Both the position numbers and the translations under genes were made by a program. A stretch of DNA of 64,000 bases from Acidobacteriota bacterium (lineage in GTDB: Bacteria > Acidobacteriota > Terriglobia > Terriglobales > Acidobacteriaceae): NCBI GenBank assembly GCA_019351975.1, contig JABBOG010000003.1:62001-126000 (forward strand), read 5' to 3'. Positions 1 through 64,000 of this stretch are shown piece by piece. Below the pieces are notes generated by a model. The model worked only from the letters and a program-made list of their open reading frames with translations, had not been told where the DNA came from and made no database searches. The first letter of the stretch is position 1; every line of letters begins with the position of its first letter.

Positions 1-15
1 AGAAAAGAGGACCAC

Positions 16-1563
16 ATGGCAGACAAATTCATCGGTACGCCGCGCAAGGCCACCACACACGTCAACCAGAACGAAGATCTCATCTTCGAGAAGTCCTCCT
101 CAGGCAAAAAAGGCTACCGCCTTGCCCATCTCGACGTCCCCGCCATTGACCCCGCCACCCTCCTCGGCGACGCCGTTCGCACCGACGACCTCGGCGTCAT
201 GCCCGAGCTCAGCGAAATCGAGATCATCCGTCACTTCACCCGCCTCAGCACCTGGAACTACGCCATCGACCTCGGCATGTATCCCCTCGGCTCCTGCACC
301 ATGAAGTACAACCCCCGCATCAATGAGGCGGTCGCGAGACTGGAGGGCCTGGCAGAGGCCCACCCCTATCAGCCCGAGTCCCTCTCCCAGGGCGCTCTCG
401 GCATCATGAAGCTCCTCTCCGACTGCCTCATCGAGATCACCGGCATGGACACCATCACCCTCCAGCCCGCAGCCGGCGCGCAGGGCGAGTTCACCGGTAT
501 CCTCCTCGCCCGCGCCTACCACGAGGCCAACGGCAACCCCCGCAAGAAGATCATCATCCCCGACTCCGCCCACGGCACAAACCCCGCCACCGCCGCCATC
601 TGCGGCTACGAGGTCGCCAACCTCAAGTCGAACAGCCTGGGCATGGTCGACCTCGCCGAGCTCGAGCGCATGGTCGACGAAGACGTCGCCGCCCTCATGC
701 TCACCAACCCTTCCACCATCGGCGTCTTCGAGAGCGACATCCACAAGATCGCCGACATCCTCCACGCCAAAGGGGCGCTCCTCTACATGGACGGCGCCAA
801 CATGAACGCGCTCGTGGGTAAGACCCGCCCCGGTGACTTCGGCGTCGACGTCATGCACCTCAACCTGCACAAGACCTTCTCCACACCGCACGGCGGCGGC
901 GGCCCCGGCTCCGGCCCCGTAGCCTGCAAGAAAATCCTCGAGCCCTTCCTCCCCACACCCGTCGTCAAAACCAATCCCGACGGATCTCTCGCGCTCGACT
1001 ACAATCGTCCGCAAAGTGTGGGCAGGGTGAGGGCCTGGTACGGCAACTTCGGCATGTTCATCCGCGCCCTCGCCTACATCCTCGCCAACGGCCCCGACGG
1101 CCTCCGCCAGACCACCGAAGACGCCGTCCTCAACGCCAACTACATCCGCGCCAAGCTCGAAGGCACCTTCGATCTTCCCTACAAAACCCGCTCGCTCCAC
1201 GAGGTCGTCTTCTCCGACAAGCTCCAGGCGCGCAACGGCGTCAAAACCGGCGATATGGGCAAACGCCTCATCGACTACGGCTTCCACGCCTACACCGTCA
1301 GCTTCCCCCTCGTCGTCTCCGGTTCCATGATGATCGAGCCCACAGAGAGCGAGAGCCGCGAAGAGCTCGACCTTCTCATCGACGCTCTCAAGCAGATCGC
1401 ACGCGAGGCCGAAGAGAACCCCGAACTCGTCCAGACTGCCCCACACACCACCCGCCTCCAGCGCCTCGACGAGACCACCGCTGCGCGCAAGCCTATCCTG
1501 CGCTGGAAGGCCCCCGCCGCCAACAGCGAACTAACCCCAGGCACCGCCGCAAAGGAGTGGTAG
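16..1563 (+). CDS. gcvPB: glycine dehydrogenase (decarboxylating) subunit 2
   Basis: 515 aa ORF; P-protein features such as YPLGSCTMKYNPR, HGTNPATAAICGYE, and the PLP-lysine region HLNLHKTFSTPHGGGGPGSGP. Confidence 0.95.
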   Translation: MADKFIGTPRKATTHVNQNEDLIFEKSSSGKKGYRLAHLDVPAIDPATLLGDAVRTDDLGVMPELSEIEIIRHFTRLSTWNYAIDLGMYPLGSCTMKYNPRINEAVARLEGLAEAHPYQPESLSQGALGIMKLLSDCLIEITGMDTITLQPAAGAQGEFTGILLARAYHEANGNPRKKIIIPDSAHGTNPATAAICGYEVANLKSNSLGMVDLAELERMVDEDVAALMLTNPSTIGVFESDIHKIADILHAKGALLYMDGANMNALVGKTRPGDFGVDVMHLNLHKTFSTPHGGGGPGSGPVACKKILEPFLPTPVVKTNPDGSLALDYNRPQSVGRVRAWYGNFGMFIRALAYILANGPDGLRQTTEDAVLNANYIRAKLEGTFDLPYKTRSLHEVVFSDKLQARNGVKTGDMGKRLIDYGFHAYTVSFPLVVSGSMMIEPTESESREELDLLIDALKQIAREAEENPELVQTAPHTTRLQRLDETTAARKPILRWKAPAANSELTPGTAAKEW

Positions 1564-1889
1564 TGGCTGACAGCCCGGCCAGCCCGAAGCCGCCCACGCC
1601 TCTCTATCGCCACGGCGACGTCTTCCACGCCCGCGCCCCAGAGCTCGAGCGCGAAGAGTTCATGCGCGGTGAAGCCGGTGGCCGTCTCGCCGTGGCTCTC
1701 GATGTCCTCACCGACGCTCTCATCCTCGTCGGCCAACACGGCGTCTACTGCGCCAGCGAGCGCAACCCCGCCGTCCCCAAGATGGACCTTCAGGCCGTCC
1801 TCGCGGGCATCGGCGGAGCCAAAGACCTCATCTCCTCCGCCCTCCTCAAACTCAACGAAGACTCCGAAGCACGCCGTCGAAACCCTTGA
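1557..1889 (+). CDS. small conserved hypothetical protein
   Basis: 110 aa ORF overlapping the gcvPB stop, GTG start, SD-like AAAGGAG just upstream. Confidence 0.55.
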   Translation: MVVADSPASPKPPTPLYRHGDVFHARAPELEREEFMRGEAGGRLAVALDVLTDALILVGQHGVYCASERNPAVPKMDLQAVLAGIGGAKDLISSALLKLNEDSEARRRNP

Positions 1890-1894
1890 CGCAC

Positions 1895-2491
1895 TTACTT
1901 CTTCGCTTCGATCTTCACCGAGACGTCGGTAGTCTCCCACTTCACATGCAGCTCCGTGGAGTCCTTCGTCGTATTCTCAAAACTGATCGTCATCGACTCT
2001 TGTGGCGCAGCTAGTTTTGTGTAGTGCATCGGAGTTCTGCCCAGATCCATGTCCTGCTTGTATACCGTGCCCCACTGCCCTGTCTGCTTGTTCACGATCA
2101 GCTCCCACGGCTTCCCAGGCTCAGCCGGCAGTGTGTATAGCGTGTATTTTCCAGCCGGAACATCCAGTCTCCCTATCTTCAGGTTTCCTGTCGTCACAAA
2201 GCTCGTAGCCGGATTTGCTCCTGTACGCCACACCTTTCCGTACGGCACCAGCCCGCCCATGATCACCCGCCCACGCATCGAAGGCGAGTTGTAGTGGATG
2301 GTCAGCTCCGAGCCATCAAGCTTGGCTGTCGCCGTCGCTGCAGGACTCAGCGGAGCCTGAGGCTTGGCAGCCACCGTTGGACTTGCCACCTGCGGTGCGA
2401 CCACCGGGGCCTTGCTGGAACAACCTGCAAGAGCTGCGTTGAATGCGATAAGAACGACAACCGGAACGATTCTACGAACGATCTTCTTCAT
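1895..2491 (-). CDS. DUF2911-like lipoprotein
   Basis: Lipobox-like LAGCSS after signal peptide; body SPSMRGRVIMGGLVPYGKVWRTGANPATSF typical of DUF2911. Start taken at internal Met of the 219 aa ORF. Confidence 0.8.
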   Translation of the reverse strand: MKKIVRRIVPVVVLIAFNAALAGCSSKAPVVAPQVASPTVAAKPQAPLSPAATATAKLDGSELTIHYNSPSMRGRVIMGGLVPYGKVWRTGANPATSFVTTGNLKIGRLDVPAGKYTLYTLPAEPGKPWELIVNKQTGQWGTVYKQDMDLGRTPMHYTKLAAPQESMTISFENTTKDSTELHVKWETTDVSVKIEAKK

Positions 2492-2658
2492 GATTGCTAT
2501 GCTACCCCCGCCCACACATATTTGGCATACCTTCTCCATCAAATTTGACCACACGCAATCAAAAGAATCGCCGCGGCATCATAACTAGTAAAGCGCATCG
2601 AGTTTCAAGGCTGCTGCTCCCCCAAAATGCCAGCCGCACGCCACACGTGCCCCCAAAT

Positions 2659-3972
2659 TCATCCCATGCGCCCCTTACCCGACTTCTTAACCGCACGCTT
2701 CGCCATTGCCATGGCATCCCGCCGCTTCCGCGCCTCGCGCTCCCACACGAACGGGCTGTTGTGCCGCCGCAGGTCACGCAAAGGATAATGAGTCCCGCGC
2801 CACACTACACCGCGCTGAACCAGCACCACCACCATCGACCGCAACATGGCCAGCATCATTCCCACCGCCCCTAACGGATACAGCCAGCCATACCGCGCAT
2901 CGATCTGGCTCACCTCACCCATTACGCGGTACAACGCCGCCACACAGCAGAGAATCGCCAGCGCCGGTAACACCGTCGGCAGCCACGCGAATCCCGCCAG
3001 CGGCAGCAAGCAGAACACTCCAATCCACAAGCACGCCATCAGCACCAGCAGCGGGTTAAATCCAAACGCCGAAAACAGGTTCTTTGTCATCCCCACCAGC
3101 AGCCCGCGCGCTCCCTTCGCCCAATGCACAAGCACCAGCCCCGGAGCAAACGCAATCCGCTGGCGCATCCCAGCGGCCTTCATCCGCCGCCCCAGTGTGA
3201 TGTCTTCCAGCACCGCCAGCCGCTGCGGCAGCCATCCCCCGATCTCGTTCAACGCCTCACGCCGTACCAGATTGAACGCCCCCACGCCCACCACATCGCG
3301 CGTCGCCTTTGCATCCTCCACCTTCCACAATCGCGACGCCCAAAGCCCCAGCACTTGAAAGAATCCCAGCACAATCCCCTCGCCCCTCGACCGCACCTGC
3401 ATCGTCGGCAGCACAACCAGGTGGTCCGCCGCAGAAGCCTTCGCATATACCAGTGCCCGCCTCAAAATCGATGGCGAAAACAGCACATCCGCATCCGTAA
3501 ACAGCAGATATTCCGAATCACTGTTCTCCGTTGCCACCATCAGCGCAAACGTCTTTCCCAACCACCCCTCCGGCAGGTCGCTGATGTGGATCGCGTCCAA
3601 GCGTCCCTCCCATTGCCGCGCGCATGCCGCATAATACGAGTCCACAATCTCGGCCGTCCCATCGTTCGACCGGTCATCGATCACCAGAATCTTCATCCCC
3701 TCATAATCGGTCTGCAGCAACGCGTCTAGCGTCGCCCCGATATTCGCCGCCTCATCCCGTCCCGGCACCACCACCGTCAACGTCGGCAACCCCTCCGGCA
3801 TCGTGTCCCACTTCGGCAGCGTAAGATTCGGCAATCCCGGTATTCCCCGCAGCGCATCATAGGTCCGCAGCACCCAGGCCAGCGCCACGCACCACGCACC
3901 AAGCTGAATCACCCCACGCCAGAACGCCGACACCCTGAAGCCAATCACATGCATCCCCAAAGGAAAGCTCAA
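2659..3972 (-). CDS. membrane glycosyltransferase family 2
   Basis: GT2 motifs VVVPGRDEAANIGATLDALL, VIDDRSNDGT, LFTDADV; flanking TM segments. Confidence 0.85.
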   Translation of the reverse strand: MSFPLGMHVIGFRVSAFWRGVIQLGAWCVALAWVLRTYDALRGIPGLPNLTLPKWDTMPEGLPTLTVVVPGRDEAANIGATLDALLQTDYEGMKILVIDDRSNDGTAEIVDSYYAACARQWEGRLDAIHISDLPEGWLGKTFALMVATENSDSEYLLFTDADVLFSPSILRRALVYAKASAADHLVVLPTMQVRSRGEGIVLGFFQVLGLWASRLWKVEDAKATRDVVGVGAFNLVRREALNEIGGWLPQRLAVLEDITLGRRMKAAGMRQRIAFAPGLVLVHWAKGARGLLVGMTKNLFSAFGFNPLLVLMACLWIGVFCLLPLAGFAWLPTVLPALAILCCVAALYRVMGEVSQIDARYGWLYPLGAVGMMLAMLRSMVVVLVQRGVVWRGTHYPLRDLRRHNSPFVWEREARKRRDAMAMAKRAVKKSGKGRMG

Positions 3973-5228
3973 ACCGCTGCAACCTCCGCCCCATCATGGA
4001 GCGCTGGCGCATACTTCGCTCCCACAAAGAAGATTACGGACGCAAACACCAGCGTCACCAGCGTCACCGCCAGCCCCACACGCAGATTCGAGTAATCACT
4101 CACCACGCCGATGACGCTTGGGCTGATCGCATCGCCAAGCGCGTGAATTACAAACAACTGCCCCGCCATCGCCGTCGCCCGCACGCTCGCCGGCACCGCA
4201 TTCAGCGTCGCCGCATTCACAGGCCCCGTCCCAAGGAACACAAAGAACACCGCCGCCGCCAGCCCCGGCACCGTCATCGACGCCGGCCCGAAGAAGCACA
4301 GCAGCGCTGGCCCCACCGCCAGCAGCGCGCTGATCGCAGGCACAAGATACAGCGCGCCCTTGTTCGTCTTCTGCCACTTCTGCGCCACAATGCCGCCAAG
4401 AATCGTCCCCGAAATCCCCGCCGCCACCGTCACCGCACCCATCACAAACGCCGCATTCTGCTCCGACCGCCCCGTCACCCGCTGCAGAAACGACGGTATC
4501 CACCACGACAGCCCACCCAGAGAAAACGTCACCATCGCATATCCCAGAATCGCCGCCAGGTACGCTTTATTCTTCGCCAGCGCCAGCACCACCCCACGCT
4601 CAGCCTTCACCTGAATCTTCTGCAACCGCTTCGGCTCATGCAGCAGAAACATCATCAACACCGCGATCGCGATCCCCGGCGCGGCCGAAAAAAAGAACGC
4701 CTTTCGCCAACCCATGTGCTGCCCAATCACCCCGCCGACCACATAGCCCAGCGCCGCACCAAACGGTATCGCCACATTAAAAACCGTCAGCACCCGGTTG
4801 CGTTGCTCCTCTGGATAAAAGTCCGCAATCATCGCCGGCGCAAAGATTCCAAAGCTCGCCTCGCCAATCCCCAGCGCCGCGTGCCGAAAGATCAGCGAAT
4901 CATACGAGTGCACACTCGCCGTGAACAAATTCATCACCGACCAGAACAGCGCCGCACCAATAATCATCGGCTTCCGCGGAAATCTGTCCCCCAACCAGCC
5001 TGTGAACGGCGACGCGGCCATGTACGCAACCATGAACCACAGCGTCAGATGCCCAATCTGGGCATTCGTTACCCGGAACTCATTCTGGATCTGATCCTGC
5101 ACCGCCGGCAGAATATACCGGTCAATATAGTTCACCAGGTTCAGCGCCGTCAGCAGGCACAGCGCCATCATGGCGCCCTTCGCCGCTCCACTCTCAGGCT
5201 TCGTCATCGCTCCAGTCGCCGTTGTCAC
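3969..5228 (-). CDS. MFS transporter (spinster-like)
   Basis: 12-TM-like profile; YIDRYILPAVQDQIQNEF and GWLGDRFPRKP motif. Confidence 0.85.
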   Translation of the reverse strand: MTTATGAMTKPESGAAKGAMMALCLLTALNLVNYIDRYILPAVQDQIQNEFRVTNAQIGHLTLWFMVAYMAASPFTGWLGDRFPRKPMIIGAALFWSVMNLFTASVHSYDSLIFRHAALGIGEASFGIFAPAMIADFYPEEQRNRVLTVFNVAIPFGAALGYVVGGVIGQHMGWRKAFFFSAAPGIAIAVLMMFLLHEPKRLQKIQVKAERGVVLALAKNKAYLAAILGYAMVTFSLGGLSWWIPSFLQRVTGRSEQNAAFVMGAVTVAAGISGTILGGIVAQKWQKTNKGALYLVPAISALLAVGPALLCFFGPASMTVPGLAAAVFFVFLGTGPVNAATLNAVPASVRATAMAGQLFVIHALGDAISPSVIGVVSDYSNLRVGLAVTLVTLVFASVIFFVGAKYAPALHDGAEVAAV

Positions 5229-5270
5229 AATGAGCCGAGGATATCAGGGTTCCAATAAAATAACCCCAAG

Positions 5271-5687
5271 CTACTCCTCCAGCACCCTCTCAGCGCTCTC
5301 CAACAGCTCCTCCCAGCGCGCCTTGATCTCCTCAGCGTTCGCCTCCGGAACACCTTCATGCGTCAGCCTCAACCTGCAGCCCTCGCCCGCAGGCGCAATA
5401 TCGATCCCCACCGTCGATCGCTCAACCCCATACGTCGGCATCGCAAACGTAGCCACAATCCTCGACGGACGAACCAGCTCAAGGTATTCGCCCGTATGAG
5501 CTACCTCTTTGCCGTCTTTCATTTCTACCACCGTGTACGTACCGCCGACGCGCGCATCGCTCTCCGCCCGCGCCACCTCTCCAACGCGCTCAGGGAACAC
5601 GAACCTGCTCGCAATCTTCGGATCGAGTATGGCGTCATACAAATTCGCTCCATCCGTCGCGAACTTACGCTCAAGTATCACCGTCAT
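5271..5687 (-). CDS. SRPBCC/AHSA1-like domain protein
   Basis: 138 aa; pattern ILDPKIASRFVFPE ... GGTYTVVEMKDGKEVAHTGEYLELVRPSRIV. Confidence 0.7.
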   Translation of the reverse strand: MTVILERKFATDGANLYDAILDPKIASRFVFPERVGEVARAESDARVGGTYTVVEMKDGKEVAHTGEYLELVRPSRIVATFAMPTYGVERSTVGIDIAPAGEGCRLRLTHEGVPEANAEEIKARWEELLESAERVLEE

Positions 5688-6112
5688 CGCATCTCTTCCG
5701 TTCTCGGATACCGCGCCGTCACCACCGTAGAAATTCCGCCCCTCGGCCTGAAATCACCTTTGATCTCCGCCCACACTGGGTTTGTCGCCTTCACCACGTC
5801 ATCCAGAACCTGGTTCACAATATTCTCCTGGAAGATCCCCAGGTTTCGGTACGTGAACAGGTACTCCTTCAGGCTCTTCAGCTCAAGGCATGCCTCCCGC
5901 GGCATATACCGAATCGTCAGCACGCCAAAATCCGGCAGCCCCGTCTTCGGACAGACGCTCGTAAACTCCGGGTCGTCAATCAAAATCTCATACGCGCGAA
6001 ACTGATTCTGCCACGTCTCGATCGCCGGAAACGCAGCATCCAAACCCGCCTTCGCGTGGTCATCCGTATACCCTGTCGTGTGATCTGCCATAGCTTTTAT
6101 TCTATCCCGCAA
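5684..6112 (-). CDS. queF: NADPH-dependent 7-cyano-7-deazaguanine reductase QueF
   Basis: 142 aa; EFTSVCPKTGLPDFGVLTIRYMPREACLELKSLKEYL is a QueF hallmark. Confidence 0.93.
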   Translation of the reverse strand: MRDRIKAMADHTTGYTDDHAKAGLDAAFPAIETWQNQFRAYEILIDDPEFTSVCPKTGLPDFGVLTIRYMPREACLELKSLKEYLFTYRNLGIFQENIVNQVLDDVVKATNPVWAEIKGDFRPRGGISTVVTARYPRTEEMR

Positions 6113-6489
6113 GAGCCTCCGGCAAATCCCCGCCCCGCCATCCCAAACCTGTCAACCCCCCTCCACCCCTTGTAACGCTCAAACCCCGCGCCAACACTAG
6201 CGATAAATCGTGCCAACCTTTGGCATACTCACCCTCTCCACCCTGCTACGCTTGAAGTAGAGCAAACCAACAATAACGCACCACAAAAATTGTCATCTCG
6301 GATCGAAGCCACGCAGCTCTCCGTAGCGAATCTACCTCAGTGGAACGTTGCACTCCCACTGAACTCCCTCCACGCAACTCAAGCGTTTTCAAGACTTTAC
6401 TCGTAAGTTCTTTTGTTAGAATACTTTGAAAGGAAAGAATAGCCGTAACCCGAACATACTAGGCCACTTACACCCAAAAAGTGAAACTT

Positions 6490-6508
6490 GGGGAGGGGGG
6501 GAGGGGGG
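6490..6508 (+). other. G-quadruplex-capable tract
   Basis: GGGGAGGGGGGGAGGGGGG read directly; intergenic, 3' of the M48 gene. Confidence 0.6.
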
Positions 6509-6532
6509 CAACATTCTCAACGCCATCGCCGC

Positions 6533-7522
6533 TTACTCTTTCTTCGCCACACCTACCGCACCCGCCGCCTCTGCCCGACGCTCCTGCTCCAGCCGCGCCT
6601 TCACCGCATCAAACTCCGCCGGATCCACCGCACCGCGTAGGTGCTCCGGCGGTAGATCCGTCGCAATCTCCCGCTCCACCGCAGCCACCCGCGCCGCCGT
6701 CGCCGGATGCCCGCTGAACGTCCGCGAAACCGCTCCCGGCTTGTGCTTCTCCAGCGCCCCAAGCCGTTCAAACACCGTCACCATCCCCTGCGGATCGTAG
6801 CCGGCCCGATACATATACTGCACGCCCAGAAAATCCGCCTCCGTCTCGTACTTCCGCGAGAACTCCAGCAGAGGCACAGGCATCGCCAACTGCGCTGCCT
6901 CATACACCCCATACCCAGCCAGAGATCCCTGCGCCAGCAGCACCATCGGCACCGCGCCGAGCTGCACATACTCCATCTTCGTCATCTCGCGCGCAGCATG
7001 GTGCGCCGCCACATGCGCGATCTCATGCGCCAGCACCCCCGCAAGCTCGTCCTCCGACGCGCATGCCAGAATCAGCCCCTCATTCACATACAGGTACCCG
7101 CCCGGCAACGCCATCGCGTTCACCGCATCCGAGTCCAGAACTTTGATCGTGAACGGCCCCGTTGCGTCCGAGTTCCGCACCAATCGCTCCCCCACACGAT
7201 TCACATACGCAACCACCACTGGATCCGTTACCACCCGCAACGACTTCTCAATCTCCAACGAGTACTGCAGCCCCGTATCGCGCTCCCACTGCGCCGAATA
7301 CCAGTTGTGCAGCCCACGCCCACCCATCTTGCGCCGTCCCACAGCGCTCACATCCGCCTCAGATCCCCTCTTGATCCGAGAAGGGAGATCCTCACCTGAC
7401 GACGTAGCGGCACCTTGTCCCACAGCGTTGACCCCCACCCCCGCTGCCTGCGACACACTCCCCTGCGCAGCGGGAATTACACCGCAAAGCGCAACGACAA
7501 GGCCAATCTCCAGGATCCTCAT
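6533..7522 (-). CDS. M48 family metalloprotease
   Basis: HEIAHVAAHHAAREM zinc motif; secretion signal. Confidence 0.9.
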   Translation of the reverse strand: MRILEIGLVVALCGVIPAAQGSVSQAAGVGVNAVGQGAATSSGEDLPSRIKRGSEADVSAVGRRKMGGRGLHNWYSAQWERDTGLQYSLEIEKSLRVVTDPVVVAYVNRVGERLVRNSDATGPFTIKVLDSDAVNAMALPGGYLYVNEGLILACASEDELAGVLAHEIAHVAAHHAAREMTKMEYVQLGAVPMVLLAQGSLAGYGVYEAAQLAMPVPLLEFSRKYETEADFLGVQYMYRAGYDPQGMVTVFERLGALEKHKPGAVSRTFSGHPATAARVAAVEREIATDLPPEHLRGAVDPAEFDAVKARLEQERRAEAAGAVGVAKKE

Positions 7523-7531
7523 GGCCTTCGC

Positions 7532-7972
7532 TCACCAGGTGTTGTACGTCGTTCCGTCGCTGGCCGTCGCCTGGGATCCAGAATGAACATCGTCCATGCC
7601 GCCCTGCGTTTCGTCAATGTCGGTCATCGTATCCGATTGGCCGGTAATCCACGTATCGCTGCTGCTCGTCATTGGATCCTTGGGAATTGCCTTCAGATAG
7701 CCAGCCTGCACCAGATCATCCAATGTCTCCGGCGCCTTCTCCTTATCCACCGTATAGCTGTCGATCGCTGTTCGCATAGTGTGCAGGTCTTCCCGTAGGA
7801 CAGCCTCGCGCGCCTTCTGCACCGCGCGTATGTAGCTCGGTATCGCAATCGCAGCCAGAATCCCGATGATCGTCATCACGATCATCAACTCCACCAGCGT
7901 GAAGCCGCGCTCACTTGACTTGCTTGCATCTCTGATCCGAATTGAACGCCGCATCATCATAAATAGCCGCAC
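7532..7972 (-). CDS. type II secretion/type IV pilin-like protein (GspG-like)
   Basis: Prepilin motif RGFTLVELMIVMTIIGILAAIAIPSY. Confidence 0.9.
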   Translation of the reverse strand: MRLFMMMRRSIRIRDASKSSERGFTLVELMIVMTIIGILAAIAIPSYIRAVQKAREAVLREDLHTMRTAIDSYTVDKEKAPETLDDLVQAGYLKAIPKDPMTSSSDTWITGQSDTMTDIDETQGGMDDVHSGSQATASDGTTYNTW

Positions 7973-8009
7973 TGCTCAGACACCCAACCACCCGCCGAAC
8001 ACCAAACCG

Positions 8010-8492
8010 TCACCAGGTGTTGTACTTCGTACCATCCAGTGCCGTGCCCGTGCTCTTGCTGTACACATCATAGACATTCTGCCCACCAAAGCTGTCCGAG
8101 TCCGGCGCATCCTGATTCGATCTCAGACCCCAATCTGCATTTCCCGTCATCGGATCAATCGGAATAGCACGCAAAAACCGCATCTTCTTGTCCTTGACCG
8201 TCACGCCATCCACCAACGTCTGCAAATCAGGCGGATAGTTGTTCGAATCCGCCTTCGTCTGGATTCCACCCAGATCCGCAACGTCCTTATACATGTCAAT
8301 CGAACGCCGCATCTCCCAGAGATCCGCTCGCAACTCACGCTCTTTTGTTCGCTTTACCTCAAACTTGACCGCAGGAACAGCGGCTGTCGCGAGAATGGCA
8401 AGGATGGTGATCACGATGATCAACTCGGTTAAGGTTACGCCGCTCTCTCCAGAACGGATGGCTCCACGCAACCTTCGCATCCCGTCGACCAT
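8010..8492 (-). CDS. type II secretion/type IV pilin-like protein
   Basis: Prepilin motif SGVTLTELIIVITILAILATAAVP; C-terminus GTKYNTW matches the neighbouring pilin. Confidence 0.88.
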   Translation of the reverse strand: MVDGMRRLRGAIRSGESGVTLTELIIVITILAILATAAVPAVKFEVKRTKERELRADLWEMRRSIDMYKDVADLGGIQTKADSNNYPPDLQTLVDGVTVKDKKMRFLRAIPIDPMTGNADWGLRSNQDAPDSDSFGGQNVYDVYSKSTGTALDGTKYNTW

Positions 8493-8540
8493 CTTCCCTC
8501 CTTTCTATCTTTGACGTTCGTTCGCTCCTTTTGTGTCGCT

Positions 8541-11180
8541 CTACTTCACATGAACTGTAGCTTGACCGCCAAGCGAAGGAATCGTCTTCTGCTGGCTGTC
8601 CTTCAGCCCAATCCGCGTTATCGCCAGCGTCGACGTCCCCGGAGCTAACGCCTTGAACGTCAGCGTGCACACCGTTCCCTGGCCAAACACGCCTTTCGTA
8701 CCCGGCGGCCTGGTCGCCACAATCGTCACTGCTCCGTTTCCTTCATCGCGATGCACGAGTGCTACAGCCTGACCATCTCTGCCAAGCAAATCGCCCGAAT
8801 CTACGTTCACCAATTGCAGCACCTTCGGGTCAAACTGCATCTGTATCGGTGCAGCGAACAAGTCCCGCACATCCGATGCATTCACCGATACCTGGAACAC
8901 CGCGCCTGCAGAGACGTTTGTCGTCGCTGGCACCACCGACAGAGAGACTGGCGGTCCGGCCATCGTCCAGTTCTTTGTGATCGGCAGCGAAGCCACAGCA
9001 CCCGGATTCATCGGCTTCGCATCGGCTGCCATCTTCCCAATCATCGCCTGCGCCGCATTTGCCGCAGAAGTCGTCGTCTGTCCCGTCTGAACGCCAGTCG
9101 CTCCAGCGAGCTCCGGATTACCAGCCGCACTTGGCTCCTTGCGAATCAACTGCACAGCCTGGCTTGTACCTGTATAGATAGCCCGTGTATTCTCATCCGT
9201 CAGAATCGACTCACGAACAATGTGCGGAATAATCAGGAATACAATGTCGTCCGTCTGCTGAATCTTATCGGTACTGGCGAAGAAATACTTCAAAATCGGT
9301 AACTCGCCCAGCCCAGGAGTTCCGTTGACATTTTTTGTGTCCTGCACCTGCATGAGACCTGCCAGAAGTGCCGGTTCGCCGTCTTTGAGCTGGATCACCT
9401 GCTCTGCCACACGCTGCGAGATAATCGGCTCCGTCACACCCGAGATCGTCACCGATCCATTCTGTGCTGAAACCTCTACCTTCAGCTTCAGCGATACCTC
9501 GCCGTCAAAATGAACCGTTGGCGTCATGTCGATATTCACACCAACGTCCAAATATGTGAATTGCGTCTGCACGCCCAACGACGCCGTCGTGATGGCCGTT
9601 CCAGCCGAGTACGATCCCGTCGCAACTGGTATCTTCGAACCGATCTTCAGTGTCGCGTGCTGCCCGTCCGTCGCGCGGATACGCGGATTCTGTAGAATCC
9701 TCGTGTCCGTATCCGTCAGCAGCGCATTCACCGTACCGCCACCCAAAGTCACCGCAAAGTTCGTCGCGTTCAGATTTCCCAGCGTGTTCAGCGTGAACCC
9801 GTTCGTCGTCGTCGTGGTCGTCGTACTCGACGTCAGCGTAGAGTTGTTTGCCTCATTTGCGTTGCTATATTGCGGCGTCAAGCCAAAGCTCTGCGGCAGC
9901 GTAATGCCGATATTCCGCTCCAGCTGGCGGCTGACCTCAAGCTCAGCCACATCCACCACAACCTCTGCCTTCGTCCGGTCAAGGTCGTTAATAATCTTCT
10001 CTGCCAAGATCAGCTCATCCGGTGTCCCACGAATCACCAGCGCATTCTGGCTCGCCACCAGATAAATCTTCAATCCCGGATCCAGCAGGTTGCGGATCGC
10101 CACCATAATCTCATTCGCGTCATTCTGCTGTGAAACATTCGTCAGGTAAAACGTCTGCACCGCCAGATCGTCCAGATCTGTGCGCTTGGCGCGTGTATTC
10201 TGCGCCACGAAAATTGTATTCGTCGTCACCGGCTTCCAGAACGTATCACTCAACACCGCCACGATATGCAACGCGTCAGGCAGCGTAACGCTGGTCAAAT
10301 CCACCGGAATTTGCTTTCCCACATACTCCGGATCAAAGATCACGTTCAATCCTGCAGCCTTGCAGATTGCCTGGTAGACCACCTTCGAATCAGCAACCAT
10401 GTGCAGCGTAATCGGATCATCAGACACCGGCTGTAGCGTCACCGGACCAGCCATTGTCGCGATCTCCTTCTGCACCTCCTGCTGATGCGGCGTCTGTTCG
10501 CCGATGGTCGGCACATACGGGCCGGTCGCCGCAGCCTGGCCTCCTCCACCATTCGGTGCGGCTCCGGCCGGCGCTGCACGCTGGTCAGCCTTTTGCAGCT
10601 CCTGCGATGCCACCTCATTGCCGGGATCAATCTGCAGTGCACGCGCAAACTCGTTGATCGCTCCGTCAACATCGCCCGACTGTCGCAGAACCCTGCCCCG
10701 GTCTACATGCATATTGGCAGCCTGGAAGCGGGTATTCTCATATCTCGTCCGGTAACGCAGATCACTCGGCTTCTTCAAATGTGCTTGCCGGAAATCTTCA
10801 AACGCAGCATCATAGTCCTGCCGCGCCTCCGCCTGCTCGCCTTTCTTGTTCCAACCGCTCGCCGACTGACCATAAGCATAGGGTGCAGCCGCACCGCATA
10901 CCATCGTCAATCCAAGCGCCAACCCAAGCTGAAACACCCTACCCTTGGCGAGAACACGCCGCCGACCTTCTCCGCCGAACAACGTACGTTCACCTCGTAT
11001 CGCTACTAACCGATCTCGCATTCTCGCTACCCGTCCCAGCACGCCTTGAACACTCCTGTCGAAGCATCGTCGACCGATAACTCCGTGCCCATCAAAAAGT
11101 GACGCCGCAGAAGCCTCCATTGCTATCTCAAGCGGTCGGCTGGACTCCTTTGATAATACAGCGAACATCTTTGGCTTCAC
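8541..11180 (-). CDS. secretin (GspD/PilQ-like) with N-terminal TPR-like region and C-terminal cohesin-like domain
   Basis: Secretin core VNIDMTPTVHFDGEVSLKLKVEVSAQNG ... QLKDGEPALLAGLMQ ... GLGELPILKYFFAS; C-terminal VSLSVVPATTNVSAGAVFQVSVNASD...; true start may be the Met at 11021. Confidence 0.88.
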   Translation of the reverse strand: MKPKMFAVLSKESSRPLEIAMEASAASLFDGHGVIGRRCFDRSVQGVLGRVARMRDRLVAIRGERTLFGGEGRRRVLAKGRVFQLGLALGLTMVCGAAAPYAYGQSASGWNKKGEQAEARQDYDAAFEDFRQAHLKKPSDLRYRTRYENTRFQAANMHVDRGRVLRQSGDVDGAINEFARALQIDPGNEVASQELQKADQRAAPAGAAPNGGGGQAAATGPYVPTIGEQTPHQQEVQKEIATMAGPVTLQPVSDDPITLHMVADSKVVYQAICKAAGLNVIFDPEYVGKQIPVDLTSVTLPDALHIVAVLSDTFWKPVTTNTIFVAQNTRAKRTDLDDLAVQTFYLTNVSQQNDANEIMVAIRNLLDPGLKIYLVASQNALVIRGTPDELILAEKIINDLDRTKAEVVVDVAELEVSRQLERNIGITLPQSFGLTPQYSNANEANNSTLTSSTTTTTTTNGFTLNTLGNLNATNFAVTLGGGTVNALLTDTDTRILQNPRIRATDGQHATLKIGSKIPVATGSYSAGTAITTASLGVQTQFTYLDVGVNIDMTPTVHFDGEVSLKLKVEVSAQNGSVTISGVTEPIISQRVAEQVIQLKDGEPALLAGLMQVQDTKNVNGTPGLGELPILKYFFASTDKIQQTDDIVFLIIPHIVRESILTDENTRAIYTGTSQAVQLIRKEPSAAGNPELAGATGVQTGQTTTSAANAAQAMIGKMAADAKPMNPGAVASLPITKNWTMAGPPVSLSVVPATTNVSAGAVFQVSVNASDVRDLFAAPIQMQFDPKVLQLVNVDSGDLLGRDGQAVALVHRDEGNGAVTIVATRPPGTKGVFGQGTVCTLTFKALAPGTSTLAITRIGLKDSQQKTIPSLGGQATVHVK

Positions 11181-11414
11181 GTGTCTCCAAACCTCGAGCG
11201 AACTGCTATCCTACCCTGCGGCGTCCATCATTCGCCACCACAAACCAATTTCCGCAGCGCACTGTTTCATGCTTGGACGTGCAAACGTCCACAAGGTTGG
11301 CTTCAGAGATAAGAATGACCGCATCTGCTAGCATCATATCCTTGAAGTGCTTGTTCGTCAGATCCTTCGAGAACGGTCCTGGCGACTTCAAGTACCACAC
11401 ATGTCCCAACTTCA

Positions 11415-11954
11415 ATGCCCCGTTCACTTTCCAATCCGACAGTATCTGCTCCCCCGAAGCCGTCCGCTAAACCAAAGGACCGCGATCCCGTTGCCTCAGG
11501 TCTCCGCGACGCAGCATTTAACCGCTCCGCAAGCTTTAACTACTTCCTATCCGATCACTTCGAAGCCGGAGTCGCTCTCCGCGGCACCGAAGTCAAATCG
11601 ATCCGTGAAGGCAAAGCCAACCTCAAAGATGCATACGGCCTCCTCAAGGACGGCGAATGCTTCCTCCTCAACGCCCACATTGGACCCTTTTCGCACGGCA
11701 ACATTATGAACCACGACTCACTGCGTACCCGGAAACTACTGCTGCACAAGCGTGAGATTGAAAAGCTCGAAGGCCTTACAAAGCAAAAGGGCTACACCTT
11801 AATTCCCATCAAGCTCTACTTCCGCAACGGCAGAGTCAAATGCGAACTTGCCCTCGCTAAAGGCAAGCAGGATTGGGACAAGCGCGCTACCGAACGTGCC
11901 CGCGAAGGCGACAAAGAAGCGCGCGCCGCTGTTGCGCGCTCCCAACGCCGATAA
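11415..11954 (+). CDS. smpB: SsrA-binding protein SmpB
   Basis: ALRGTEVKSIREGKANLKDAYG ... KGYTLIPIKLYFRNGRVKCELALAKGKQDWDKR. Confidence 0.95.
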   Translation: MPRSLSNPTVSAPPKPSAKPKDRDPVASGLRDAAFNRSASFNYFLSDHFEAGVALRGTEVKSIREGKANLKDAYGLLKDGECFLLNAHIGPFSHGNIMNHDSLRTRKLLLHKREIEKLEGLTKQKGYTLIPIKLYFRNGRVKCELALAKGKQDWDKRATERAREGDKEARAAVARSQRR

Positions 11955-11976
11955 TCCAGCTCCTCACGATCACCCG

Positions 11977-14652
11977 CTACTGCGCGTCCGGTGGCGAAGG
12001 CATCGAGCGGATGTACGCCACAAGTTCTTTTCTCGCATTTGAATTCATGTTCGTTGGAGGCATGTTCCCGTTCTTCATCTGCGTGCTGTGATGCTGTAGC
12101 AAAGTATCAAGCACAGACGCGGGCAACATAGAAGCTGTGCCAGCCAAACCAGGAGCAGCCACAGTTCCGTGCAGCCCATCAACTCCATGGCACGTCTCAC
12201 AACGGTTGTGCTGAAAGATAACCCTTCCCTGCTGCGCCTCTGCGCTCAATGGCATCTGCTTTACGGGTTTGGCGGCCGCTGTGGTGCTCGCCCGATCTGC
12301 AGCTACACCAGGTGCAACCCCTTTTGAAGCTACATCGGACGAAGAATGCGGGCTCGGACTTGGAGCCGCACCGACATTCGCGGGTGCCTTGCCCAGCCCT
12401 GAAAGATACGCCACCAGATCCTTCATCTGAGTGTCATCCACAGTTACAGCCGGCATACCTCCAGCACGCATTGCCTTCTTTGGATGGTGCAACAGAAATA
12501 TAAGCTGCGAAGGAGGATACTTTCCGCCAATATCAATCAATGAAGGGGCGAAATGCGTGCCCTGAGCTTCTTTGCCATGGCAAGCGGCGCATCCATTCGC
12601 CACAAAGACCGCGCGGCCCGCACTCGCTGGCGAACTCGCTTCAGCAACTTGCGTTGTCGGCTGCCCTTTCTGGCTAGCTACCGGCGCACTCCCGGCCGTC
12701 GCGGGTGCTGAACTCCCCCCGGATTTCTCAGCGATACCCTGCGATGCTGGGGCCGCACTTGTCGACTTCGCAGCGTCCTGCGGAGCGATCCCCTGCACGT
12801 CTTCTTTCTTCGTAGGCGCGAGTGACCTCAGATAAGCGACCACTGCGCTGACATCACCAACTGACGCCACGAGCGGAGGCATACCGCCCGCCTTCATCGC
12901 CGCGTCCGGAGCCTGGATCAGTCTAGCCAGCTGCGCGTCCGACCGCTTTGCAATCAGCACACGCAACGCCGGTATCCTCCCCATCCCCGCACCCGCCTCG
13001 CCATGGCATCTCGCACAACTCTGCGCCTCGAAGATCTTCCCGCCGGCAACCGCAGCGGACGATGATGCCGTACCAACTGCTCCGGTGCCGGGCGGTATCC
13101 CAGGCCCGCCTCGCACTACAGCAGATTTTTCCACGGCAGGCGCTTGGGCCTCCGCAAGTGGTGCAGGAACAGCCTCCGCCGCAGGCGTTCCCAAGCTTCC
13201 CAGGTAGCTGAACAACGCCGTTACATCAGGTGTCGAAAGCGTGAAAGAAGGCATGTGTCCTGCAAGCATCTTGGCGTTCGGATGATGCAGCAGCTCGGCG
13301 ATTTGCGGTAGCGCATATTTACGCGTAATCCCGACAAGACTCGGAGCGTTCGCCGTCCCCGTGCCTTCTGCACCATGGCATCCAGAGCATCCATTTGAAC
13401 TGAACACAGCCTTCCCTTTAGCCACAAGCGGGTCTGCCGGAGCTGTAGAAACAGGCAATCCGCTCGCGGATTCCATGCGCGGAACGAACGGTGCTTTCGT
13501 ATATTCCTCAGCCTGCTTCTCTTGAAACGCAAGTTGAATCGCAACACTGTGGTCGTGCAAATCATCCAGATGGCTTTTGAATCCAAGGAACACCATGCCC
13601 ACCAGCACAATACATACAGCAAGCATCGGAATGGGCCGACGCCATGGGCGACGCTCCAGGCTGCGGTCCAGAAAAGGTATTAGGAAGAATACGAGCGCTA
13701 AAATGCCAGGAATCACCACGACTGCAAACACTTCCATCCTGCTCGACCAGAACTTCAACCACTCGAACATCGGCAGGTAGTACCACTCAGGCCGTGGGAC
13801 AAACTTCGTATTCGAAGGATCAGCAATCGGTCCGAGCTGTACAGGATGGAAATAAGCCAAAAATCCAAGGCCCACCATGATCAACAGTGCAAAAGCCATA
13901 TCCATTACAACCTGCCGAGGATAAAAACTTTCAGGAGGAAGCTTTGGATCGACTGGATCTTCATTGATCGGGCCCGCCGCACCAGCCTTGCGAAACAGCG
14001 CAACATGCAGACCTATAAACAAGAAAATCATGCCAGGAATCAAAAACACATGCGCAAAATAAAAGCGTGACAGCGTCAGCGTTCCAAGCGTGTCACCGCC
14101 GCGCAGCATGTTTGTGAGCCACTGCCCAATGAACGGTACCTCACCAACAATGTTTGTCCCGACGGCCGTTGCGAAGTACGCACTCTGGTCCCACGGAAGC
14201 AAGTACCCTGTAAATCCCATACCGAGCACAAGAAATGAAAGCAGCGCACCCGAAATCCAGAGAAGCTCACGCCGACCTTTGAACGATCCATAGATGAACG
14301 TCTGCAGAAAGTGCAGCAGCAGCACAATGATCATCGCGCTACTACCGTAGTAATGAAGGCTGCGCAAAAATTGTCCCGCAGCTACCTGCTTCGTAATGTA
14401 TGCAACGCTCGTATGCGCCGACTCAGCCGACGGAACGTAATAGAGCGCCAGACACAATCCGGTAATGACCTGCGAGATGAAGATAAACAGCAGACCCGAA
14501 CCGAATACATACGCCAGCCGTGCTCCTCCAGGAACAGGCTCATCCAGCGAAGCGTGCATCACGCTATTGATTCCGGTGCGCTCGTTGAACCAGTTGTAAA
14601 ACCGGTTAGTGCTCTTCTTCTGACTCGCGCGGTCCTCTACTTCATCGTGCAT
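11977..14652 (-). CDS. cytochrome b (bc-complex type) fused to four C-terminal c-type cytochrome domains
   Basis: Cytochrome b core with GYLLPWDQSAYFATAVGTNIVGEVPFIG; four CxxCH motifs CSGCH, CARCH, CAACH, CETCH (encoded near 13375-13389, 13003-13017, 12577-12591, 12187-12201). Confidence 0.92.
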   Translation of the reverse strand: MHDEVEDRASQKKSTNRFYNWFNERTGINSVMHASLDEPVPGGARLAYVFGSGLLFIFISQVITGLCLALYYVPSAESAHTSVAYITKQVAAGQFLRSLHYYGSSAMIIVLLLHFLQTFIYGSFKGRRELLWISGALLSFLVLGMGFTGYLLPWDQSAYFATAVGTNIVGEVPFIGQWLTNMLRGGDTLGTLTLSRFYFAHVFLIPGMIFLFIGLHVALFRKAGAAGPINEDPVDPKLPPESFYPRQVVMDMAFALLIMVGLGFLAYFHPVQLGPIADPSNTKFVPRPEWYYLPMFEWLKFWSSRMEVFAVVVIPGILALVFFLIPFLDRSLERRPWRRPIPMLAVCIVLVGMVFLGFKSHLDDLHDHSVAIQLAFQEKQAEEYTKAPFVPRMESASGLPVSTAPADPLVAKGKAVFSSNGCSGCHGAEGTGTANAPSLVGITRKYALPQIAELLHHPNAKMLAGHMPSFTLSTPDVTALFSYLGSLGTPAAEAVPAPLAEAQAPAVEKSAVVRGGPGIPPGTGAVGTASSSAAVAGGKIFEAQSCARCHGEAGAGMGRIPALRVLIAKRSDAQLARLIQAPDAAMKAGGMPPLVASVGDVSAVVAYLRSLAPTKKEDVQGIAPQDAAKSTSAAPASQGIAEKSGGSSAPATAGSAPVASQKGQPTTQVAEASSPASAGRAVFVANGCAACHGKEAQGTHFAPSLIDIGGKYPPSQLIFLLHHPKKAMRAGGMPAVTVDDTQMKDLVAYLSGLGKAPANVGAAPSPSPHSSSDVASKGVAPGVAADRASTTAAAKPVKQMPLSAEAQQGRVIFQHNRCETCHGVDGLHGTVAAPGLAGTASMLPASVLDTLLQHHSTQMKNGNMPPTNMNSNARKELVAYIRSMPSPPDAQ

Positions 14653-14660
14653 GGTGCCAC

Positions 14661-15239
14661 CTAACTCAACACTTCACGGTTGGGTACGTTTTCACGAAAA
14701 TATTCAAACTTCACAAGAAGATTGCCGTCTTCAGCTTTGTTAGGCAGCGGGTCCATGCCGCGCGGCGAAGGTCCTGAGACGTGCTTCCCATCACGCTCAA
14801 ACACGCTCCCGTGGCATGGGCAGTAGAAATCATCATGCCCTTCTCGCCACGCTATCGTGCATCCCATATGCGGACAGATCGAAGACAATACCTTCATATC
14901 TCCTTCAGCGCTCTTCGTTACATACACAGTCTGCGAAGAATCCACCTCTCTCCATCCATCGATCTGTTTCAGGTCCAACGGCGCCATCATCGGCTTGGAA
15001 AGGTCGGAAAAGTGCTCCATCTTTCCAATCAGCGACCATACGGTATTACTTGACTTCGCGTATAAGGGATACAACACATACCGCAGAACCGGCACGGCGA
15101 GAATCGCGCCCATGCCTGCCGACCCAATCAACATAAGACTTCCAAAAAACGATCGTCTGCTGATGACGATGTTCTCCTTAGGATCTACTTCCAACCGCTC
15201 ACCGTGTTCTTCCATGCATCCTCCTAAAACATGATCCAA
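14661..15239 (-). CDS. Rieske iron-sulfur protein of a bc-type complex
   Basis: CPHMGCTIAWREGHDDFYCPCHGSVFERDGKHVSGPSPRGMDPLP; N-terminal TM. Confidence 0.93.
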   Translation of the reverse strand: MDHVLGGCMEEHGERLEVDPKENIVISRRSFFGSLMLIGSAGMGAILAVPVLRYVLYPLYAKSSNTVWSLIGKMEHFSDLSKPMMAPLDLKQIDGWREVDSSQTVYVTKSAEGDMKVLSSICPHMGCTIAWREGHDDFYCPCHGSVFERDGKHVSGPSPRGMDPLPNKAEDGNLLVKFEYFRENVPNREVLS

Positions 15240-16546
15240 AGTGCCATATAGACGCTATTGTTATCTGCGGCAGTGCGCCCAGCGCCGTCGTAGTTCGTGC
15301 CCGCGCCGTTGAACTTCGTGTATCCCGTGTAGTTCACGTTGATGTCGATGTTCTGCACCGGCCAGTAAGCAGCCTGCAAGATATAGCCACTCGTGTTAGG
15401 ACTGCCGCTGAAACTTCCCGTCAGCGGTGCCGCCGCATAGAGCAGCGGGTCGGTCGTGCCCGTCGTCGTGAAGAGCGCTCCCGTTGCTGTATATTTTGTA
15501 GTCCAGTGATATGTACTATCCAGCTTGAATGTGTTCAGCGTATGGTGAACCGCATCCGCTCCGCCCGCTGCAAATGTAGCGTTCAGATTCGAGTTCTCGT
15601 GAATCCATGTACCGTGTGCATCCAGCAGGTTCGCTCCAAACGGCCGCTCGTATTGAAAATCAAGCGCTGGATCAATATATCGATCGAGCGCGCCTGTAAT
15701 GGCTCCCGGGTGAGAGTTCACAGCGATTCCATACGTGCCCACCATCAAGTAGTTCGCTCCCCAATTCTGTTGCCACGCAGCTCTCCAGTACGGCGCCGCC
15801 GCGCTGATGTTATACGGAAACCCCGCGCCGTTGACCGGCACCGGCCCTGCTTCGTGCTCGCTCCGGTAGGCGGTAATCTCGGTGTAAAGATGGTTGTTCC
15901 ACATGCTATAAACGCCCGCTCCCGCCACATCCTGTGCGAGGACACCATCGATAAGGGGCGTAGCGATGGACCCAACCGTTGCCTCCGACGAGATATACGG
16001 AAATCCCCACGCTGGAGTGCTGTTCCATAAGTCCTGAACCGTAGGGTTGTTATTGAGAGTCACGCCGTAATCCAGCTTCTTTCCACCCAGCGTCGTCTCG
16101 TTTGCGTACCTGAAATCGCTGTTATCCATCGCGAACACATCACTCGAATGGCTATAGGTAACCTGCGCAAGAGCACCAAAATGCGACGCGAATCCTCCCG
16201 CAAGGAACAAGCTCAATTGTTGAGGAAAACCAACTGCGCTGTTCTGCGTCGCAGGCGCAACATTCTGAAATGCGGTATTTGAAAGAAGCACCATAAATGA
16301 CAACGGAATATTCTTCGTAAGATCAAGTCCAGAGGTGACGCCAACTCTGTCTGTTGGCGTCAGCGGTGGCGCCAGCACATACCCTCGCAACTTAAAGTCA
16401 CGCCCAAACGCAGTCAGCTCCGGCGCATTGCTATGACACACATTGCACGAAAGCCCCGTTTGGCGCGCAAAACTCGGAACCGCTTGCGCATACTGAAAGC
16501 TCATCAATACCGCTAGTCCCGTCGCAATCCTTATAGTTCTTCTCAT
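15224..16546 (-). CDS. monoheme outer-membrane porin-cytochrome, Cyc2-like (putative)
   Basis: Signal peptide, then PSFARQTGLSCNVCHSNAPELTAFGRDFKLRGY (CNVCH at 16433-16447), then about 400 aa with no further CxxCH, beta-barrel-like, terminal Phe (YMALWIMF). Start at internal Met. Confidence 0.65.
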   Translation of the reverse strand: MRRTIRIATGLAVLMSFQYAQAVPSFARQTGLSCNVCHSNAPELTAFGRDFKLRGYVLAPPLTPTDRVGVTSGLDLTKNIPLSFMVLLSNTAFQNVAPATQNSAVGFPQQLSLFLAGGFASHFGALAQVTYSHSSDVFAMDNSDFRYANETTLGGKKLDYGVTLNNNPTVQDLWNSTPAWGFPYISSEATVGSIATPLIDGVLAQDVAGAGVYSMWNNHLYTEITAYRSEHEAGPVPVNGAGFPYNISAAAPYWRAAWQQNWGANYLMVGTYGIAVNSHPGAITGALDRYIDPALDFQYERPFGANLLDAHGTWIHENSNLNATFAAGGADAVHHTLNTFKLDSTYHWTTKYTATGALFTTTGTTDPLLYAAAPLTGSFSGSPNTSGYILQAAYWPVQNIDINVNYTGYTKFNGAGTNYDGAGRTAADNNSVYMALWIMF

Positions 16547-16939
16547 GACGCACCTTTGTTTCACTACTGCATTCCGTACGAACAGGTTCAACCTCACATA
16601 TGTCGTAAACCCAGTGAAGCAACAAAGAGGGTCAGAAGTATGTACCCGATTGCTCACTCGGCGTTTCTAAACTTCAAAAGCTCATAGCAAGCGCGTAATT
16701 CACCGACACCGCATAACCGCTGCACTATGCCATCAACCGATCCCCTCGCATTGCATTTCTGATCTCACATAACTGAATCTGTGTGACACACTACAGTCCA
16801 GCCTTCGCAAAACCACGTCTCAACTGCTTGCACATTTGAACGACCCGCAACTGCAACGGGCCCGCAGACATCGCAGCTATCACTAGATACCTAGTTGAAG
16901 CAGCTAGCATTACTTTCACATCTTCTCCAGTCATACCGA

Positions 16940-16955
16940 TGTGACGGACATCACA
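16940..16955. promoter_or_regulatory. Crp/Fnr-family palindromic operator candidate
   Basis: TGTGA-CGGACA-TCACA, exact match to TGTGA-N6-TCACA, in the divergent intergenic region facing a Crp/Fnr gene. Confidence 0.6.
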
Positions 16956-17174
16956 CCATATCTGAGATAATTCGAAAATTGAGTAGCAAATCACAGAAAG
17001 AATGAGCTTGCGAAAATAGGGACGCCCCAAACCTCCATGTCGATGCTTTCCGCAGTCCGCACAATGACGCGTTTCTTTACGAACTACCCATACGAATGTG
17101 CAAAATCAAATGCACTTCACCGCCATAGCTAAGGATTCAGAAGCGCACGCCGTAAGGAAACTCTAGGATCTCCG

Positions 17175-17888
17175 ATGTCGAATCATGCTCGTGCACGCTC
17201 CATCAACGACTGCAAAAGCTGTGATCTCCGCTCGCTGAGAATGTTTTGCAATTTGAATGACGCTGCATTTGAAAACTTTCAGTCCATCGGAGTCGCGACC
17301 ACCGCCTCAAAAGGAACAAGGCTCTTCTCTGAAGACCAATATTGTGGCAGTGTTTTCGTTGTCTGCACCGGTCAGGTCAAGCTCTTCTGCACATCAAAAG
17401 AGGGCAAGAGTTTAATTCTAAAAATCGCCCTACCGGGCGATGTGCTCGGCCTTGGAGCCATGCTCGCAGAGAAGAAATATGAAGTAACAGCTGAAGTGGT
17501 CGAACTCGCGCAACTCAAGCGCATACGCCGCGACGAATTTCTAACCTTCCTCAAAGAGCACGGTGAAGGAAGTCTTCACGCCGCCCAGTCACTCTCCGAA
17601 GAATATCAAGCCGCCTTCTTCGACGTGCGCCGCCTCGCGCTCTCCGTCTCCGCAGCCGCGCGTCTCGCCAGTCTGCTGCTCGAATGGGCGCGTCAGGAAT
17701 CCTGCGGCAAGGCGGAACTCCGCTTCACTATGGCCCTCACCCATGAAGAGCTCGCCAGCATGGTCGGCAGCTCCCGAGAAACAATTACTCGCACAATAAG
17801 TCGGTTCAAACGCGACAAGCTTATCAAGGTGACCGGGTCTTCCATCCTGATCCTCAATCCTGACAAACTCGACGAGTTTTCAGTGTGA
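17175..17888 (+). CDS. Crp/Fnr family transcriptional regulator with N-terminal Cys cluster
   Basis: cNMP-like N domain; HTH MALTHEELASMVGSSRETITRTISRFKRDKLI; N-terminal CKSCDLRSLRMFC. Confidence 0.9.
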   Translation: MSNHARARSINDCKSCDLRSLRMFCNLNDAAFENFQSIGVATTASKGTRLFSEDQYCGSVFVVCTGQVKLFCTSKEGKSLILKIALPGDVLGLGAMLAEKKYEVTAEVVELAQLKRIRRDEFLTFLKEHGEGSLHAAQSLSEEYQAAFFDVRRLALSVSAAARLASLLLEWARQESCGKAELRFTMALTHEELASMVGSSRETITRTISRFKRDKLIKVTGSSILILNPDKLDEFSV

Positions 17889-17950
17889 TAACTACCACAC
17901 GAAACCGCTCCGGAGCCAGCCTGATTCATCCGAACCGCCACCAAACAGCT

Positions 17951-20107
17951 CTACTTTCCGCCCGTCTCGTTCCACAAGAATCCCAGCTCATCGGCCATAT
18001 CCTGAACCAGCTGGTCCACACTCACGCCCGCACTGTGCCCGGCCTTCACGTCATAGTGCAGCAAAATCGGTCGCCGATCCGCCTCCGGCTCCGCCATCTC
18101 CGTCGCCTGCATCAGCGCCGCCATCTTTCGCGCATGCAGCGGCGCCACGCGCGTATCGCTGTCCCCGGTAAAGAACATAATCGCTGGATACTTCACCCCC
18201 GGCCTCACATTCTGATACGGCGAGTACTTCAAAATATAATCCGCCTGCGCTGGATTATCCGCCGATCCATACTCGGTCGTCCACCACCGGCCCACCAAAA
18301 ACTTCTGGTACCGCGTCATATCCAGCAACGGATACCCGCACAGGATCGCCCCAAACAAATCCGGCCGCTGCGTCATCGAAGCCCCCATCAGCAGCCCCCC
18401 ATTCGACCGCCCCGTAATCGCAAACCGCTCCTTCGTCGTATACTTGTTCGCCGTCAGATACTCCGCCGCAGCGAACCAGTCGTCGAACACATTCTGCTTG
18501 TGTTCGAACATCCCCGCCTTGTGCCACGTCTCTCCATACTCGCCGCCGCCGCGTAGATTCGGCAGCGCAAAGAATCCGCCCTGCTCCATCCACCACGCAT
18601 ACTTCGCGCTGAAGCTCGGCGTCTCAGAGATCAAAAATCCGCCGTAGCCCGTCATCAGCACCGGCGCCTTGCCGTCCGTCTTCAGCCCCTTCCGACCCGC
18701 AACAAACATCGGCACGCGCGTCCCGTCCTTCGACGTGTAAAAGACCTGCTTTACCTCATACTTATCCGAATCAAACGGCACCTTCGACCGGTCCCACACC
18801 GTGCTCTTCCCCGTCGCCACCTCATACGAAAAAATCGTCAGCGGAACCGTAAACGATGAAAACGTGTAGAACCCGATCTTCGAATCCGCCCGCCCGCGCA
18901 CCACAGTTCCCGTCCCAATCGTCGGATACGCAATCGTCCCCACCTGCTTCGCCGCGCCGGATCCCCCAACCGCATACACCGTCGTCTCCGACTTTACATC
19001 CACCAGCCGCCCCACAAACATCTTCCCCCCAGCAATCGACACCGCATCGATCGGGCTCGTTCCCTCCGCCAGCATCACCGGCCAGCTCTTCGTCGACGGA
19101 TCCCCAAAGCTCGCCCGCAGTACCCTCCCATTCGGAGCGTTGTAGTCCGTGCTCACAAACATCCTGTCGCCATCCATATGCAGCTGGAACCTTGAATCCA
19201 CACCGAACACCAGCGGCTCCAGCGACGCATCCTGCTTCCGCAGGTCCTCCAGCAAAATGTCCTCGCGCGTCGAAGGCACTCCATGCCCTATCGTCACAAT
19301 CAGCCAGTGCCCGTTCTCCGACACCCGGCATCCAATCAGATCCAGCGGTCCCAGCGTCTCTCCGCGATAGCTTCCGCCAAAGATCTGCTCGTCCTTGTCC
19401 GCCGCCGTTCCCAGCACATGCGTAAACACGGCTGCTCCGCCGCTCGGCAGAATCTTCGCGTAATACAGCGTCTTCCCGCTCAACCCAAACCCGCTGTAGC
19501 GCGCCAGCGGCAGTTCATCGCTCAGGTCCTTCTTCGCATCCACGTCGAGCACGCGCACCGACTCTTCATCCGCTCCACCATGCCTCACCCCATACACCAA
19601 CAACTTCCCATCCGACGACACATCCATGATCGACACCGACACATTCCCATCCGAGCTTAGCCTCGCCGCATCCACCAGCTTCCCCTCCGCACCATGCAAA
19701 CCCTCACGCATGTAGATCGAAGCCTGGTTCTCCGCCGCCAGTCGCTTCTCATAAAACAACCGGCCATGCTGCTCCGTCGGCTCGCTTACCGAATCCACCC
19801 GCGACAGCTCCGTCAGCCGGTCCACCAGCCGCTCCTTCAGTGGCTTGATCTGTGCAAAATAGCTCTCCGTGTAATCCATCTCGGCCTTGATATACGCACG
19901 CGTATCCGCAGCCTTCTGGTCCTCCAGCCACCGATAGTTGTCTGTAATCTCGTGCCCACCCACCTTGTCCGTCACCGCCACCACAGCCACCGTCGGCGGC
20001 GGCCCAAGCTTCACGCCATTCTCTCCATGAACCGCCACCGTCTGCGCCGTCATCTGCACCGCGCATCCACCGACAACCAGACCCATCAACGCTGCTCCAA
20101 ACCGCAT
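17951..20107 (-). CDS. prolyl oligopeptidase family serine peptidase
   Basis: GRSNGGLLMGASMTQRPDLFGAILCGYPLLDM; beta-propeller N-terminus; GDSDTRVAPLHARKM. Confidence 0.93.
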   Translation of the reverse strand: MRFGAALMGLVVGGCAVQMTAQTVAVHGENGVKLGPPPTVAVVAVTDKVGGHEITDNYRWLEDQKAADTRAYIKAEMDYTESYFAQIKPLKERLVDRLTELSRVDSVSEPTEQHGRLFYEKRLAAENQASIYMREGLHGAEGKLVDAARLSSDGNVSVSIMDVSSDGKLLVYGVRHGGADEESVRVLDVDAKKDLSDELPLARYSGFGLSGKTLYYAKILPSGGAAVFTHVLGTAADKDEQIFGGSYRGETLGPLDLIGCRVSENGHWLIVTIGHGVPSTREDILLEDLRKQDASLEPLVFGVDSRFQLHMDGDRMFVSTDYNAPNGRVLRASFGDPSTKSWPVMLAEGTSPIDAVSIAGGKMFVGRLVDVKSETTVYAVGGSGAAKQVGTIAYPTIGTGTVVRGRADSKIGFYTFSSFTVPLTIFSYEVATGKSTVWDRSKVPFDSDKYEVKQVFYTSKDGTRVPMFVAGRKGLKTDGKAPVLMTGYGGFLISETPSFSAKYAWWMEQGGFFALPNLRGGGEYGETWHKAGMFEHKQNVFDDWFAAAEYLTANKYTTKERFAITGRSNGGLLMGASMTQRPDLFGAILCGYPLLDMTRYQKFLVGRWWTTEYGSADNPAQADYILKYSPYQNVRPGVKYPAIMFFTGDSDTRVAPLHARKMAALMQATEMAEPEADRRPILLHYDVKAGHSAGVSVDQLVQDMADELGFLWNETGGK

Positions 20108-20166
20108 CCATACACTCCTGCAAAGCTCGATGACACAACTCTACCGCACGCAGCGAACTACAGCAC

Positions 20167-20642
20167 TCAATCCTGCTCCGCAGCAAGTCTCTTATAACAA
20201 ATCCACGCATCTCTCTCCGCACCATAAAAACTCTCTTTACGATGCGAACGCACATAGCCGATCCGAGCGTAGAACTGTATCGCCGACTCATTCCCCGCAA
20301 ACACATGCAGCACTAAAGCATCGCATCAGCATCGCATCCCTCGCGGCGCGCCCGCGTCTCAGCTTCCATCATCAACCCGCGAGCAATCCCCCTCCGCCGA
20401 CACCCAGGATCAACATCCAGCGTCACCACGTAACCCACCCTTCCCTCTCCCGAAGCCTCCACATCCACAATCACAAACCCCACCAGCGCACCGCGCTCTT
20501 CCGCCACAATCACGCGTGCATTCTTTGCCTCGGCGAACCTCCTCATGGTTCCGCGCGAAAATCGAAACGGCCGCTCAAAACACGCCACATCGAGCGCATA
20601 CATCGGGTCGGCATCCTTGGCGCAGTAAGCCCGAAATTGCAT
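20167..20642 (-). pseudogene. GNAT (RimI-like) acetyltransferase, frameshifted by an 11-bp tandem duplication
   Basis: N-terminal part LVGFVIVDVEASGEGRVGYVVTLDVDPGCRRRGIARGLMMEAETRARREGCDA; after removing one 11-bp copy the frame continues LVLHVFAGNESAIQFYARIGYVRSHRKESFYGAERDAWICYKRLAAEQD*. Confidence 0.8.
20317..20338 (+). repeat. 11-bp perfect tandem duplication
   Basis: AGCATCGCATC x2 on + strand (GATGCGATGCT x2 on the coding strand). Confidence 0.95.
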
Positions 20643-20667
20643 CGCATCGCCAGCAATGGCACCGTCG

Positions 20668-21012
20668 TTACTTTGAAAAGTAGACAATGAGACCACCCGC
20701 AACAATGAACAGCCCACCTACCATCACTCCCGGTGTGGGCAGTACACGGAAAAAGATAAAATTGGTAAGTTGGAACATCACGAACAGCATTGCGATGTAG
20801 ACTCCGGTCACTGTAGCGAATTCAACCGGTGCTAAATTGAGAGACGTTCCGTACAAGGTTAGCAGCGCACCTCCCACCAGAAACAGTCCTACTCGGGCCA
20901 ACGACGAGTGTTGCAGAGCCATCCGGATGATTGCATCGCCCATTGCCTCAAAGGCAGTCGCTGCAAAAACGAAAAGCAGAACCTTAAGTGTACTCGAATC
21001 CACTGTGTCCAT
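20668..21012 (-). CDS. small EamA/SMR-like multidrug/metabolite transporter family membrane protein
   Basis: 114 aa, 4 hydrophobic segments, EMR-like spacing. Confidence 0.6.
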   Translation of the reverse strand: MDTVDSSTLKVLLFVFAATAFEAMGDAIIRMALQHSSLARVGLFLVGGALLTLYGTSLNLAPVEFATVTGVYIAMLFVMFQLTNFIFFRVLPTPGVMVGGLFIVAGGLIVYFSK

Positions 21013-21017
21013 GTGGC

Positions 21018-22169
21018 TTACACCGCGATCGTGAAGCTGTTTTCACTGCGGGTCACTTCCCGATACAGCGTGTCCCGCTCAAACGGAACGCGCCCAGCCT
21101 CCGTAATCAGCCGCACCAGGTCATGCCTGCGCAACCCCTGCGGCGTGTTCGCTCCCGCATCGTGGTATATCTTCTCCTCCACCACCGTTCCGTCGATATC
21201 ATCAGCACCAAACCGCAGCGAGATCTGCGCCATCTTCGGCGTCACCATCTGCCAGTAGCTCTTAATGTGCGAAAAGTTATCCAACATCAACCGGCTCACC
21301 GCAATCTGACGAATATCCGTCAGCCCACTCGACTTCGGCAGATGCCCCAGCGCCGTGTTGTCCGGATGAAAGCTCAGCGGGATGAACGTCTGAAATCCAC
21401 CCGTATCATCCTGCACCTCGCGAAGCCGCATCAGGTGGTCCACGCGGTCCTCATCGTTCTCGATATGGCCGTACAGCATCGTCGCATTCGACCGCAGCCC
21501 AGCCTTGTGCACCAGCCGCGCCGTCTCCAGCCACTCGCCGCCATCGATCTTGTGGTCGCAGATAATATGCCGCACGCGGTCCGCAAAGATCTCCGCTCCG
21601 CCGCCCGGACACGAATCCACCCCCGCGGCCCTCATCTGCTCGATCATCTCCGCAATCGAAATCTTCCCGCGCTTGGCCAGGAACGCAATCTCCACCATCG
21701 TGAACGCCTTCACATGCACCTGCGGATAGCGTTGCTTCAAACCCCTCACCAGATCCATGAAGTACGACACCGGCAGATCAGGATGCAGCCCACCCACAAT
21801 GTGGAACTCCGTCACAGCCTCCGTCAGCCCCTGCCCCGCAGTCTCCCATGCCTCTTCAAGAGCCATCGTGTACGTGTCGGCCTCACCCTTTTTCCGCCCA
21901 AACGCGCACAGTCTGCACGACGCAACACAGACGTTCGTAGGATTGATATGCCGGTTCACATTGAAGTACGCCAGATCCCCATGCATCCGCTCGCGCACCA
22001 GGTTCGCCATCCAGCCCACTGCCAGGATGTCGCCGCTGCGGTACAGCGCGACGCCATCATCGAAGTTCAGGCGCTCTCCCCGTTCCACTTTTCTGGCAAC
22101 GGGTTCGAGCGCAGGATCATCCGTCTGAAAACAGTGCCGAGGGCGCGAAGAAGGAACCGAAGTTTCCAT
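21018..22169 (-). CDS. mqnE: aminofutalosine synthase MqnE (radical SAM)
   Basis: Radical SAM C-x3-C-x2-C in NPTNVCVASCRLCAFGRKKGEADTYTM; VTEFHIVGGLHPDLP; DSCPGGGAEIF. Confidence 0.88.
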   Translation of the reverse strand: METSVPSSRPRHCFQTDDPALEPVARKVERGERLNFDDGVALYRSGDILAVGWMANLVRERMHGDLAYFNVNRHINPTNVCVASCRLCAFGRKKGEADTYTMALEEAWETAGQGLTEAVTEFHIVGGLHPDLPVSYFMDLVRGLKQRYPQVHVKAFTMVEIAFLAKRGKISIAEMIEQMRAAGVDSCPGGGAEIFADRVRHIICDHKIDGGEWLETARLVHKAGLRSNATMLYGHIENDEDRVDHLMRLREVQDDTGGFQTFIPLSFHPDNTALGHLPKSSGLTDIRQIAVSRLMLDNFSHIKSYWQMVTPKMAQISLRFGADDIDGTVVEEKIYHDAGANTPQGLRRHDLVRLITEAGRVPFERDTLYREVTRSENSFTIAV

Positions 22170-22178
22170 CTTACTATT

Positions 22179-24242
22179 CTACCGCCGTTGTGACGCAGAT
22201 GGAGTACTGGATGTGGTAGCCGATGGTGGTAGCGCAGCTGTCTTGTTGACCGCAGCCACATGCTCCGGAGCAAATCCAGAATCAACCATCTTGGGCTGAA
22301 CCACCATGCCGTCATACAGCGTGGCTCCCAGCAAATGATCTCCCATCGGTCTCGCCAGCCTCAACTTCCACCCCGTATCCCAATACGAAATCTTGTGGTC
22401 AGGTACGCTCACCGCAAAGATCATCGTGGAACGGGAAGTCGTAAACAGCATTCGCTTCCCTATCGGGTCAAAATACATCCCGTCAACTTGCGGAATCTCC
22501 AGATCATAAACCTGCTTCCAACTTACCCCTTTATCTGCGGAGTAGAAAACCCCTTCCCGCCCTCCGACCCAAAGAGTCTCAGCGCCATCCACAGCGATCG
22601 CTGAAATCTGTGTGAGCTCAGGCGGAAGCGCAATCCTTCCCCACTTCTGTCCTCCATCCACCGAAAGATCAATATTTTTCAGCCCCGCCGCCACTACAAC
22701 GTTCTTCTCCAGCGCGACAAATCGAATCTCTCCCATCGTAAGCGGCGACACCGCCGTCCATGCTACCCCGTCATTGACGCTGCGTAACAAGCCATCCGAA
22801 GTCCCCGCGTATATGCTGTAACCGTCACCTGACACCAACGCGTACGCAACACCGTCCATATTCGCCACGGCCGCTCGGCTCGTCTTCCCCTTCGATCCGC
22901 CTCTTGCGACTGTCCCCGAATCAACCCATACCTCGTCCTGCAACCTGAAGATCCCGTGCGTTGTACCCGCCAGCAGTGTCCCGTCAGACATCGTAACCAG
23001 GCTATAGACATCCCGACCACCCAGCCCTGCGCTCTGCTGCCGCCAGCGCACGCCTCCATCCGTACTTAAAAACACCCCACCATCATCTTTATCGTTCACG
23101 ACGCCAACATGCACGACAGCCGGATGATTTGGATCAGCAGTATACGCGACTACCTGCCGCGCAGAGAATCCGGTATTCGACCCATGGAAGCTAGCCCCGA
23201 AGTCATCGCTTCGCAACACGCCCCCCCGGTCCGTCGCCAGAAGAATGCGTCCAGAATCATGCGGGTCAACATAGACATCGTTGATGATCAACTCCGACGA
23301 TGTAAGCCGGTTCCACGTACGCCCTCCGTCGAGTGTCCGGTAAAGCCCCTCCGTCGTCCCCGCATAGACCGTATCCGCATGTTCAGGGTCCATCTCCAGC
23401 TTGCGCGTTCGCCGTGCAGCGGATGGTATGCCTTGCACCTTCGTAAACAGCGCTGCCGCATCCGTACTCTTGTAGATTCCTGAGCACGCACTCGCATACA
23501 CCGTTCGCGGCTGCGCCGGATCGATCAGGATTGAAAACACATCCGAATCCTCAATGATCCCACGCTTGATGTTCTCCCAATGAGCCCCACCATCCGTCGT
23601 CTTCCATGGCAAGTGCCACGTCCCGGCATAGATCACCTCGGGGTTCGCGGGATCAATCGCAAGCGACTCAACCTCATGAATCTCCGTGCTATTCATCGGA
23701 CTAATCTGCGTCCAGTGCGCCCCATTGTCCAAGCTGCGATATACACCCTGTAATGTGCCTGCGACAATCATCTGCGGTTCGGACGCTGACCTAGCCAGCG
23801 ACAAAACTGACTGACCCCTCATCTGAGGCGCGTCTGTCCAGCTCCTACCACCGTTATCGCTCAGATAAACGCCTCCATCAGGATGATCTGCTACGAAGGC
23901 CCCCGCAATCAGCCGATTCGGATCCTGCGAGTCTGGAATAATATGGTCGATCACAAGATCATTACGACCGCCCAGTTCCGTCAGACGCACCCAGGTCGTG
24001 CCGCCATTGCGTGACTCATAGAGCCACCCATTCGCCGTGCCCAGATACAAATGCTTCGAATCGCGAGGATCCGCCGCGAACGAGCGCGCGTCCCCTCCGT
24101 AAGGCCCTAAGGGAAACCACGTTACTGCGTGAAGAACGACAGGCCACATGGCCCAGAACATGGCGGCGGCCACGAATGTTCCGGCTTTCGGAAATGTGAA
24201 ACGATTCAACAGGTGCTCCTCTTTACAGATTAACGCAAACAT
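22179..24242 (-). CDS. BNR/YCF48/sortilin-like beta-propeller repeat protein
   Basis: Repeated Asp-box-like units SxDGGxTW / STDGGVRW / SVDGGQKWG; signal peptide. Confidence 0.8.
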   Translation of the reverse strand: MFALICKEEHLLNRFTFPKAGTFVAAAMFWAMWPVVLHAVTWFPLGPYGGDARSFAADPRDSKHLYLGTANGWLYESRNGGTTWVRLTELGGRNDLVIDHIIPDSQDPNRLIAGAFVADHPDGGVYLSDNGGRSWTDAPQMRGQSVLSLARSASEPQMIVAGTLQGVYRSLDNGAHWTQISPMNSTEIHEVESLAIDPANPEVIYAGTWHLPWKTTDGGAHWENIKRGIIEDSDVFSILIDPAQPRTVYASACSGIYKSTDAAALFTKVQGIPSAARRTRKLEMDPEHADTVYAGTTEGLYRTLDGGRTWNRLTSSELIINDVYVDPHDSGRILLATDRGGVLRSDDFGASFHGSNTGFSARQVVAYTADPNHPAVVHVGVVNDKDDGGVFLSTDGGVRWRQQSAGLGGRDVYSLVTMSDGTLLAGTTHGIFRLQDEVWVDSGTVARGGSKGKTSRAAVANMDGVAYALVSGDGYSIYAGTSDGLLRSVNDGVAWTAVSPLTMGEIRFVALEKNVVVAAGLKNIDLSVDGGQKWGRIALPPELTQISAIAVDGAETLWVGGREGVFYSADKGVSWKQVYDLEIPQVDGMYFDPIGKRMLFTTSRSTMIFAVSVPDHKISYWDTGWKLRLARPMGDHLLGATLYDGMVVQPKMVDSGFAPEHVAAVNKTAALPPSATTSSTPSASQRR

Positions 24243-24342
24243 TCACTCAAAGTGAGATTTGGTATGAAATTCCCAGCCATGGGCTTTTGGTGAAAGCCAC
24301 TCCGCCCCATGTAGCTGCAAATTCATTCACCGCCTCCAAATC

Positions 24343-24380
24343 AGAACGGCCGATCGGGATCGCTCCCGGTCGGCCGTTTA
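24343..24380 (-). terminator. stem-loop terminator candidate
   Basis: AACGGCCGATCGGGA-TCGC... / TCCCGGTCGGCCGTT inverted repeat directly downstream of the 24396-26105 stop. Confidence 0.6.
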
Positions 24381-24395
24381 CCCAGTCCAGTGACG

Positions 24396-26105
24396 TTACT
24401 TGCTGGACTTTGCTGCGTGGTGGCGGTGATGGTGCACGACTGGTTCACGGGGAACTGCCTTGACCTGAGTCTCATCCACAGGAGTGAGACCTGTCTGATC
24501 AAGCGTTGCACCCGAAGGAATCAGAGTCGTAGCGTCTGAGTTGGTTCCAGCCGTACCGGTGTATACAGCGATATTGGACGCATTGAGGCCCTTCTCGTTC
24601 ACCAGGTATGCCTTCTCGTTGACAGCACGCTCTTCAGCGCGCTTCTGTGTCATCTCAGCAGCCCTCTTCTCCTTCATCGACGTCTTGTGACCCTTGACCT
24701 TCACAGGCTCAGAGTTTCCGACGATGGCCAGCTTAGCAGTCGTGTCGCGCTGCTCAGCGAGGGCAATGTCATCAAGGCAAGCCTTGGCTTCATTGTCGAC
24801 GCGCGTCGGGCGAGCCTTGTCCTTATCGAACGTGATCGTGCAAAGGCTGCTCGTCGTAGGTGCGGGAGGAGGAGGAGGTGCGTTCAGAGTGACCGTCGTC
24901 TGCTGTGACGCCGTTTGACCCTTGTCATCCACAACATTGCAAGTCACGGTGATCGTCGTGCCCGGTGCCGCACCTGTCGTAGCCAAAGTCGCAGTCGATG
25001 TGTTCCCGCTGATCGATCCAGCCGTCGAGCTATAGCTATACGTCAAGGGACGATTCTGCGGGCTGTTACCAGTTGCAGTGATAGTCACAGGATCGCCAGC
25101 ATTCAGCGTAGTCGGGTTCGCCGAGCAGCTAATGGTAGGTGGCTGGAATTGTGTCACAGTGAAGGGAGTCGAGCAGTCAGCCATACGTCCGGGCTTCTTG
25201 CCGTCCGCTACATGACCTTTGACCGTGTAGCTTCCCGGTGCCAGGTCCTTGGTGTCAACGCTTGCAACGTTCGAGTCACCAGTAACCTTCACGCCATCGC
25301 TGCCAGTCCAGTTATACGTCGGCGTCTTCTTTGGCAACACGTTCGTCGCTGTTCCAGTGATCGTAACGGGATCTCCCGGATAAATCGTGCCCGTGGGCGT
25401 CGTCACAGCGCAGGAATACTGGATGGGCGGCGGCGGAACAATGCTTCCGATGTGCCACAACAGACCGCTGCTCAGCTCTGCACCGCTGATATTTGCACGT
25501 CCGCCTTGAAGATAAACTGCAGGATCAGCAGGGCCGAAGTCAATATGCGTATAACGATAATCTGCTTCAAATAAGCGCAGCCCTAAGTGATGATTGAAGA
25601 ACGGCAGATCGTAATCCATGCCGCCGCCCGCAGCCAGACCAACGCCCCATTGATACGGATTGTAGCCAACGCCACCCGGGATGTTTGGGCCTACGCCACG
25701 AACGCCGCCCGCCAATCCATGAGCAAATAACGTGTAGTTCTGCAGCGGCAACCGGAAGATCGGACCAGCATAGTAGCCATAGAACGCGTCATTCTGCCCG
25801 TGGCCGTAAGCATCCGGATTCGCAATCATGGCAATTTCGCCACCGAAGTACTTATTGAAGTAGTAAGCACCACTCCCGATCGCGCCGACATTGACCGACG
25901 AAAACTGCTCCTGAGACGGCTTGATCTCGCTATGCGTTCCGAGATACGAATAACCCGCAAAAATATCGACACGCGATGGGTTGGGAGCATTGGGCAGCGT
26001 GCTTTGTGCATTCACGCTGGCTACTCCAAAACTGACCGCACATGCAGCCAGAAGAGCTCGGCCGGTATTGCGAAATGGGCGATAAGACATTCGACGATCC
26101 TCCAA
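24396..26105 (-). CDS. outer-membrane beta-barrel/OmpA-like protein with Ig/PKD-like repeats
   Basis: N-terminal barrel VDIFAGYSYLGTHSE; two PGDPVTITGTATN / AGDPVTITATGN repeats; C-terminal ITFDKDKARPTRVDNEAKACLDDIALAEQRDTTAKLAIVGNSE. Confidence 0.75.
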   Translation of the reverse strand: MEDRRMSYRPFRNTGRALLAACAVSFGVASVNAQSTLPNAPNPSRVDIFAGYSYLGTHSEIKPSQEQFSSVNVGAIGSGAYYFNKYFGGEIAMIANPDAYGHGQNDAFYGYYAGPIFRLPLQNYTLFAHGLAGGVRGVGPNIPGGVGYNPYQWGVGLAAGGGMDYDLPFFNHHLGLRLFEADYRYTHIDFGPADPAVYLQGGRANISGAELSSGLLWHIGSIVPPPPIQYSCAVTTPTGTIYPGDPVTITGTATNVLPKKTPTYNWTGSDGVKVTGDSNVASVDTKDLAPGSYTVKGHVADGKKPGRMADCSTPFTVTQFQPPTISCSANPTTLNAGDPVTITATGNSPQNRPLTYSYSSTAGSISGNTSTATLATTGAAPGTTITVTCNVVDDKGQTASQQTTVTLNAPPPPPAPTTSSLCTITFDKDKARPTRVDNEAKACLDDIALAEQRDTTAKLAIVGNSEPVKVKGHKTSMKEKRAAEMTQKRAEERAVNEKAYLVNEKGLNASNIAVYTGTAGTNSDATTLIPSGATLDQTGLTPVDETQVKAVPREPVVHHHRHHAAKSSK

Positions 26106-26272
26106 ATAAAGCTTGTTGAGTTAAACCTTCTACTGCGGTTATCAATTCGGCTAGCCTAGCTGACTATACCTAGAAACCATTCCCAAAAAGTGTACAGCGA
26201 ATCACTCCTGCTTCTTAGCGAAAAATTCATCTGAACATTTCTATACACCTGCTCCAAGATCACAACTGCGTA

Positions 26273-26890
26273 TCAGTCGAGGTTCAAAGTCTGCCGCACC
26301 GATCCGCGACTTCCCTGAATCTTCTCCTGCAGCAACGTAATCGCATATAGCAACTGTTCGGGGCGGGGCGGGCACCCCGGAACGTATACATCCACAGGGA
26401 TCACCTGATTAACACCCTGTAGCAATGCATAGTTGTTGAATACCCCGCCAGAGGTAGCACACGCACCCATCGAAATCACCCACTTCGGTTCCGGCATCTG
26501 CTCATAGAGCCGCCGAATAACAGGCGCCATCTTTTGCGAAACTCTTCCGGCAATAATCATTAAATCGCTCTGCCGCGGCGAGGGACGAAAAACCTCCGCG
26601 CCGAATCGTGCAATGTCATACCGAGATCCGCCCATCGACATCATTTCGATCGCGCAGCACGCTAAACCAAATGTCATCGGCCATACTGAATTCTTCCGCA
26701 CCCAATTCAGCGCAGCATCCAGCGACGCGAGCACCACACCTTCAGGTTGCTCATCACCCCAGTTGACCTCAGCGACCTTGTCGCGATTCTTACCAAAACT
26801 GTCCAGAGTTCCAAACACATACCGGTCATTCCGTTGCGGAACTCCCGTCGGTCGACCGTTCGCAGTCGTCTGGTTCGTCGTCTCATTCAT
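26273..26890 (-). CDS. nuoB: NADH-quinone oxidoreductase subunit B
   Basis: [18 protein letters not shown] ... [45 protein letters not shown]; start at internal Met. Confidence 0.93.
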
Positions 26891-27091
26891 ATCTATAAGT
26901 ATACGTTCCTCCGACCGCTGAAACATAGCTAAATACAACTTCTAACCCGGGCCGCCGTCTAAGTCTGAAATTGAAGCTAGTAACTGTGTACATTCGATGT
27001 GCGAACACCCCGTACGGTTGGTTCATCACCCGGTAAAACAGACAACGTGTCTCGAATCGGTTCAATCCTCTTTACTCTTCAGGAGCGCTGC

Positions 27092-29707
27092 TCAGCCTGC
27101 GTTCTCTTCAATAGCTGCGGACAAGGCCTGACCCAAGACCCTCTTCTGCTCGGCAGAGAGCCGATTGCCGTCGCTCGTGATGTAGAACACGTCGATGGCC
27201 GTCTCGCCCTCCGTATCCACAAGCGCGACCTCCACGTTGTAGCCATGCTCACTTAACGTCGCGCTAATTGCACGTAGCAATCCTGGAACGTCCTGTGCGA
27301 TCACCTGCAGTAGCGTGCTGTGCGTCGATGCAGCTTCATCGAAATCGACCTTCGTCGCCACCACCACCCGCGGCGGCTTGCGTTTCCCTCTTCGCCTCCC
27401 GCTCAGCAGCTTTTCTACAGGGCTCCTCCCCGCGACCAGCTCACGCACACTTCCAACGAATCTCGTCCGCTCGCTCTCATTCAGCTCCAACGTTCGAAAT
27501 GCATCTGTAAATCGAAAGCTGTCCACCACCACCCCCGCCTCGTTTGCAAATGCGTCCGCCGTTACGACGTTCATCCCCCACGCCGCCAAGGCAGATGCCA
27601 TGCCTGCAAAAAGTCGCGGCCTGTCCTGCGTTACGAGAGTGATCTCGTGCACCGCCGCACCCAGAACCGCCGTTCCCTGCTGGAATGTGATCTGGAACGG
27701 CTCGGAGGAGAAAAGCCGCGTCATCTCAAAGTGCTGCAGCATCGTCTCCGGCGACCTCGTTCTCACATAGCGCTCCGGAAATCCCTCCAGGAATTGCTCG
27801 ACCTCCACATGCCGCCCACGCGCAAGCGAAATCACCCTCGCGACCTTCTCATCCTTCCTCCAGCCTCCAATTGCACCTCCCGCAACCCGCGCGCGCACCC
27901 GCTCTTCATCTACACTCCGGTCCAGTTGATTCGCAGCAGCCATCCATAGCCGCCACAGATTCTCTACCTTCCACGGAGTCAGTGCATCCGGATGCACCGC
28001 CGCGATATCGGCATACGTAAACAACGTCAGCATCCGGAGCGCCTCATGCGTCTGCACCTTCCCCACAAACGCCCGCACTGTCTCGGCATCAAAAATGTCC
28101 CTCCGCATCGCAGCCGACATCTCAAGATGGTTCTCAATGAGCTGCATCACCAACCCCGTGTCATAAGCATCCATCTCTAACCGATCCAGAACTCCCTTCG
28201 CCATGCGCGCGCTCTCCACGGCATGATGCTCGCTTGCCCGTCCTTTCCCTGTGTCATGCAGCAATCCTGCCAGATACAGCAACCCAGGCTGCTGTAATTC
28301 GCGAATCATCGCGCCAAACCTCACCCTCCACTCCGGAGCCTTGTTTCCCGCATCCTCCTCCAACTCGTGCAGAACATCGATCAGCACAAACGTGTGTTCG
28401 TCCACCGTGTAGCGGTGATACGCATCCCGAATCACCAGCGCATCGATGCCGTGAAACTCCGGCACGATCAGATCCAGCACTCCTACCGTATGCATGACCC
28501 GCAAAGCTTGCCCTGCGCGCTTTCCCATCAAGATCGCCGATAGCTGTCGCCACAGCTTCGGGCCCTCTTCCAAGTGCGCAGATAGTTTCGGAATCGCCGA
28601 CGCAATTCGCTCTTGGCTCCGCTGCGAAAGCCTTGCTCCGCTCTCTGCCATACAAGCAAACACGGCCATTACGATCTCTGGATCATGTGCCGAATCTATA
28701 CCCGCTTCGGCATCTGCCTTCAGATGCGCCACTCCGTCACGCAACAGAAATCCTGCGCGTTCTGGGATCTTTACGCGCTGCACCGGCTTTACGACCTCCA
28801 TCTGCAGGCCCGCATTCTCGCCTTCACCCAACAAACTCCGCTCCACGACGCGTGCATGCCGAAAATACACCCGCATCCAATACGCCGCATCCACCCGCTC
28901 CTGCGAGGATCCGCCCAAACCCACCCGCGCCTGCGCAGCTGCATCCTGCGTCTGCCAATCCAGCGTATTGTCGTCGCGTTCTCTGCGGTAGTGCAGGAAG
29001 CAACGCAACGCCGCCAGAAATGCCACAGCCTCCCCGAATCCTTCGCCTGCCCCACCACCATTGCCCTTCGAATCCCTCAGTCCCCGCAACCACTGGCATA
29101 CATGCACATCCCGCAGCCCACCCGGACAGTCCTTTATATTCGGCTCCAGATGAAACAGCGTATTGCCATACTTTGCGTGACGTTCACTCGTCAGCCGCAT
29201 CAACGCTGCGCCAAATCCCTTCATATCACGCGCACGCATCTTCGCGACTGCGCCGCTCAGCTTTGCAAACAGGGCTTCATCCCCACCGACCTGACGCAGA
29301 TCCAGCAGTGACAATCCAAACTCAGGATTCGCTGCGTCCAGCCGGTCGCACTCGCCGACCGTCCTCGTCGTCAGCGCCACCTGCAGCCCGCAGTCCCAAA
29401 GCGACTGCGACATTCTTCGTATCGCATCCTTCGCTTCAACCTTGGCCGCTTTCTCCACGCAGCACAGCAGGTCTACATCCGAATGCGGGTACAACTCCGC
29501 TCTTCCGTATCCTCCGATCGCCGCAATTGCCACTCCTCGGCTAAGCTTCGGATTCGCGCGTAACTCCTCACCCCAGAAGCGCACGACAAACTCATCGACA
29601 AGCGCCGCACGCGCCGCAACCGCACGAAGACCATCTCCGTTCAACTCGAATCCGCGCCGAATCTCTACCGTGCGACGGTCATACTCCCCGCGCGCCGTCG
29701 CGCCCAT
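27092..29707 (-). CDS. glnD: [protein-PII] uridylyltransferase / uridylyl-removing enzyme
   Basis: Nucleotidyltransferase GGYGRAELYPHSDVDLL; HD domain GLLHDTGKGRASEHHAVES; C-terminal ACT domains. Confidence 0.93.
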   Translation of the reverse strand: MGATARGEYDRRTVEIRRGFELNGDGLRAVAARAALVDEFVVRFWGEELRANPKLSRGVAIAAIGGYGRAELYPHSDVDLLCCVEKAAKVEAKDAIRRMSQSLWDCGLQVALTTRTVGECDRLDAANPEFGLSLLDLRQVGGDEALFAKLSGAVAKMRARDMKGFGAALMRLTSERHAKYGNTLFHLEPNIKDCPGGLRDVHVCQWLRGLRDSKGNGGGAGEGFGEAVAFLAALRCFLHYRRERDDNTLDWQTQDAAAQARVGLGGSSQERVDAAYWMRVYFRHARVVERSLLGEGENAGLQMEVVKPVQRVKIPERAGFLLRDGVAHLKADAEAGIDSAHDPEIVMAVFACMAESGARLSQRSQERIASAIPKLSAHLEEGPKLWRQLSAILMGKRAGQALRVMHTVGVLDLIVPEFHGIDALVIRDAYHRYTVDEHTFVLIDVLHELEEDAGNKAPEWRVRFGAMIRELQQPGLLYLAGLLHDTGKGRASEHHAVESARMAKGVLDRLEMDAYDTGLVMQLIENHLEMSAAMRRDIFDAETVRAFVGKVQTHEALRMLTLFTYADIAAVHPDALTPWKVENLWRLWMAAANQLDRSVDEERVRARVAGGAIGGWRKDEKVARVISLARGRHVEVEQFLEGFPERYVRTRSPETMLQHFEMTRLFSSEPFQITFQQGTAVLGAAVHEITLVTQDRPRLFAGMASALAAWGMNVVTADAFANEAGVVVDSFRFTDAFRTLELNESERTRFVGSVRELVAGRSPVEKLLSGRRRGKRKPPRVVVATKVDFDEAASTHSTLLQVIAQDVPGLLRAISATLSEHGYNVEVALVDTEGETAIDVFYITSDGNRLSAEQKRVLGQALSAAIEENAG

Positions 29708-29760
29708 CGTCGGGCCATTGCCATCGCCGCCATTCAGTATCGAGTCCGTCGCTGCACCCC

Positions 29761-30108
<348 letters not shown>

Positions 30109-30125
30109 TCATCTCCATCCTTCAC

Positions 30126-31640
30126 TTAGGCTGCCTCCCAGTCATAGCCCTCTTCGCCATGCTGCGAAAGATCCAACCCCTCACGCTCGTCTTCTTCACT
30201 CACGCGTAGGCCAATCAGCGTATCAACTATGACCAGAATAAGCAGCGTCCCTGTAATCGAAATTCCCCAGCCAATCCCAACACCCACCAACTGGTTCAAC
30301 ACCTGCCCGTGATTTCCCTCGAAAAATCCAGTCGGCTTACCCGCACCAAAGATCGGATTAATTACCGAATTCGCAAAAAATCCGGTAAGAATTGCGCCCA
30401 GGGTCCCGCCCGCGCCATGCACACCAAACGCGTCCAGCGAATCATCATAGCCAAACATGTTCTTGACCTTCACCACCATGAAGAAGCAGAACACCCCTGC
30501 AATCAACCCAATCCACAACGCGTCAATCGGCCGCACAAAGCCCGACGCCGGTGTAATCGCCACCAACCCTGCCACTGCTCCGGAGATCCCGCCCAGCGCC
30601 GAAGGCTTGCCGCTGCGAATCCACTCTGCCGCGGCCCACCCAATCGCGCCCGCCGCCGCGCCAAAGTGCGTCGCCACAAACGCTGACGTCGCCAAACTTC
30701 CAGCACCCAGCGCCGATCCTGCGTTGAAACCAAACCACCCAAACCACAGCAGGCACGCCCCAATAAAGCTCAGCACGACCGAGTGCGGCATGAACGCCTT
30801 CTGTGGGAACCCCAACCGCTTCCCCAGATACAGCGCCGTTACCAGCGCGCTCACACCCGACGTCACATGCACCACCGTTCCACCCGCAAAATCCAGGCAC
30901 GGAAACCGTCCCGCCAATCCTCCACCACCCACCGCCGTCGCATTCAACAGTCCGCCAACACCCCAAACCATATGCGCCATCGGGGAGTACACAATGACCG
31001 CCCACAACACCATAAAAACCAGCATCGCTGAGAACTTCATCCGCTCCGCGAACGCTCCCGTAATCAGCGCCGGCGTGATAATCGCAAACATCAACTGGTA
31101 CACCATGTACGTCTGTAACGGAATCGTAGGCGCATACGCCGGGTCAGGCGTCAGCCCCACACCACGCAGAAACACATTGTGCAATCCTCCAATAAATGCG
31201 TTTCCCGTCCCAAAAGCCAGCGAATACGTCACCAGCGCCCACAACACCGTAATCACCGCCATCATCGCAAACGTCTGCATCATGGTTCCGAGGATGTTCT
31301 TCTTCCGCACCAGGCCGCCGTAAAACAACGCCAACCCCGGCCCGCTCATCAGCAGCACCAACGCCGCGCTCGTCAGCATCCACGCGTTGTCACCCGCGCT
31401 CTGCGCCTGAGCCGTTGCCGCTGCATCCTGTGCGACTTTCTTCTCCAGCGCTGTGATCCTGTCCGTCTGAGAACTTGCAGCCACTGCGCTCGAAGCCACA
31501 GGACTCTGCCCGAAGCAAGCACCACCCATCGCTCCACAAGCCAGCAGAACAACAAGGACGCAGCGCACGATCATCCTCCGCAACGCGCCATCCCGAGATC
31601 CGTGCGCCTCAACGCGATAGAGTTGGCTATCCAAATCCAT
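30126..31640 (-). CDS. amtB: ammonium transporter
   Basis: AMT core DFAGGTVVHVTSGVSALVTALYLGKR, GAGGTLGAILTGFF; start at internal Met. Confidence 0.93.
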   Translation of the reverse strand: MDLDSQLYRVEAHGSRDGALRRMIVRCVLVVLLACGAMGGACFGQSPVASSAVAASSQTDRITALEKKVAQDAAATAQAQSAGDNAWMLTSAALVLLMSGPGLALFYGGLVRKKNILGTMMQTFAMMAVITVLWALVTYSLAFGTGNAFIGGLHNVFLRGVGLTPDPAYAPTIPLQTYMVYQLMFAIITPALITGAFAERMKFSAMLVFMVLWAVIVYSPMAHMVWGVGGLLNATAVGGGGLAGRFPCLDFAGGTVVHVTSGVSALVTALYLGKRLGFPQKAFMPHSVVLSFIGACLLWFGWFGFNAGSALGAGSLATSAFVATHFGAAAGAIGWAAAEWIRSGKPSALGGISGAVAGLVAITPASGFVRPIDALWIGLIAGVFCFFMVVKVKNMFGYDDSLDAFGVHGAGGTLGAILTGFFANSVINPIFGAGKPTGFFEGNHGQVLNQLVGVGIGWGISITGTLLILVIVDTLIGLRVSEEDEREGLDLSQHGEEGYDWEAA

Positions 31641-31840
31641 GTCTATGTCTGACTCTCCTGACCAGGAATTTGCTTTATATGCATCTCCGCATTCGCACCG
31701 GGGGAAGCGCGAAGGAAAGAGAAGAGTACAAAAGTAGTTTGTCCGCTTCAGCCACACTGCGAGTGTTCAGTTTCATCTACTGTACATCATCGTGATCTTG
31801 CACCTGCCCACTCTAACCCATTTCGCGATACGCTTATACG

Positions 31841-32209
31841 ATGCCAACTGAAGCCCTACACACTCGCTGGTCCGACATCCCTATCGAGCAACTGAACCCG
31901 CAGATTACCCGCCAGTTCGTCCACGGATCGCAGTCTATGTTCGCTCGCCTTGAACTTAAGAAAGGCTGCGTCGTTCCAGGCCATCAACACCCGAACGAAC
32001 AGATCACCTACATTACCCAGGGCGCTCTCCGCTTTCTACTCGGGGAAGAAGGCGCTCTCGATGAGAAGATCGTTCGCGCCAACGAAATGCTGATCATCCC
32101 CGCCAATCTCCCTCACTCCGCTGAAGCCCTCGAAGACACCATCGACTTCGACGTCTTCGCCCCGCCTCGCCAGGACTGGCTCTCTAAAGACGACACATAC
32201 CTCCGCTAA
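31841..32209 (+). CDS. cupin domain protein
   Basis: Cupin motif PGHQHPNEQITYITQGALRFLLG. Confidence 0.8.
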   Translation: MPTEALHTRWSDIPIEQLNPQITRQFVHGSQSMFARLELKKGCVVPGHQHPNEQITYITQGALRFLLGEEGALDEKIVRANEMLIIPANLPHSAEALEDTIDFDVFAPPRQDWLSKDDTYLR

Positions 32210-32341
32210 GCCTACCTTTTCTACCGTCCGTAACATGGCCACGGTAGACGCAGCTTCGCTATTTCTGTAACAATCGCAGCTGACGCAAGCGCCCGATCTT
32301 CCACTAACTCGCCTCACCAAAAACCAGGCCCGGAGACATCC

Positions 32342-33217
32342 ATGACCACAGTAAACATCGGCAACAAGCAGCTCGGAGCAGGCCAGCCCTGCTATGTCAT
32401 CGCCGAGATCGGCATCAATCACAACGGTGACATTGACCTTGCCAAGCGCCTCATCTCCGTAGCCGTCGCCGCAGGCTGCGATGCCGTCAAGTTCCAAAAG
32501 CGCACCATCGAAGTCGTCTACACCGCAGCCGAACTCGCCACACCTCGCCCCAACCCCTTCGGCACAACGAACGGCGACCTCAAGCACGGTCTGGAATTCG
32601 GCAAAGAGGACTACGCCGAAATCGACAGCTTTTGCAAACAAGTCAAGATTCCCTGGCTCGTCTCCCCTTGGGACGAAAACGCCGTCGACTTCATGGAGCA
32701 ATTCGACACCCCCGTCTACAAGATCGCCTCAGCATCCCTCACCGACGACCATCTCCTCCGTCACGTCCGCAAGACCGGCAAGCCCATCATCGCCTCCACC
32801 GGCATGAGCACCTACGCCGAAATCGACCACGCAGTCGAGGTCCTCGGCAAAGACAACCTCATCCTCATGCACACCACCTCCACTTACCCTGCCAAGTACG
32901 AGCAGCTCAACCTGCGCGCCATCCCCAGCATGATCGAGCGCTATGGCGTGCCCGTCGGTTACTCCGGCCACGAAACAGGTATCCCGACCTCCGTCGCCGC
33001 CGCTGTACTCGGTGCCTGCTGTGTCGAACGCCACATCACCATGGACCGCGCCATGTGGGGCTCCGACCAGTCTGCTTCGCTCGAACCCAACGGCATCTCC
33101 AGACTCGTCCGCGACATTCGGCTCGTCGAGCAATCCATGGGCGACGGCATCAAGCGCGTCTATGAAGAAGAAGTCCCGGTCATGAAGAAGCTTCGCCGCG
33201 TCGGCGCAGCCGTCTAA
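32342..33217 (+). CDS. N-acetylneuraminate synthase family protein (NeuB-like, lacks C-terminal SAF region)
   Basis: CYVIAEIGINHNGDIDLAKRLISVAVAAGCDAVKFQKR; GYSGHETGIPTSVAAAVLGACCVERHITMDRAMWGSDQSASLEP. Confidence 0.88.
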   Translation: MTTVNIGNKQLGAGQPCYVIAEIGINHNGDIDLAKRLISVAVAAGCDAVKFQKRTIEVVYTAAELATPRPNPFGTTNGDLKHGLEFGKEDYAEIDSFCKQVKIPWLVSPWDENAVDFMEQFDTPVYKIASASLTDDHLLRHVRKTGKPIIASTGMSTYAEIDHAVEVLGKDNLILMHTTSTYPAKYEQLNLRAIPSMIERYGVPVGYSGHETGIPTSVAAAVLGACCVERHITMDRAMWGSDQSASLEPNGISRLVRDIRLVEQSMGDGIKRVYEEEVPVMKKLRRVGAAV

Positions 33218-33236
33218 CCTCCACCGACCCAAACTC

Positions 33237-33274
33237 AAAACCCCCATATCTCGCCCTTGAGAAATGGGGGTTTT
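33237..33274 (+). terminator. Rho-independent terminator
   Basis: AAAACCCCCAT...ATGGGGGTTTT stem with T tail after the neuB-like stop. Confidence 0.85.
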
Positions 33275-33334
33275 CTATTTCGCACCGTGAGCCCTGCCTA
33301 TCCAGCAAAACACAGCAGCGTCGCCGCCTCTTCG

Positions 33335-33946
33335 TTATTCCGCGAGATGCTGGGGCTTCTGACCGAAGTCTTTGCCAAAGTAGAACCGCTCCACCACCAT
33401 GCAATAGATATGTTCCAGCGCAAGATGCGACTCCTGAATGTTCATCGTCGTATCCGAAGGAATGATTACATTGATGTCCGCCAGCGCAGCCATCGCGCCG
33501 CCATTGTTGCCCGTGTAAGCGACCGTGTGGATGCCCAGCGTGCCCGCTAGTTTCAGCGCCTTCACGCAGTTCTTGCTGTTGCCCGAAGTCGAGATTGCAA
33601 GCAGCACATCTCCCGGCATCCCAATCGCTTCCACCTGCCGCTCGAACACATTGTCATACGAATAATCATTACCGATCGCCGTCAAAATCGACGTATCCGT
33701 TGTCAGCGCAACAGCACGCAGCGCTGGCCGGTCGATCGTCAGCCGTGAGACAAACTCCGCGACCAGGTGCTGCGCATCCGCCGCAGAACCGCCGTTGCCG
33801 CACACCATCAGCTTGTGCCCAGACTTCATCGCCTCCGCGGTAATGCGTCCAGCCTCAACAACCGCAGCGTGAATGCCTTCGTCATTCAGCACACGCGTCA
33901 TGGTTGCAATGGACTGGGTGAGTTGGCGTTTGATCAGATCTAACAT
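33335..33946 (-). CDS. gmhA: SIS-domain phosphoheptose isomerase-like
   Basis: LMVCGNGGSAADAQHLVAEFVSRL; AISTSGNSKNCVKAL. Confidence 0.85.
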   Translation of the reverse strand: MLDLIKRQLTQSIATMTRVLNDEGIHAAVVEAGRITAEAMKSGHKLMVCGNGGSAADAQHLVAEFVSRLTIDRPALRAVALTTDTSILTAIGNDYSYDNVFERQVEAIGMPGDVLLAISTSGNSKNCVKALKLAGTLGIHTVAYTGNNGGAMAALADINVIIPSDTTMNIQESHLALEHIYCMVVERFYFGKDFGQKPQHLAE

Positions 33947-34031
33947 ACATTTCTCCGTGATACCGCAGCTAAGCAGTTTCTATACAAACGTGACATTCGA
34001 CGATAACGAATCAACACAAGCGCAATCGTCG

Positions 34032-35006
34032 CTAAAGAACAGGATTCGCTCTTGGCGGACCAAAGCTGTGATCAAAATTAATCCGTTCCAACTCAACTGC
34101 ATAAGGCCGATGTTGCAGCTGCGTATAAATCGCTCCAACGTACTCGCCCATAATACCCAGAAAGACCAGCATGATCGACTGCAGGAAAAAGACGCCGATA
34201 ATCATCGGCGCAATCCCCACCGAGAACGTCGACCAGAACAGCAGCTTTGCCAGCAGATATCCAAACGCGATCACAAAGCTCAACACGCCACCCGCAAACC
34301 CGGCGAACGTAGCCAGCCGCAACGGCACCTTGCTGTGGTTGATGATCCCCAGCATCCCGATGTCGTACAACGTGTACCAGTTGTTCTTCGTGATACCAAA
34401 CTTGCGTGCAGGCTGGTCATACAGCAGTTTGACCGTCGGCAATCCAATCTCTGCAATCATGCCCCGAAAGTACGGGTAAGGGTCATCGAAAGACTTCACG
34501 AGATCGACAACCTTGCGGTCATACAGCCCAAATCCCGTATAGTTCTGGATCGTCTCAATCGATGACAACCGCCCAGCGATCCGATAGTACTGCTTCCTCG
34601 CCCAGAACATCAGCGAGTTCTCCTCGCTCGTGCGCTTGATCCCCAGCACACAATACGCGCCATTCTCCCACTCACGAATCAAGTCAGCGATCATGGGTGG
34701 CGGGTCCTGCAAATCGGCCACAATCCCAATCATCGCGTCTCCTCGCGCCGCGAACAGCGCATGGATCGGCGATCGAATGTGCCCAAAATTGCGCGCATTC
34801 ACAATAATCTTCACATTCGGATCTTCCGCTGCAATCGACTTCAGAATTGCAACCGTATTGTCGCGCGAAGAGTTGTCGATAAAGATGTGCTCGTAGTCAT
34901 ACTTGCCGATACCGAGCATCACCTCGCGCACCTGGTTGTAGAGGTTAAGAACGTTCCCCTCTTCGTTATAGCAAGGTGTAATGATGGAGATCGTCTTCTG
35001 GCTCAC
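34032..35006 (-). CDS. glycosyltransferase family 2 (GtrB/DPM-like)
   Basis: ISIITPCYNEEGNVLNLYNQVREV ... DLQDPPPMIADLIREWENGA; two C-terminal TMs. Confidence 0.9.
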   Translation of the reverse strand: MSQKTISIITPCYNEEGNVLNLYNQVREVMLGIGKYDYEHIFIDNSSRDNTVAILKSIAAEDPNVKIIVNARNFGHIRSPIHALFAARGDAMIGIVADLQDPPPMIADLIREWENGAYCVLGIKRTSEENSLMFWARKQYYRIAGRLSSIETIQNYTGFGLYDRKVVDLVKSFDDPYPYFRGMIAEIGLPTVKLLYDQPARKFGITKNNWYTLYDIGMLGIINHSKVPLRLATFAGFAGGVLSFVIAFGYLLAKLLFWSTFSVGIAPMIIGVFFLQSIMLVFLGIMGEYVGAIYTQLQHRPYAVELERINFDHSFGPPRANPVL

Positions 35007-35077
35007 GAGGTAGCGGCTCCTTGGGGTCCCTTGGGGTATAGCTGCAAGTTTAGCCGATGCTGGTCTTTGTCGCGTAA

Positions 35078-35728
35078 CTACCCCGCAGATTTCGTCTTGA
35101 ATGTAACCTTCTTGTGGCCGACGAAACTGTACATCGTCGACAGCCCAATGATGATCGCTCCCGCAATATACCCCGCCATCGCCTTCCCCGTCGCCAGATG
35201 CTGAACCGTCGCCAACATCCGTCCGCCAAGGTGGCTTTCAACAGATGCAAGCAGAACATGCAGCCGCACCGCATGATGGTGAATCAATGACTGCAACACT
35301 CGCGTCAGCCCGGACAACGCCACCAGCCCGGGAATCATACCTGTCCCATACACCGCAAAGCACTTCAGCCACTCCATCAGGTAGTTTCCCTGCGTGCGAA
35401 ACACGAAAAACTTGTATCCAAAGTAAGCGACCGTAATGTTGAGCGGCGTGGAAAGAATGGACGCAACCACCACCGTCAGATACATGAACCGCTGCGGAAG
35501 AGCCCCGTTCAGCAGCGTGAGCGCCACAACAAAGCTGATGTAACCGAAGATCGTGTTAAACGCGCCCACGCATAGATAGCGGAGGAACTGCCCCCCTGGA
35601 AAGAGGTTGACGATCCCCTGCAACCGGCGCTTCGGCAGAAACGGATCCTGCGGGATGGGAACCACCGGCGGATGCGTCGGAAACGGTTCGCTCTCGGGCC
35701 CTTGAGGAGCAGTCATACTACTCCTCAA
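35078..35728 (-). CDS. GtrA family membrane protein
   Basis: FLRYLCVGAFNTIFGYISFVVALTLL ... NITVAYFGYKFFVF. Confidence 0.85.
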   Translation of the reverse strand: MRSSMTAPQGPESEPFPTHPPVVPIPQDPFLPKRRLQGIVNLFPGGQFLRYLCVGAFNTIFGYISFVVALTLLNGALPQRFMYLTVVVASILSTPLNITVAYFGYKFFVFRTQGNYLMEWLKCFAVYGTGMIPGLVALSGLTRVLQSLIHHHAVRLHVLLASVESHLGGRMLATVQHLATGKAMAGYIAGAIIIGLSTMYSFVGHKKVTFKTKSAG

Positions 35729-37562
35729 GAGGCTTCACAATCATGTTGGCCAGAAACTCTTCCCGCGGAAGAAACGGGAAAAGATCCTCAAGCGGTTTGG
35801 ATACAAAGCTTCCATCCGGCTTCTGGTAGGACTGTAGCCGCGGCGCCCGCACCTCATCCGGAAGCACATTCACGTCGCACAACACCGGCCCCTTCATGTC
35901 CAATACCTTGCGAACCTCTTCACGAAGGTGGGTCTGGTCTGCGATCACGTGCGTACCCAACTTGAAGGCTTCTCCAACATCAGAGAGATTAGGTATCGTA
36001 AGACCGGTATTGCGGTCGGCACCGATACTTGGCTTCCCAAAATACGCAGCCTGCGATGCGCGGATCGAGCTGTAGCCATCATTGTTCAGAACGAAGAACT
36101 TGATAGGAAGCTGTAGCCGGTGAATGGTCTCCAGCTCCTGAATGTTGAACATGAATCCGCCATCGCCATCCACAGCAATGACCTCGCGCCCCGGATTCGC
36201 AATCGCTACGGCAATCGCCATCGGTATCGCGTACCCCATGGAGCCCAACCCCGCCGTATGGTACAGCCGCTGCGAGTGCAGCGTCGGGCAAGCGAGCAGG
36301 TAAATCTCAATACCAGAGCCCGAGTTCCCTACAACCAGCCGGTCCTCCGGGCTGGCCTCCGTGCCTAGAACCTCCGCAAGATTAAAGATGCTGACCAGAC
36401 CTTCGGGCTTGCGATGTTCATCCGTAACCACCGGATAGCGCGTCTTCCAGTCAGCGCATCGCTCCAGCCATGCATCCTGCTTCTTGTTGTGGCTGTCGCG
36501 CGGCTTGAGCTTATCCTTATGCTTCAGTAACTCCGTCAGAAAGACCTTTGCATCGAGACAAACAGGCTGCTGAAGATACGGGTGAAGCTTACCCAGCTCA
36601 GCAGCATCGATATCCACCGCAATCTTGTGGGCCTCGCGCGCTAGATTCTGAGGGGCGTAACCCGTAATCGCAAAGTCCAATCGCACGCCAATCGCAAGCA
36701 GGAAATCGCAGTTCTGCAGCGCAAAATTCGCACCCCGCGCAGCCACAGACCCGGGTCGTCCCACATACGTTGGATCATCCGAAGGCACCAGATCGGCAGC
36801 ACACCACGTCGCTACCGTCGGCACTCCGAGCAGCCTGCGCAGTTCCTCAAACTCGGCTTCCGCACGCGCCAGCCGAATACCATTCCCGGCGAACAGCAGC
36901 GGTCGCTCACACGCATTGAAGGCCTCGATCGCACGTGCCACCTCAGCCGCAACATTCGCTGTCCCATGGATCTTCGCGTCCTCGGCAAACTCAACCGGAT
37001 CAAACGCGCGTAGCGTCGTATCGTCGATTGGAGACGCCTGCACATCCAGTGGAATATCAATCCACACCGGCCCGGGCCGCCCATGGAGTGCCAGATAAAC
37101 GGCCTTCTCCAAGTGATACCGGATGTCCGCAGGTTCTAAAATCGTGACTGCATATTTCGTGATCGGTGCCACGATGGAGCAGATGTCCACTTCCTGAACG
37201 CCCAACTGCCGCATCCCCAGTGGCTTGCCCGTTGCGTCGAACATCCTGTCCGGGCGCTTCACCTGCCCAGAAATAAAAAGCACAGGCGTCGAATCCAGCC
37301 ACGCTCCAGCAACCCCTGTAACAGCATTCGTACCGCCCGGGCCAGTCGTCACCATGCAGACCCCAAGGCCGTTCGTGGCCTTCGCATAGCCTTCAGCGCA
37401 TATGGCCGACGCCTGCTCATGCGAATTGCAGATAGGCATGATGCGTGTCTCGGAGGCAAGAGACTGGTTGAGGTGCATCGCACCGCCGCCGGTTACGAGG
37501 AAAAGATTCGTGACGCCGAGGTCGGCGACAAACTTGAGCACGTAGTCTGAGAGCTTCATCAA
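35718..37562 (-). CDS. thiamine-diphosphate-dependent enzyme (acetolactate-synthase-like)
   Basis: LFLVTGGGAMHLNQSLAS...HEQASAICAEGYAKATNGLGVCMVTTGPGGTNAVTGVAGAWLDSTPVLFISGQV; VDGDGGFMFNIQELETIHRLQLPIKFFVLNNDGYSSI. Confidence 0.9.
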   Translation of the reverse strand: MMKLSDYVLKFVADLGVTNLFLVTGGGAMHLNQSLASETRIMPICNSHEQASAICAEGYAKATNGLGVCMVTTGPGGTNAVTGVAGAWLDSTPVLFISGQVKRPDRMFDATGKPLGMRQLGVQEVDICSIVAPITKYAVTILEPADIRYHLEKAVYLALHGRPGPVWIDIPLDVQASPIDDTTLRAFDPVEFAEDAKIHGTANVAAEVARAIEAFNACERPLLFAGNGIRLARAEAEFEELRRLLGVPTVATWCAADLVPSDDPTYVGRPGSVAARGANFALQNCDFLLAIGVRLDFAITGYAPQNLAREAHKIAVDIDAAELGKLHPYLQQPVCLDAKVFLTELLKHKDKLKPRDSHNKKQDAWLERCADWKTRYPVVTDEHRKPEGLVSIFNLAEVLGTEASPEDRLVVGNSGSGIEIYLLACPTLHSQRLYHTAGLGSMGYAIPMAIAVAIANPGREVIAVDGDGGFMFNIQELETIHRLQLPIKFFVLNNDGYSSIRASQAAYFGKPSIGADRNTGLTIPNLSDVGEAFKLGTHVIADQTHLREEVRKVLDMKGPVLCDVNVLPDEVRAPRLQSYQKPDGSFVSKPLEDLFPFLPREEFLANMIVKPLEE

Positions 37563-37717
37563 CTCCTATGGTAACCGCTGGATTCGATTCATAGCGTGCT
37601 CCATCGTCCCACGTCACCAAAATTTGGCTCGATGCCGATGTTTCAGCCGAACACCCCGGCAGAAGCTGCCTTCCGCACCCTGCGTGCTACCAGCACACGT
37701 CCAAGCATCAAAATTAT

Positions 37718-37795
37718 TGGCGTCCCCGACGGGATTCGAACCGCGTGTTTACGCCATGAGTGTGGCGTTGTCCTGGGCCGCTGGACGACGGGGAC
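37718..37795 (-). tRNA. tRNA-Glu-like sequence (CUC-like), probably degenerate
   Basis: 78 nt GTCCCCGTCGTCCAGCGGCCCAGGACAACGCCACACTCATGGCGTAAACACGCGGTTCGAATCCCGTCGGGGACGCCA; acceptor, D-stem, TTCGAAT loop and CCA present, but 8-nt anticodon loop and extra C in T-stem. Confidence 0.6.
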
Positions 37796-37927
37796 CAAAC
37801 GGCTCTTCGCAATGACCCGCCTCGCTGCCAAGGCTGGCCCGGTCACCGTCAGCCGCAGATACAGTTTCAATGCCCCGCAATGAATTTGCAACTGCGCTCC
37901 GCTGCCCGCTTGCATGACAACAAGCCT

Positions 37928-38365
37928 TCACCACCAATAAATACAGACGATCACAAACAGCGCCGCAAACCCCATCACAACGGCCACAAGATTGAGGTCG
38001 ACCGAATACACCTTGCTCCGTGTAGCCACCCTCACCGGCAGAATTCCCGAAACATCGTGAAGTCTCCCCCCATACAGCTTCCGCGTCATCAGTGCTGCGA
38101 TAAACCCAAACGGAGACAGACTCGCCAGCCCAACGCCCTCGTAGAACCCCACCGCCTGCGAGAAATGGCTGCTCCAAATCGGATACAACGCACCGAAAGA
38201 CAGCAATGCAACAGTAACGCTCTGCCATACAACATGAAACCGCGCGTGGCCTGTCCAGTCCGGGTTCGATGCGTGCGTCCGGTTCAGATCAATCGTCAGC
38301 TGCGCAATGCTCTGCACCACGCAAAACGCGGACAACGCCAGCCGCGCAAATAAGAGATGATCCAC
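37928..38365 (-). CDS. small integral membrane protein of unknown function
   Basis: 145 aa with about 4 TM segments. Confidence 0.65.
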   Translation of the reverse strand: MDHLLFARLALSAFCVVQSIAQLTIDLNRTHASNPDWTGHARFHVVWQSVTVALLSFGALYPIWSSHFSQAVGFYEGVGLASLSPFGFIAALMTRKLYGGRLHDVSGILPVRVATRSKVYSVDLNLVAVVMGFAALFVIVCIYWW

Positions 38366-38418
38366 GAACCTTCCTTGTCATACTTCAGCGGCTGCAGCGC
38401 CAACCAGTCCATGCAGCC

Positions 38419-39888
38419 TCACACAAATTCAACCTCACTCCGAACCAAGCTATAGCTCGCCGCCACGGTCGGAAGCACGATACAGAGTTTCGCCCCGCCT
38501 TGCTCTCGGTTTCCAGCGCTCACATGTCCGCCGTGCGCCCTCGCCACCGCTTCCACAAACGCCAACCCGAGCCCATGCCCATTCGACTCCCTGCCCTTTA
38601 CGCCCTGCTCGAAAATCTGTTGTCCCAGTTCCACGTCAAAGCCCAGCCCGTCATCCTCAATCTGCAGGGTCGCGAACTGTTCATCCGCTGACAGCCCGAT
38701 CCAAACCGTACATCCAGCGCGAAGATGCTTCATCTCGTTATCCAGAAGGTTCGCCACTACCCGATGCAACAGCGCAGGGTCCGCCATCACCTTCGCCGCT
38801 CCAGCGCTGTGCATCCTCACCCTAAGGCCCTTCTCAGACATGCACGGCTCATAAAGGTCCACCATCACGCGTACCAACTCATCAAGATCCAGCTCGACCG
38901 TCGACAGCCTTAACGCATCCGCCTTCGCTTCAGCAACATCAAGCGATCGATTGAGAAATTCGCACAGCCGATCAAGCTCATCGATCGCAGACACGATCGG
39001 CTCCCCCTGATCCAGACTCACCTCTCGCAGAAGCGCCAGCTCCAGCTGGCCGCGAATCGCAGTCAGCGGGCTCCGAAGATCGTGCGCCAGCGAGTCTGTC
39101 ATCGTGTGCAGCTGGTGCATGGAGTTTTCTATCCTGTCCAGCATGTGGTTCAGCGTTCGCGCCAACTGGCCAATCTCATCATTGTGGCTGCTCGCCGGCA
39201 CCCTGCTCCTCAGGTCAGACTGCCCGATTCTTGAAGCCGCCTCTGTGATCTGCCGCACAAACCCCAGCATCCGCCGCGTCGCGTAAAACACCACTGCAAA
39301 CCCGATAAGAACAATCAGCAGGTACCAGCCTGTAAAACGGATCCGCAGCGCACGCAGCACCCGCATCTCATCCCGCTCAGAGAGCCCCAGGTAAATCTGG
39401 CTCCCGTCATCAATACGTACCGTAGCTACTCGAAACGGTATATGAAATCCCTTGACCCTCAAATCATAGGGGACATCAGCCATCGACTTCGTCGATCGGA
39501 TCGCTGCCAGTTCCGCCTGCCCATCGCCCCTTCCCACCCATAGCGTCATCGCGCCATTTGTGCCCGTTTGCAAAAAGAACACCGAGCTGTTTTCATCGCC
39601 CCCTGAAGGCTGCTTGTTCGGAACTTCCTTGCTCGCAAGCTCCGCCACTTCGCTCACCACGCGGCTGTACAACCGGTCCTTCGGTGTCCGCTCAGCCACG
39701 TCACCCAGAACCTCAACTTCTCCCGAAAGCCATGCATCGCTGCGCCGCTGGATATCGCCCGCGACAAACTGGTGCAGCATCACAAAAACCAGCATGCTGC
39801 CCAACGCAAACGCCAGCGTTGCCCACAGCGATATACGCCACGCCGCACTCCGCATCACCGTTCTAGTGGTTTTTGAGGACATATCCAA
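38419..39888 (-). CDS. sensor histidine kinase with HAMP
   Basis: HAMP-like region; LAHDLRSPLTAIRGQLELAL H-box; GLGLAFVEAVARAHGGHVSA G2 box. Confidence 0.93.
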   Translation of the reverse strand: MDMSSKTTRTVMRSAAWRISLWATLAFALGSMLVFVMLHQFVAGDIQRRSDAWLSGEVEVLGDVAERTPKDRLYSRVVSEVAELASKEVPNKQPSGGDENSSVFFLQTGTNGAMTLWVGRGDGQAELAAIRSTKSMADVPYDLRVKGFHIPFRVATVRIDDGSQIYLGLSERDEMRVLRALRIRFTGWYLLIVLIGFAVVFYATRRMLGFVRQITEAASRIGQSDLRSRVPASSHNDEIGQLARTLNHMLDRIENSMHQLHTMTDSLAHDLRSPLTAIRGQLELALLREVSLDQGEPIVSAIDELDRLCEFLNRSLDVAEAKADALRLSTVELDLDELVRVMVDLYEPCMSEKGLRVRMHSAGAAKVMADPALLHRVVANLLDNEMKHLRAGCTVWIGLSADEQFATLQIEDDGLGFDVELGQQIFEQGVKGRESNGHGLGLAFVEAVARAHGGHVSAGNREQGGAKLCIVLPTVAASYSLVRSEVEFV

Positions 39889-40540
39889 TACCTCGAAGCG
39901 TCTTGATCAAGGGCGTCCGCCCCTCCGTGTCGATCTTCCCACGCAGACGGTAGATATGTACATCCACAACATTCGTGTCCGGCTGTATCCGCATCCCCCA
40001 CACCTCGGAAAGCAGCATCGATCTCGTCACCACTCGGCCCGCATGCCGGCACAGATACTCCAGCAGCACAAACTCCTGCGGACTGAGATTCAGCACATCG
40101 TCTCCGCGCGTTGCCCTCCGCTTCAGCAGATCCAACTCCAGATCCATCACGCGCACCTTCGTCACATCTTCTTTCCCGGAAGAGTTGCGCCGCAATAGAT
40201 TTCTTAGCCGCGCCAAGAGCTCGGCTACCGCGAACGGCTTCGTCAGATAATCGTCGCCGCCCTGCTCCAGCCCTTTCACCCTGTCATCCACAGACCTGCG
40301 CGCTGAAAGAATCAGCACCGGGCTCTGCATCCCGTTCCGGCGCAGTTGCAGGATCAGATCGATTCCATCCTGATCCGGAAGCCCCAGATCCACGATCAAC
40401 CCGTCGTACGTGAATCGGCTCACCAGGGAGGAGGCCGTAGCTCCATCCGACGCTACATCGACTTCGTAGCCCGCCTCGCCCAGCGACTGGCGAAGAAAGC
40501 GCTGAATCTCGAGTTCGTCTTCCACTAGTAAGAGCCGCAT
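39863..40540 (-). CDS. OmpR-family response regulator
   Basis: MRLLLVEDELEIQRFLRQSL; YDGLIVDLGLPDQDGIDLI; C-terminal wHTH GVGYVL-type ending. Confidence 0.94.
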   Translation of the reverse strand: MRLLLVEDELEIQRFLRQSLGEAGYEVDVASDGATASSLVSRFTYDGLIVDLGLPDQDGIDLILQLRRNGMQSPVLILSARRSVDDRVKGLEQGGDDYLTKPFAVAELLARLRNLLRRNSSGKEDVTKVRVMDLELDLLKRRATRGDDVLNLSPQEFVLLEYLCRHAGRVVTRSMLLSEVWGMRIQPDTNVVDVHIYRLRGKIDTEGRTPLIKTLRGIGYVLKNH

Positions 40541-40759
40541 GCACTTACTATAGTGCTACCACGCAGTCCGTCTCTCGCGACTACGTGACGATTTAGTCAT
40601 CCCCAATCGCGTGAAATCGAAGATTCATCGGGTTTTGCTGGCAATATCCACGTACGTCTCGCATGAACAAATTGTCATCCCAAACCCCACCCGAAAAACG
40701 CGACAAACCTCTTGTATCTTCGTCTTATCCGTTAGACGTACCTATCACGCCGGGGGGCT

Positions 40760-41683
40760 ATGTTTGACTATCAAAAAAATCGATTACGGCGAGCCTTCAC
40801 CGACTCCCTGCCACTTCCGGAGCATCTCGACTCGCACCTGAAGCAAGCACTCACCCGCGTCTTAACCAACCACGGCAGCCTCATCCGCCCCGAGATCGTC
40901 ATGGATCTCGCCCTCGGATATGAGCTCCCGCTGGGCGTCGCAACCGACCTCGCCGTAGGCCTCGAATACTTCCACACAGCTTCCCTTCTCTTCGATGATC
41001 TCCCCTCCATGGACGACGCCGTAGAGCGTCGCGGTACCCCTTGCGTCCACGTCGAGTTTGGAGACTCCGGCGCCATTCTCTCCGCCCTCGCTCTCATCAA
41101 TCGCGCCTACTTCCTCATCTGGCGCGCCGCGGCGCAGTGCAGCCCCGCGAACCAGCCCGTCGCCTTGGCCTACCTCGAACACCATCTCGGCGTAGGCGGC
41201 CTGCTCCACGGTCAGAGCATGGACCTCCACTACGAATCCCTCCCGCGCGGCCGCGAGACCGCCGAGCAGATCGCGATCGGAAAGACCGTCTCCCTCATGC
41301 GTCTCACCCTCGTCCTTCCGGCAATCCTAGGCGGAGCCTCCGCGCAGGAACTTCACCTGCTCAATCGCATCGCTCTCTTTTGGGGACTCAGCTACCAGAT
41401 CGCTGACGACCTCAAAGATGTGCTTCAAAATTCCACCGAGAGCGGCAAAACCAGCTCGCGCGACTACTCCCTCGGCAGGCCCAACATCGCACTTATACTC
41501 GGAGTTGACGGTGCTGTACAACGGTTACAGCGATTCATCGCCATGGGAGACACGATGGTACGTAAGCTTGTCACGCTCCAACCAAACCTTCGCTTTCTCG
41601 AAGCTATCCGCGCCGACCTCGGCAAAGAGCTCATCATCCTCACACAGAGCGCCTGCACTGAAACCGTCGGAGCGTCCAGTTGA
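40760..41683 (+). CDS. polyprenyl (farnesyl/geranylgeranyl) diphosphate synthase
   Basis: FARM-like LLFDDLPSMDDAVERRG and second Asp motif ADDLKD; GGLLHGQSMDL. Confidence 0.9.
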   Translation: MFDYQKNRLRRAFTDSLPLPEHLDSHLKQALTRVLTNHGSLIRPEIVMDLALGYELPLGVATDLAVGLEYFHTASLLFDDLPSMDDAVERRGTPCVHVEFGDSGAILSALALINRAYFLIWRAAAQCSPANQPVALAYLEHHLGVGGLLHGQSMDLHYESLPRGRETAEQIAIGKTVSLMRLTLVLPAILGGASAQELHLLNRIALFWGLSYQIADDLKDVLQNSTESGKTSSRDYSLGRPNIALILGVDGAVQRLQRFIAMGDTMVRKLVTLQPNLRFLEAIRADLGKELIILTQSACTETVGASS

Positions 41684-42792
41684 TATTTGTAAAACTGATC
41701 CTGGTCAATCTTCTTCGCCATCGAATCAGATCCTTGATCAGCATCGCAGGCATCGCATTCAGCGTCGCCGCCATGCTCACCATCGTCACAGTTCTCCAGG
41801 GAGCCGTCGGCATGTTCTCCGGCATCCTCTCCAGCGATAGCCAGATCATCGTCTTCGAGCGCAACGTCTCCGACCTCTTCTTCAGCAGCGTCTCCTCCAC
41901 CGCCGCCACCACCATCGCCTCCTGGCCCATCGTCCAGCACGCAGACCCCGTCCTCTTCGGCATCGTCTCAAGTTCCGATCACCCCATCATCACCTGCTTC
42001 GGCATCACCTCCGCCGACGCTCGCCTGCGCAAAGCCACGTGGATCCAAGGCGATCGCTCTAACTTCGCAAACGCGACCGACGGTGTTGTGCTCGGTCAGC
42101 GCGCCGCCGAATTCCTCAAAGCCTCACTCGGCAGCGCCGTCCAGATCGGCCACGGCACCTTCCATGTCATCGGCATCATCAAAACAGCAAACGGCTTCGA
42201 GGATGGCGGCGTCTTCATGCCCCTCGCATCCGCACAAAAGTTCTTCCACAAAGACGCTGAATCTTCCGTCATCACCGTCAAGCTCCACAACAAAGACGAC
42301 ATCCCACAATTCAAGAGCATGGTGAAGTCCCACTTCCCCAATCTCGTCGCGCTCGAAGACGATGAGTTCACCCGCTCCTACTCCCAATTCAAAATACTGA
42401 AAGCCACCGCGTGGGCCGTCGGTGGATGCGGTCTGCTGCTCGGCGGCCTCGGCGTCGCCAACACCATGATCATGTCCGTCTTCACGCGCATCCGCGAGAT
42501 CGCCATCCTCCGCGTCAACGGCTTCTCCAACTCCCAGATCGCCACCATGATCTTCGGCGAATCCGCCCTCGTCGCTGTCGTCGGCGCAGTCACTGGCCTC
42601 CTCATCGGAACCGCGTTCCTCTATCTCCTCAAGCTCATCCCCGCGCTCCACGGATACGTCGACGTCACCATTCAGCCCCTCGTCGTCCTCATCGTCATCG
42701 CTCTCGCCTTCCTCACCGGCGTCGCCGGCGCGCTCTATCCAGCCATCTACGCCATGCGTATCCGCGCGGTGGAGGCGCTACGCTTCGAATGA
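41680..42792 (+). CDS. ABC transporter permease (FtsX/MacB-like)
   Basis: N-terminal TM, periplasmic domain, three C-terminal TMs; ANTMIMSVFTRIREIAILRVNGFSNSQIATMIFGES. 4-bp overlap with previous gene. Confidence 0.9.
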   Translation: MIFVKLILVNLLRHRIRSLISIAGIAFSVAAMLTIVTVLQGAVGMFSGILSSDSQIIVFERNVSDLFFSSVSSTAATTIASWPIVQHADPVLFGIVSSSDHPIITCFGITSADARLRKATWIQGDRSNFANATDGVVLGQRAAEFLKASLGSAVQIGHGTFHVIGIIKTANGFEDGGVFMPLASAQKFFHKDAESSVITVKLHNKDDIPQFKSMVKSHFPNLVALEDDEFTRSYSQFKILKATAWAVGGCGLLLGGLGVANTMIMSVFTRIREIAILRVNGFSNSQIATMIFGESALVAVVGAVTGLLIGTAFLYLLKLIPALHGYVDVTIQPLVVLIVIALAFLTGVAGALYPAIYAMRIRAVEALRFE

Positions 42793-43493
42793 CGCCTCCG
42801 ACCTCCATCCCTGCCGCCGCCCCTGTTGTCCTCCGCGCGCAAGACGTCTGGAAGAGCTACGACCAGGGTGCCATCACCGTTCTCAACGGCGTCGACTTCG
42901 TCGCCGGTAAAGGCGAGACCGTAGCACTCTGCGGCCCCTCCGGCTGCGGCAAAAGCACGCTGCTTCACCTCCTCGGCGGTCTCGACGAACCGGATCGCGG
43001 CCTCATCTCCGTCAACAGCGTCGAGATCAACCGGCACACCAACCCCCTCCGCCTCCTGCGCTACGAAGTCGGCTTTGTCTTCCAACTCCACAACCTCATC
43101 CCCGATCTCACCCTCCAGGAAAACTGCCTGATCCCTACCGTCGCCGCCGGCGTCCCACGCCCCACCGCTCTCGCACGACTGCAAGACCTCGCAGAGCGCA
43201 CCGGCCTCGGCCACCGCCTCCATCAGCGCATCCAGAAGCTCTCCGGCGGCGAACGCCAGCGCACCGCCCTCTGCCGCGCCCTCATGAACAAGCCCCGTAT
43301 TCTGCTCGCCGACGAACCCACCGGCTCGCTCGACGAAAAGACCAGCTCCGTCATCTTTAACCTCCTCCTCGACATCGTCGCGAAAGAAGGCGTCACACTC
43401 GTGATGGCCACGCACGACCGCGCCCTCGCGCAACGATGCGACAGGCTCGTGGAGATGCGCGATGGGAGGATCCATGAGCCTCAGCCTCTCTAG
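42789..43493 (+). CDS. ABC transporter ATP-binding protein (LolD/MacB type)
   Basis: Walker A GPSGCGKST, signature LSGGERQR, Walker B ILLADEPTGSLD; ATGA overlap with permease. Confidence 0.95.
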   Translation: MTPPTSIPAAAPVVLRAQDVWKSYDQGAITVLNGVDFVAGKGETVALCGPSGCGKSTLLHLLGGLDEPDRGLISVNSVEINRHTNPLRLLRYEVGFVFQLHNLIPDLTLQENCLIPTVAAGVPRPTALARLQDLAERTGLGHRLHQRIQKLSGGERQRTALCRALMNKPRILLADEPTGSLDEKTSSVIFNLLLDIVAKEGVTLVMATHDRALAQRCDRLVEMRDGRIHEPQPL

Positions 43494-44853
43494 CGCCGCA
43501 GCCATCCCTTCCAGAACATCCGCAGCCTCACAGCCACAAGTCGCCGCCGCGTCCGCTACCCCTGCCCGCACCGTCATGGCCGAAACCGCATGGCACAGCC
43601 TCCTCTGGCTGGTCGTCGCCAACGCCATCGGCGTCCTCATCGCCGCCATGCTGCTACTGCCGCACATCAACCTCTTTCTCAACCCCTGGACCTACGGCCG
43701 ATGGATGCCCGCGCACATCAACCTGCAGCTCTACGGCTGGTGCAGTCTCCCTCTCGTCGCCTTCCTCTTTCACGTCTACGGCACCGACCGCAGCCGCTTC
43801 GCACTCTGGACCCGGCCCGCTCTTTGGATATGGTCCTGCGCCCTCGCCATCGGCGCATTCTCCTGGCTGCAAGGCCACTCCAGCGGCAAGCTCTTCCTCG
43901 ATTGGACCGGCTATCCGCGCGTCCTCTTCCCGCTCGCCCTCCTCAGCATCTGGGCACTCCTCACAGCCTCCTTCATCGATCCATCAAAGCTGCACCCACC
44001 GGCCACAATCGCCTCCCGCATCGCAAAGACCCTCGGCCTCGTCTGCCTCTTCATCGTTCCGTTCCTGATCTACATCGCATCCAGCCCCGCCATCTATCCG
44101 CCCATCAATCCCGACACCGGCGGCCCCACCGGAGCCAGCCAGCTCGAGTCCACCCTCGTCATCATCGCCATCCTCCTCCTTCTTCCTTATGGCCTCGCAC
44201 GCCGCAAGTCCCCGCGCTCCGCATCCCTCGCCGTCTCCTGGATCATCTTCGCCGCCGAATCTCTCCTCTGCCTCGGCCTCGGTCGCGCCGACGTCAGCCA
44301 CCACCGCCCAACCCAATGGATCAGCCTCGGCAGCCTCCTGCTTTGGATTCCGCTCATCCCCCTCTACTACGCCGCCTTCGACTGGCATCCCAACACCCGC
44401 CGCTGGCGCATCGCCTTCCTCTCCTGGTGGGCCGTCCTCGTTCCCACCGGCTGGATGCTCTTCCTTCCCGGCGTCCTCGACCACTTCAAGTTCACCGACG
44501 GCCTCGTCGGTCACTCCCTCCTCGCCATGGCCGGCTTCGTCTCCAGCCTCATCATCTTCGTCATGGTCCAACTCCTCGGTGACGACGGCTGGATCTTCAA
44601 CGGCACCTGGTCCTTCTATGTCTGGCAGGCCAGCGTCCTCGTCTACGTCCTCATCATGTTCTTCGCCGGCTGGCGCGAAGGCTCCAACCCAGCCTTCTCC
44701 ATGATTCCCGGCACTCTCCGCAATGCCATCTACACGCTGCGTCTCCTCGTCGGCATCCTCATGCTCGTGGCCTCGCTCGACTGGTTCATCGATGCCTTCA
44801 CCCTCCTCCGCGAACTGCGTCCACACTCCCCTTCCGCTCCGGTGACACCATGA
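43462..44853 (+). CDS. cbb3-type cytochrome oxidase subunit I-like membrane protein
   Basis: YGRWMPAHINLQLYGWCSLPLVAFLFHVYG, NPDTGGPTGAS, ADVSHHRPTQW, DHFKFTDGLVGHSLLAMAGF; about 12 TM. Confidence 0.7.
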   Translation: MGGSMSLSLSSAAAIPSRTSAASQPQVAAASATPARTVMAETAWHSLLWLVVANAIGVLIAAMLLLPHINLFLNPWTYGRWMPAHINLQLYGWCSLPLVAFLFHVYGTDRSRFALWTRPALWIWSCALAIGAFSWLQGHSSGKLFLDWTGYPRVLFPLALLSIWALLTASFIDPSKLHPPATIASRIAKTLGLVCLFIVPFLIYIASSPAIYPPINPDTGGPTGASQLESTLVIIAILLLLPYGLARRKSPRSASLAVSWIIFAAESLLCLGLGRADVSHHRPTQWISLGSLLLWIPLIPLYYAAFDWHPNTRRWRIAFLSWWAVLVPTGWMLFLPGVLDHFKFTDGLVGHSLLAMAGFVSSLIIFVMVQLLGDDGWIFNGTWSFYVWQASVLVYVLIMFFAGWREGSNPAFSMIPGTLRNAIYTLRLLVGILMLVASLDWFIDAFTLLRELRPHSPSAPVTP

Positions 44854-45260
44854 CACGACGCCTCCTCTTCGCCTACCAGATCCTCACCGGCCTCTCCGAC
44901 GCCTCCACCGGGCTATTGCTCATCGTCGCGCCCGTCTTCACCTTGCGCCTCATGCAGCTTCACGCCGCACCCGCCGCGCTTCCCTTCCTCTCCTATGCCG
45001 GCGTCTTCGTTCTCTCCGTCGGCATCGCATGTTTCTACGGAGCCATCCTCACCCGCCGTCCCCTCATGGCAGACAAGCTCGAAGTCGTCTGGCTCCTCAC
45101 CGGCATCACCCGCGCGCTCGTCGCCGCCTTCGTCCTCGTCAGCATCGTCTCCAAAACCCTCGAAGCAGGCTGGATCACCGTCGCCATCACCGACGGCGCT
45201 ATCGCCCTCTTCCAGTTCTACGGCCTTGCCCGCGGATGGTTGAAGCGTGTCGAAGCTTAA
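44850..45260 (+). CDS. small membrane protein of unknown function
   Basis: 136 aa, 4 hydrophobic segments; ATGA overlap with previous gene. Confidence 0.75.
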   Translation: MTRRLLFAYQILTGLSDASTGLLLIVAPVFTLRLMQLHAAPAALPFLSYAGVFVLSVGIACFYGAILTRRPLMADKLEVVWLLTGITRALVAAFVLVSIVSKTLEAGWITVAITDGAIALFQFYGLARGWLKRVEA

Positions 45261-47202
45261 GCAGCTCGCATCCGGTTGGCGAGGTATCTGCCTCGTCGCG
45301 ATCACCTACGTCTACTTCCTCATCTTCGCGCAGTTCGCCTTCCTCCATCGCCTCGCTACCCTCGGCATCGCGGACACGCACCTCAAGCTGGTCATGGCCT
45401 CCATGGCCATCGGCGGCATCCTCTTCAGCCTCATCGCCGCACGCCTTCAAACCGCCACCCCACCGCTCAGCCCCTCCGCTCGCCTGCGCGCCGCCCTCAT
45501 CCTCAGCGCCGCCGCCGCGCTTCTCACCCTGCTTCCACTCAATCTCTTCGCCAGCCTCGCCGTCGCCTTTCTCATCGGCACCGGCCTCGGCCTGCTCACC
45601 GTAACCCTCGTCACCCACCTGCCAACGTGGCTCGGCCCAACCGACCCAATCCTCCAGGTCGGTCTCGGCACAGGCCTCGGCTACTTCATCTGCAACTTCC
45701 CTCCGATCTTCGCAGCGTCGCCGCAAACGCAATCGTTCATCGCCGCAACCCTCTGCCTGCTCGGCCTCTTCGCTGTCGGCATCGCCCGTCCCATGCAGCC
45801 TGCAGCGCAGCCTCAGCCCGCACTGCCCCCACCCGCCCGCACTCTTTCCTTCCCCATCGTCCTCGCCTGCTTCACCGCTCTTGTCTGGCTTGACTCCGCC
45901 GCCTTCTTCATCATCCAGAGCACCCCCGCCCTCAAAGCTGGCACATGGGTAGGTTCCGCGCATCTCTGGCTGAACGGCAGCCTTCACCTCGCCGCAGCCA
46001 TCGCCAGCGCGCTCCTGCTCCGGCGTCGCGGCATCGGCGTCGTTCTCAGCACCGCCTTCCTCGCTCTCGCCATCGCATGCCTTCTCCTGCTCGACCCCAA
46101 CCGCGCTCTGCTCGCCTCTCTCTTCTATCCCGTCGGCGTCTCGCTCTACTCCGTCGCCCTCGTCGCCTATCCCGCGCTCCTCTTCGGCCCCGCCACCCTT
46201 TCCAACCGAGCCCATCGCGCCGGTTGGATCTACGCCATCGCTGGCTGGATCGGCTCCGCCATGGGCATCGGCATGGCGCAGAATCTTCGCCACGTTCCCG
46301 TCGCCTTTGTCGCCATCGCGGGCACCGTCATCCTCGGCCCACAAATCTCTCACCTCACCATCAGGCGCTCCCGCGAACTCACCGCCGTCGCCGCCATCCT
46401 CACCCTTTCACTCCTCGTCGATCTCGCACTCCGAGCCCATCACACCCACACACCTCCACTCTCCGCCATCGAGCGCGGCCGTCGGGTCTACATCGCCGAA
46501 GGCTGCATCAACTGCCACTCCCAATACATCCGCCCCAACAGCACCGACGTCCTCATGTGGGGTCCCGCGCAGACCATCGAAGAGCTGCGCCAACAGCATC
46601 CCCCGCTCATCGGCAACCGCCGTCAGGGACCGGATCTCTCCGAGGTCGGCGGCCGTCGCTCCCCCCTCTGGCTGCGCGCGCACTTCTACAAGCCCCGCCA
46701 GGTCAGCCACGCCTCCTTCATGCCCTCCTACAAATACCTCTTCCAGAACTCCAACCGCGGCAACGACCTCATCGCCTACCTCAACAGCCTCAAAAGCCCC
46801 ACCTACCCGCAGCACATTCAGGCCGAACAGGCATGGCATCCCTCCGCTGCGGCCGTGGCCTCTGCCAATCCCACCACCGGCGCGCATCTCTTCGCCAACT
46901 ACTGCGCCACCTGCCACCAATCCAACGGACTCACCCGCCAAACCTGGCACAACGACTTCAAACATCTTCCGCCCACCCTTTCCACCGGCTCCTGGTCACG
47001 CCTGCAGCCCTCCGATACTCCCGCGCAGCGCCAACACATCCTCGCTCGCATCATCAAATTCGGCATCCCCGGAACAGACATGCCGGGTCACGAATACCTC
47101 CCCGACAACGACGTCGCCGACATCGCTCTCTGGCTAAGCCAATCCATCGCGCAGCCACATCAATCTGTAACCAACCACACCACCACTGGAGAACTTCAAT
47201 GA
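45247..47202 (+). CDS. MFS-like membrane domain fused to CcoO-like and second c-type cytochrome domain
   Basis: N-terminal about 12 TM; then RGRRVYIAEGCINCHSQYIRPNSTDVLMWGPAQ...GPDLSEVGGRRSPLWLRAHFYKPRQVSHASFMPSYKYLF; second haem site ANYCATCHQSNG. Confidence 0.88.
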   Translation: MSKLKQLASGWRGICLVAITYVYFLIFAQFAFLHRLATLGIADTHLKLVMASMAIGGILFSLIAARLQTATPPLSPSARLRAALILSAAAALLTLLPLNLFASLAVAFLIGTGLGLLTVTLVTHLPTWLGPTDPILQVGLGTGLGYFICNFPPIFAASPQTQSFIAATLCLLGLFAVGIARPMQPAAQPQPALPPPARTLSFPIVLACFTALVWLDSAAFFIIQSTPALKAGTWVGSAHLWLNGSLHLAAAIASALLLRRRGIGVVLSTAFLALAIACLLLLDPNRALLASLFYPVGVSLYSVALVAYPALLFGPATLSNRAHRAGWIYAIAGWIGSAMGIGMAQNLRHVPVAFVAIAGTVILGPQISHLTIRRSRELTAVAAILTLSLLVDLALRAHHTHTPPLSAIERGRRVYIAEGCINCHSQYIRPNSTDVLMWGPAQTIEELRQQHPPLIGNRRQGPDLSEVGGRRSPLWLRAHFYKPRQVSHASFMPSYKYLFQNSNRGNDLIAYLNSLKSPTYPQHIQAEQAWHPSAAAVASANPTTGAHLFANYCATCHQSNGLTRQTWHNDFKHLPPTLSTGSWSRLQPSDTPAQRQHILARIIKFGIPGTDMPGHEYLPDNDVADIALWLSQSIAQPHQSVTNHTTTGELQ

Positions 47203-47771
47203 AAGCCTTCGCCTCCTCGCTCATCCTCGCCCTCCCCTTCGCCCTCATCGGCTCCGCTCTAGCGCAGCACAGCACCTTCACCGTCAATCCCGGCGCTAGC
47301 AAAGTTAACATGACCCTCAAAACCAACCACGACAACGTTCTCGGCAGCTTCCACATCCAATCCGGCGCGATCCAATACGACAACAGCGCTCACACCATGG
47401 CAGGCTCCGTCGTCGTCGCCGCAGGCAGTGGCGACACCGGCAACCAGAGCCGCGATAAAAAGATGGACAAAGACATCCTCGAAACCCAGAAATACACCAC
47501 CGTCACCTTCGCCCCCAGGAGCTACACAGGAAACATCGCCCCCTCCGGCGACTCCACCATTCAGGTCACTGGCGTCATCACCCTCCTCGGCAACCCACAC
47601 GACATCACCATCCCCATGCAGATCCACATCGACGCCAACAACGCCACCGCCAAAGCAAGCTTCCCCATCCCCTACGTCCAGTGGGGCCTCAAAGACCCAA
47701 GTTTCTTCGTCCTCAAAGCCCAGAAAGAAGTCGACATCGACCTCAACCTCGCCGGCACCATCGCTCACTAA
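47199..47771 (+). CDS. YceI family periplasmic protein
   Basis: Signal peptide MKAFASSLILALPFALIGSALAQ; STFTVNPGASKVNMTLKTNHDNVLGSF ... VTGVITLLGNPHDITIPM; ATGA overlap with previous gene. Confidence 0.88.
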   Translation: MKAFASSLILALPFALIGSALAQHSTFTVNPGASKVNMTLKTNHDNVLGSFHIQSGAIQYDNSAHTMAGSVVVAAGSGDTGNQSRDKKMDKDILETQKYTTVTFAPRSYTGNIAPSGDSTIQVTGVITLLGNPHDITIPMQIHIDANNATAKASFPIPYVQWGLKDPSFFVLKAQKEVDIDLNLAGTIAH

Positions 47772-47809
47772 CCGCGCGCTTCCAAACAACGCATCCAACA
47801 TCCCTGTTT

Positions 47810-47849
47810 GAGCAGAACTCTTCCCTCCAACCGCATCAGAGTTCTGCTC
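47810..47849 (+). other. inverted repeat / hairpin downstream of YceI gene
   Basis: GAGCAGAACTC ... GAGTTCTGCTC, 11-bp perfect stem, flanked by CCCTG / CAGGG. Confidence 0.65.
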
Positions 47850-47947
47850 CCTCAGGGGCACACCCAGCTTCCGCATCTCGCGTACAGCAAATCCCATCAC
47901 GGCCAGCACTCTGATCGAAAGAGGCTTCCGCACCGGAGCTCATCACC

Positions 47948-50884
47948 TTGCCTCAGACTTTTCTTAAGCCCTCTCTCACATCCGCGATCGCATCGGTCGT
48001 CTTCGGCCTGAACCTCGCCGCTGCTGCCTTGGCACAAATGCCACTTCAGCACCGCATCCTCCCTCGCTCGTTCGCCCTCGGCGCTACAGTGTCCATCAGC
48101 CTGATTACCGGCACCATCTCCGACATCAGCGGTGCCCCCATCCCCTCCGCGACCATCACGCTCTCCAACGCCGACGGCATCCTCCGCAGCGCCACCACAT
48201 CCCCCACCGGCACCTTCACCCTCCTCGACATACCAACCGGTGTCTACCTCCTCAAAGCCGCCGCCGCAGGCTTCTCCCCCTACGCCAATCCCAACACCAT
48301 CGTCGCCGTCGGACGCAATCTCCAGCTCTCCATTGTCATGCGTCCCGCCGGTGCCAAAGAAGCCCTCACCGTCACCGCGCAAGGCACCGGTCTCGACACC
48401 TCACAGACCTCCTCCGTCACCAACATCGACAAAGACCGCATCGAAGAATTACCCATCGAAAGCCGCAACTACCTCGTCTTCTCTCTTCTCGCACCGCAGG
48501 TCGCACAAGCCAACCCCGCCATCGCGCAGCAGACGCTCACACAAGGCACCGGCGGCTTCAGCTTCGGCGGCCTCCGCGCCAACAGCAACGCCCTCTACAT
48601 CGACGGCGTCGATGACGATGACGAGTACACCGGATCCAGCCGCACCGAACTCTCCCCCGAAGCCATCAGCGACTTCCAGATCGTCAACCACGGCTTCCAG
48701 GCCCAGTCCGGCGGCGCTGCCGGCGGCTCCATCGACGTCCAAACCCGCGCTGGCATGCGCCTCCAGCACGGCGACGCCTTCATCTTCGTCCAGGACGGCG
48801 CACTCAACGCCGACCCACCCCTCGAAATCCTCCCCTACAAGCCCGACGAGATCCGCCTCCGCACCGGCCTCTCCACCGGTGGCCCTCTCTTCACCAACAA
48901 GACCTTCTACTACATCGCCGCCGAGCAGGAGTACGCCCGCGGCGAAGACGCCAACGATCTCTCCGCCGCCACCATCGCGCAGATCAACCGCTCCATCGCC
49001 ACCATCGGCCCGCTCCCATCTCTCTCCCTCCAGCCCGGCTTCTTCCCCACCACCGAGCAGGAGACCGAATTCTCCGCCCGGCTCGACCATACCTTCGACG
49101 CCAACAACACCCTCATGCTGCGCTACGCTCTCACCAACAACCGCGACGTCAACGACGCCTTCAACATCGACGACCTCTCCGATCGCAGCGCGCGCGGCTC
49201 CGCATTCCACGACGACAACAGCCTCAACGGCACCCTTAGCTCCATCCTCTCCTCCGGCCTCGTCAACAGCCTCAGCTTCGAACTCTCCCAGCGACGCGCC
49301 GTCGACCGCACCCTCTCCACCACCGCTCCAGGCGTCCTCATCCCCGGCATCGCGCAGTTCGGCACCCCCTTCGCAGGCAACGACCGCCGCTTCGAAACCC
49401 ACGCCGAGTTCAGCGAAAGCATCGTCCAGCAACGCGGTAAGCACCTCTTCCAGGCCGGCATCAGCCTGGACCACATCGCCCTTCGCTCCCATGACCTCGA
49501 CGGCTTTCGCGGCCTCTACATCTTCCGCGACCTCACCGCGCTCTCCACCGGCGACGCGGACTTCTACACCCAGTCCTTCGGCAATCCCGACACCAACCTC
49601 GCCGAAATTCGCAGCGCAGCCTACGCGCAGGATCACTGGACACCCTCCTCCAGACTCGCCATCGACTACGGCATCCGCTACGACGACAACCATCTCCCCG
49701 GCCCACTCCCCCAGCACCCCGTCAACATCAGCCCACGCCTCGGCCTCGCATACACCCCGAACTCCTCCTGGGTCATCCGCACCGGCTTCGGCATGTTCTA
49801 CGATCGCTACGATCTCTCCACCATCAACCGCATCCTCGAGTTCAACGGCACCTCCGCCCTCTCGCAGACCGAAGAGGGTCCCGCCGCCGCAGCGCTCTAT
49901 CGGTCCGGAGCGCAGTTCACCTCGCCGCAGCTCCACATCGCACCCAATATCTGGACCGCCCAGCACCACCTCGCCAACCCCTACAGCGAGGTCGCCTCTC
50001 TAGGCGTCGAGCGCTCCCTCCCGCAAGGCTTCACCGCCAAAGCCGAGTACCAGTTTGTTCACGGCGTCCGGCTCGGTCGCACCATCAACGCAAACCTCCT
50101 CCCGCCCGTCATCCTCACACCCCAGAACGCCACCGCTCTTGACATCGATTCCCCCACACCGCAGCAACTCAACCGGCTCATCTTCACCCCCGAACGCATC
50201 AATCCCACCTACAACGCCATCAATCAATTCCAAACCGAAGCCAACTCCAACTACAACGGCACCACCCTCACACTGAACCGCCAGTTCGACGAGCAGTTCG
50301 AGCTCATGGCCGGTTATACCTTCTCCAAAACCATCGACGACGCTTCCTACGACTCCGAGCAGCCGCAAAACCCCTACGACCTCGCCCGCGAGCGCGCCCT
50401 GTCTCTGCAGGACCAGCGAAATCGCTTCATCTTAAGCGGGCTCTGGGTTCTCGGTCCAGACCTCGATGACCCACAGGACCAGGCGCAGGGCCCATCCACC
50501 AGCCCCATCATGCGCGCCCTCACCGGCCTCGAGTTCGCCCCCATCTTCGCTGCAACCTCTGGCTTCCGCGCCAACCCAGTCACCGGCCAGGACACCAACC
50601 ACGAGAACATCTACCCCTTCGCCGCGCGCCCCCTCGGCTACGGTCGCAACGCACTGCAAACCTCACCCAACATCGACCTCGACCTTCGCGTCCTCAAGAT
50701 GGTGCCCCTCTGGTGCGGCCACCTCGACATCGTCGCCGAGTCCTTCAACCTCCTCAATCACACCAACGTCTCTCTCCTCAACACCGCATACGGCACCGGC
50801 ACCTCCCCACTCCCCAGCTTCGGCGCTCCCATCGCCGCCTCCACCGCACGCCGCATCCAGTTCTCCCTCGACTTCGAATATTGA
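47948..50884 (+). CDS. TonB-dependent receptor-like (Oar-like) outer-membrane protein with carboxypeptidase-regulatory-like domain
   Basis: GTISDISGAPIPSATITLSNADG...; plug-like RANSNALYIDGVDDDDEYTGSSRTELSPEAISDFQIV; barrel with C-terminal SLDFEY. Confidence 0.88.
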   Translation: MPQTFLKPSLTSAIASVVFGLNLAAAALAQMPLQHRILPRSFALGATVSISLITGTISDISGAPIPSATITLSNADGILRSATTSPTGTFTLLDIPTGVYLLKAAAAGFSPYANPNTIVAVGRNLQLSIVMRPAGAKEALTVTAQGTGLDTSQTSSVTNIDKDRIEELPIESRNYLVFSLLAPQVAQANPAIAQQTLTQGTGGFSFGGLRANSNALYIDGVDDDDEYTGSSRTELSPEAISDFQIVNHGFQAQSGGAAGGSIDVQTRAGMRLQHGDAFIFVQDGALNADPPLEILPYKPDEIRLRTGLSTGGPLFTNKTFYYIAAEQEYARGEDANDLSAATIAQINRSIATIGPLPSLSLQPGFFPTTEQETEFSARLDHTFDANNTLMLRYALTNNRDVNDAFNIDDLSDRSARGSAFHDDNSLNGTLSSILSSGLVNSLSFELSQRRAVDRTLSTTAPGVLIPGIAQFGTPFAGNDRRFETHAEFSESIVQQRGKHLFQAGISLDHIALRSHDLDGFRGLYIFRDLTALSTGDADFYTQSFGNPDTNLAEIRSAAYAQDHWTPSSRLAIDYGIRYDDNHLPGPLPQHPVNISPRLGLAYTPNSSWVIRTGFGMFYDRYDLSTINRILEFNGTSALSQTEEGPAAAALYRSGAQFTSPQLHIAPNIWTAQHHLANPYSEVASLGVERSLPQGFTAKAEYQFVHGVRLGRTINANLLPPVILTPQNATALDIDSPTPQQLNRLIFTPERINPTYNAINQFQTEANSNYNGTTLTLNRQFDEQFELMAGYTFSKTIDDASYDSEQPQNPYDLARERALSLQDQRNRFILSGLWVLGPDLDDPQDQAQGPSTSPIMRALTGLEFAPIFAATSGFRANPVTGQDTNHENIYPFAARPLGYGRNALQTSPNIDLDLRVLKMVPLWCGHLDIVAESFNLLNHTNVSLLNTAYGTGTSPLPSFGAPIAASTARRIQFSLDFEY

Positions 50885-51012
50885 CCCCTCAAAGATTCCC
50901 TCCACAAATCCAATCGCAGCAGCTATCGTTGTAGTCGCCGTCGCACTCAACGATTCGCTGCATCTCCACCGCAGCATCGTCAAACCGAGTCCGTCCGTGC
51001 AGGAGTGTCTCT

Positions 51013-52335
51013 TTGAACCGATATCTTGCGAAGGCCACCATCGTAGGCGCGCTCGGCGGCCTGCTCTTCGGCTTCGACACCGCCGTCATCGCCGGCACCA
51101 CCGAGCAGCTCACCAGCGTCTTCCATCTCACCCCCTGGACCCTCGGCCTCACCGTCTCCATCGGTCTCGCCGGAACCATCCTCGGCTCCCTGACCTCCGG
51201 CGTCCTCGGCCAGAAGATTGGCGGCCGCGAAGCCCTTCGCATCATGGCCATCCTGTACACCCTCTCCGCCATCGGCTGCGCCTTCGCCTGGAACTGGGAC
51301 GCGCTGATGGTCGCCCGCTTCATCGGCGGCATTGGTATTGGCGGATCTTCCGTGCTCGGCCCGGTCTATATCGCAGAGCTCGCGCCCGCGAAGTGGCGTG
51401 GCCGCATGGTCGGCCTCTTCCAGATCAACATCGTCGTCGGCATCCTTCTCGCCTATCTCTCCAACTACATCATCGTCACGCGGCATCTTGGCGCAACGCA
51501 GTGGCGCTGGGAGTTCGGCATGGCCATCGTTCCCTCCGCCATCTTCCTCGTCATGCTCTACGGCATCCCTCGCAGCTCACGCTGGCTCGTCACCACCAAC
51601 CAGACCGACGAAGCCCTCGACGTCCTCCGCCTCATGGGCTCGCCCAACTCCGAAGAAGAACTCCAGCAGATCATCGCCTCCGTCCATCTCGAACGCGGCG
51701 TCAAATCCGAGCCGCTCTTCAACGGCAAGTACAACCTCCCCATCTTCCTCGCCATCTCCATCGGCCTCTTCAACCAGCTCTCCGGCATCAACGCCCTTCT
51801 CTACTACTCCAACTCCATCTTCGCCTCCGCCGGCTTCAGCTCCGACGCCGCCGCCCTCCAGACCGTTGGCGTCGGCCTCGTCAACCTCCTCGCCACGCTC
51901 CTCGGCATGAGCCTCATCGACAAGCTCGGCCGCAAGACCCTCCTTCTGATTGGCTCCGTCGGCATGGTGTTCGCGCTCGCTGGCGTCGCCGGCATCTTCT
52001 ATACCAACACCCACCACGTCCTTCTCATGTGGCTCTTCATGATGTTCATCGTCTTCTTCGCCGTCTCGCAGGGCTCCGTCATCTGGGTCTACATCTCCGA
52101 GGTCTTCCCCTCGCGCGTCCGCTCCAAAGGCCAAAGCGTCGGCTGCTCCTCACACTGGATCATGAACGCCATCATCGCAGGCATCTTCCCCATCATCGCC
52201 GCGAAGAGCCATGCACTCCCGTTCGTCTTCTTTGCCGCTATGATGGCCCTGCAGTTCTTCGTCGTCCTCTTCATCTACCCCGAAACCAAGCAGAAATCCC
52301 TCGAACAAATCCAAGCCAACTTCGGCCTCGGATAG
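51013..52335 (+). CDS. sugar porter family MFS transporter
   Basis: GALGGLLFGFDTAVIAGT; PVYIAELAPAKWRGRMVGLFQINIVVGIL; YISEVFPSRVRSKGQS. Confidence 0.93.
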   Translation: MNRYLAKATIVGALGGLLFGFDTAVIAGTTEQLTSVFHLTPWTLGLTVSIGLAGTILGSLTSGVLGQKIGGREALRIMAILYTLSAIGCAFAWNWDALMVARFIGGIGIGGSSVLGPVYIAELAPAKWRGRMVGLFQINIVVGILLAYLSNYIIVTRHLGATQWRWEFGMAIVPSAIFLVMLYGIPRSSRWLVTTNQTDEALDVLRLMGSPNSEEELQQIIASVHLERGVKSEPLFNGKYNLPIFLAISIGLFNQLSGINALLYYSNSIFASAGFSSDAAALQTVGVGLVNLLATLLGMSLIDKLGRKTLLLIGSVGMVFALAGVAGIFYTNTHHVLLMWLFMMFIVFFAVSQGSVIWVYISEVFPSRVRSKGQSVGCSSHWIMNAIIAGIFPIIAAKSHALPFVFFAAMMALQFFVVLFIYPETKQKSLEQIQANFGLG

Positions 52336-52480
52336 AACCATCTTCCGCCGAGTTGGGATCACGCCGCGCGCTTGAGACAAGGCCGCCCCGCAAGGATCCC
52401 CCACCGATGCGATCTCGTGTTTATCCGCCGCAGCCTTGCCCTAACGTCCCCACAGCCATTCGCGCTAAACTCACATCGGC

Positions 52481-53380
52481 ATGAAACTCACCGGCTGCGG
52501 CACCGCTCTCGTCACTCCCTTCCATCCCGACGGCTCCCTCGACGAGCCCGCCCTCACCTCCCTCGTCCACACTCAAGTCGACGCCGGCGTCTCCATCCTC
52601 ATCCCCTGCGGCACCACCGGCGAAGCCTCCACCCTCACCGAAACCGAAACCACGCGCGTCATCGAGCTCACCATCGCCGCCGCCGCAGGCCGCGTCCCCG
52701 TCTTCGCCGGATGCACCCACAACGCCACCGCGCAGGCCGTCCTCAACGCCCAGCGCCTCGCCAGGATCCCCGGCCTCACTGGCATCCTCACCGCCAACCC
52801 CTACTACAACCGCCCCTCGCAGGAGGGCCAGTTCCAGCACTTCCGCGCCATCGCCCACGCCATCGACCTCCCCGTCATCCTCTACAACATCCCCGGCCGC
52901 ACCGCCACCAACCTCCTCCCCGAAACCGCCCTTCGCCTCGCCGAGATCCCCAACATCACCGCCATCAAGGAATCCAGCGGCGTCATGGGCCAGATCACCG
53001 AGCTCCTCACCCACGCCCCCGCCCACTTCTCCGTCCTCGCCGGCGACGACGCCCTCGCCCTCCCCGTCATCGCCCTCGGCGGCAATGGACTTATCTCGGT
53101 TGCCTCCAACGCCATCCCCGGCCCCATGTCCCAGATGATCGCCGCCGCCGCCCTCACCGGAACCCCCGAAGCCTGGTCCACCGCCCGCGCCCTCAACGCC
53201 CGCTACTTCGCCCTCATGCAGGCCCACTTCGCCGAACCCAGCCCTGCTCCCATCAAAGCCGTGCTCGCCCTCCTCGGCCTCTGCTCCGAAACCCTCCGCC
53301 TCCCCATGGTCCCCGTCACCCCCACCCTCCGCTCCAAACTCCAATCCCTCCTCCAAGAGCTCAAACTCCTGCCGCAATAA
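52481..53380 (+). CDS. dapA: 4-hydroxy-tetrahydrodipicolinate synthase
   Basis: GCGTALVTPFHPDGSLDE; PCGTTGEASTLTETE; PYYNRPSQEGQFQHF; YNIPGRTATNL; AIKESSG. Confidence 0.94.
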   Translation: MKLTGCGTALVTPFHPDGSLDEPALTSLVHTQVDAGVSILIPCGTTGEASTLTETETTRVIELTIAAAAGRVPVFAGCTHNATAQAVLNAQRLARIPGLTGILTANPYYNRPSQEGQFQHFRAIAHAIDLPVILYNIPGRTATNLLPETALRLAEIPNITAIKESSGVMGQITELLTHAPAHFSVLAGDDALALPVIALGGNGLISVASNAIPGPMSQMIAAAALTGTPEAWSTARALNARYFALMQAHFAEPSPAPIKAVLALLGLCSETLRLPMVPVTPTLRSKLQSLLQELKLLPQ

Positions 53381-53409
53381 CCCAAGCGCTTCGCTTTACT
53401 GGTACTCTA

Positions 53410-53658
53410 ATGCCTACGGTTCTTCGTATAGACGGTTACCAGGTCATGATCTATCTGGATGACCATCTTCCAGCTCACGTTCATGTATTCGCAAGAGGAT
53501 GTGAACTGGTCGTCAACCTCAACCAGCCACCGGCTTACGTCAACGTCCGCAACAACAACGGCTTCAAAACCCCCGAGATTGGCAACATCCTGCGCCTCGT
53601 GCAACGACACCGCGACAGTTTGCGCGAGATGTGGAAAGGGATCCATGGAGACATTTGA
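53410..53658 (+). CDS. DUF4160-like small protein
   Basis: 82 aa: MPTVLRIDGYQVMIYLDDHLPAHVHVFARGCELVVNLNQPP... Confidence 0.78.
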   Translation: MPTVLRIDGYQVMIYLDDHLPAHVHVFARGCELVVNLNQPPAYVNVRNNNGFKTPEIGNILRLVQRHRDSLREMWKGIHGDI

Positions 53659-54139
53659 GCAATATTTAGACCGCACGCTCGATGACCAGGTCCGGGCAGC
53701 CAACCAGCGTTCCGAACATCGCCTCGCCACCGAACCGCACATCATCAAAGCCCACTACGACGCAAAGCTCCGTCGCGTCATCGTCTCTCTCAGCAACCAC
53801 GCCTGGTTCGCCTTCCGCCCCGAAGACGCGCAAGGTATCGAGCACGCCACCACCGCACAACTCAAGAAGATCGAGATCAGCCCGTCCACCTTCGGTCTCC
53901 ACTTCCCTCTGCTCGACGCCCAGTTCGACATCACCGCCCTTATGCAGGGCCACTTCGGCTCCCGCAACTGGATGGCCGCCCGCCTCGGTGCCGCCGGCGG
54001 AGCCTCCCGCAGCAAAGCCAAAGCCTCGGCCGCCCGCCTCGGTGCCGCCGGCGGAGCCTCCCGCAGCAAAGCCAAAGCCTCCGCCGCCCGCGCCAACGGC
54101 AAACTCGGCGGCCGCCCCCGCAAACTCGCCGCCAAGTAG
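53645..54139 (+). CDS. DUF2442-like protein with duplicated 18-aa repeat and GRPRK tail
   Basis: HYDAKLRRVIVSLSNHAWFAFRPED...IEISPSTFGLHFPLLDAQFDITALMQGHFGS; tail (AARLGAAGGASRSKAKAS)x2 ... GGRPRKLAAK; overlaps upstream gene by 14 bp. Confidence 0.8.
   Translation: METFEQYLDRTLDDQVRAANQRSEHRLATEPHIIKAHYDAKLRRVIVSLSNHAWFAFRPEDAQGIEHATTAQLKKIEISPSTFGLHFPLLDAQFDITALMQGHFGSRNWMAARLGAAGGASRSKAKASAARLGAAGGASRSKAKASAARANGKLGGRPRKLAAK
53975..54082 (+). repeat. 54-bp in-frame tandem duplication
   Basis: Copies 53975-54028 and 54029-54082 identical except last base; partial third start at 54083. Confidence 0.95.
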
Positions 54140-54178
54140 CAGGAATCCACCACCCACACCGCTACAATCGTCATATCC

Positions 54179-55072
54179 ATGAACCCCGCAAGCCCCAGCC
54201 CCCTCGAACAATCCATCGAGCACCACTTCGCCCAGGGCACCGCCGCCATCGGCAACCCCGACGCCCTCGCCGCCTTCCTTGAACTCCGCGACGCGCTCGA
54301 AGCCGGCACCCTCCGCGCCGCTGAACCCGACCCCACCGCACCCACCGTCGCTACGGGACAAGCCTGGCGCGTCAACGCCTGGGTGAAGCGCGGCATCCTC
54401 CTCGGCTTCCGTCTCGGCCACCTCCAGCCCGTCAACGACGCCGTCCTCCACTGCATCGACAAGCACACCTACCCCACCCGCCACTTCACCCCCGACCAGA
54501 ACATCCGCATCGTCACCGGAGGCTCCGCCGTCCGCGCCGGTGCATTCCTCGCACCCGGCGTCATCGTCGTACCCCCCGCCTACATCAACACCGGCGCCTT
54601 CGTCGATCGCGACTCCCTCATCGACTCCCACGCCCTCGTCGGCTCCTGCGCCCAGATCGGCAAGCGCGTCCACCTCTCCGCCGCCGCCCAGATCGGCGGC
54701 GTCCTCGAGCCCGTCAGCGCCTCCCCCGTCATCATCGAAGACGACGTCCTCGTCGGCGGCAACACCGGCATCTACGAAGGCACCATCGTCCGCTCCCGCG
54801 CCGTCCTCGCCGCAGGCGTCATCCTCACCCGCGGCACTCCCGTCTACGACCTCCCCAACAACACCCTCTACAAATCCACCCCCGAAGGCCCCAACGGCGA
54901 GCCATCCACCCCCCTCATCATCCCCTCCGGTGCCGTCGTCGTCGCCGGCTCCCGCGCCATCCAGCACGGCCCCGGAAAAGACCTCGGCCTCTCCGTCTAC
55001 ACCCCCATCATCATCAAATACCGCGACGCCAAAACCGACCTCTCCACCACCCTCGAAGACCTCCTCCGCTAA
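54179..55072 (+). CDS. dapD: 2,3,4,5-tetrahydropyridine-2,6-dicarboxylate N-succinyltransferase
   Basis: AWVKRGILLGFRLG; PPAYINTGAFVDRDSLIDSHALVGSCAQIGKRVHLSAAAQIGGVLEP hexapeptide repeats. Confidence 0.94.
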   Translation: MNPASPSPLEQSIEHHFAQGTAAIGNPDALAAFLELRDALEAGTLRAAEPDPTAPTVATGQAWRVNAWVKRGILLGFRLGHLQPVNDAVLHCIDKHTYPTRHFTPDQNIRIVTGGSAVRAGAFLAPGVIVVPPAYINTGAFVDRDSLIDSHALVGSCAQIGKRVHLSAAAQIGGVLEPVSASPVIIEDDVLVGGNTGIYEGTIVRSRAVLAAGVILTRGTPVYDLPNNTLYKSTPEGPNGEPSTPLIIPSGAVVVAGSRAIQHGPGKDLGLSVYTPIIIKYRDAKTDLSTTLEDLLR

Positions 55073-55163
55073 AACTTGACATCGTAGCTGCCGCCCCCAC
55101 GCCCCCACGCCCCCAGGCACTCACGCCCCGCACTCACACACTTTTGCCCCCACGCACTTTTGT

Positions 55164-55375
55164 TTGTCATCCCGCAGGGATCTGCATTTGCTCTTGCTCT
55201 GCCTGTTGTCATTCTTATGGAGAATTTGCGCTTGCATTGACCTGGGACCTTGTCATCCTTCGCCGAAGGCGGAGGACCTGCTTCCCACCCTGCCCCTGCC
55301 CTCGCACTTCCGTTGCCGATGGCGCTGCTCGTTTCGCGCCGTCATCCTGAGCGCAGCGAAGGACCCCCGTATTCC
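55164..55375. repeat. three divergent copies of a GTCATCC...GGA(T/C)C intergenic repeat
   Basis: TTGTCATCCCGCAGGGATCTGC; TTGTCATCCTTCGCCGAAGGCGGAGGACCTGC; CGTCATCCTGAGCGCAGCGAAGGACCC. Confidence 0.6.
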
Positions 55376-55667
55376 GCTCGCATCGCCCATTCACCCGAAC
55401 CCCAACACGCAACCGCCGCACAAGCATCCTCTATGGCAAGATAATTCCATGACCAGGCAGTACGACGAACCCACCGACCTGCAACTCCCTCCAGCCGATC
55501 TCGCCATGCAACCAAGCTGGCCTCCAGCAAGGCAGAAACCTTGAAACGTATCTTAAGCTGCGCATCCACAATGAGTTGGTTAAATGACAAAAGTTGTCCT
55601 GATTTGCTCTGGATTTCCCCGCTTCGCTTTTTCTATCCCGTCTTTTTTGCGTTGAGGAAGATTCTGA

Positions 55668-55701
55668 TTGACATCCCCCCCCCCGCAAGTGCTTTTATAA
55701 T
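55668..55701 (+). promoter_or_regulatory. promoter-like element with C10 tract in spacer
   Basis: TTGACA (55668-55673), T, C10 (55675-55684), then TATAAT (55696-55701); spacer 22 nt. Confidence 0.55.
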
Positions 55702-55739
55702 CGCAATCTTTTCAATTCTTGCGGTACAAGGAGGCTTCA

Positions 55740-55850
55740 ATGGATGTAGCAATCGTTGACGTGGCGCTAAGTGGATTCTGGCATAAGGTAGGTGCCGCCT
55801 TACTGTGGATGGCGCAAATGGCAGCAGCCATCTACGGGATGGTCAAATAG
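55740..55850 (+). CDS. 36-aa small hydrophobic peptide (not in ORF track)
   Basis: ATG with AAGGAGG SD at 55728-55734; MDVAIVDVALSGFWHKVGAALLWMAQMAAAIYGMVK*. Confidence 0.6.
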   Translation: MDVAIVDVALSGFWHKVGAALLWMAQMAAAIYGMVK

Positions 55851-55856
55851 CCGTTA

Positions 55857-55899
55857 GCTAGAGACATGGTTGATTGTTTCGTCAATCCATGTCTCTAGC
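55857..55899 (+). terminator. stem-loop, terminator-like, after small ORF
   Basis: GCTAGAGACATGGTTGA ... TCAATCCATGTCTCTAGC (17-bp stem with one bulged nt). Confidence 0.65.
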
Positions 55900-55963
55900 T
55901 TTGGTAAGGGGAAGTCTGAATCTTTGGCATTTCAGTGTTCCGTTGAATTTGAGGTTCCGCGAC

Positions 55964-56944
55964 ATGCAAATTTTTCCATCCAAGAGGCACTCAACCAACC
56001 ATCTATTTATCTGTGGCCTTCTGTTTATGAGTTCTATCCTCGTTATTGCGGAAGACAGTCCGACTCTCTTCGTGCAATCCAATTTGGTGCAGATGGTCTG
56101 CTTGGTAGAAAACAAAGACCACCAACCTCTGATCAATCTGAATAAAAGTGACTTCTCTGTAGCGCAAGATGGAAAAACTGTTCCTGTTGAGCAGGTGCGA
56201 ACTCAGCAGGATGTTTCTGCGTCTATAGTTCTCTTGGTCGACGTAAGTGAGAGCCAAAAGGGAAACGTCGAACTATTTCAAAAGACCCTCACACAGTTTG
56301 CGCGTTCTCTCAAAGAGAATCGCGATCAGGTTACAGTGTTGCTGTTTGCCGGGAAAGTGTGGAAGGCGAGCGGGTGGATGAATACAAAAGAGTTGGAGGC
56401 GTTCGAACTTGATTCTTCAACGATCAAGAAGGTAGAGGCAACACCGCCACTGAGCGAACATGGCTTTGCTCATGGAACACATATCTTCGAGGCAATTAAT
56501 GCAGCCACGAGGATCATGGAAGAATCAGGCATCCATGACAGAAAAGAAGTTGTCGCTCTTACTGACGGTGGGGACAGTACAGGACCTTTCACCTATCTGA
56601 AAGCACTGGAAGCTGCGAAAAAGGCGAACGTGTCCATTTCGGCGCTTCTTTTTCAAGAGACCGATCTTGACGATAGAGTCGATCCGATTGCTAAATTTTT
56701 TAGAGTGACTGATACGCGGCTTTCCGGAGATTGTGCGGGATCAGGCGGCATTTCTTTGAAAGTAAATGCCAAAAACGAAGACCAACAAATCCATCTTTTA
56801 GTAGCGGCACTCACAACACAGTACATCGTTGACTTTAAACCGCGTTTGAAGGGAAAGAACTCCTTTCATTCAGTCAGGATCAAAGTAGATCGTCCGGGGG
56901 CGGTTGTAATTGCGCGAGATGGTTTTTATGAGCCGGCATCTTAG
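55964..56944 (+). CDS. secreted VWA-domain protein (acidobacterial VWFA-related type)
   Basis: Signal-like N-terminus; VLLVDVSESQKGN MIDAS-like; ALTDGGDSTG; start at internal ATG of the 356 aa ORF. Confidence 0.8.
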   Translation: MQIFPSKRHSTNHLFICGLLFMSSILVIAEDSPTLFVQSNLVQMVCLVENKDHQPLINLNKSDFSVAQDGKTVPVEQVRTQQDVSASIVLLVDVSESQKGNVELFQKTLTQFARSLKENRDQVTVLLFAGKVWKASGWMNTKELEAFELDSSTIKKVEATPPLSEHGFAHGTHIFEAINAATRIMEESGIHDRKEVVALTDGGDSTGPFTYLKALEAAKKANVSISALLFQETDLDDRVDPIAKFFRVTDTRLSGDCAGSGGISLKVNAKNEDQQIHLLVAALTTQYIVDFKPRLKGKNSFHSVRIKVDRPGAVVIARDGFYEPAS

Positions 56945-57076
56945 ACAGAAAAGCCATGGCCTTGACGGTAGGTGTACATCCTTTCAAGGTGCGATTATCC
57001 TGACACCTGAACAAAAGCACCCGCCACGGGAACAAACCTCTCCACGTCCGCGTACCTCCACTGAAAGGACGTCCCG

Positions 57077-57265
57077 ATGAAGCTTCTCCTCTTCCTCATC
57101 CTCCTGATCCTCTGCTGGCCCGTCGCTCTGCTCGCGCTGGTTCTCTACCCCATCGTCTGGCTGCTCCTTCTCCCCTTCCGCCTCGTCGGTATCGTAGTCG
57201 GCGGCGTATTCGAGCTCATCGCCGCCCTCTTCACCCTCCCCGCCCGCGCCCTCCGCTCCATCTAG
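57077..57265 (+). CDS. small membrane protein of unknown function
   Basis: 62 aa, almost entirely hydrophobic; ATG preceded by GAAAGGA-like SD. Confidence 0.55.
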   Translation: MKLLLFLILLILCWPVALLALVLYPIVWLLLLPFRLVGIVVGGVFELIAALFTLPARALRSI

Positions 57266-57339
57266 CAGCCTCCCGAACCAGATCCCCACGTTCTCCATCA
57301 AGCCGCCCAGCCGATCTTTTCCCCTGAGATCACGCCCCT

Positions 57340-58329
57340 ATGTTGCAACCAGCCCATCGACTTCTCCTGCGGACCATCGTGGCATCCCCTCTCGCCGCCC
57401 TCCTCCTTGCCGCTCCCATCGCGCGCGCGCAGGACCTCCCGCCCGCCTCCACCCTCCACGTAGACGTCAGCATCGTCCAGCTCACCTGCTCCGCCTCCAA
57501 TCGCCACACCCACGCCATCGTTCCCATCACCTCCGCACAGCAGCTCCGCGTCTACCAGGACAACCAACTCCAGCCCAACATCACCCTCCGCCCCGCAGCC
57601 GACCTCCCCCTCACCCTCGGCATTCTCCTCGACACCAGCGGCAGCGAGTCCGGCGAGTGGAACCGCATGCGTTCCCAGACCCTCCTCTTCCTTCAAAAAA
57701 CCCTCCGCCCCGGTGACCGCATCTTCATCCTCACCTTCGACAGCAGACTTCTCCTCCTGCAGGACCTCACCGCTCCCTCCGCCTCTCCCGTGGACATCCT
57801 CTCCACCCTCAAGTCCCTCACCACCAAGAGCGGCATTGAGGTGGATCACCGCAAGATCAGCCGATTGAACAACGGCGGTACCCGTGCCTAGGACGCCCTC
57901 GCCTTCGCCGAATCCAAGCTCGCCCCCGTCCACGGCCGCAAAGCCCTCATCGTCTTCACAGACGGCATCGACAACCTCAGCAAAGCCAGCCGCCACCAGA
58001 TCGTCGAGAACGCTCAGGATCAGGGCATCGTCTTCTTTGGCCTCTACGTCCACTCCGCGGAGGACATCGCGTTCAACATCATCTCTCCCGAAAGCCTCGC
58101 CGACCGCCGCTTCGTCAGCATGGTCAACCAGACCGGCGGAAGCCTCTTCAACGCCATGACCAGCGCCTCCATCGCCGACCGCCTCTCCCAGGTCGCCTCC
58201 ATCCTCCGCTCCCAGTTCGTCGTCGAGTACCATCCTCCACCCGCACCCACTCCCAGCTTCCACCGCGTCCGTGTCGAAACCACCGACCCCGACATCCAAA
58301 TCCGCACCCGATCCGACATCTGGCAGTAA
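57340..58329 (+). pseudogene. VWA-domain protein interrupted by in-frame TAG
   Basis: LGILLDTSGSESGEW ... LNNGGTRA(TAG 57889-57891)DALAFAESKLAPVHGRKALIVFTDGIDNLSKAS... open in the same frame to TAA at 58329. Confidence 0.8.
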
Positions 58330-58362
58330 CGCCGTCGATCACAGGTGTTACCCTAAAGCTCC

Positions 58363-60024
58363 ATGGCAAATGAAAAACTACAGATAATTCCTCTTGGTGG
58401 ACTCGGCGAGTTCGGCATGAACTGCCTCGCCCTCCACTACGGCGACGACATCCTCGTCATCGACGCCGGCCTCATGTTCCCCGAAGAAGAGCTCCTCGGC
58501 GTCGACATCGTCGTTCCCGACATCTCCTACCTCATCGAGAACCGCAGCAAAGTCCGCGGCATCGTCCTCACCCACGGACATGAGGATCACATCGGCGGCC
58601 TTCCGTGGATCCTGTCGGACCTCAACGTCCCCGTCTACGGTACCGAGTTCACCCTCGCCTACGTCGAAGGCAAGCTCGAAGAGCATCGCCTCCTCGACGA
58701 CGCCGAACTCATCGAAATCCTCCCCGGCCACCGCTTCACCCTCGGCGCATTCTCCATCATGCCCATCCGCGTCACGCACTCCCTCGTCGACTGCGTCTCG
58801 CTCGCCATCCACACCCCCGTCGGCATCGTCCTCCACACCGGCGACTTCAAAATCGACCTCTCCTCCCCCGACGGCCACCCCTTCGACCTCCAGACCTTCG
58901 CCGACCTCGGCAAGCAAGGCGTCCTGGTTCTCCTGCAGGACTCCACCAATGTCGACCGCCCCGGCTTCACCCCCGGCGAAAAGGCCGTCATTCCACGCCT
59001 CGACGACATCTTCGCAGCCACCAAAAAGCGCCTCTTCTTCTCCTGCTTCTCGTCCTCCATCCACCGCATCCGCATCGCCATGGATCTCGCCCACAAGCAC
59101 GGCCGCAAGCTCGCCATCATCGGCCGCTCCATCGATAACTCCACCGAGATCGCGCAGGACCTTGGCTATATCGATCCGCCGCAGGGCCTCATCATCCACC
59201 CCAACCAGATCAAGGACACCCCAGCCAACAAGCTCTGCATCCTGATCTCCGGCACCCAGGGCGAGCCCATGTCCGCCCTCTCCCGCGCCGCCGTCGATAA
59301 CCATCGCTTCGCAAAAATCGAATCCGGCGACACCGTCCTTCTCAGCTCGCGCGTCATCCCCGGCAACGAGAAGGCCATATACCGCGTCATCGACCACCTC
59401 GAGCGTCGCGATGCCAATGTCATCCACGATGACGGCACCCACGGCCTCATCCACGTCTCCGGCCACGGCTCCCAGGAAGAACTCCGCATGATGATCAACC
59501 TCGTGCGCCCCAAGTTCTTCATTCCCGTCCACGGCGACTACCGCCACCTCAAGCGCCACGTCGAGTTGGCCACAGCCACCGGCGTCCCCGAGAAGGTCAT
59601 CCTGATGGAAGACGGCGATGTCCTCACCGTAGACCGTGACTCCGCCCAGAAGACCGGCAAAGTGACCACCGGCCGCGTCTGCATCGACAACAACTCCACC
59701 GCCGACGTCGTCGAGGACACCATGATCCGCGACCGCAAGCACCTCGGCGAAGACGGCGTCTTCCTCCCCATCATTGCCATCAACCGCAGCACCGGCAAGG
59801 TCGAAGGCCAACCCGAGATCACCACCCGCGGCTTCGCCGTCGACGACCCCGAACTCCTCCGCAACGCCCGCGACATCGTCTCACGAACCCTGGAGCAATC
59901 CAGCCCCGAGGAGCGCAAAGACTACGGCGTCATGAAGGACAAGATCCGCGGCGACCTCAAGCGCTTCCTCCAGAAGAACGCCAACCGCCGTCCCCTCATC
60001 ATGCCCATCATCCTCGAACTCTGA
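58363..60024 (+). CDS. ribonuclease J family protein
   Basis: Metallo-beta-lactamase motif LTHGHEDHIGGLPW; beta-CASP; VSGHGSQEELRMMINLVRPKFFIPVHGDYRHL. Confidence 0.94.
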   Translation: MANEKLQIIPLGGLGEFGMNCLALHYGDDILVIDAGLMFPEEELLGVDIVVPDISYLIENRSKVRGIVLTHGHEDHIGGLPWILSDLNVPVYGTEFTLAYVEGKLEEHRLLDDAELIEILPGHRFTLGAFSIMPIRVTHSLVDCVSLAIHTPVGIVLHTGDFKIDLSSPDGHPFDLQTFADLGKQGVLVLLQDSTNVDRPGFTPGEKAVIPRLDDIFAATKKRLFFSCFSSSIHRIRIAMDLAHKHGRKLAIIGRSIDNSTEIAQDLGYIDPPQGLIIHPNQIKDTPANKLCILISGTQGEPMSALSRAAVDNHRFAKIESGDTVLLSSRVIPGNEKAIYRVIDHLERRDANVIHDDGTHGLIHVSGHGSQEELRMMINLVRPKFFIPVHGDYRHLKRHVELATATGVPEKVILMEDGDVLTVDRDSAQKTGKVTTGRVCIDNNSTADVVEDTMIRDRKHLGEDGVFLPIIAINRSTGKVEGQPEITTRGFAVDDPELLRNARDIVSRTLEQSSPEERKDYGVMKDKIRGDLKRFLQKNANRRPLIMPIILEL

Positions 60025-60140
60025 TCCGGCCCTGCCGCGAATCTATCTCGCGCAAGAACGCGAGACCACGCGCTCAAAGCCACTAACTCCCACGCCAAAA
60101 CCACTAACTGCGGCGTCAAAGCCGCGAAGACGCACACAAG

Positions 60141-60167
60141 AACGCCCCTCCAAAAGAGGGGCGTTTT
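60141..60167 (+). terminator. Rho-independent terminator
   Basis: AACGCCCCTC-CAAAA-GAGGGGCGTTTT downstream of the RNase J gene. Confidence 0.85.
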
Positions 60168-60190
60168 CTTTACATCCTGATGATAATAGA

Positions 60191-60478
60191 CTAGTTAGGC
60201 ACAATCTCTACGCCACGCCAGAACGCCACATGATGCCGCACCGTCTTCGCCGCCGGCTTCGGATTCGGATAATACCACGCTGCGTCCGGGTTCTCCTGCC
60301 CATCCACCAGCACCGTGTAATAACGTGCCATCCCCTTCCAGGGACAGTTCGAACTCGTTGAGCTGGGCCGCAGAAATGCCCTGTTTACAGTCTCTTCCGG
60401 GAAATAGATGTTCCCCTCAATCGTCTCTACCTTATCGCTCTCTGCGATCGTCTGTCCGTTCCAAATAGCTTTTGCCAT
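60191..60478 (-). CDS. DUF427 family protein
   Basis: 95 aa; AIWNGQTIAESDKVETIEGNIYFPEE ... CPWKGMARYYTVLVDGQ. Confidence 0.88.
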   Translation of the reverse strand: MAKAIWNGQTIAESDKVETIEGNIYFPEETVNRAFLRPSSTSSNCPWKGMARYYTVLVDGQENPDAAWYYPNPKPAAKTVRHHVAFWRGVEIVPN

Positions 60479-60666
60479 ATCCGTCCTCCCAATCTTTCAG
60501 TCAGATGTAGCGGCATGGCACCCCTCGCACTCGAGATAAAAAAAGAACCATACCGCGGTCAAGCCGCGTAAGCCTAAGTTATAGCACACCCTACTTTAAA
60601 TGGGAAACCATGCGCGCAATTTCTCCAGAACACCATATTTTTCCAGATGGTGCTTCCGAAATGACC

Positions 60667-63597
60667 CTAAGCTACGGCCTCCACTACGGGAATTGTCTTT
60701 TGTGGATCCGGGCGCTTGCGATCTTCGATCACGTCATGTGGCTTCGGAGGTCCAATTTTCTTTTCATAACTGCATTCTGGTGCCGCGGATTCTTCTTCTT
60801 TGGGTCCCTTACGAGCCCTCCGCTTGGGCATCGCCTCCCGATTGTTGGGGCATATCAGGAACGTCCCTTCTGTAGTAGCAATCTCAATGAGATACGCAGA
60901 ATCACACTTCGGACATGTTTGGTTTACAAGCTTCTGATTGCTTGTGTAATCGCACTTCGGATATCGCGTGCAGCCATAAAAAGTATCTCCACGCTTATTC
61001 TTTCGTGCTGCTATCTCCCCCCCGCACTTCGGGCAAGGCACATCTAAAAGCTCCTGTTTCACATACTTGCACTTAGGATATCCCGAACACGCCACGAACT
61101 CGCCATACTGCCCATCGCGCTGAAGTAATGGCTTCCCACATTTAGGACAAAGTTCTTCGAGAACCACGGGAGGCTTGGATTGCACCTTCTGCGTCAACTT
61201 CCGAATCGTCTTGCACGGAGGATCGTCGCTGTAACCGGGACACGCCATGAATGGTCCCCATGGCCCATTTCGAAGGATCATCGTTCGCCCACAATTGTCG
61301 CAAAACTCTTCTTCCTGCTCCGCGTCCTGCGCACCCGGCGAGCTCAAATCTGGTTTCGCAGCGAAATTTTCCTTCGTAAAATCGCAACTCTCTGGCTCAA
61401 CCACAAGCTTATTGCCTTTGCCAGATGCACGCTGTAGTGCATCAAGCAATTCACTCTTATTTTCGGCTTTCTTACTCGACTCTGTCACATCATCATTCAT
61501 TGCCTTTACATACATGGGAAAGCTGAACGTCTCGAGCACTTTATTCACAGCCGACTTTGGGTCCTTCTTCAGTGCGCCCTGCGCAACCGTAATCGGCTTG
61601 ACCTTCGTAAAGTTAGAACATGAGTAAAAGCTGCCAAACTTACCCCACTTCAAAATTAGCTTTGCACCGCATTTCTCGCAGATTTCGTCGGTCTCCAACT
61701 CCATCGCTTTGACGTCCTCCATGTCCGTTTCGGCGACTTTCAACTCTTTCTCGAAGTGCGTATAAAAGCCATTCAGCAAATCTGTCCACTTCTCCGTTCC
61801 CTCTTCCACAGCATCCAACTCACCTTCAAGCTGCGCGGTATAACCGGTCTCAAAGATATACGGGAAGTTCTTCACCAATAACTCCGTCACCACCATACCA
61901 ATTTCTGTAGGCACCAACTTCTGCGCAATCTTCTTTACGTAATCTCTCTCTTGAATCGTATTGATAATAGACGCGTACGTCGAAGGGCGACCAATTCCCT
62001 TTTCCTCGAGCGTCTTCACCAAACTGGCTTCATTGAAGCGCGGCGGTGCCTGCGTGAACTTCTGTTGAGGATCCAGCTTTCGGCATTCCAGCTCTCGTCC
62101 GTCCTTCAGTTCAGGAAGACGGCGCTCTGATGAACTTTCTTCTGAAGTGGAGTCCTTCGAACTCTCGGCATCATCATCATCCGCGCCCTGAGGGATTCGC
62201 TTGTTCTCTTGCGATTCGGCGGCCACTCGTTCAGCTTTACTCTTTTTTGCCTGCTCATCAAACCGCAGCCAACCATCAAACTTAAGGATGCTCCCCGTAG
62301 TCCTGAAGTCGTAGGAGGTGTCCGCCTTCGCTTCAATTTCCACCGTCGTCTGATCGAACACCGCTGCAGTCATCTGGCTCGTGACAGCGCGCTCCCAGAT
62401 CAACTTGTAAAGCCGATACTGCTCATCAGAAAGGTACTTGCGCACCTCATCCGGCACGAAACTCACACTCGTCGGACGAATCGCCTCATGCGCCTCCTGG
62501 GCGTCTTTCTTACTCTTATAGACATTACCCTTTTGCGGAAGATACTGAGCACCGAACTTCGTGTTCACCCATTCACGAATCTCCGCCACCGCATCTGCGC
62601 TCATGTTCGTCGAATCCGTCCGCATGTAGGTGATCAAGCCGACAGTGCCTTCGCTACCTAGCTCGATACCTTCATACAAGCGTTGTGCAACTCCCATCGT
62701 GCGACGCACGTTGAATCCGAGGCGCCCAGCCGCCTGTTGCTGCAACTGGCTTGTAGTAAACGGTGCGCGCGGATTTTGCCTCCGTTCGCGTTTCTCTACA
62801 GACTTCACGCGCCAGACTGCGCGCTCCAACTGCTCCATCACCTCAGCAACAGCACCCTCGTCGGGCAGCGCGTTGGAAAGGAACTGCTCCCTGCCGTCGG
62901 CATCCAGCCCGTTCGGAACCCGGATTGGCATACCCTGAACACCAACCATGCGCGCGGTAAATTCCTGGCTACCCTTTCCTGGCGACAGAACAGCATCAAT
63001 ATTCCAATACTCCACTGCTTGGAACGCGTTAATCTCGCGCTCACGTTCTACGATCAATCGCAACGCGACTGTCTGGACGCGTCCGGCACTCAAACCGCGT
63101 TTCACCTTATCCCAAAGCAGCGGCGAAATCTGATACCCGACAAGACGATCCAGCACGCGACGCGTCTGCTGCGCGTCGACCAAATTCTCATCCACATCCC
63201 GCGTATGCTCAAACGCAGCCTTCACTGCTTTTTTTGTAATTTCATTAAAAGTTACCCGACGCATCTTGCTTTTGTCGCGAATCGACGGCAGCAATTGCAT
63301 CTTCAGATGCGCAGCAATCGCCTCCCCTTCGCGGTCAGGATCGGCTGCCAGAAATACAGAGTCGCTCTTTGCCGCGAGCTTCTTAAGGCGGTCTACCACC
63401 TTCTCCTTACCCGGAGACACGATAAGAGTCGGAGCAAACGTGCGATGCTTCAGTTCCACACCAATGTCGTTCTTCGGCAGATCCATGATGTGTCCAATGG
63501 ACGCTTCTACCACGTAGTCGCTGCCGAGATATTTTCCAATCGTCTTCGCCTTTGCCGGCGACTCGACGATCACTAAATTTTTTGCCATGCTGCACAC
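60667..63597 (-). CDS. topA: DNA topoisomerase I
   Basis: KNLVIVESPAKAKTIGKYLG; LAADPDREGEAIAAHL; GLITYMRTDSTNMS; multiple C-terminal C4 zinc fingers. Confidence 0.96.
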   Translation of the reverse strand: MCSMAKNLVIVESPAKAKTIGKYLGSDYVVEASIGHIMDLPKNDIGVELKHRTFAPTLIVSPGKEKVVDRLKKLAAKSDSVFLAADPDREGEAIAAHLKMQLLPSIRDKSKMRRVTFNEITKKAVKAAFEHTRDVDENLVDAQQTRRVLDRLVGYQISPLLWDKVKRGLSAGRVQTVALRLIVEREREINAFQAVEYWNIDAVLSPGKGSQEFTARMVGVQGMPIRVPNGLDADGREQFLSNALPDEGAVAEVMEQLERAVWRVKSVEKRERRQNPRAPFTTSQLQQQAAGRLGFNVRRTMGVAQRLYEGIELGSEGTVGLITYMRTDSTNMSADAVAEIREWVNTKFGAQYLPQKGNVYKSKKDAQEAHEAIRPTSVSFVPDEVRKYLSDEQYRLYKLIWERAVTSQMTAAVFDQTTVEIEAKADTSYDFRTTGSILKFDGWLRFDEQAKKSKAERVAAESQENKRIPQGADDDDAESSKDSTSEESSSERRLPELKDGRELECRKLDPQQKFTQAPPRFNEASLVKTLEEKGIGRPSTYASIINTIQERDYVKKIAQKLVPTEIGMVVTELLVKNFPYIFETGYTAQLEGELDAVEEGTEKWTDLLNGFYTHFEKELKVAETDMEDVKAMELETDEICEKCGAKLILKWGKFGSFYSCSNFTKVKPITVAQGALKKDPKSAVNKVLETFSFPMYVKAMNDDVTESSKKAENKSELLDALQRASGKGNKLVVEPESCDFTKENFAAKPDLSSPGAQDAEQEEEFCDNCGRTMILRNGPWGPFMACPGYSDDPPCKTIRKLTQKVQSKPPVVLEELCPKCGKPLLQRDGQYGEFVACSGYPKCKYVKQELLDVPCPKCGGEIAARKNKRGDTFYGCTRYPKCDYTSNQKLVNQTCPKCDSAYLIEIATTEGTFLICPNNREAMPKRRARKGPKEEESAAPECSYEKKIGPPKPHDVIEDRKRPDPQKTIPVVEAVA

Positions 63598-63775
63598 CCA
63601 TTCAGAGACGTCAGATCACAATGCGTCCCGCTTACAACTCCTATGCAACCTATCATGCTTTGCTGAGCTTGAGTCAAGCTTAGTGCATCCTAGCGCTTTA
63701 GAATCAATACTACCGTCGTGTTCGACGGAGTAATTTCACGTTTAGCGCCACCCAACCCGTAATCACTGGAGAATT

Positions 63776-64000
63776 TCAGAAACATCGCACATAATTCTTA
63801 CCCGGCAACTGCTTTACGCGGCCTGCAAGTTCGAGTTCAAATAGAGCCGTAAAAATCTCCCCGGACACGATCTTCGGCTCCAAACGGTCGATCAATTCAT
63901 CCAGCTGTAGCGCCTCATCTTGACGCAACTCCTCCATCACAAGCCGTTCATGATCGCTCATGGGCACTCCCGCTTGTTCACCAAATAAAGATGCGCTGCC
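63776..64000 (-). CDS. DprA-like DNA processing protein, C-terminal part (runs off window)
   Basis: Open frame to window edge; QLDELIDRLEPKIVSGEIFTALFELELAGRVKQLPGKNYVRCF winged-helix end; next to topA. Confidence 0.7.
   Translation of the reverse strand, partial: GSASLFGEQAGVPMSDHERLVMEELRQDEALQLDELIDRLEPKIVSGEIFTALFELELAGRVKQLPGKNYVRCF

Follow-up and report, generated by a model that had tools for sequence, protein, structure and literature searches.

Operon pairing of a Cyc2-like porin-cytochrome with a Rieske/cytochrome b complex bearing a four-haem tail: a candidate conduit between the quinone pool and the cell exterior in Acidobacteriota

Cyc2 and Cyt572 are fused cytochrome-porins encoded by Acidithiobacillus, Mariprofundus and Leptospirillum, and Cyc2 proteins have been demonstrated to oxidise Fe(II) (PMC8406198). 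A 16-strand outer-membrane barrel resembling OprO/OprP is a further trait of the family. A published screen for the family uses the motif AXPXFAR[Q/K][T/Y], a single CXXCH, a PXL motif and a length of at least 365 aa (PMC8406198). Cyc2/Cyc2B of Acidithiobacillus ferrooxidans has in addition been proposed as a bc1-fed Fe(III) reductase, and some Acidobacteriia reduce Fe(III) without a known pathway (PMC8790237, PMC10715153, PMC6018796). Acidobacterial isolates reduce Fe(III), yet the peat genomes surveyed were without known metal-reduction genes (PMC6018796). Here, we describe a locus in a 64,000-nucleotide stretch of an acidobacterial genome (the window) where a Cyc2-like gene shares an operon with a quinol-oxidising complex. 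The Cyc2 protein family itself is known, while this operon and its haem-string cytochrome b appear to be without a description in the open-access papers searched.

Three genes lie open on the minus strand in the order Cyc2-like, Rieske and cytochrome b, with intergenic gaps of 8 bp each, and their domains match the co-directional genes named in a preliminary description of the locus. The first (15224–16546, minus strand; ATG at 16546, stop at 15224) encodes 440 aa, ends in the C-terminal Phe noted there and carries the single CNVCH (C34–H38; 16433–16447, minus strand), whose Cys, Cys and His are invariant in alignments A1 and A2. The haem segment, AVPSFARQTGLSCNVCHSNAPEL, contains both published Cyc2 motifs: A22-V-P-S-F-A-R-Q-T30 upstream of the haem site and, four residues past it, P42-E-L44, of which P42 and L44 are invariant among the aligned homologues. 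Exactly one CXXCH is found in all 136 homologues, which are 439–472 aa long. Judged by eye, the N-terminus is hydrophobic and looks typical for a signal peptide. Pfam and NCBIfam returned no significant match, and sequence and profile searches of the PDB no credible one; among these comparisons, only that of folds, made with a predicted model, places the protein. The AlphaFold model (pLDDT 85.4, pTM 0.82), which is itself without haem, has an N-terminal haem segment and a predicted 16-strand outer-membrane barrel (residues 82–440; 15227–16303, minus strand), and Foldseek matched it to many porins, OprP among them (2o4v, E 1.3e-7). The Cyc2-like assignment agrees with the published screen in motif, CXXCH, PXL and length, and the tree of these proteins was built from their acidobacterial and plasmid homologues. 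In the scan of genome contigs for relatives, the matches listed were taken up by Acidobacteriota, and plasmid searches gave only other, proteobacterial homologues.

The second gene encodes the Rieske [2Fe-2S] subunit (14661–15215, minus strand), for which ATG at 15215 is a likelier start than TTG at 15239 and which has a twin-arginine-like N-terminus. It matches PF00355 (6e-11), resembles b6f-type Rieske proteins and has complete ligand motifs (CPHMGC...CPCHGS), with CXHXGC/CXCHXS kept in 56 of 58 homologues. The third gene (11977–14652, minus strand; 891 aa) encodes a b6-type cytochrome b fused to a subunit-IV-like part and to four C-terminal c-haem domains, with matches to PF00033 (2e-46), PF00032 and four Cytochrom_C stretches. 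Within its membrane core (residues 1–385; 13498–14652, minus strand), the b-haem ligands H100, H114, H201 and H216 and the Qo motif P288EWY291 are invariant among homologues. Judged from sequence, the complex is of the b6f Rieske/cytochrome b type, with b-haem, Qo-site and [2Fe-2S] ligands all intact. The operon contains no separate gene for cytochrome f or c1; instead, class-I-like c domains on flexible linkers (11980–13440, minus strand) are fused to cytochrome b, their haem motifs beginning at residues 422, 546, 688 and 818 (CXXCH at 13375–13389, 13003–13017, 12577–12591 and 12187–12201). In the domain alignment, all four offer Met-Pro ligand candidates and are read as Met-ligated. The linkers between them are predicted to be disordered (pLDDT 24–33) and are rich in Ala, Pro and Ser throughout the clade described below. 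Three relatives carry five tethered c domains.

The layout is not a product of chance, because homologues in dozens of genomes keep the same arrangement. The Cyc2-like protein falls in a clade, A4, of 39 non-redundant rows (SH-aLRT 99), in which Rieske/cytochrome b genes lie near the Cyc2-like gene in every member whose contig extends far enough, the isolate Acidipila rosea included; the co-conservation asked about in the preliminary description is therefore found. Among other acidobacterial relatives, the gene has as its neighbour a Rieske/b/octahaem operon, a monohaem cytochrome b or alternative complex III (ACIII); in all, 71 of 106 non-redundant loci place the gene beside some quinol oxidoreductase, where about 2% would be expected. 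In the octahaem operon, this position is taken by a second Cyc2-like family (F20). The genes might nevertheless merely be co-regulated, with the Rieske/cytochrome b complex working in normal aerobic respiration and the Cyc2-like protein having a separate task, for instance in redox sensing or in the detoxification of metals. Such independence could be seen in the remaining non-redundant loci, 20 of which have only a cupredoxin and 15 nothing recognised nearby, some of them at contig ends, but it fits poorly with a pairing that holds without exception in A4 and is repeated with further quinol complexes. Moreover, family searches for respiratory genes located ACIII-caa3 and bc-aa3 clusters elsewhere in the source genome, so the operon's complex is an extra one and was rejected as the cell's sole bc complex; the genome thus encodes ACIII and another bc complex in any case, and we regard mere co-regulation as quite improbable.

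Divergent from the operon lies a gene for a Crp/Fnr-family regulator (17175–17888, plus strand; PF13545, PF00027), whose sequence has a CX2CX8C N-terminus and a CRP-like recognition helix, SRETITR. The shared intergenic region holds TGTGA-N6-TCACA at 16940–16955, a palindrome without strand and the only perfect CRP-type site in the 64 kb, and a perfect CRP box is likewise found upstream in 15 of 36 loci, an enrichment. Scans for the FNR box TTGATN4ATCAA gave no excess over chance, and a sigma-70 scan gave no promoter-like site. The idea that the operon has its own Crp/Fnr regulator is a weaker part of the preliminary description: although the likely operator of the regulator, a CRP-type site, is strongly conserved upstream, just one further A4 locus has the gene next to the operon, and the gene was rejected as a conserved component of the module.

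Taken together, the 8-bp gaps of the operon, the pairing conserved in A4 and its recurrence with different quinol oxidoreductases, as well as F20 in the octahaem slot, the porin fold, the invariant ligands, the disordered linkers and the enriched CRP operator, argue for the operon encoding a dedicated electron conduit linking the (mena)quinone pool and the cell exterior, a reading that we favour by a modest degree of confidence. In such a conduit, menaquinol would be oxidised at the Qo site and the Rieske protein would pass electrons to the first c domain; the tethered c domains could then ferry them across the periplasm, replacing soluble Cyc1 or rusticyanin. The last c domain may dock on the Cyc2-type haem, a contact between tail and barrel that we purely infer, and this haem would react with a small soluble partner entering the pore, most simply iron. 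The path would be chemically reversible, and the Crp/Fnr-family regulator could control transcription at the putative TGTGA-N6-TCACA operator. It could be speculated, more tentatively and with doubt prevailing, that this amounts to a new periplasm-crossing architecture, where the flexible four-haem tail of a quinol-oxidising cytochrome b docks on a monohaem porin-cytochrome and gives acidophilic Acidobacteriota a Q-cycle-coupled Fe(III) (or reversible iron) respiration without a soluble carrier. The outer partner might instead be Mn, humic substances, an electrode or another cell, as no sequence feature points to iron, and Candidatus Manganitrophus is a Mn(II) oxidiser in which Cyc2 has been implicated (PMC9040806); yet a single haem lying within a narrow pore would by prediction encounter small dissolved partners only (PMC8406198), among which iron is the demonstrated one, making a non-iron partner unlikely.

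The direction of flow through the proposed conduit is less one-sided. The preliminary description saw a candidate electron-uptake module, of which the conduit is retained and uptake becomes one of two directions. In inward flow, the Cyc2-like protein would oxidise Fe(II) outside and electrons would travel along the c-haem tail to the aa3/caa3 oxidases encoded apart from the operon, with some of them driven uphill into the quinone pool by way of the Rieske/cytochrome b complex. Besides the activity of the Cyc2 proteins tested biochemically (PMC8406198), reverse flow through bc1 is the accepted model for A. ferrooxidans (PMC8790237), the genome has oxidases, and the sister octahaem operon encodes an NAD(P)-linked flavoprotein. 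However, neither an oxidase nor a soluble carrier is among the genes of the operon, whereas proteobacterial Cyc2-like genes adjoin soluble c cytochromes. Furthermore, family searches found no RuBisCO in the 95%-complete source genome or in 11 of 14 A4 genomes, which have no obvious need to make NADH uphill; three hosts (G004, G079 and G095) have RuBisCO-family matches and might be CO2 fixers that rely on inward flow. We consider inward flow a real possibility, if the lesser one. A probable futalosine-pathway gene nearby, together with the general background on the phylum, makes menaquinone the probable quinone, so that flow from quinol to the outside would be downhill and at least as likely. 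Given the probable menaquinone, the missing RuBisCO, an operon without oxidase and the known acidobacterial Fe(III) reduction, net flow may be slightly more often outward than inward, in the form of low-oxygen Fe(III) reduction that conserves energy. The respiratory clusters located elsewhere in the genome, which make this complex an extra one, and the Fe(III)-reductase role proposed for Cyc2/Cyc2B of A. ferrooxidans count for this direction too.

The locus offers a specific and testable candidate for electron exchange between acidophilic Acidobacteriota and iron, and one that can be had in culture with Acidipila rosea DSM 103428. Moreover, it sets Cyc2, the usual marker of Fe(II) oxidation, next to quinol-oxidising complexes in hosts that are probably heterotrophic, a caution against reading each Cyc2 as an iron oxidase. 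Compared with known systems, the protein resembles the Cyc2/Cyt572 cytochrome-porins in its N-terminal monohaem motif, PXL, length and predicted 16-strand OprP-like porin, but its gene shares an operon with those for a Rieske/cytochrome b complex. That complex has the b6-like core, the subunit-IV-like part with PEWY and the b6f-like Rieske protein of cytochrome b6f and related complexes, whereas four tethered c domains stand in place of a separate cytochrome f or c1. Profiles from the selenite/tellurite (Ext) operon, namely ExtP and ExtQ (b-type cytochromes) and ExtS (a cytochrome), match the sister octahaem operon only below their cut-offs, and membership is not claimed. As in the MtrCAB, MtoAB and PioAB conduits, an electron path across the outer membrane would be tied to the quinone pool, yet a conduit of that type was rejected, as one haem and 16 strands here contrast with decahaem cytochromes in 26-strand porins. 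Finally, the rus and pet operons of A. ferrooxidans link Cyc2 functionally to a bc complex via periplasmic carriers, much as proposed here; there, cyc2 and petABC lie in separate operons and the carriers are soluble, whereas in the present locus the genes lie next to each other and the haem domains are tethered.

Three minus-strand genes, encoding a Cyc2-like porin-cytochrome (16546-15224), a Rieske protein (15215-14661), and a cytochrome b with four c haems (14652-11977), lie divergent from a Crp/Fnr regulator gene (17175-17888, plus strand), at the positions found on re-reading the sequence and in the preliminary description alike. Both intergenic gaps are 8 bp, provided the Rieske gene starts at the ATG at 15215. 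Pfam matches to Rieske, to Cytochrome_B and Cytochrom_B_C with four Cytochrom_C stretches, and to a Crp-type regulator bear out the earlier assignments; the 440-residue porin-cytochrome has no Pfam match. According to Keffer et al., Cyc2 proteins are characterised by AXPXFAR[Q/K][T/Y], one CXXCH, PXL, a length of 365 residues or more, and an OprO/OprP-like 16-strand porin (PMC8406198). All of these sequence features are present, and each of 136 retrieved acidobacterial homologues carries a single CXXCH, with Phe as the last residue in 131 of them. The AlphaFold model (70 homologues; pLDDT 85.4, pTM 0.82) shows a haem segment followed by the 16 strands anticipated earlier, as polypeptide only, without the haem. 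Foldseek matches in the PDB were porins, including OprP (2o4v, 1.3e-7), with TM-scores of ~0.3-0.6 that indicate agreement at the level of fold class. By the published motif screen and predicted fold class, the protein is Cyc2-like, and a published similarity network had already linked Leptospirillum Cyc572 to acidobacterial homologues (PMC10654088). The window also encodes a secretin with a C-terminal cohesin-like domain (8541-11180) near smpB (11415-11954), and a YceI-domain protein adjoining a large carboxypeptidase-regulatory/outer-membrane-barrel protein (45945-50884).

The closest match to the cytochrome b core is cyanobacterial b6 (1vf5, E 2e-47), and the Rieske protein most resembles those of b6f complexes. 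Across 27 aligned cytochromes b, the four b-haem His, PEWY, and each of the four CXXCH motifs show no variation. The four c domains align mutually, each with a Met-Pro axial-ligand candidate, and are joined in complete members by linkers mostly of 30-60 residues (60-90% A/P/S/T/G/Q). In the AlphaFold model, whose overall pLDDT is 57 with a poor membrane part, the linkers score 24-33 and the c domains mostly 60-89. Three relatives carry five haems (L126, L128, L145). Since the own-genome paralogue and relatives in another homologue group (A1) carry one, the four-haem tail looks like an expansion. None of the papers found by open-access full-text searching describes a cytochrome b that ends in a four-haem tail, or a Cyc2 gene sharing an operon with Rieske/cytochrome b genes.

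Genome searches found Cyc2-like homologues in relatives and in named genomes, the latter all Acidobacteriota except L168, a 49% identity homologue in a MAG labelled Gammaproteobacteria that branches outside the acidobacterial group. Loci combining Cyc2-like, Rieske, and multi-haem cytochrome b genes (A4) form a single clade of 39 rows (SH-aLRT 99), upholding the proposed linkage; the three exceptions (L038, L047, L116) all end at a contig edge, as does a lone cytochrome b in G099. In L126, the Rieske and cytochrome b genes lie upstream of the Cyc2-like gene rather than downstream. The full locus is present in the isolate Acidipila rosea DSM 103428. Phylum-wide, the Cyc2-like family is sparsely distributed (full length in 8 of 297 genomes).

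A quinol oxidoreductase lies within 8 kb of the Cyc2-like gene in 71 of 106 loci, and in 41 of the 63 loci that are flanked by 5 kb or more on each side, against a chance expectation of ~2% (about five such loci per 3.9 Mb). Neighbours of other acidobacterial Cyc2-like genes are a monohaem cytochrome b (8), an octahaem operon (18), alternative complex III (ACIII; 7), and another cytochrome b (1). The octahaem operon encodes a cupredoxin, an NAD(P)-binding flavoprotein, Rieske, cytochrome b, a subunit IV-like protein, and octahaem and monohaem cytochromes. The Cyc2-like gene comes first in L079:535-9337, L081, L082, L164, L176, and L202-L204; in this type, which is conserved and reaches distant acidobacterial families, the flavoprotein is GltD-like (NAD(P)/4Fe-4S), the cytochrome b ExtP-like, and the next subunit subunit IV/ExtQ-like. 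In other relatives, a different Cyc2-like family (F20, AIPAFARKY...CSTCH type), for which no plasmid homologues were found, fills the porin slot, preceding cupredoxin and Rieske/b/octahaem genes (L093:2893-4365, L094:2560-4065, L095:3684-5270, L201). Directly upstream of the ACIII operon (ActA pentahaem, ActB, ActC), Cyc2-like genes occur in L054:3204-9565, L058, L132, L133, and L137.

The only perfect TGTGA-N6-TCACA in the window (16940-16955) lies between the operon and the Crp/Fnr gene, whose helix SRETITR retains the residues that contact TGTGA in E. coli CRP. Of 36 A4 loci, 15 have such a site in the 500 bp preceding the Cyc2-like gene, giving 16 sites (two in L128) in 18.5 kb of upstream DNA versus 5 in 600 kb elsewhere (p ~4e-27, nominal, as related loci are not independent). 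The proposed dedicated regulator recurs less often than this operator: apart from the window, a single A4 locus (L110) has a Crp/Fnr gene no more than 5 kb away, and such a gene is that close in seven of the 106 loci overall. The N-terminal CX2CX8C of the window's regulator is suggestive of redox sensing. A one-mismatch CRP-type palindrome also occurs where the regulator gene ends (17884-17899).

Elsewhere in the genome, family searches found ACIII-caa3 and bc-aa3 clusters as well as additional oxidases, and the operon's complex is therefore extra. RuBisCO was not found in the source genome or in 11 of 14 A4 genomes; an A4 genome of the same genus has a RuBisCO-family gene (G004:C92:24258-25118). 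A CofH/MqnC-group radical-SAM gene (21018-22169) probably belongs to the futalosine menaquinone route. By established potentials, electrons would run downhill from menaquinol to a Cyc2-type haem and uphill in the opposite direction. The potential of Cyc2PV-1 is +208 mV (PMC8406198), Cyc2 or Cyc2B of A. ferrooxidans has been proposed to reduce Fe(III) via the bc1 complex, and Fe(III) reduction occurs in several Acidobacteriia when oxygen is limiting (PMC8790237; PMC10715153). Because of these potentials and reports, the electron uptake originally envisaged may be one direction of a reversible conduit in which electrons somewhat more probably flow outward. On proteobacterial plasmids, members of the window's Cyc2-like family adjoin c-type cytochromes, an arrangement already published for Acetobacteraceae (PMC10715153). 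In acidophilic Acetobacteraceae the bc1 complex is degenerate (PMC10715153), whereas the complex encoded in the window is intact.
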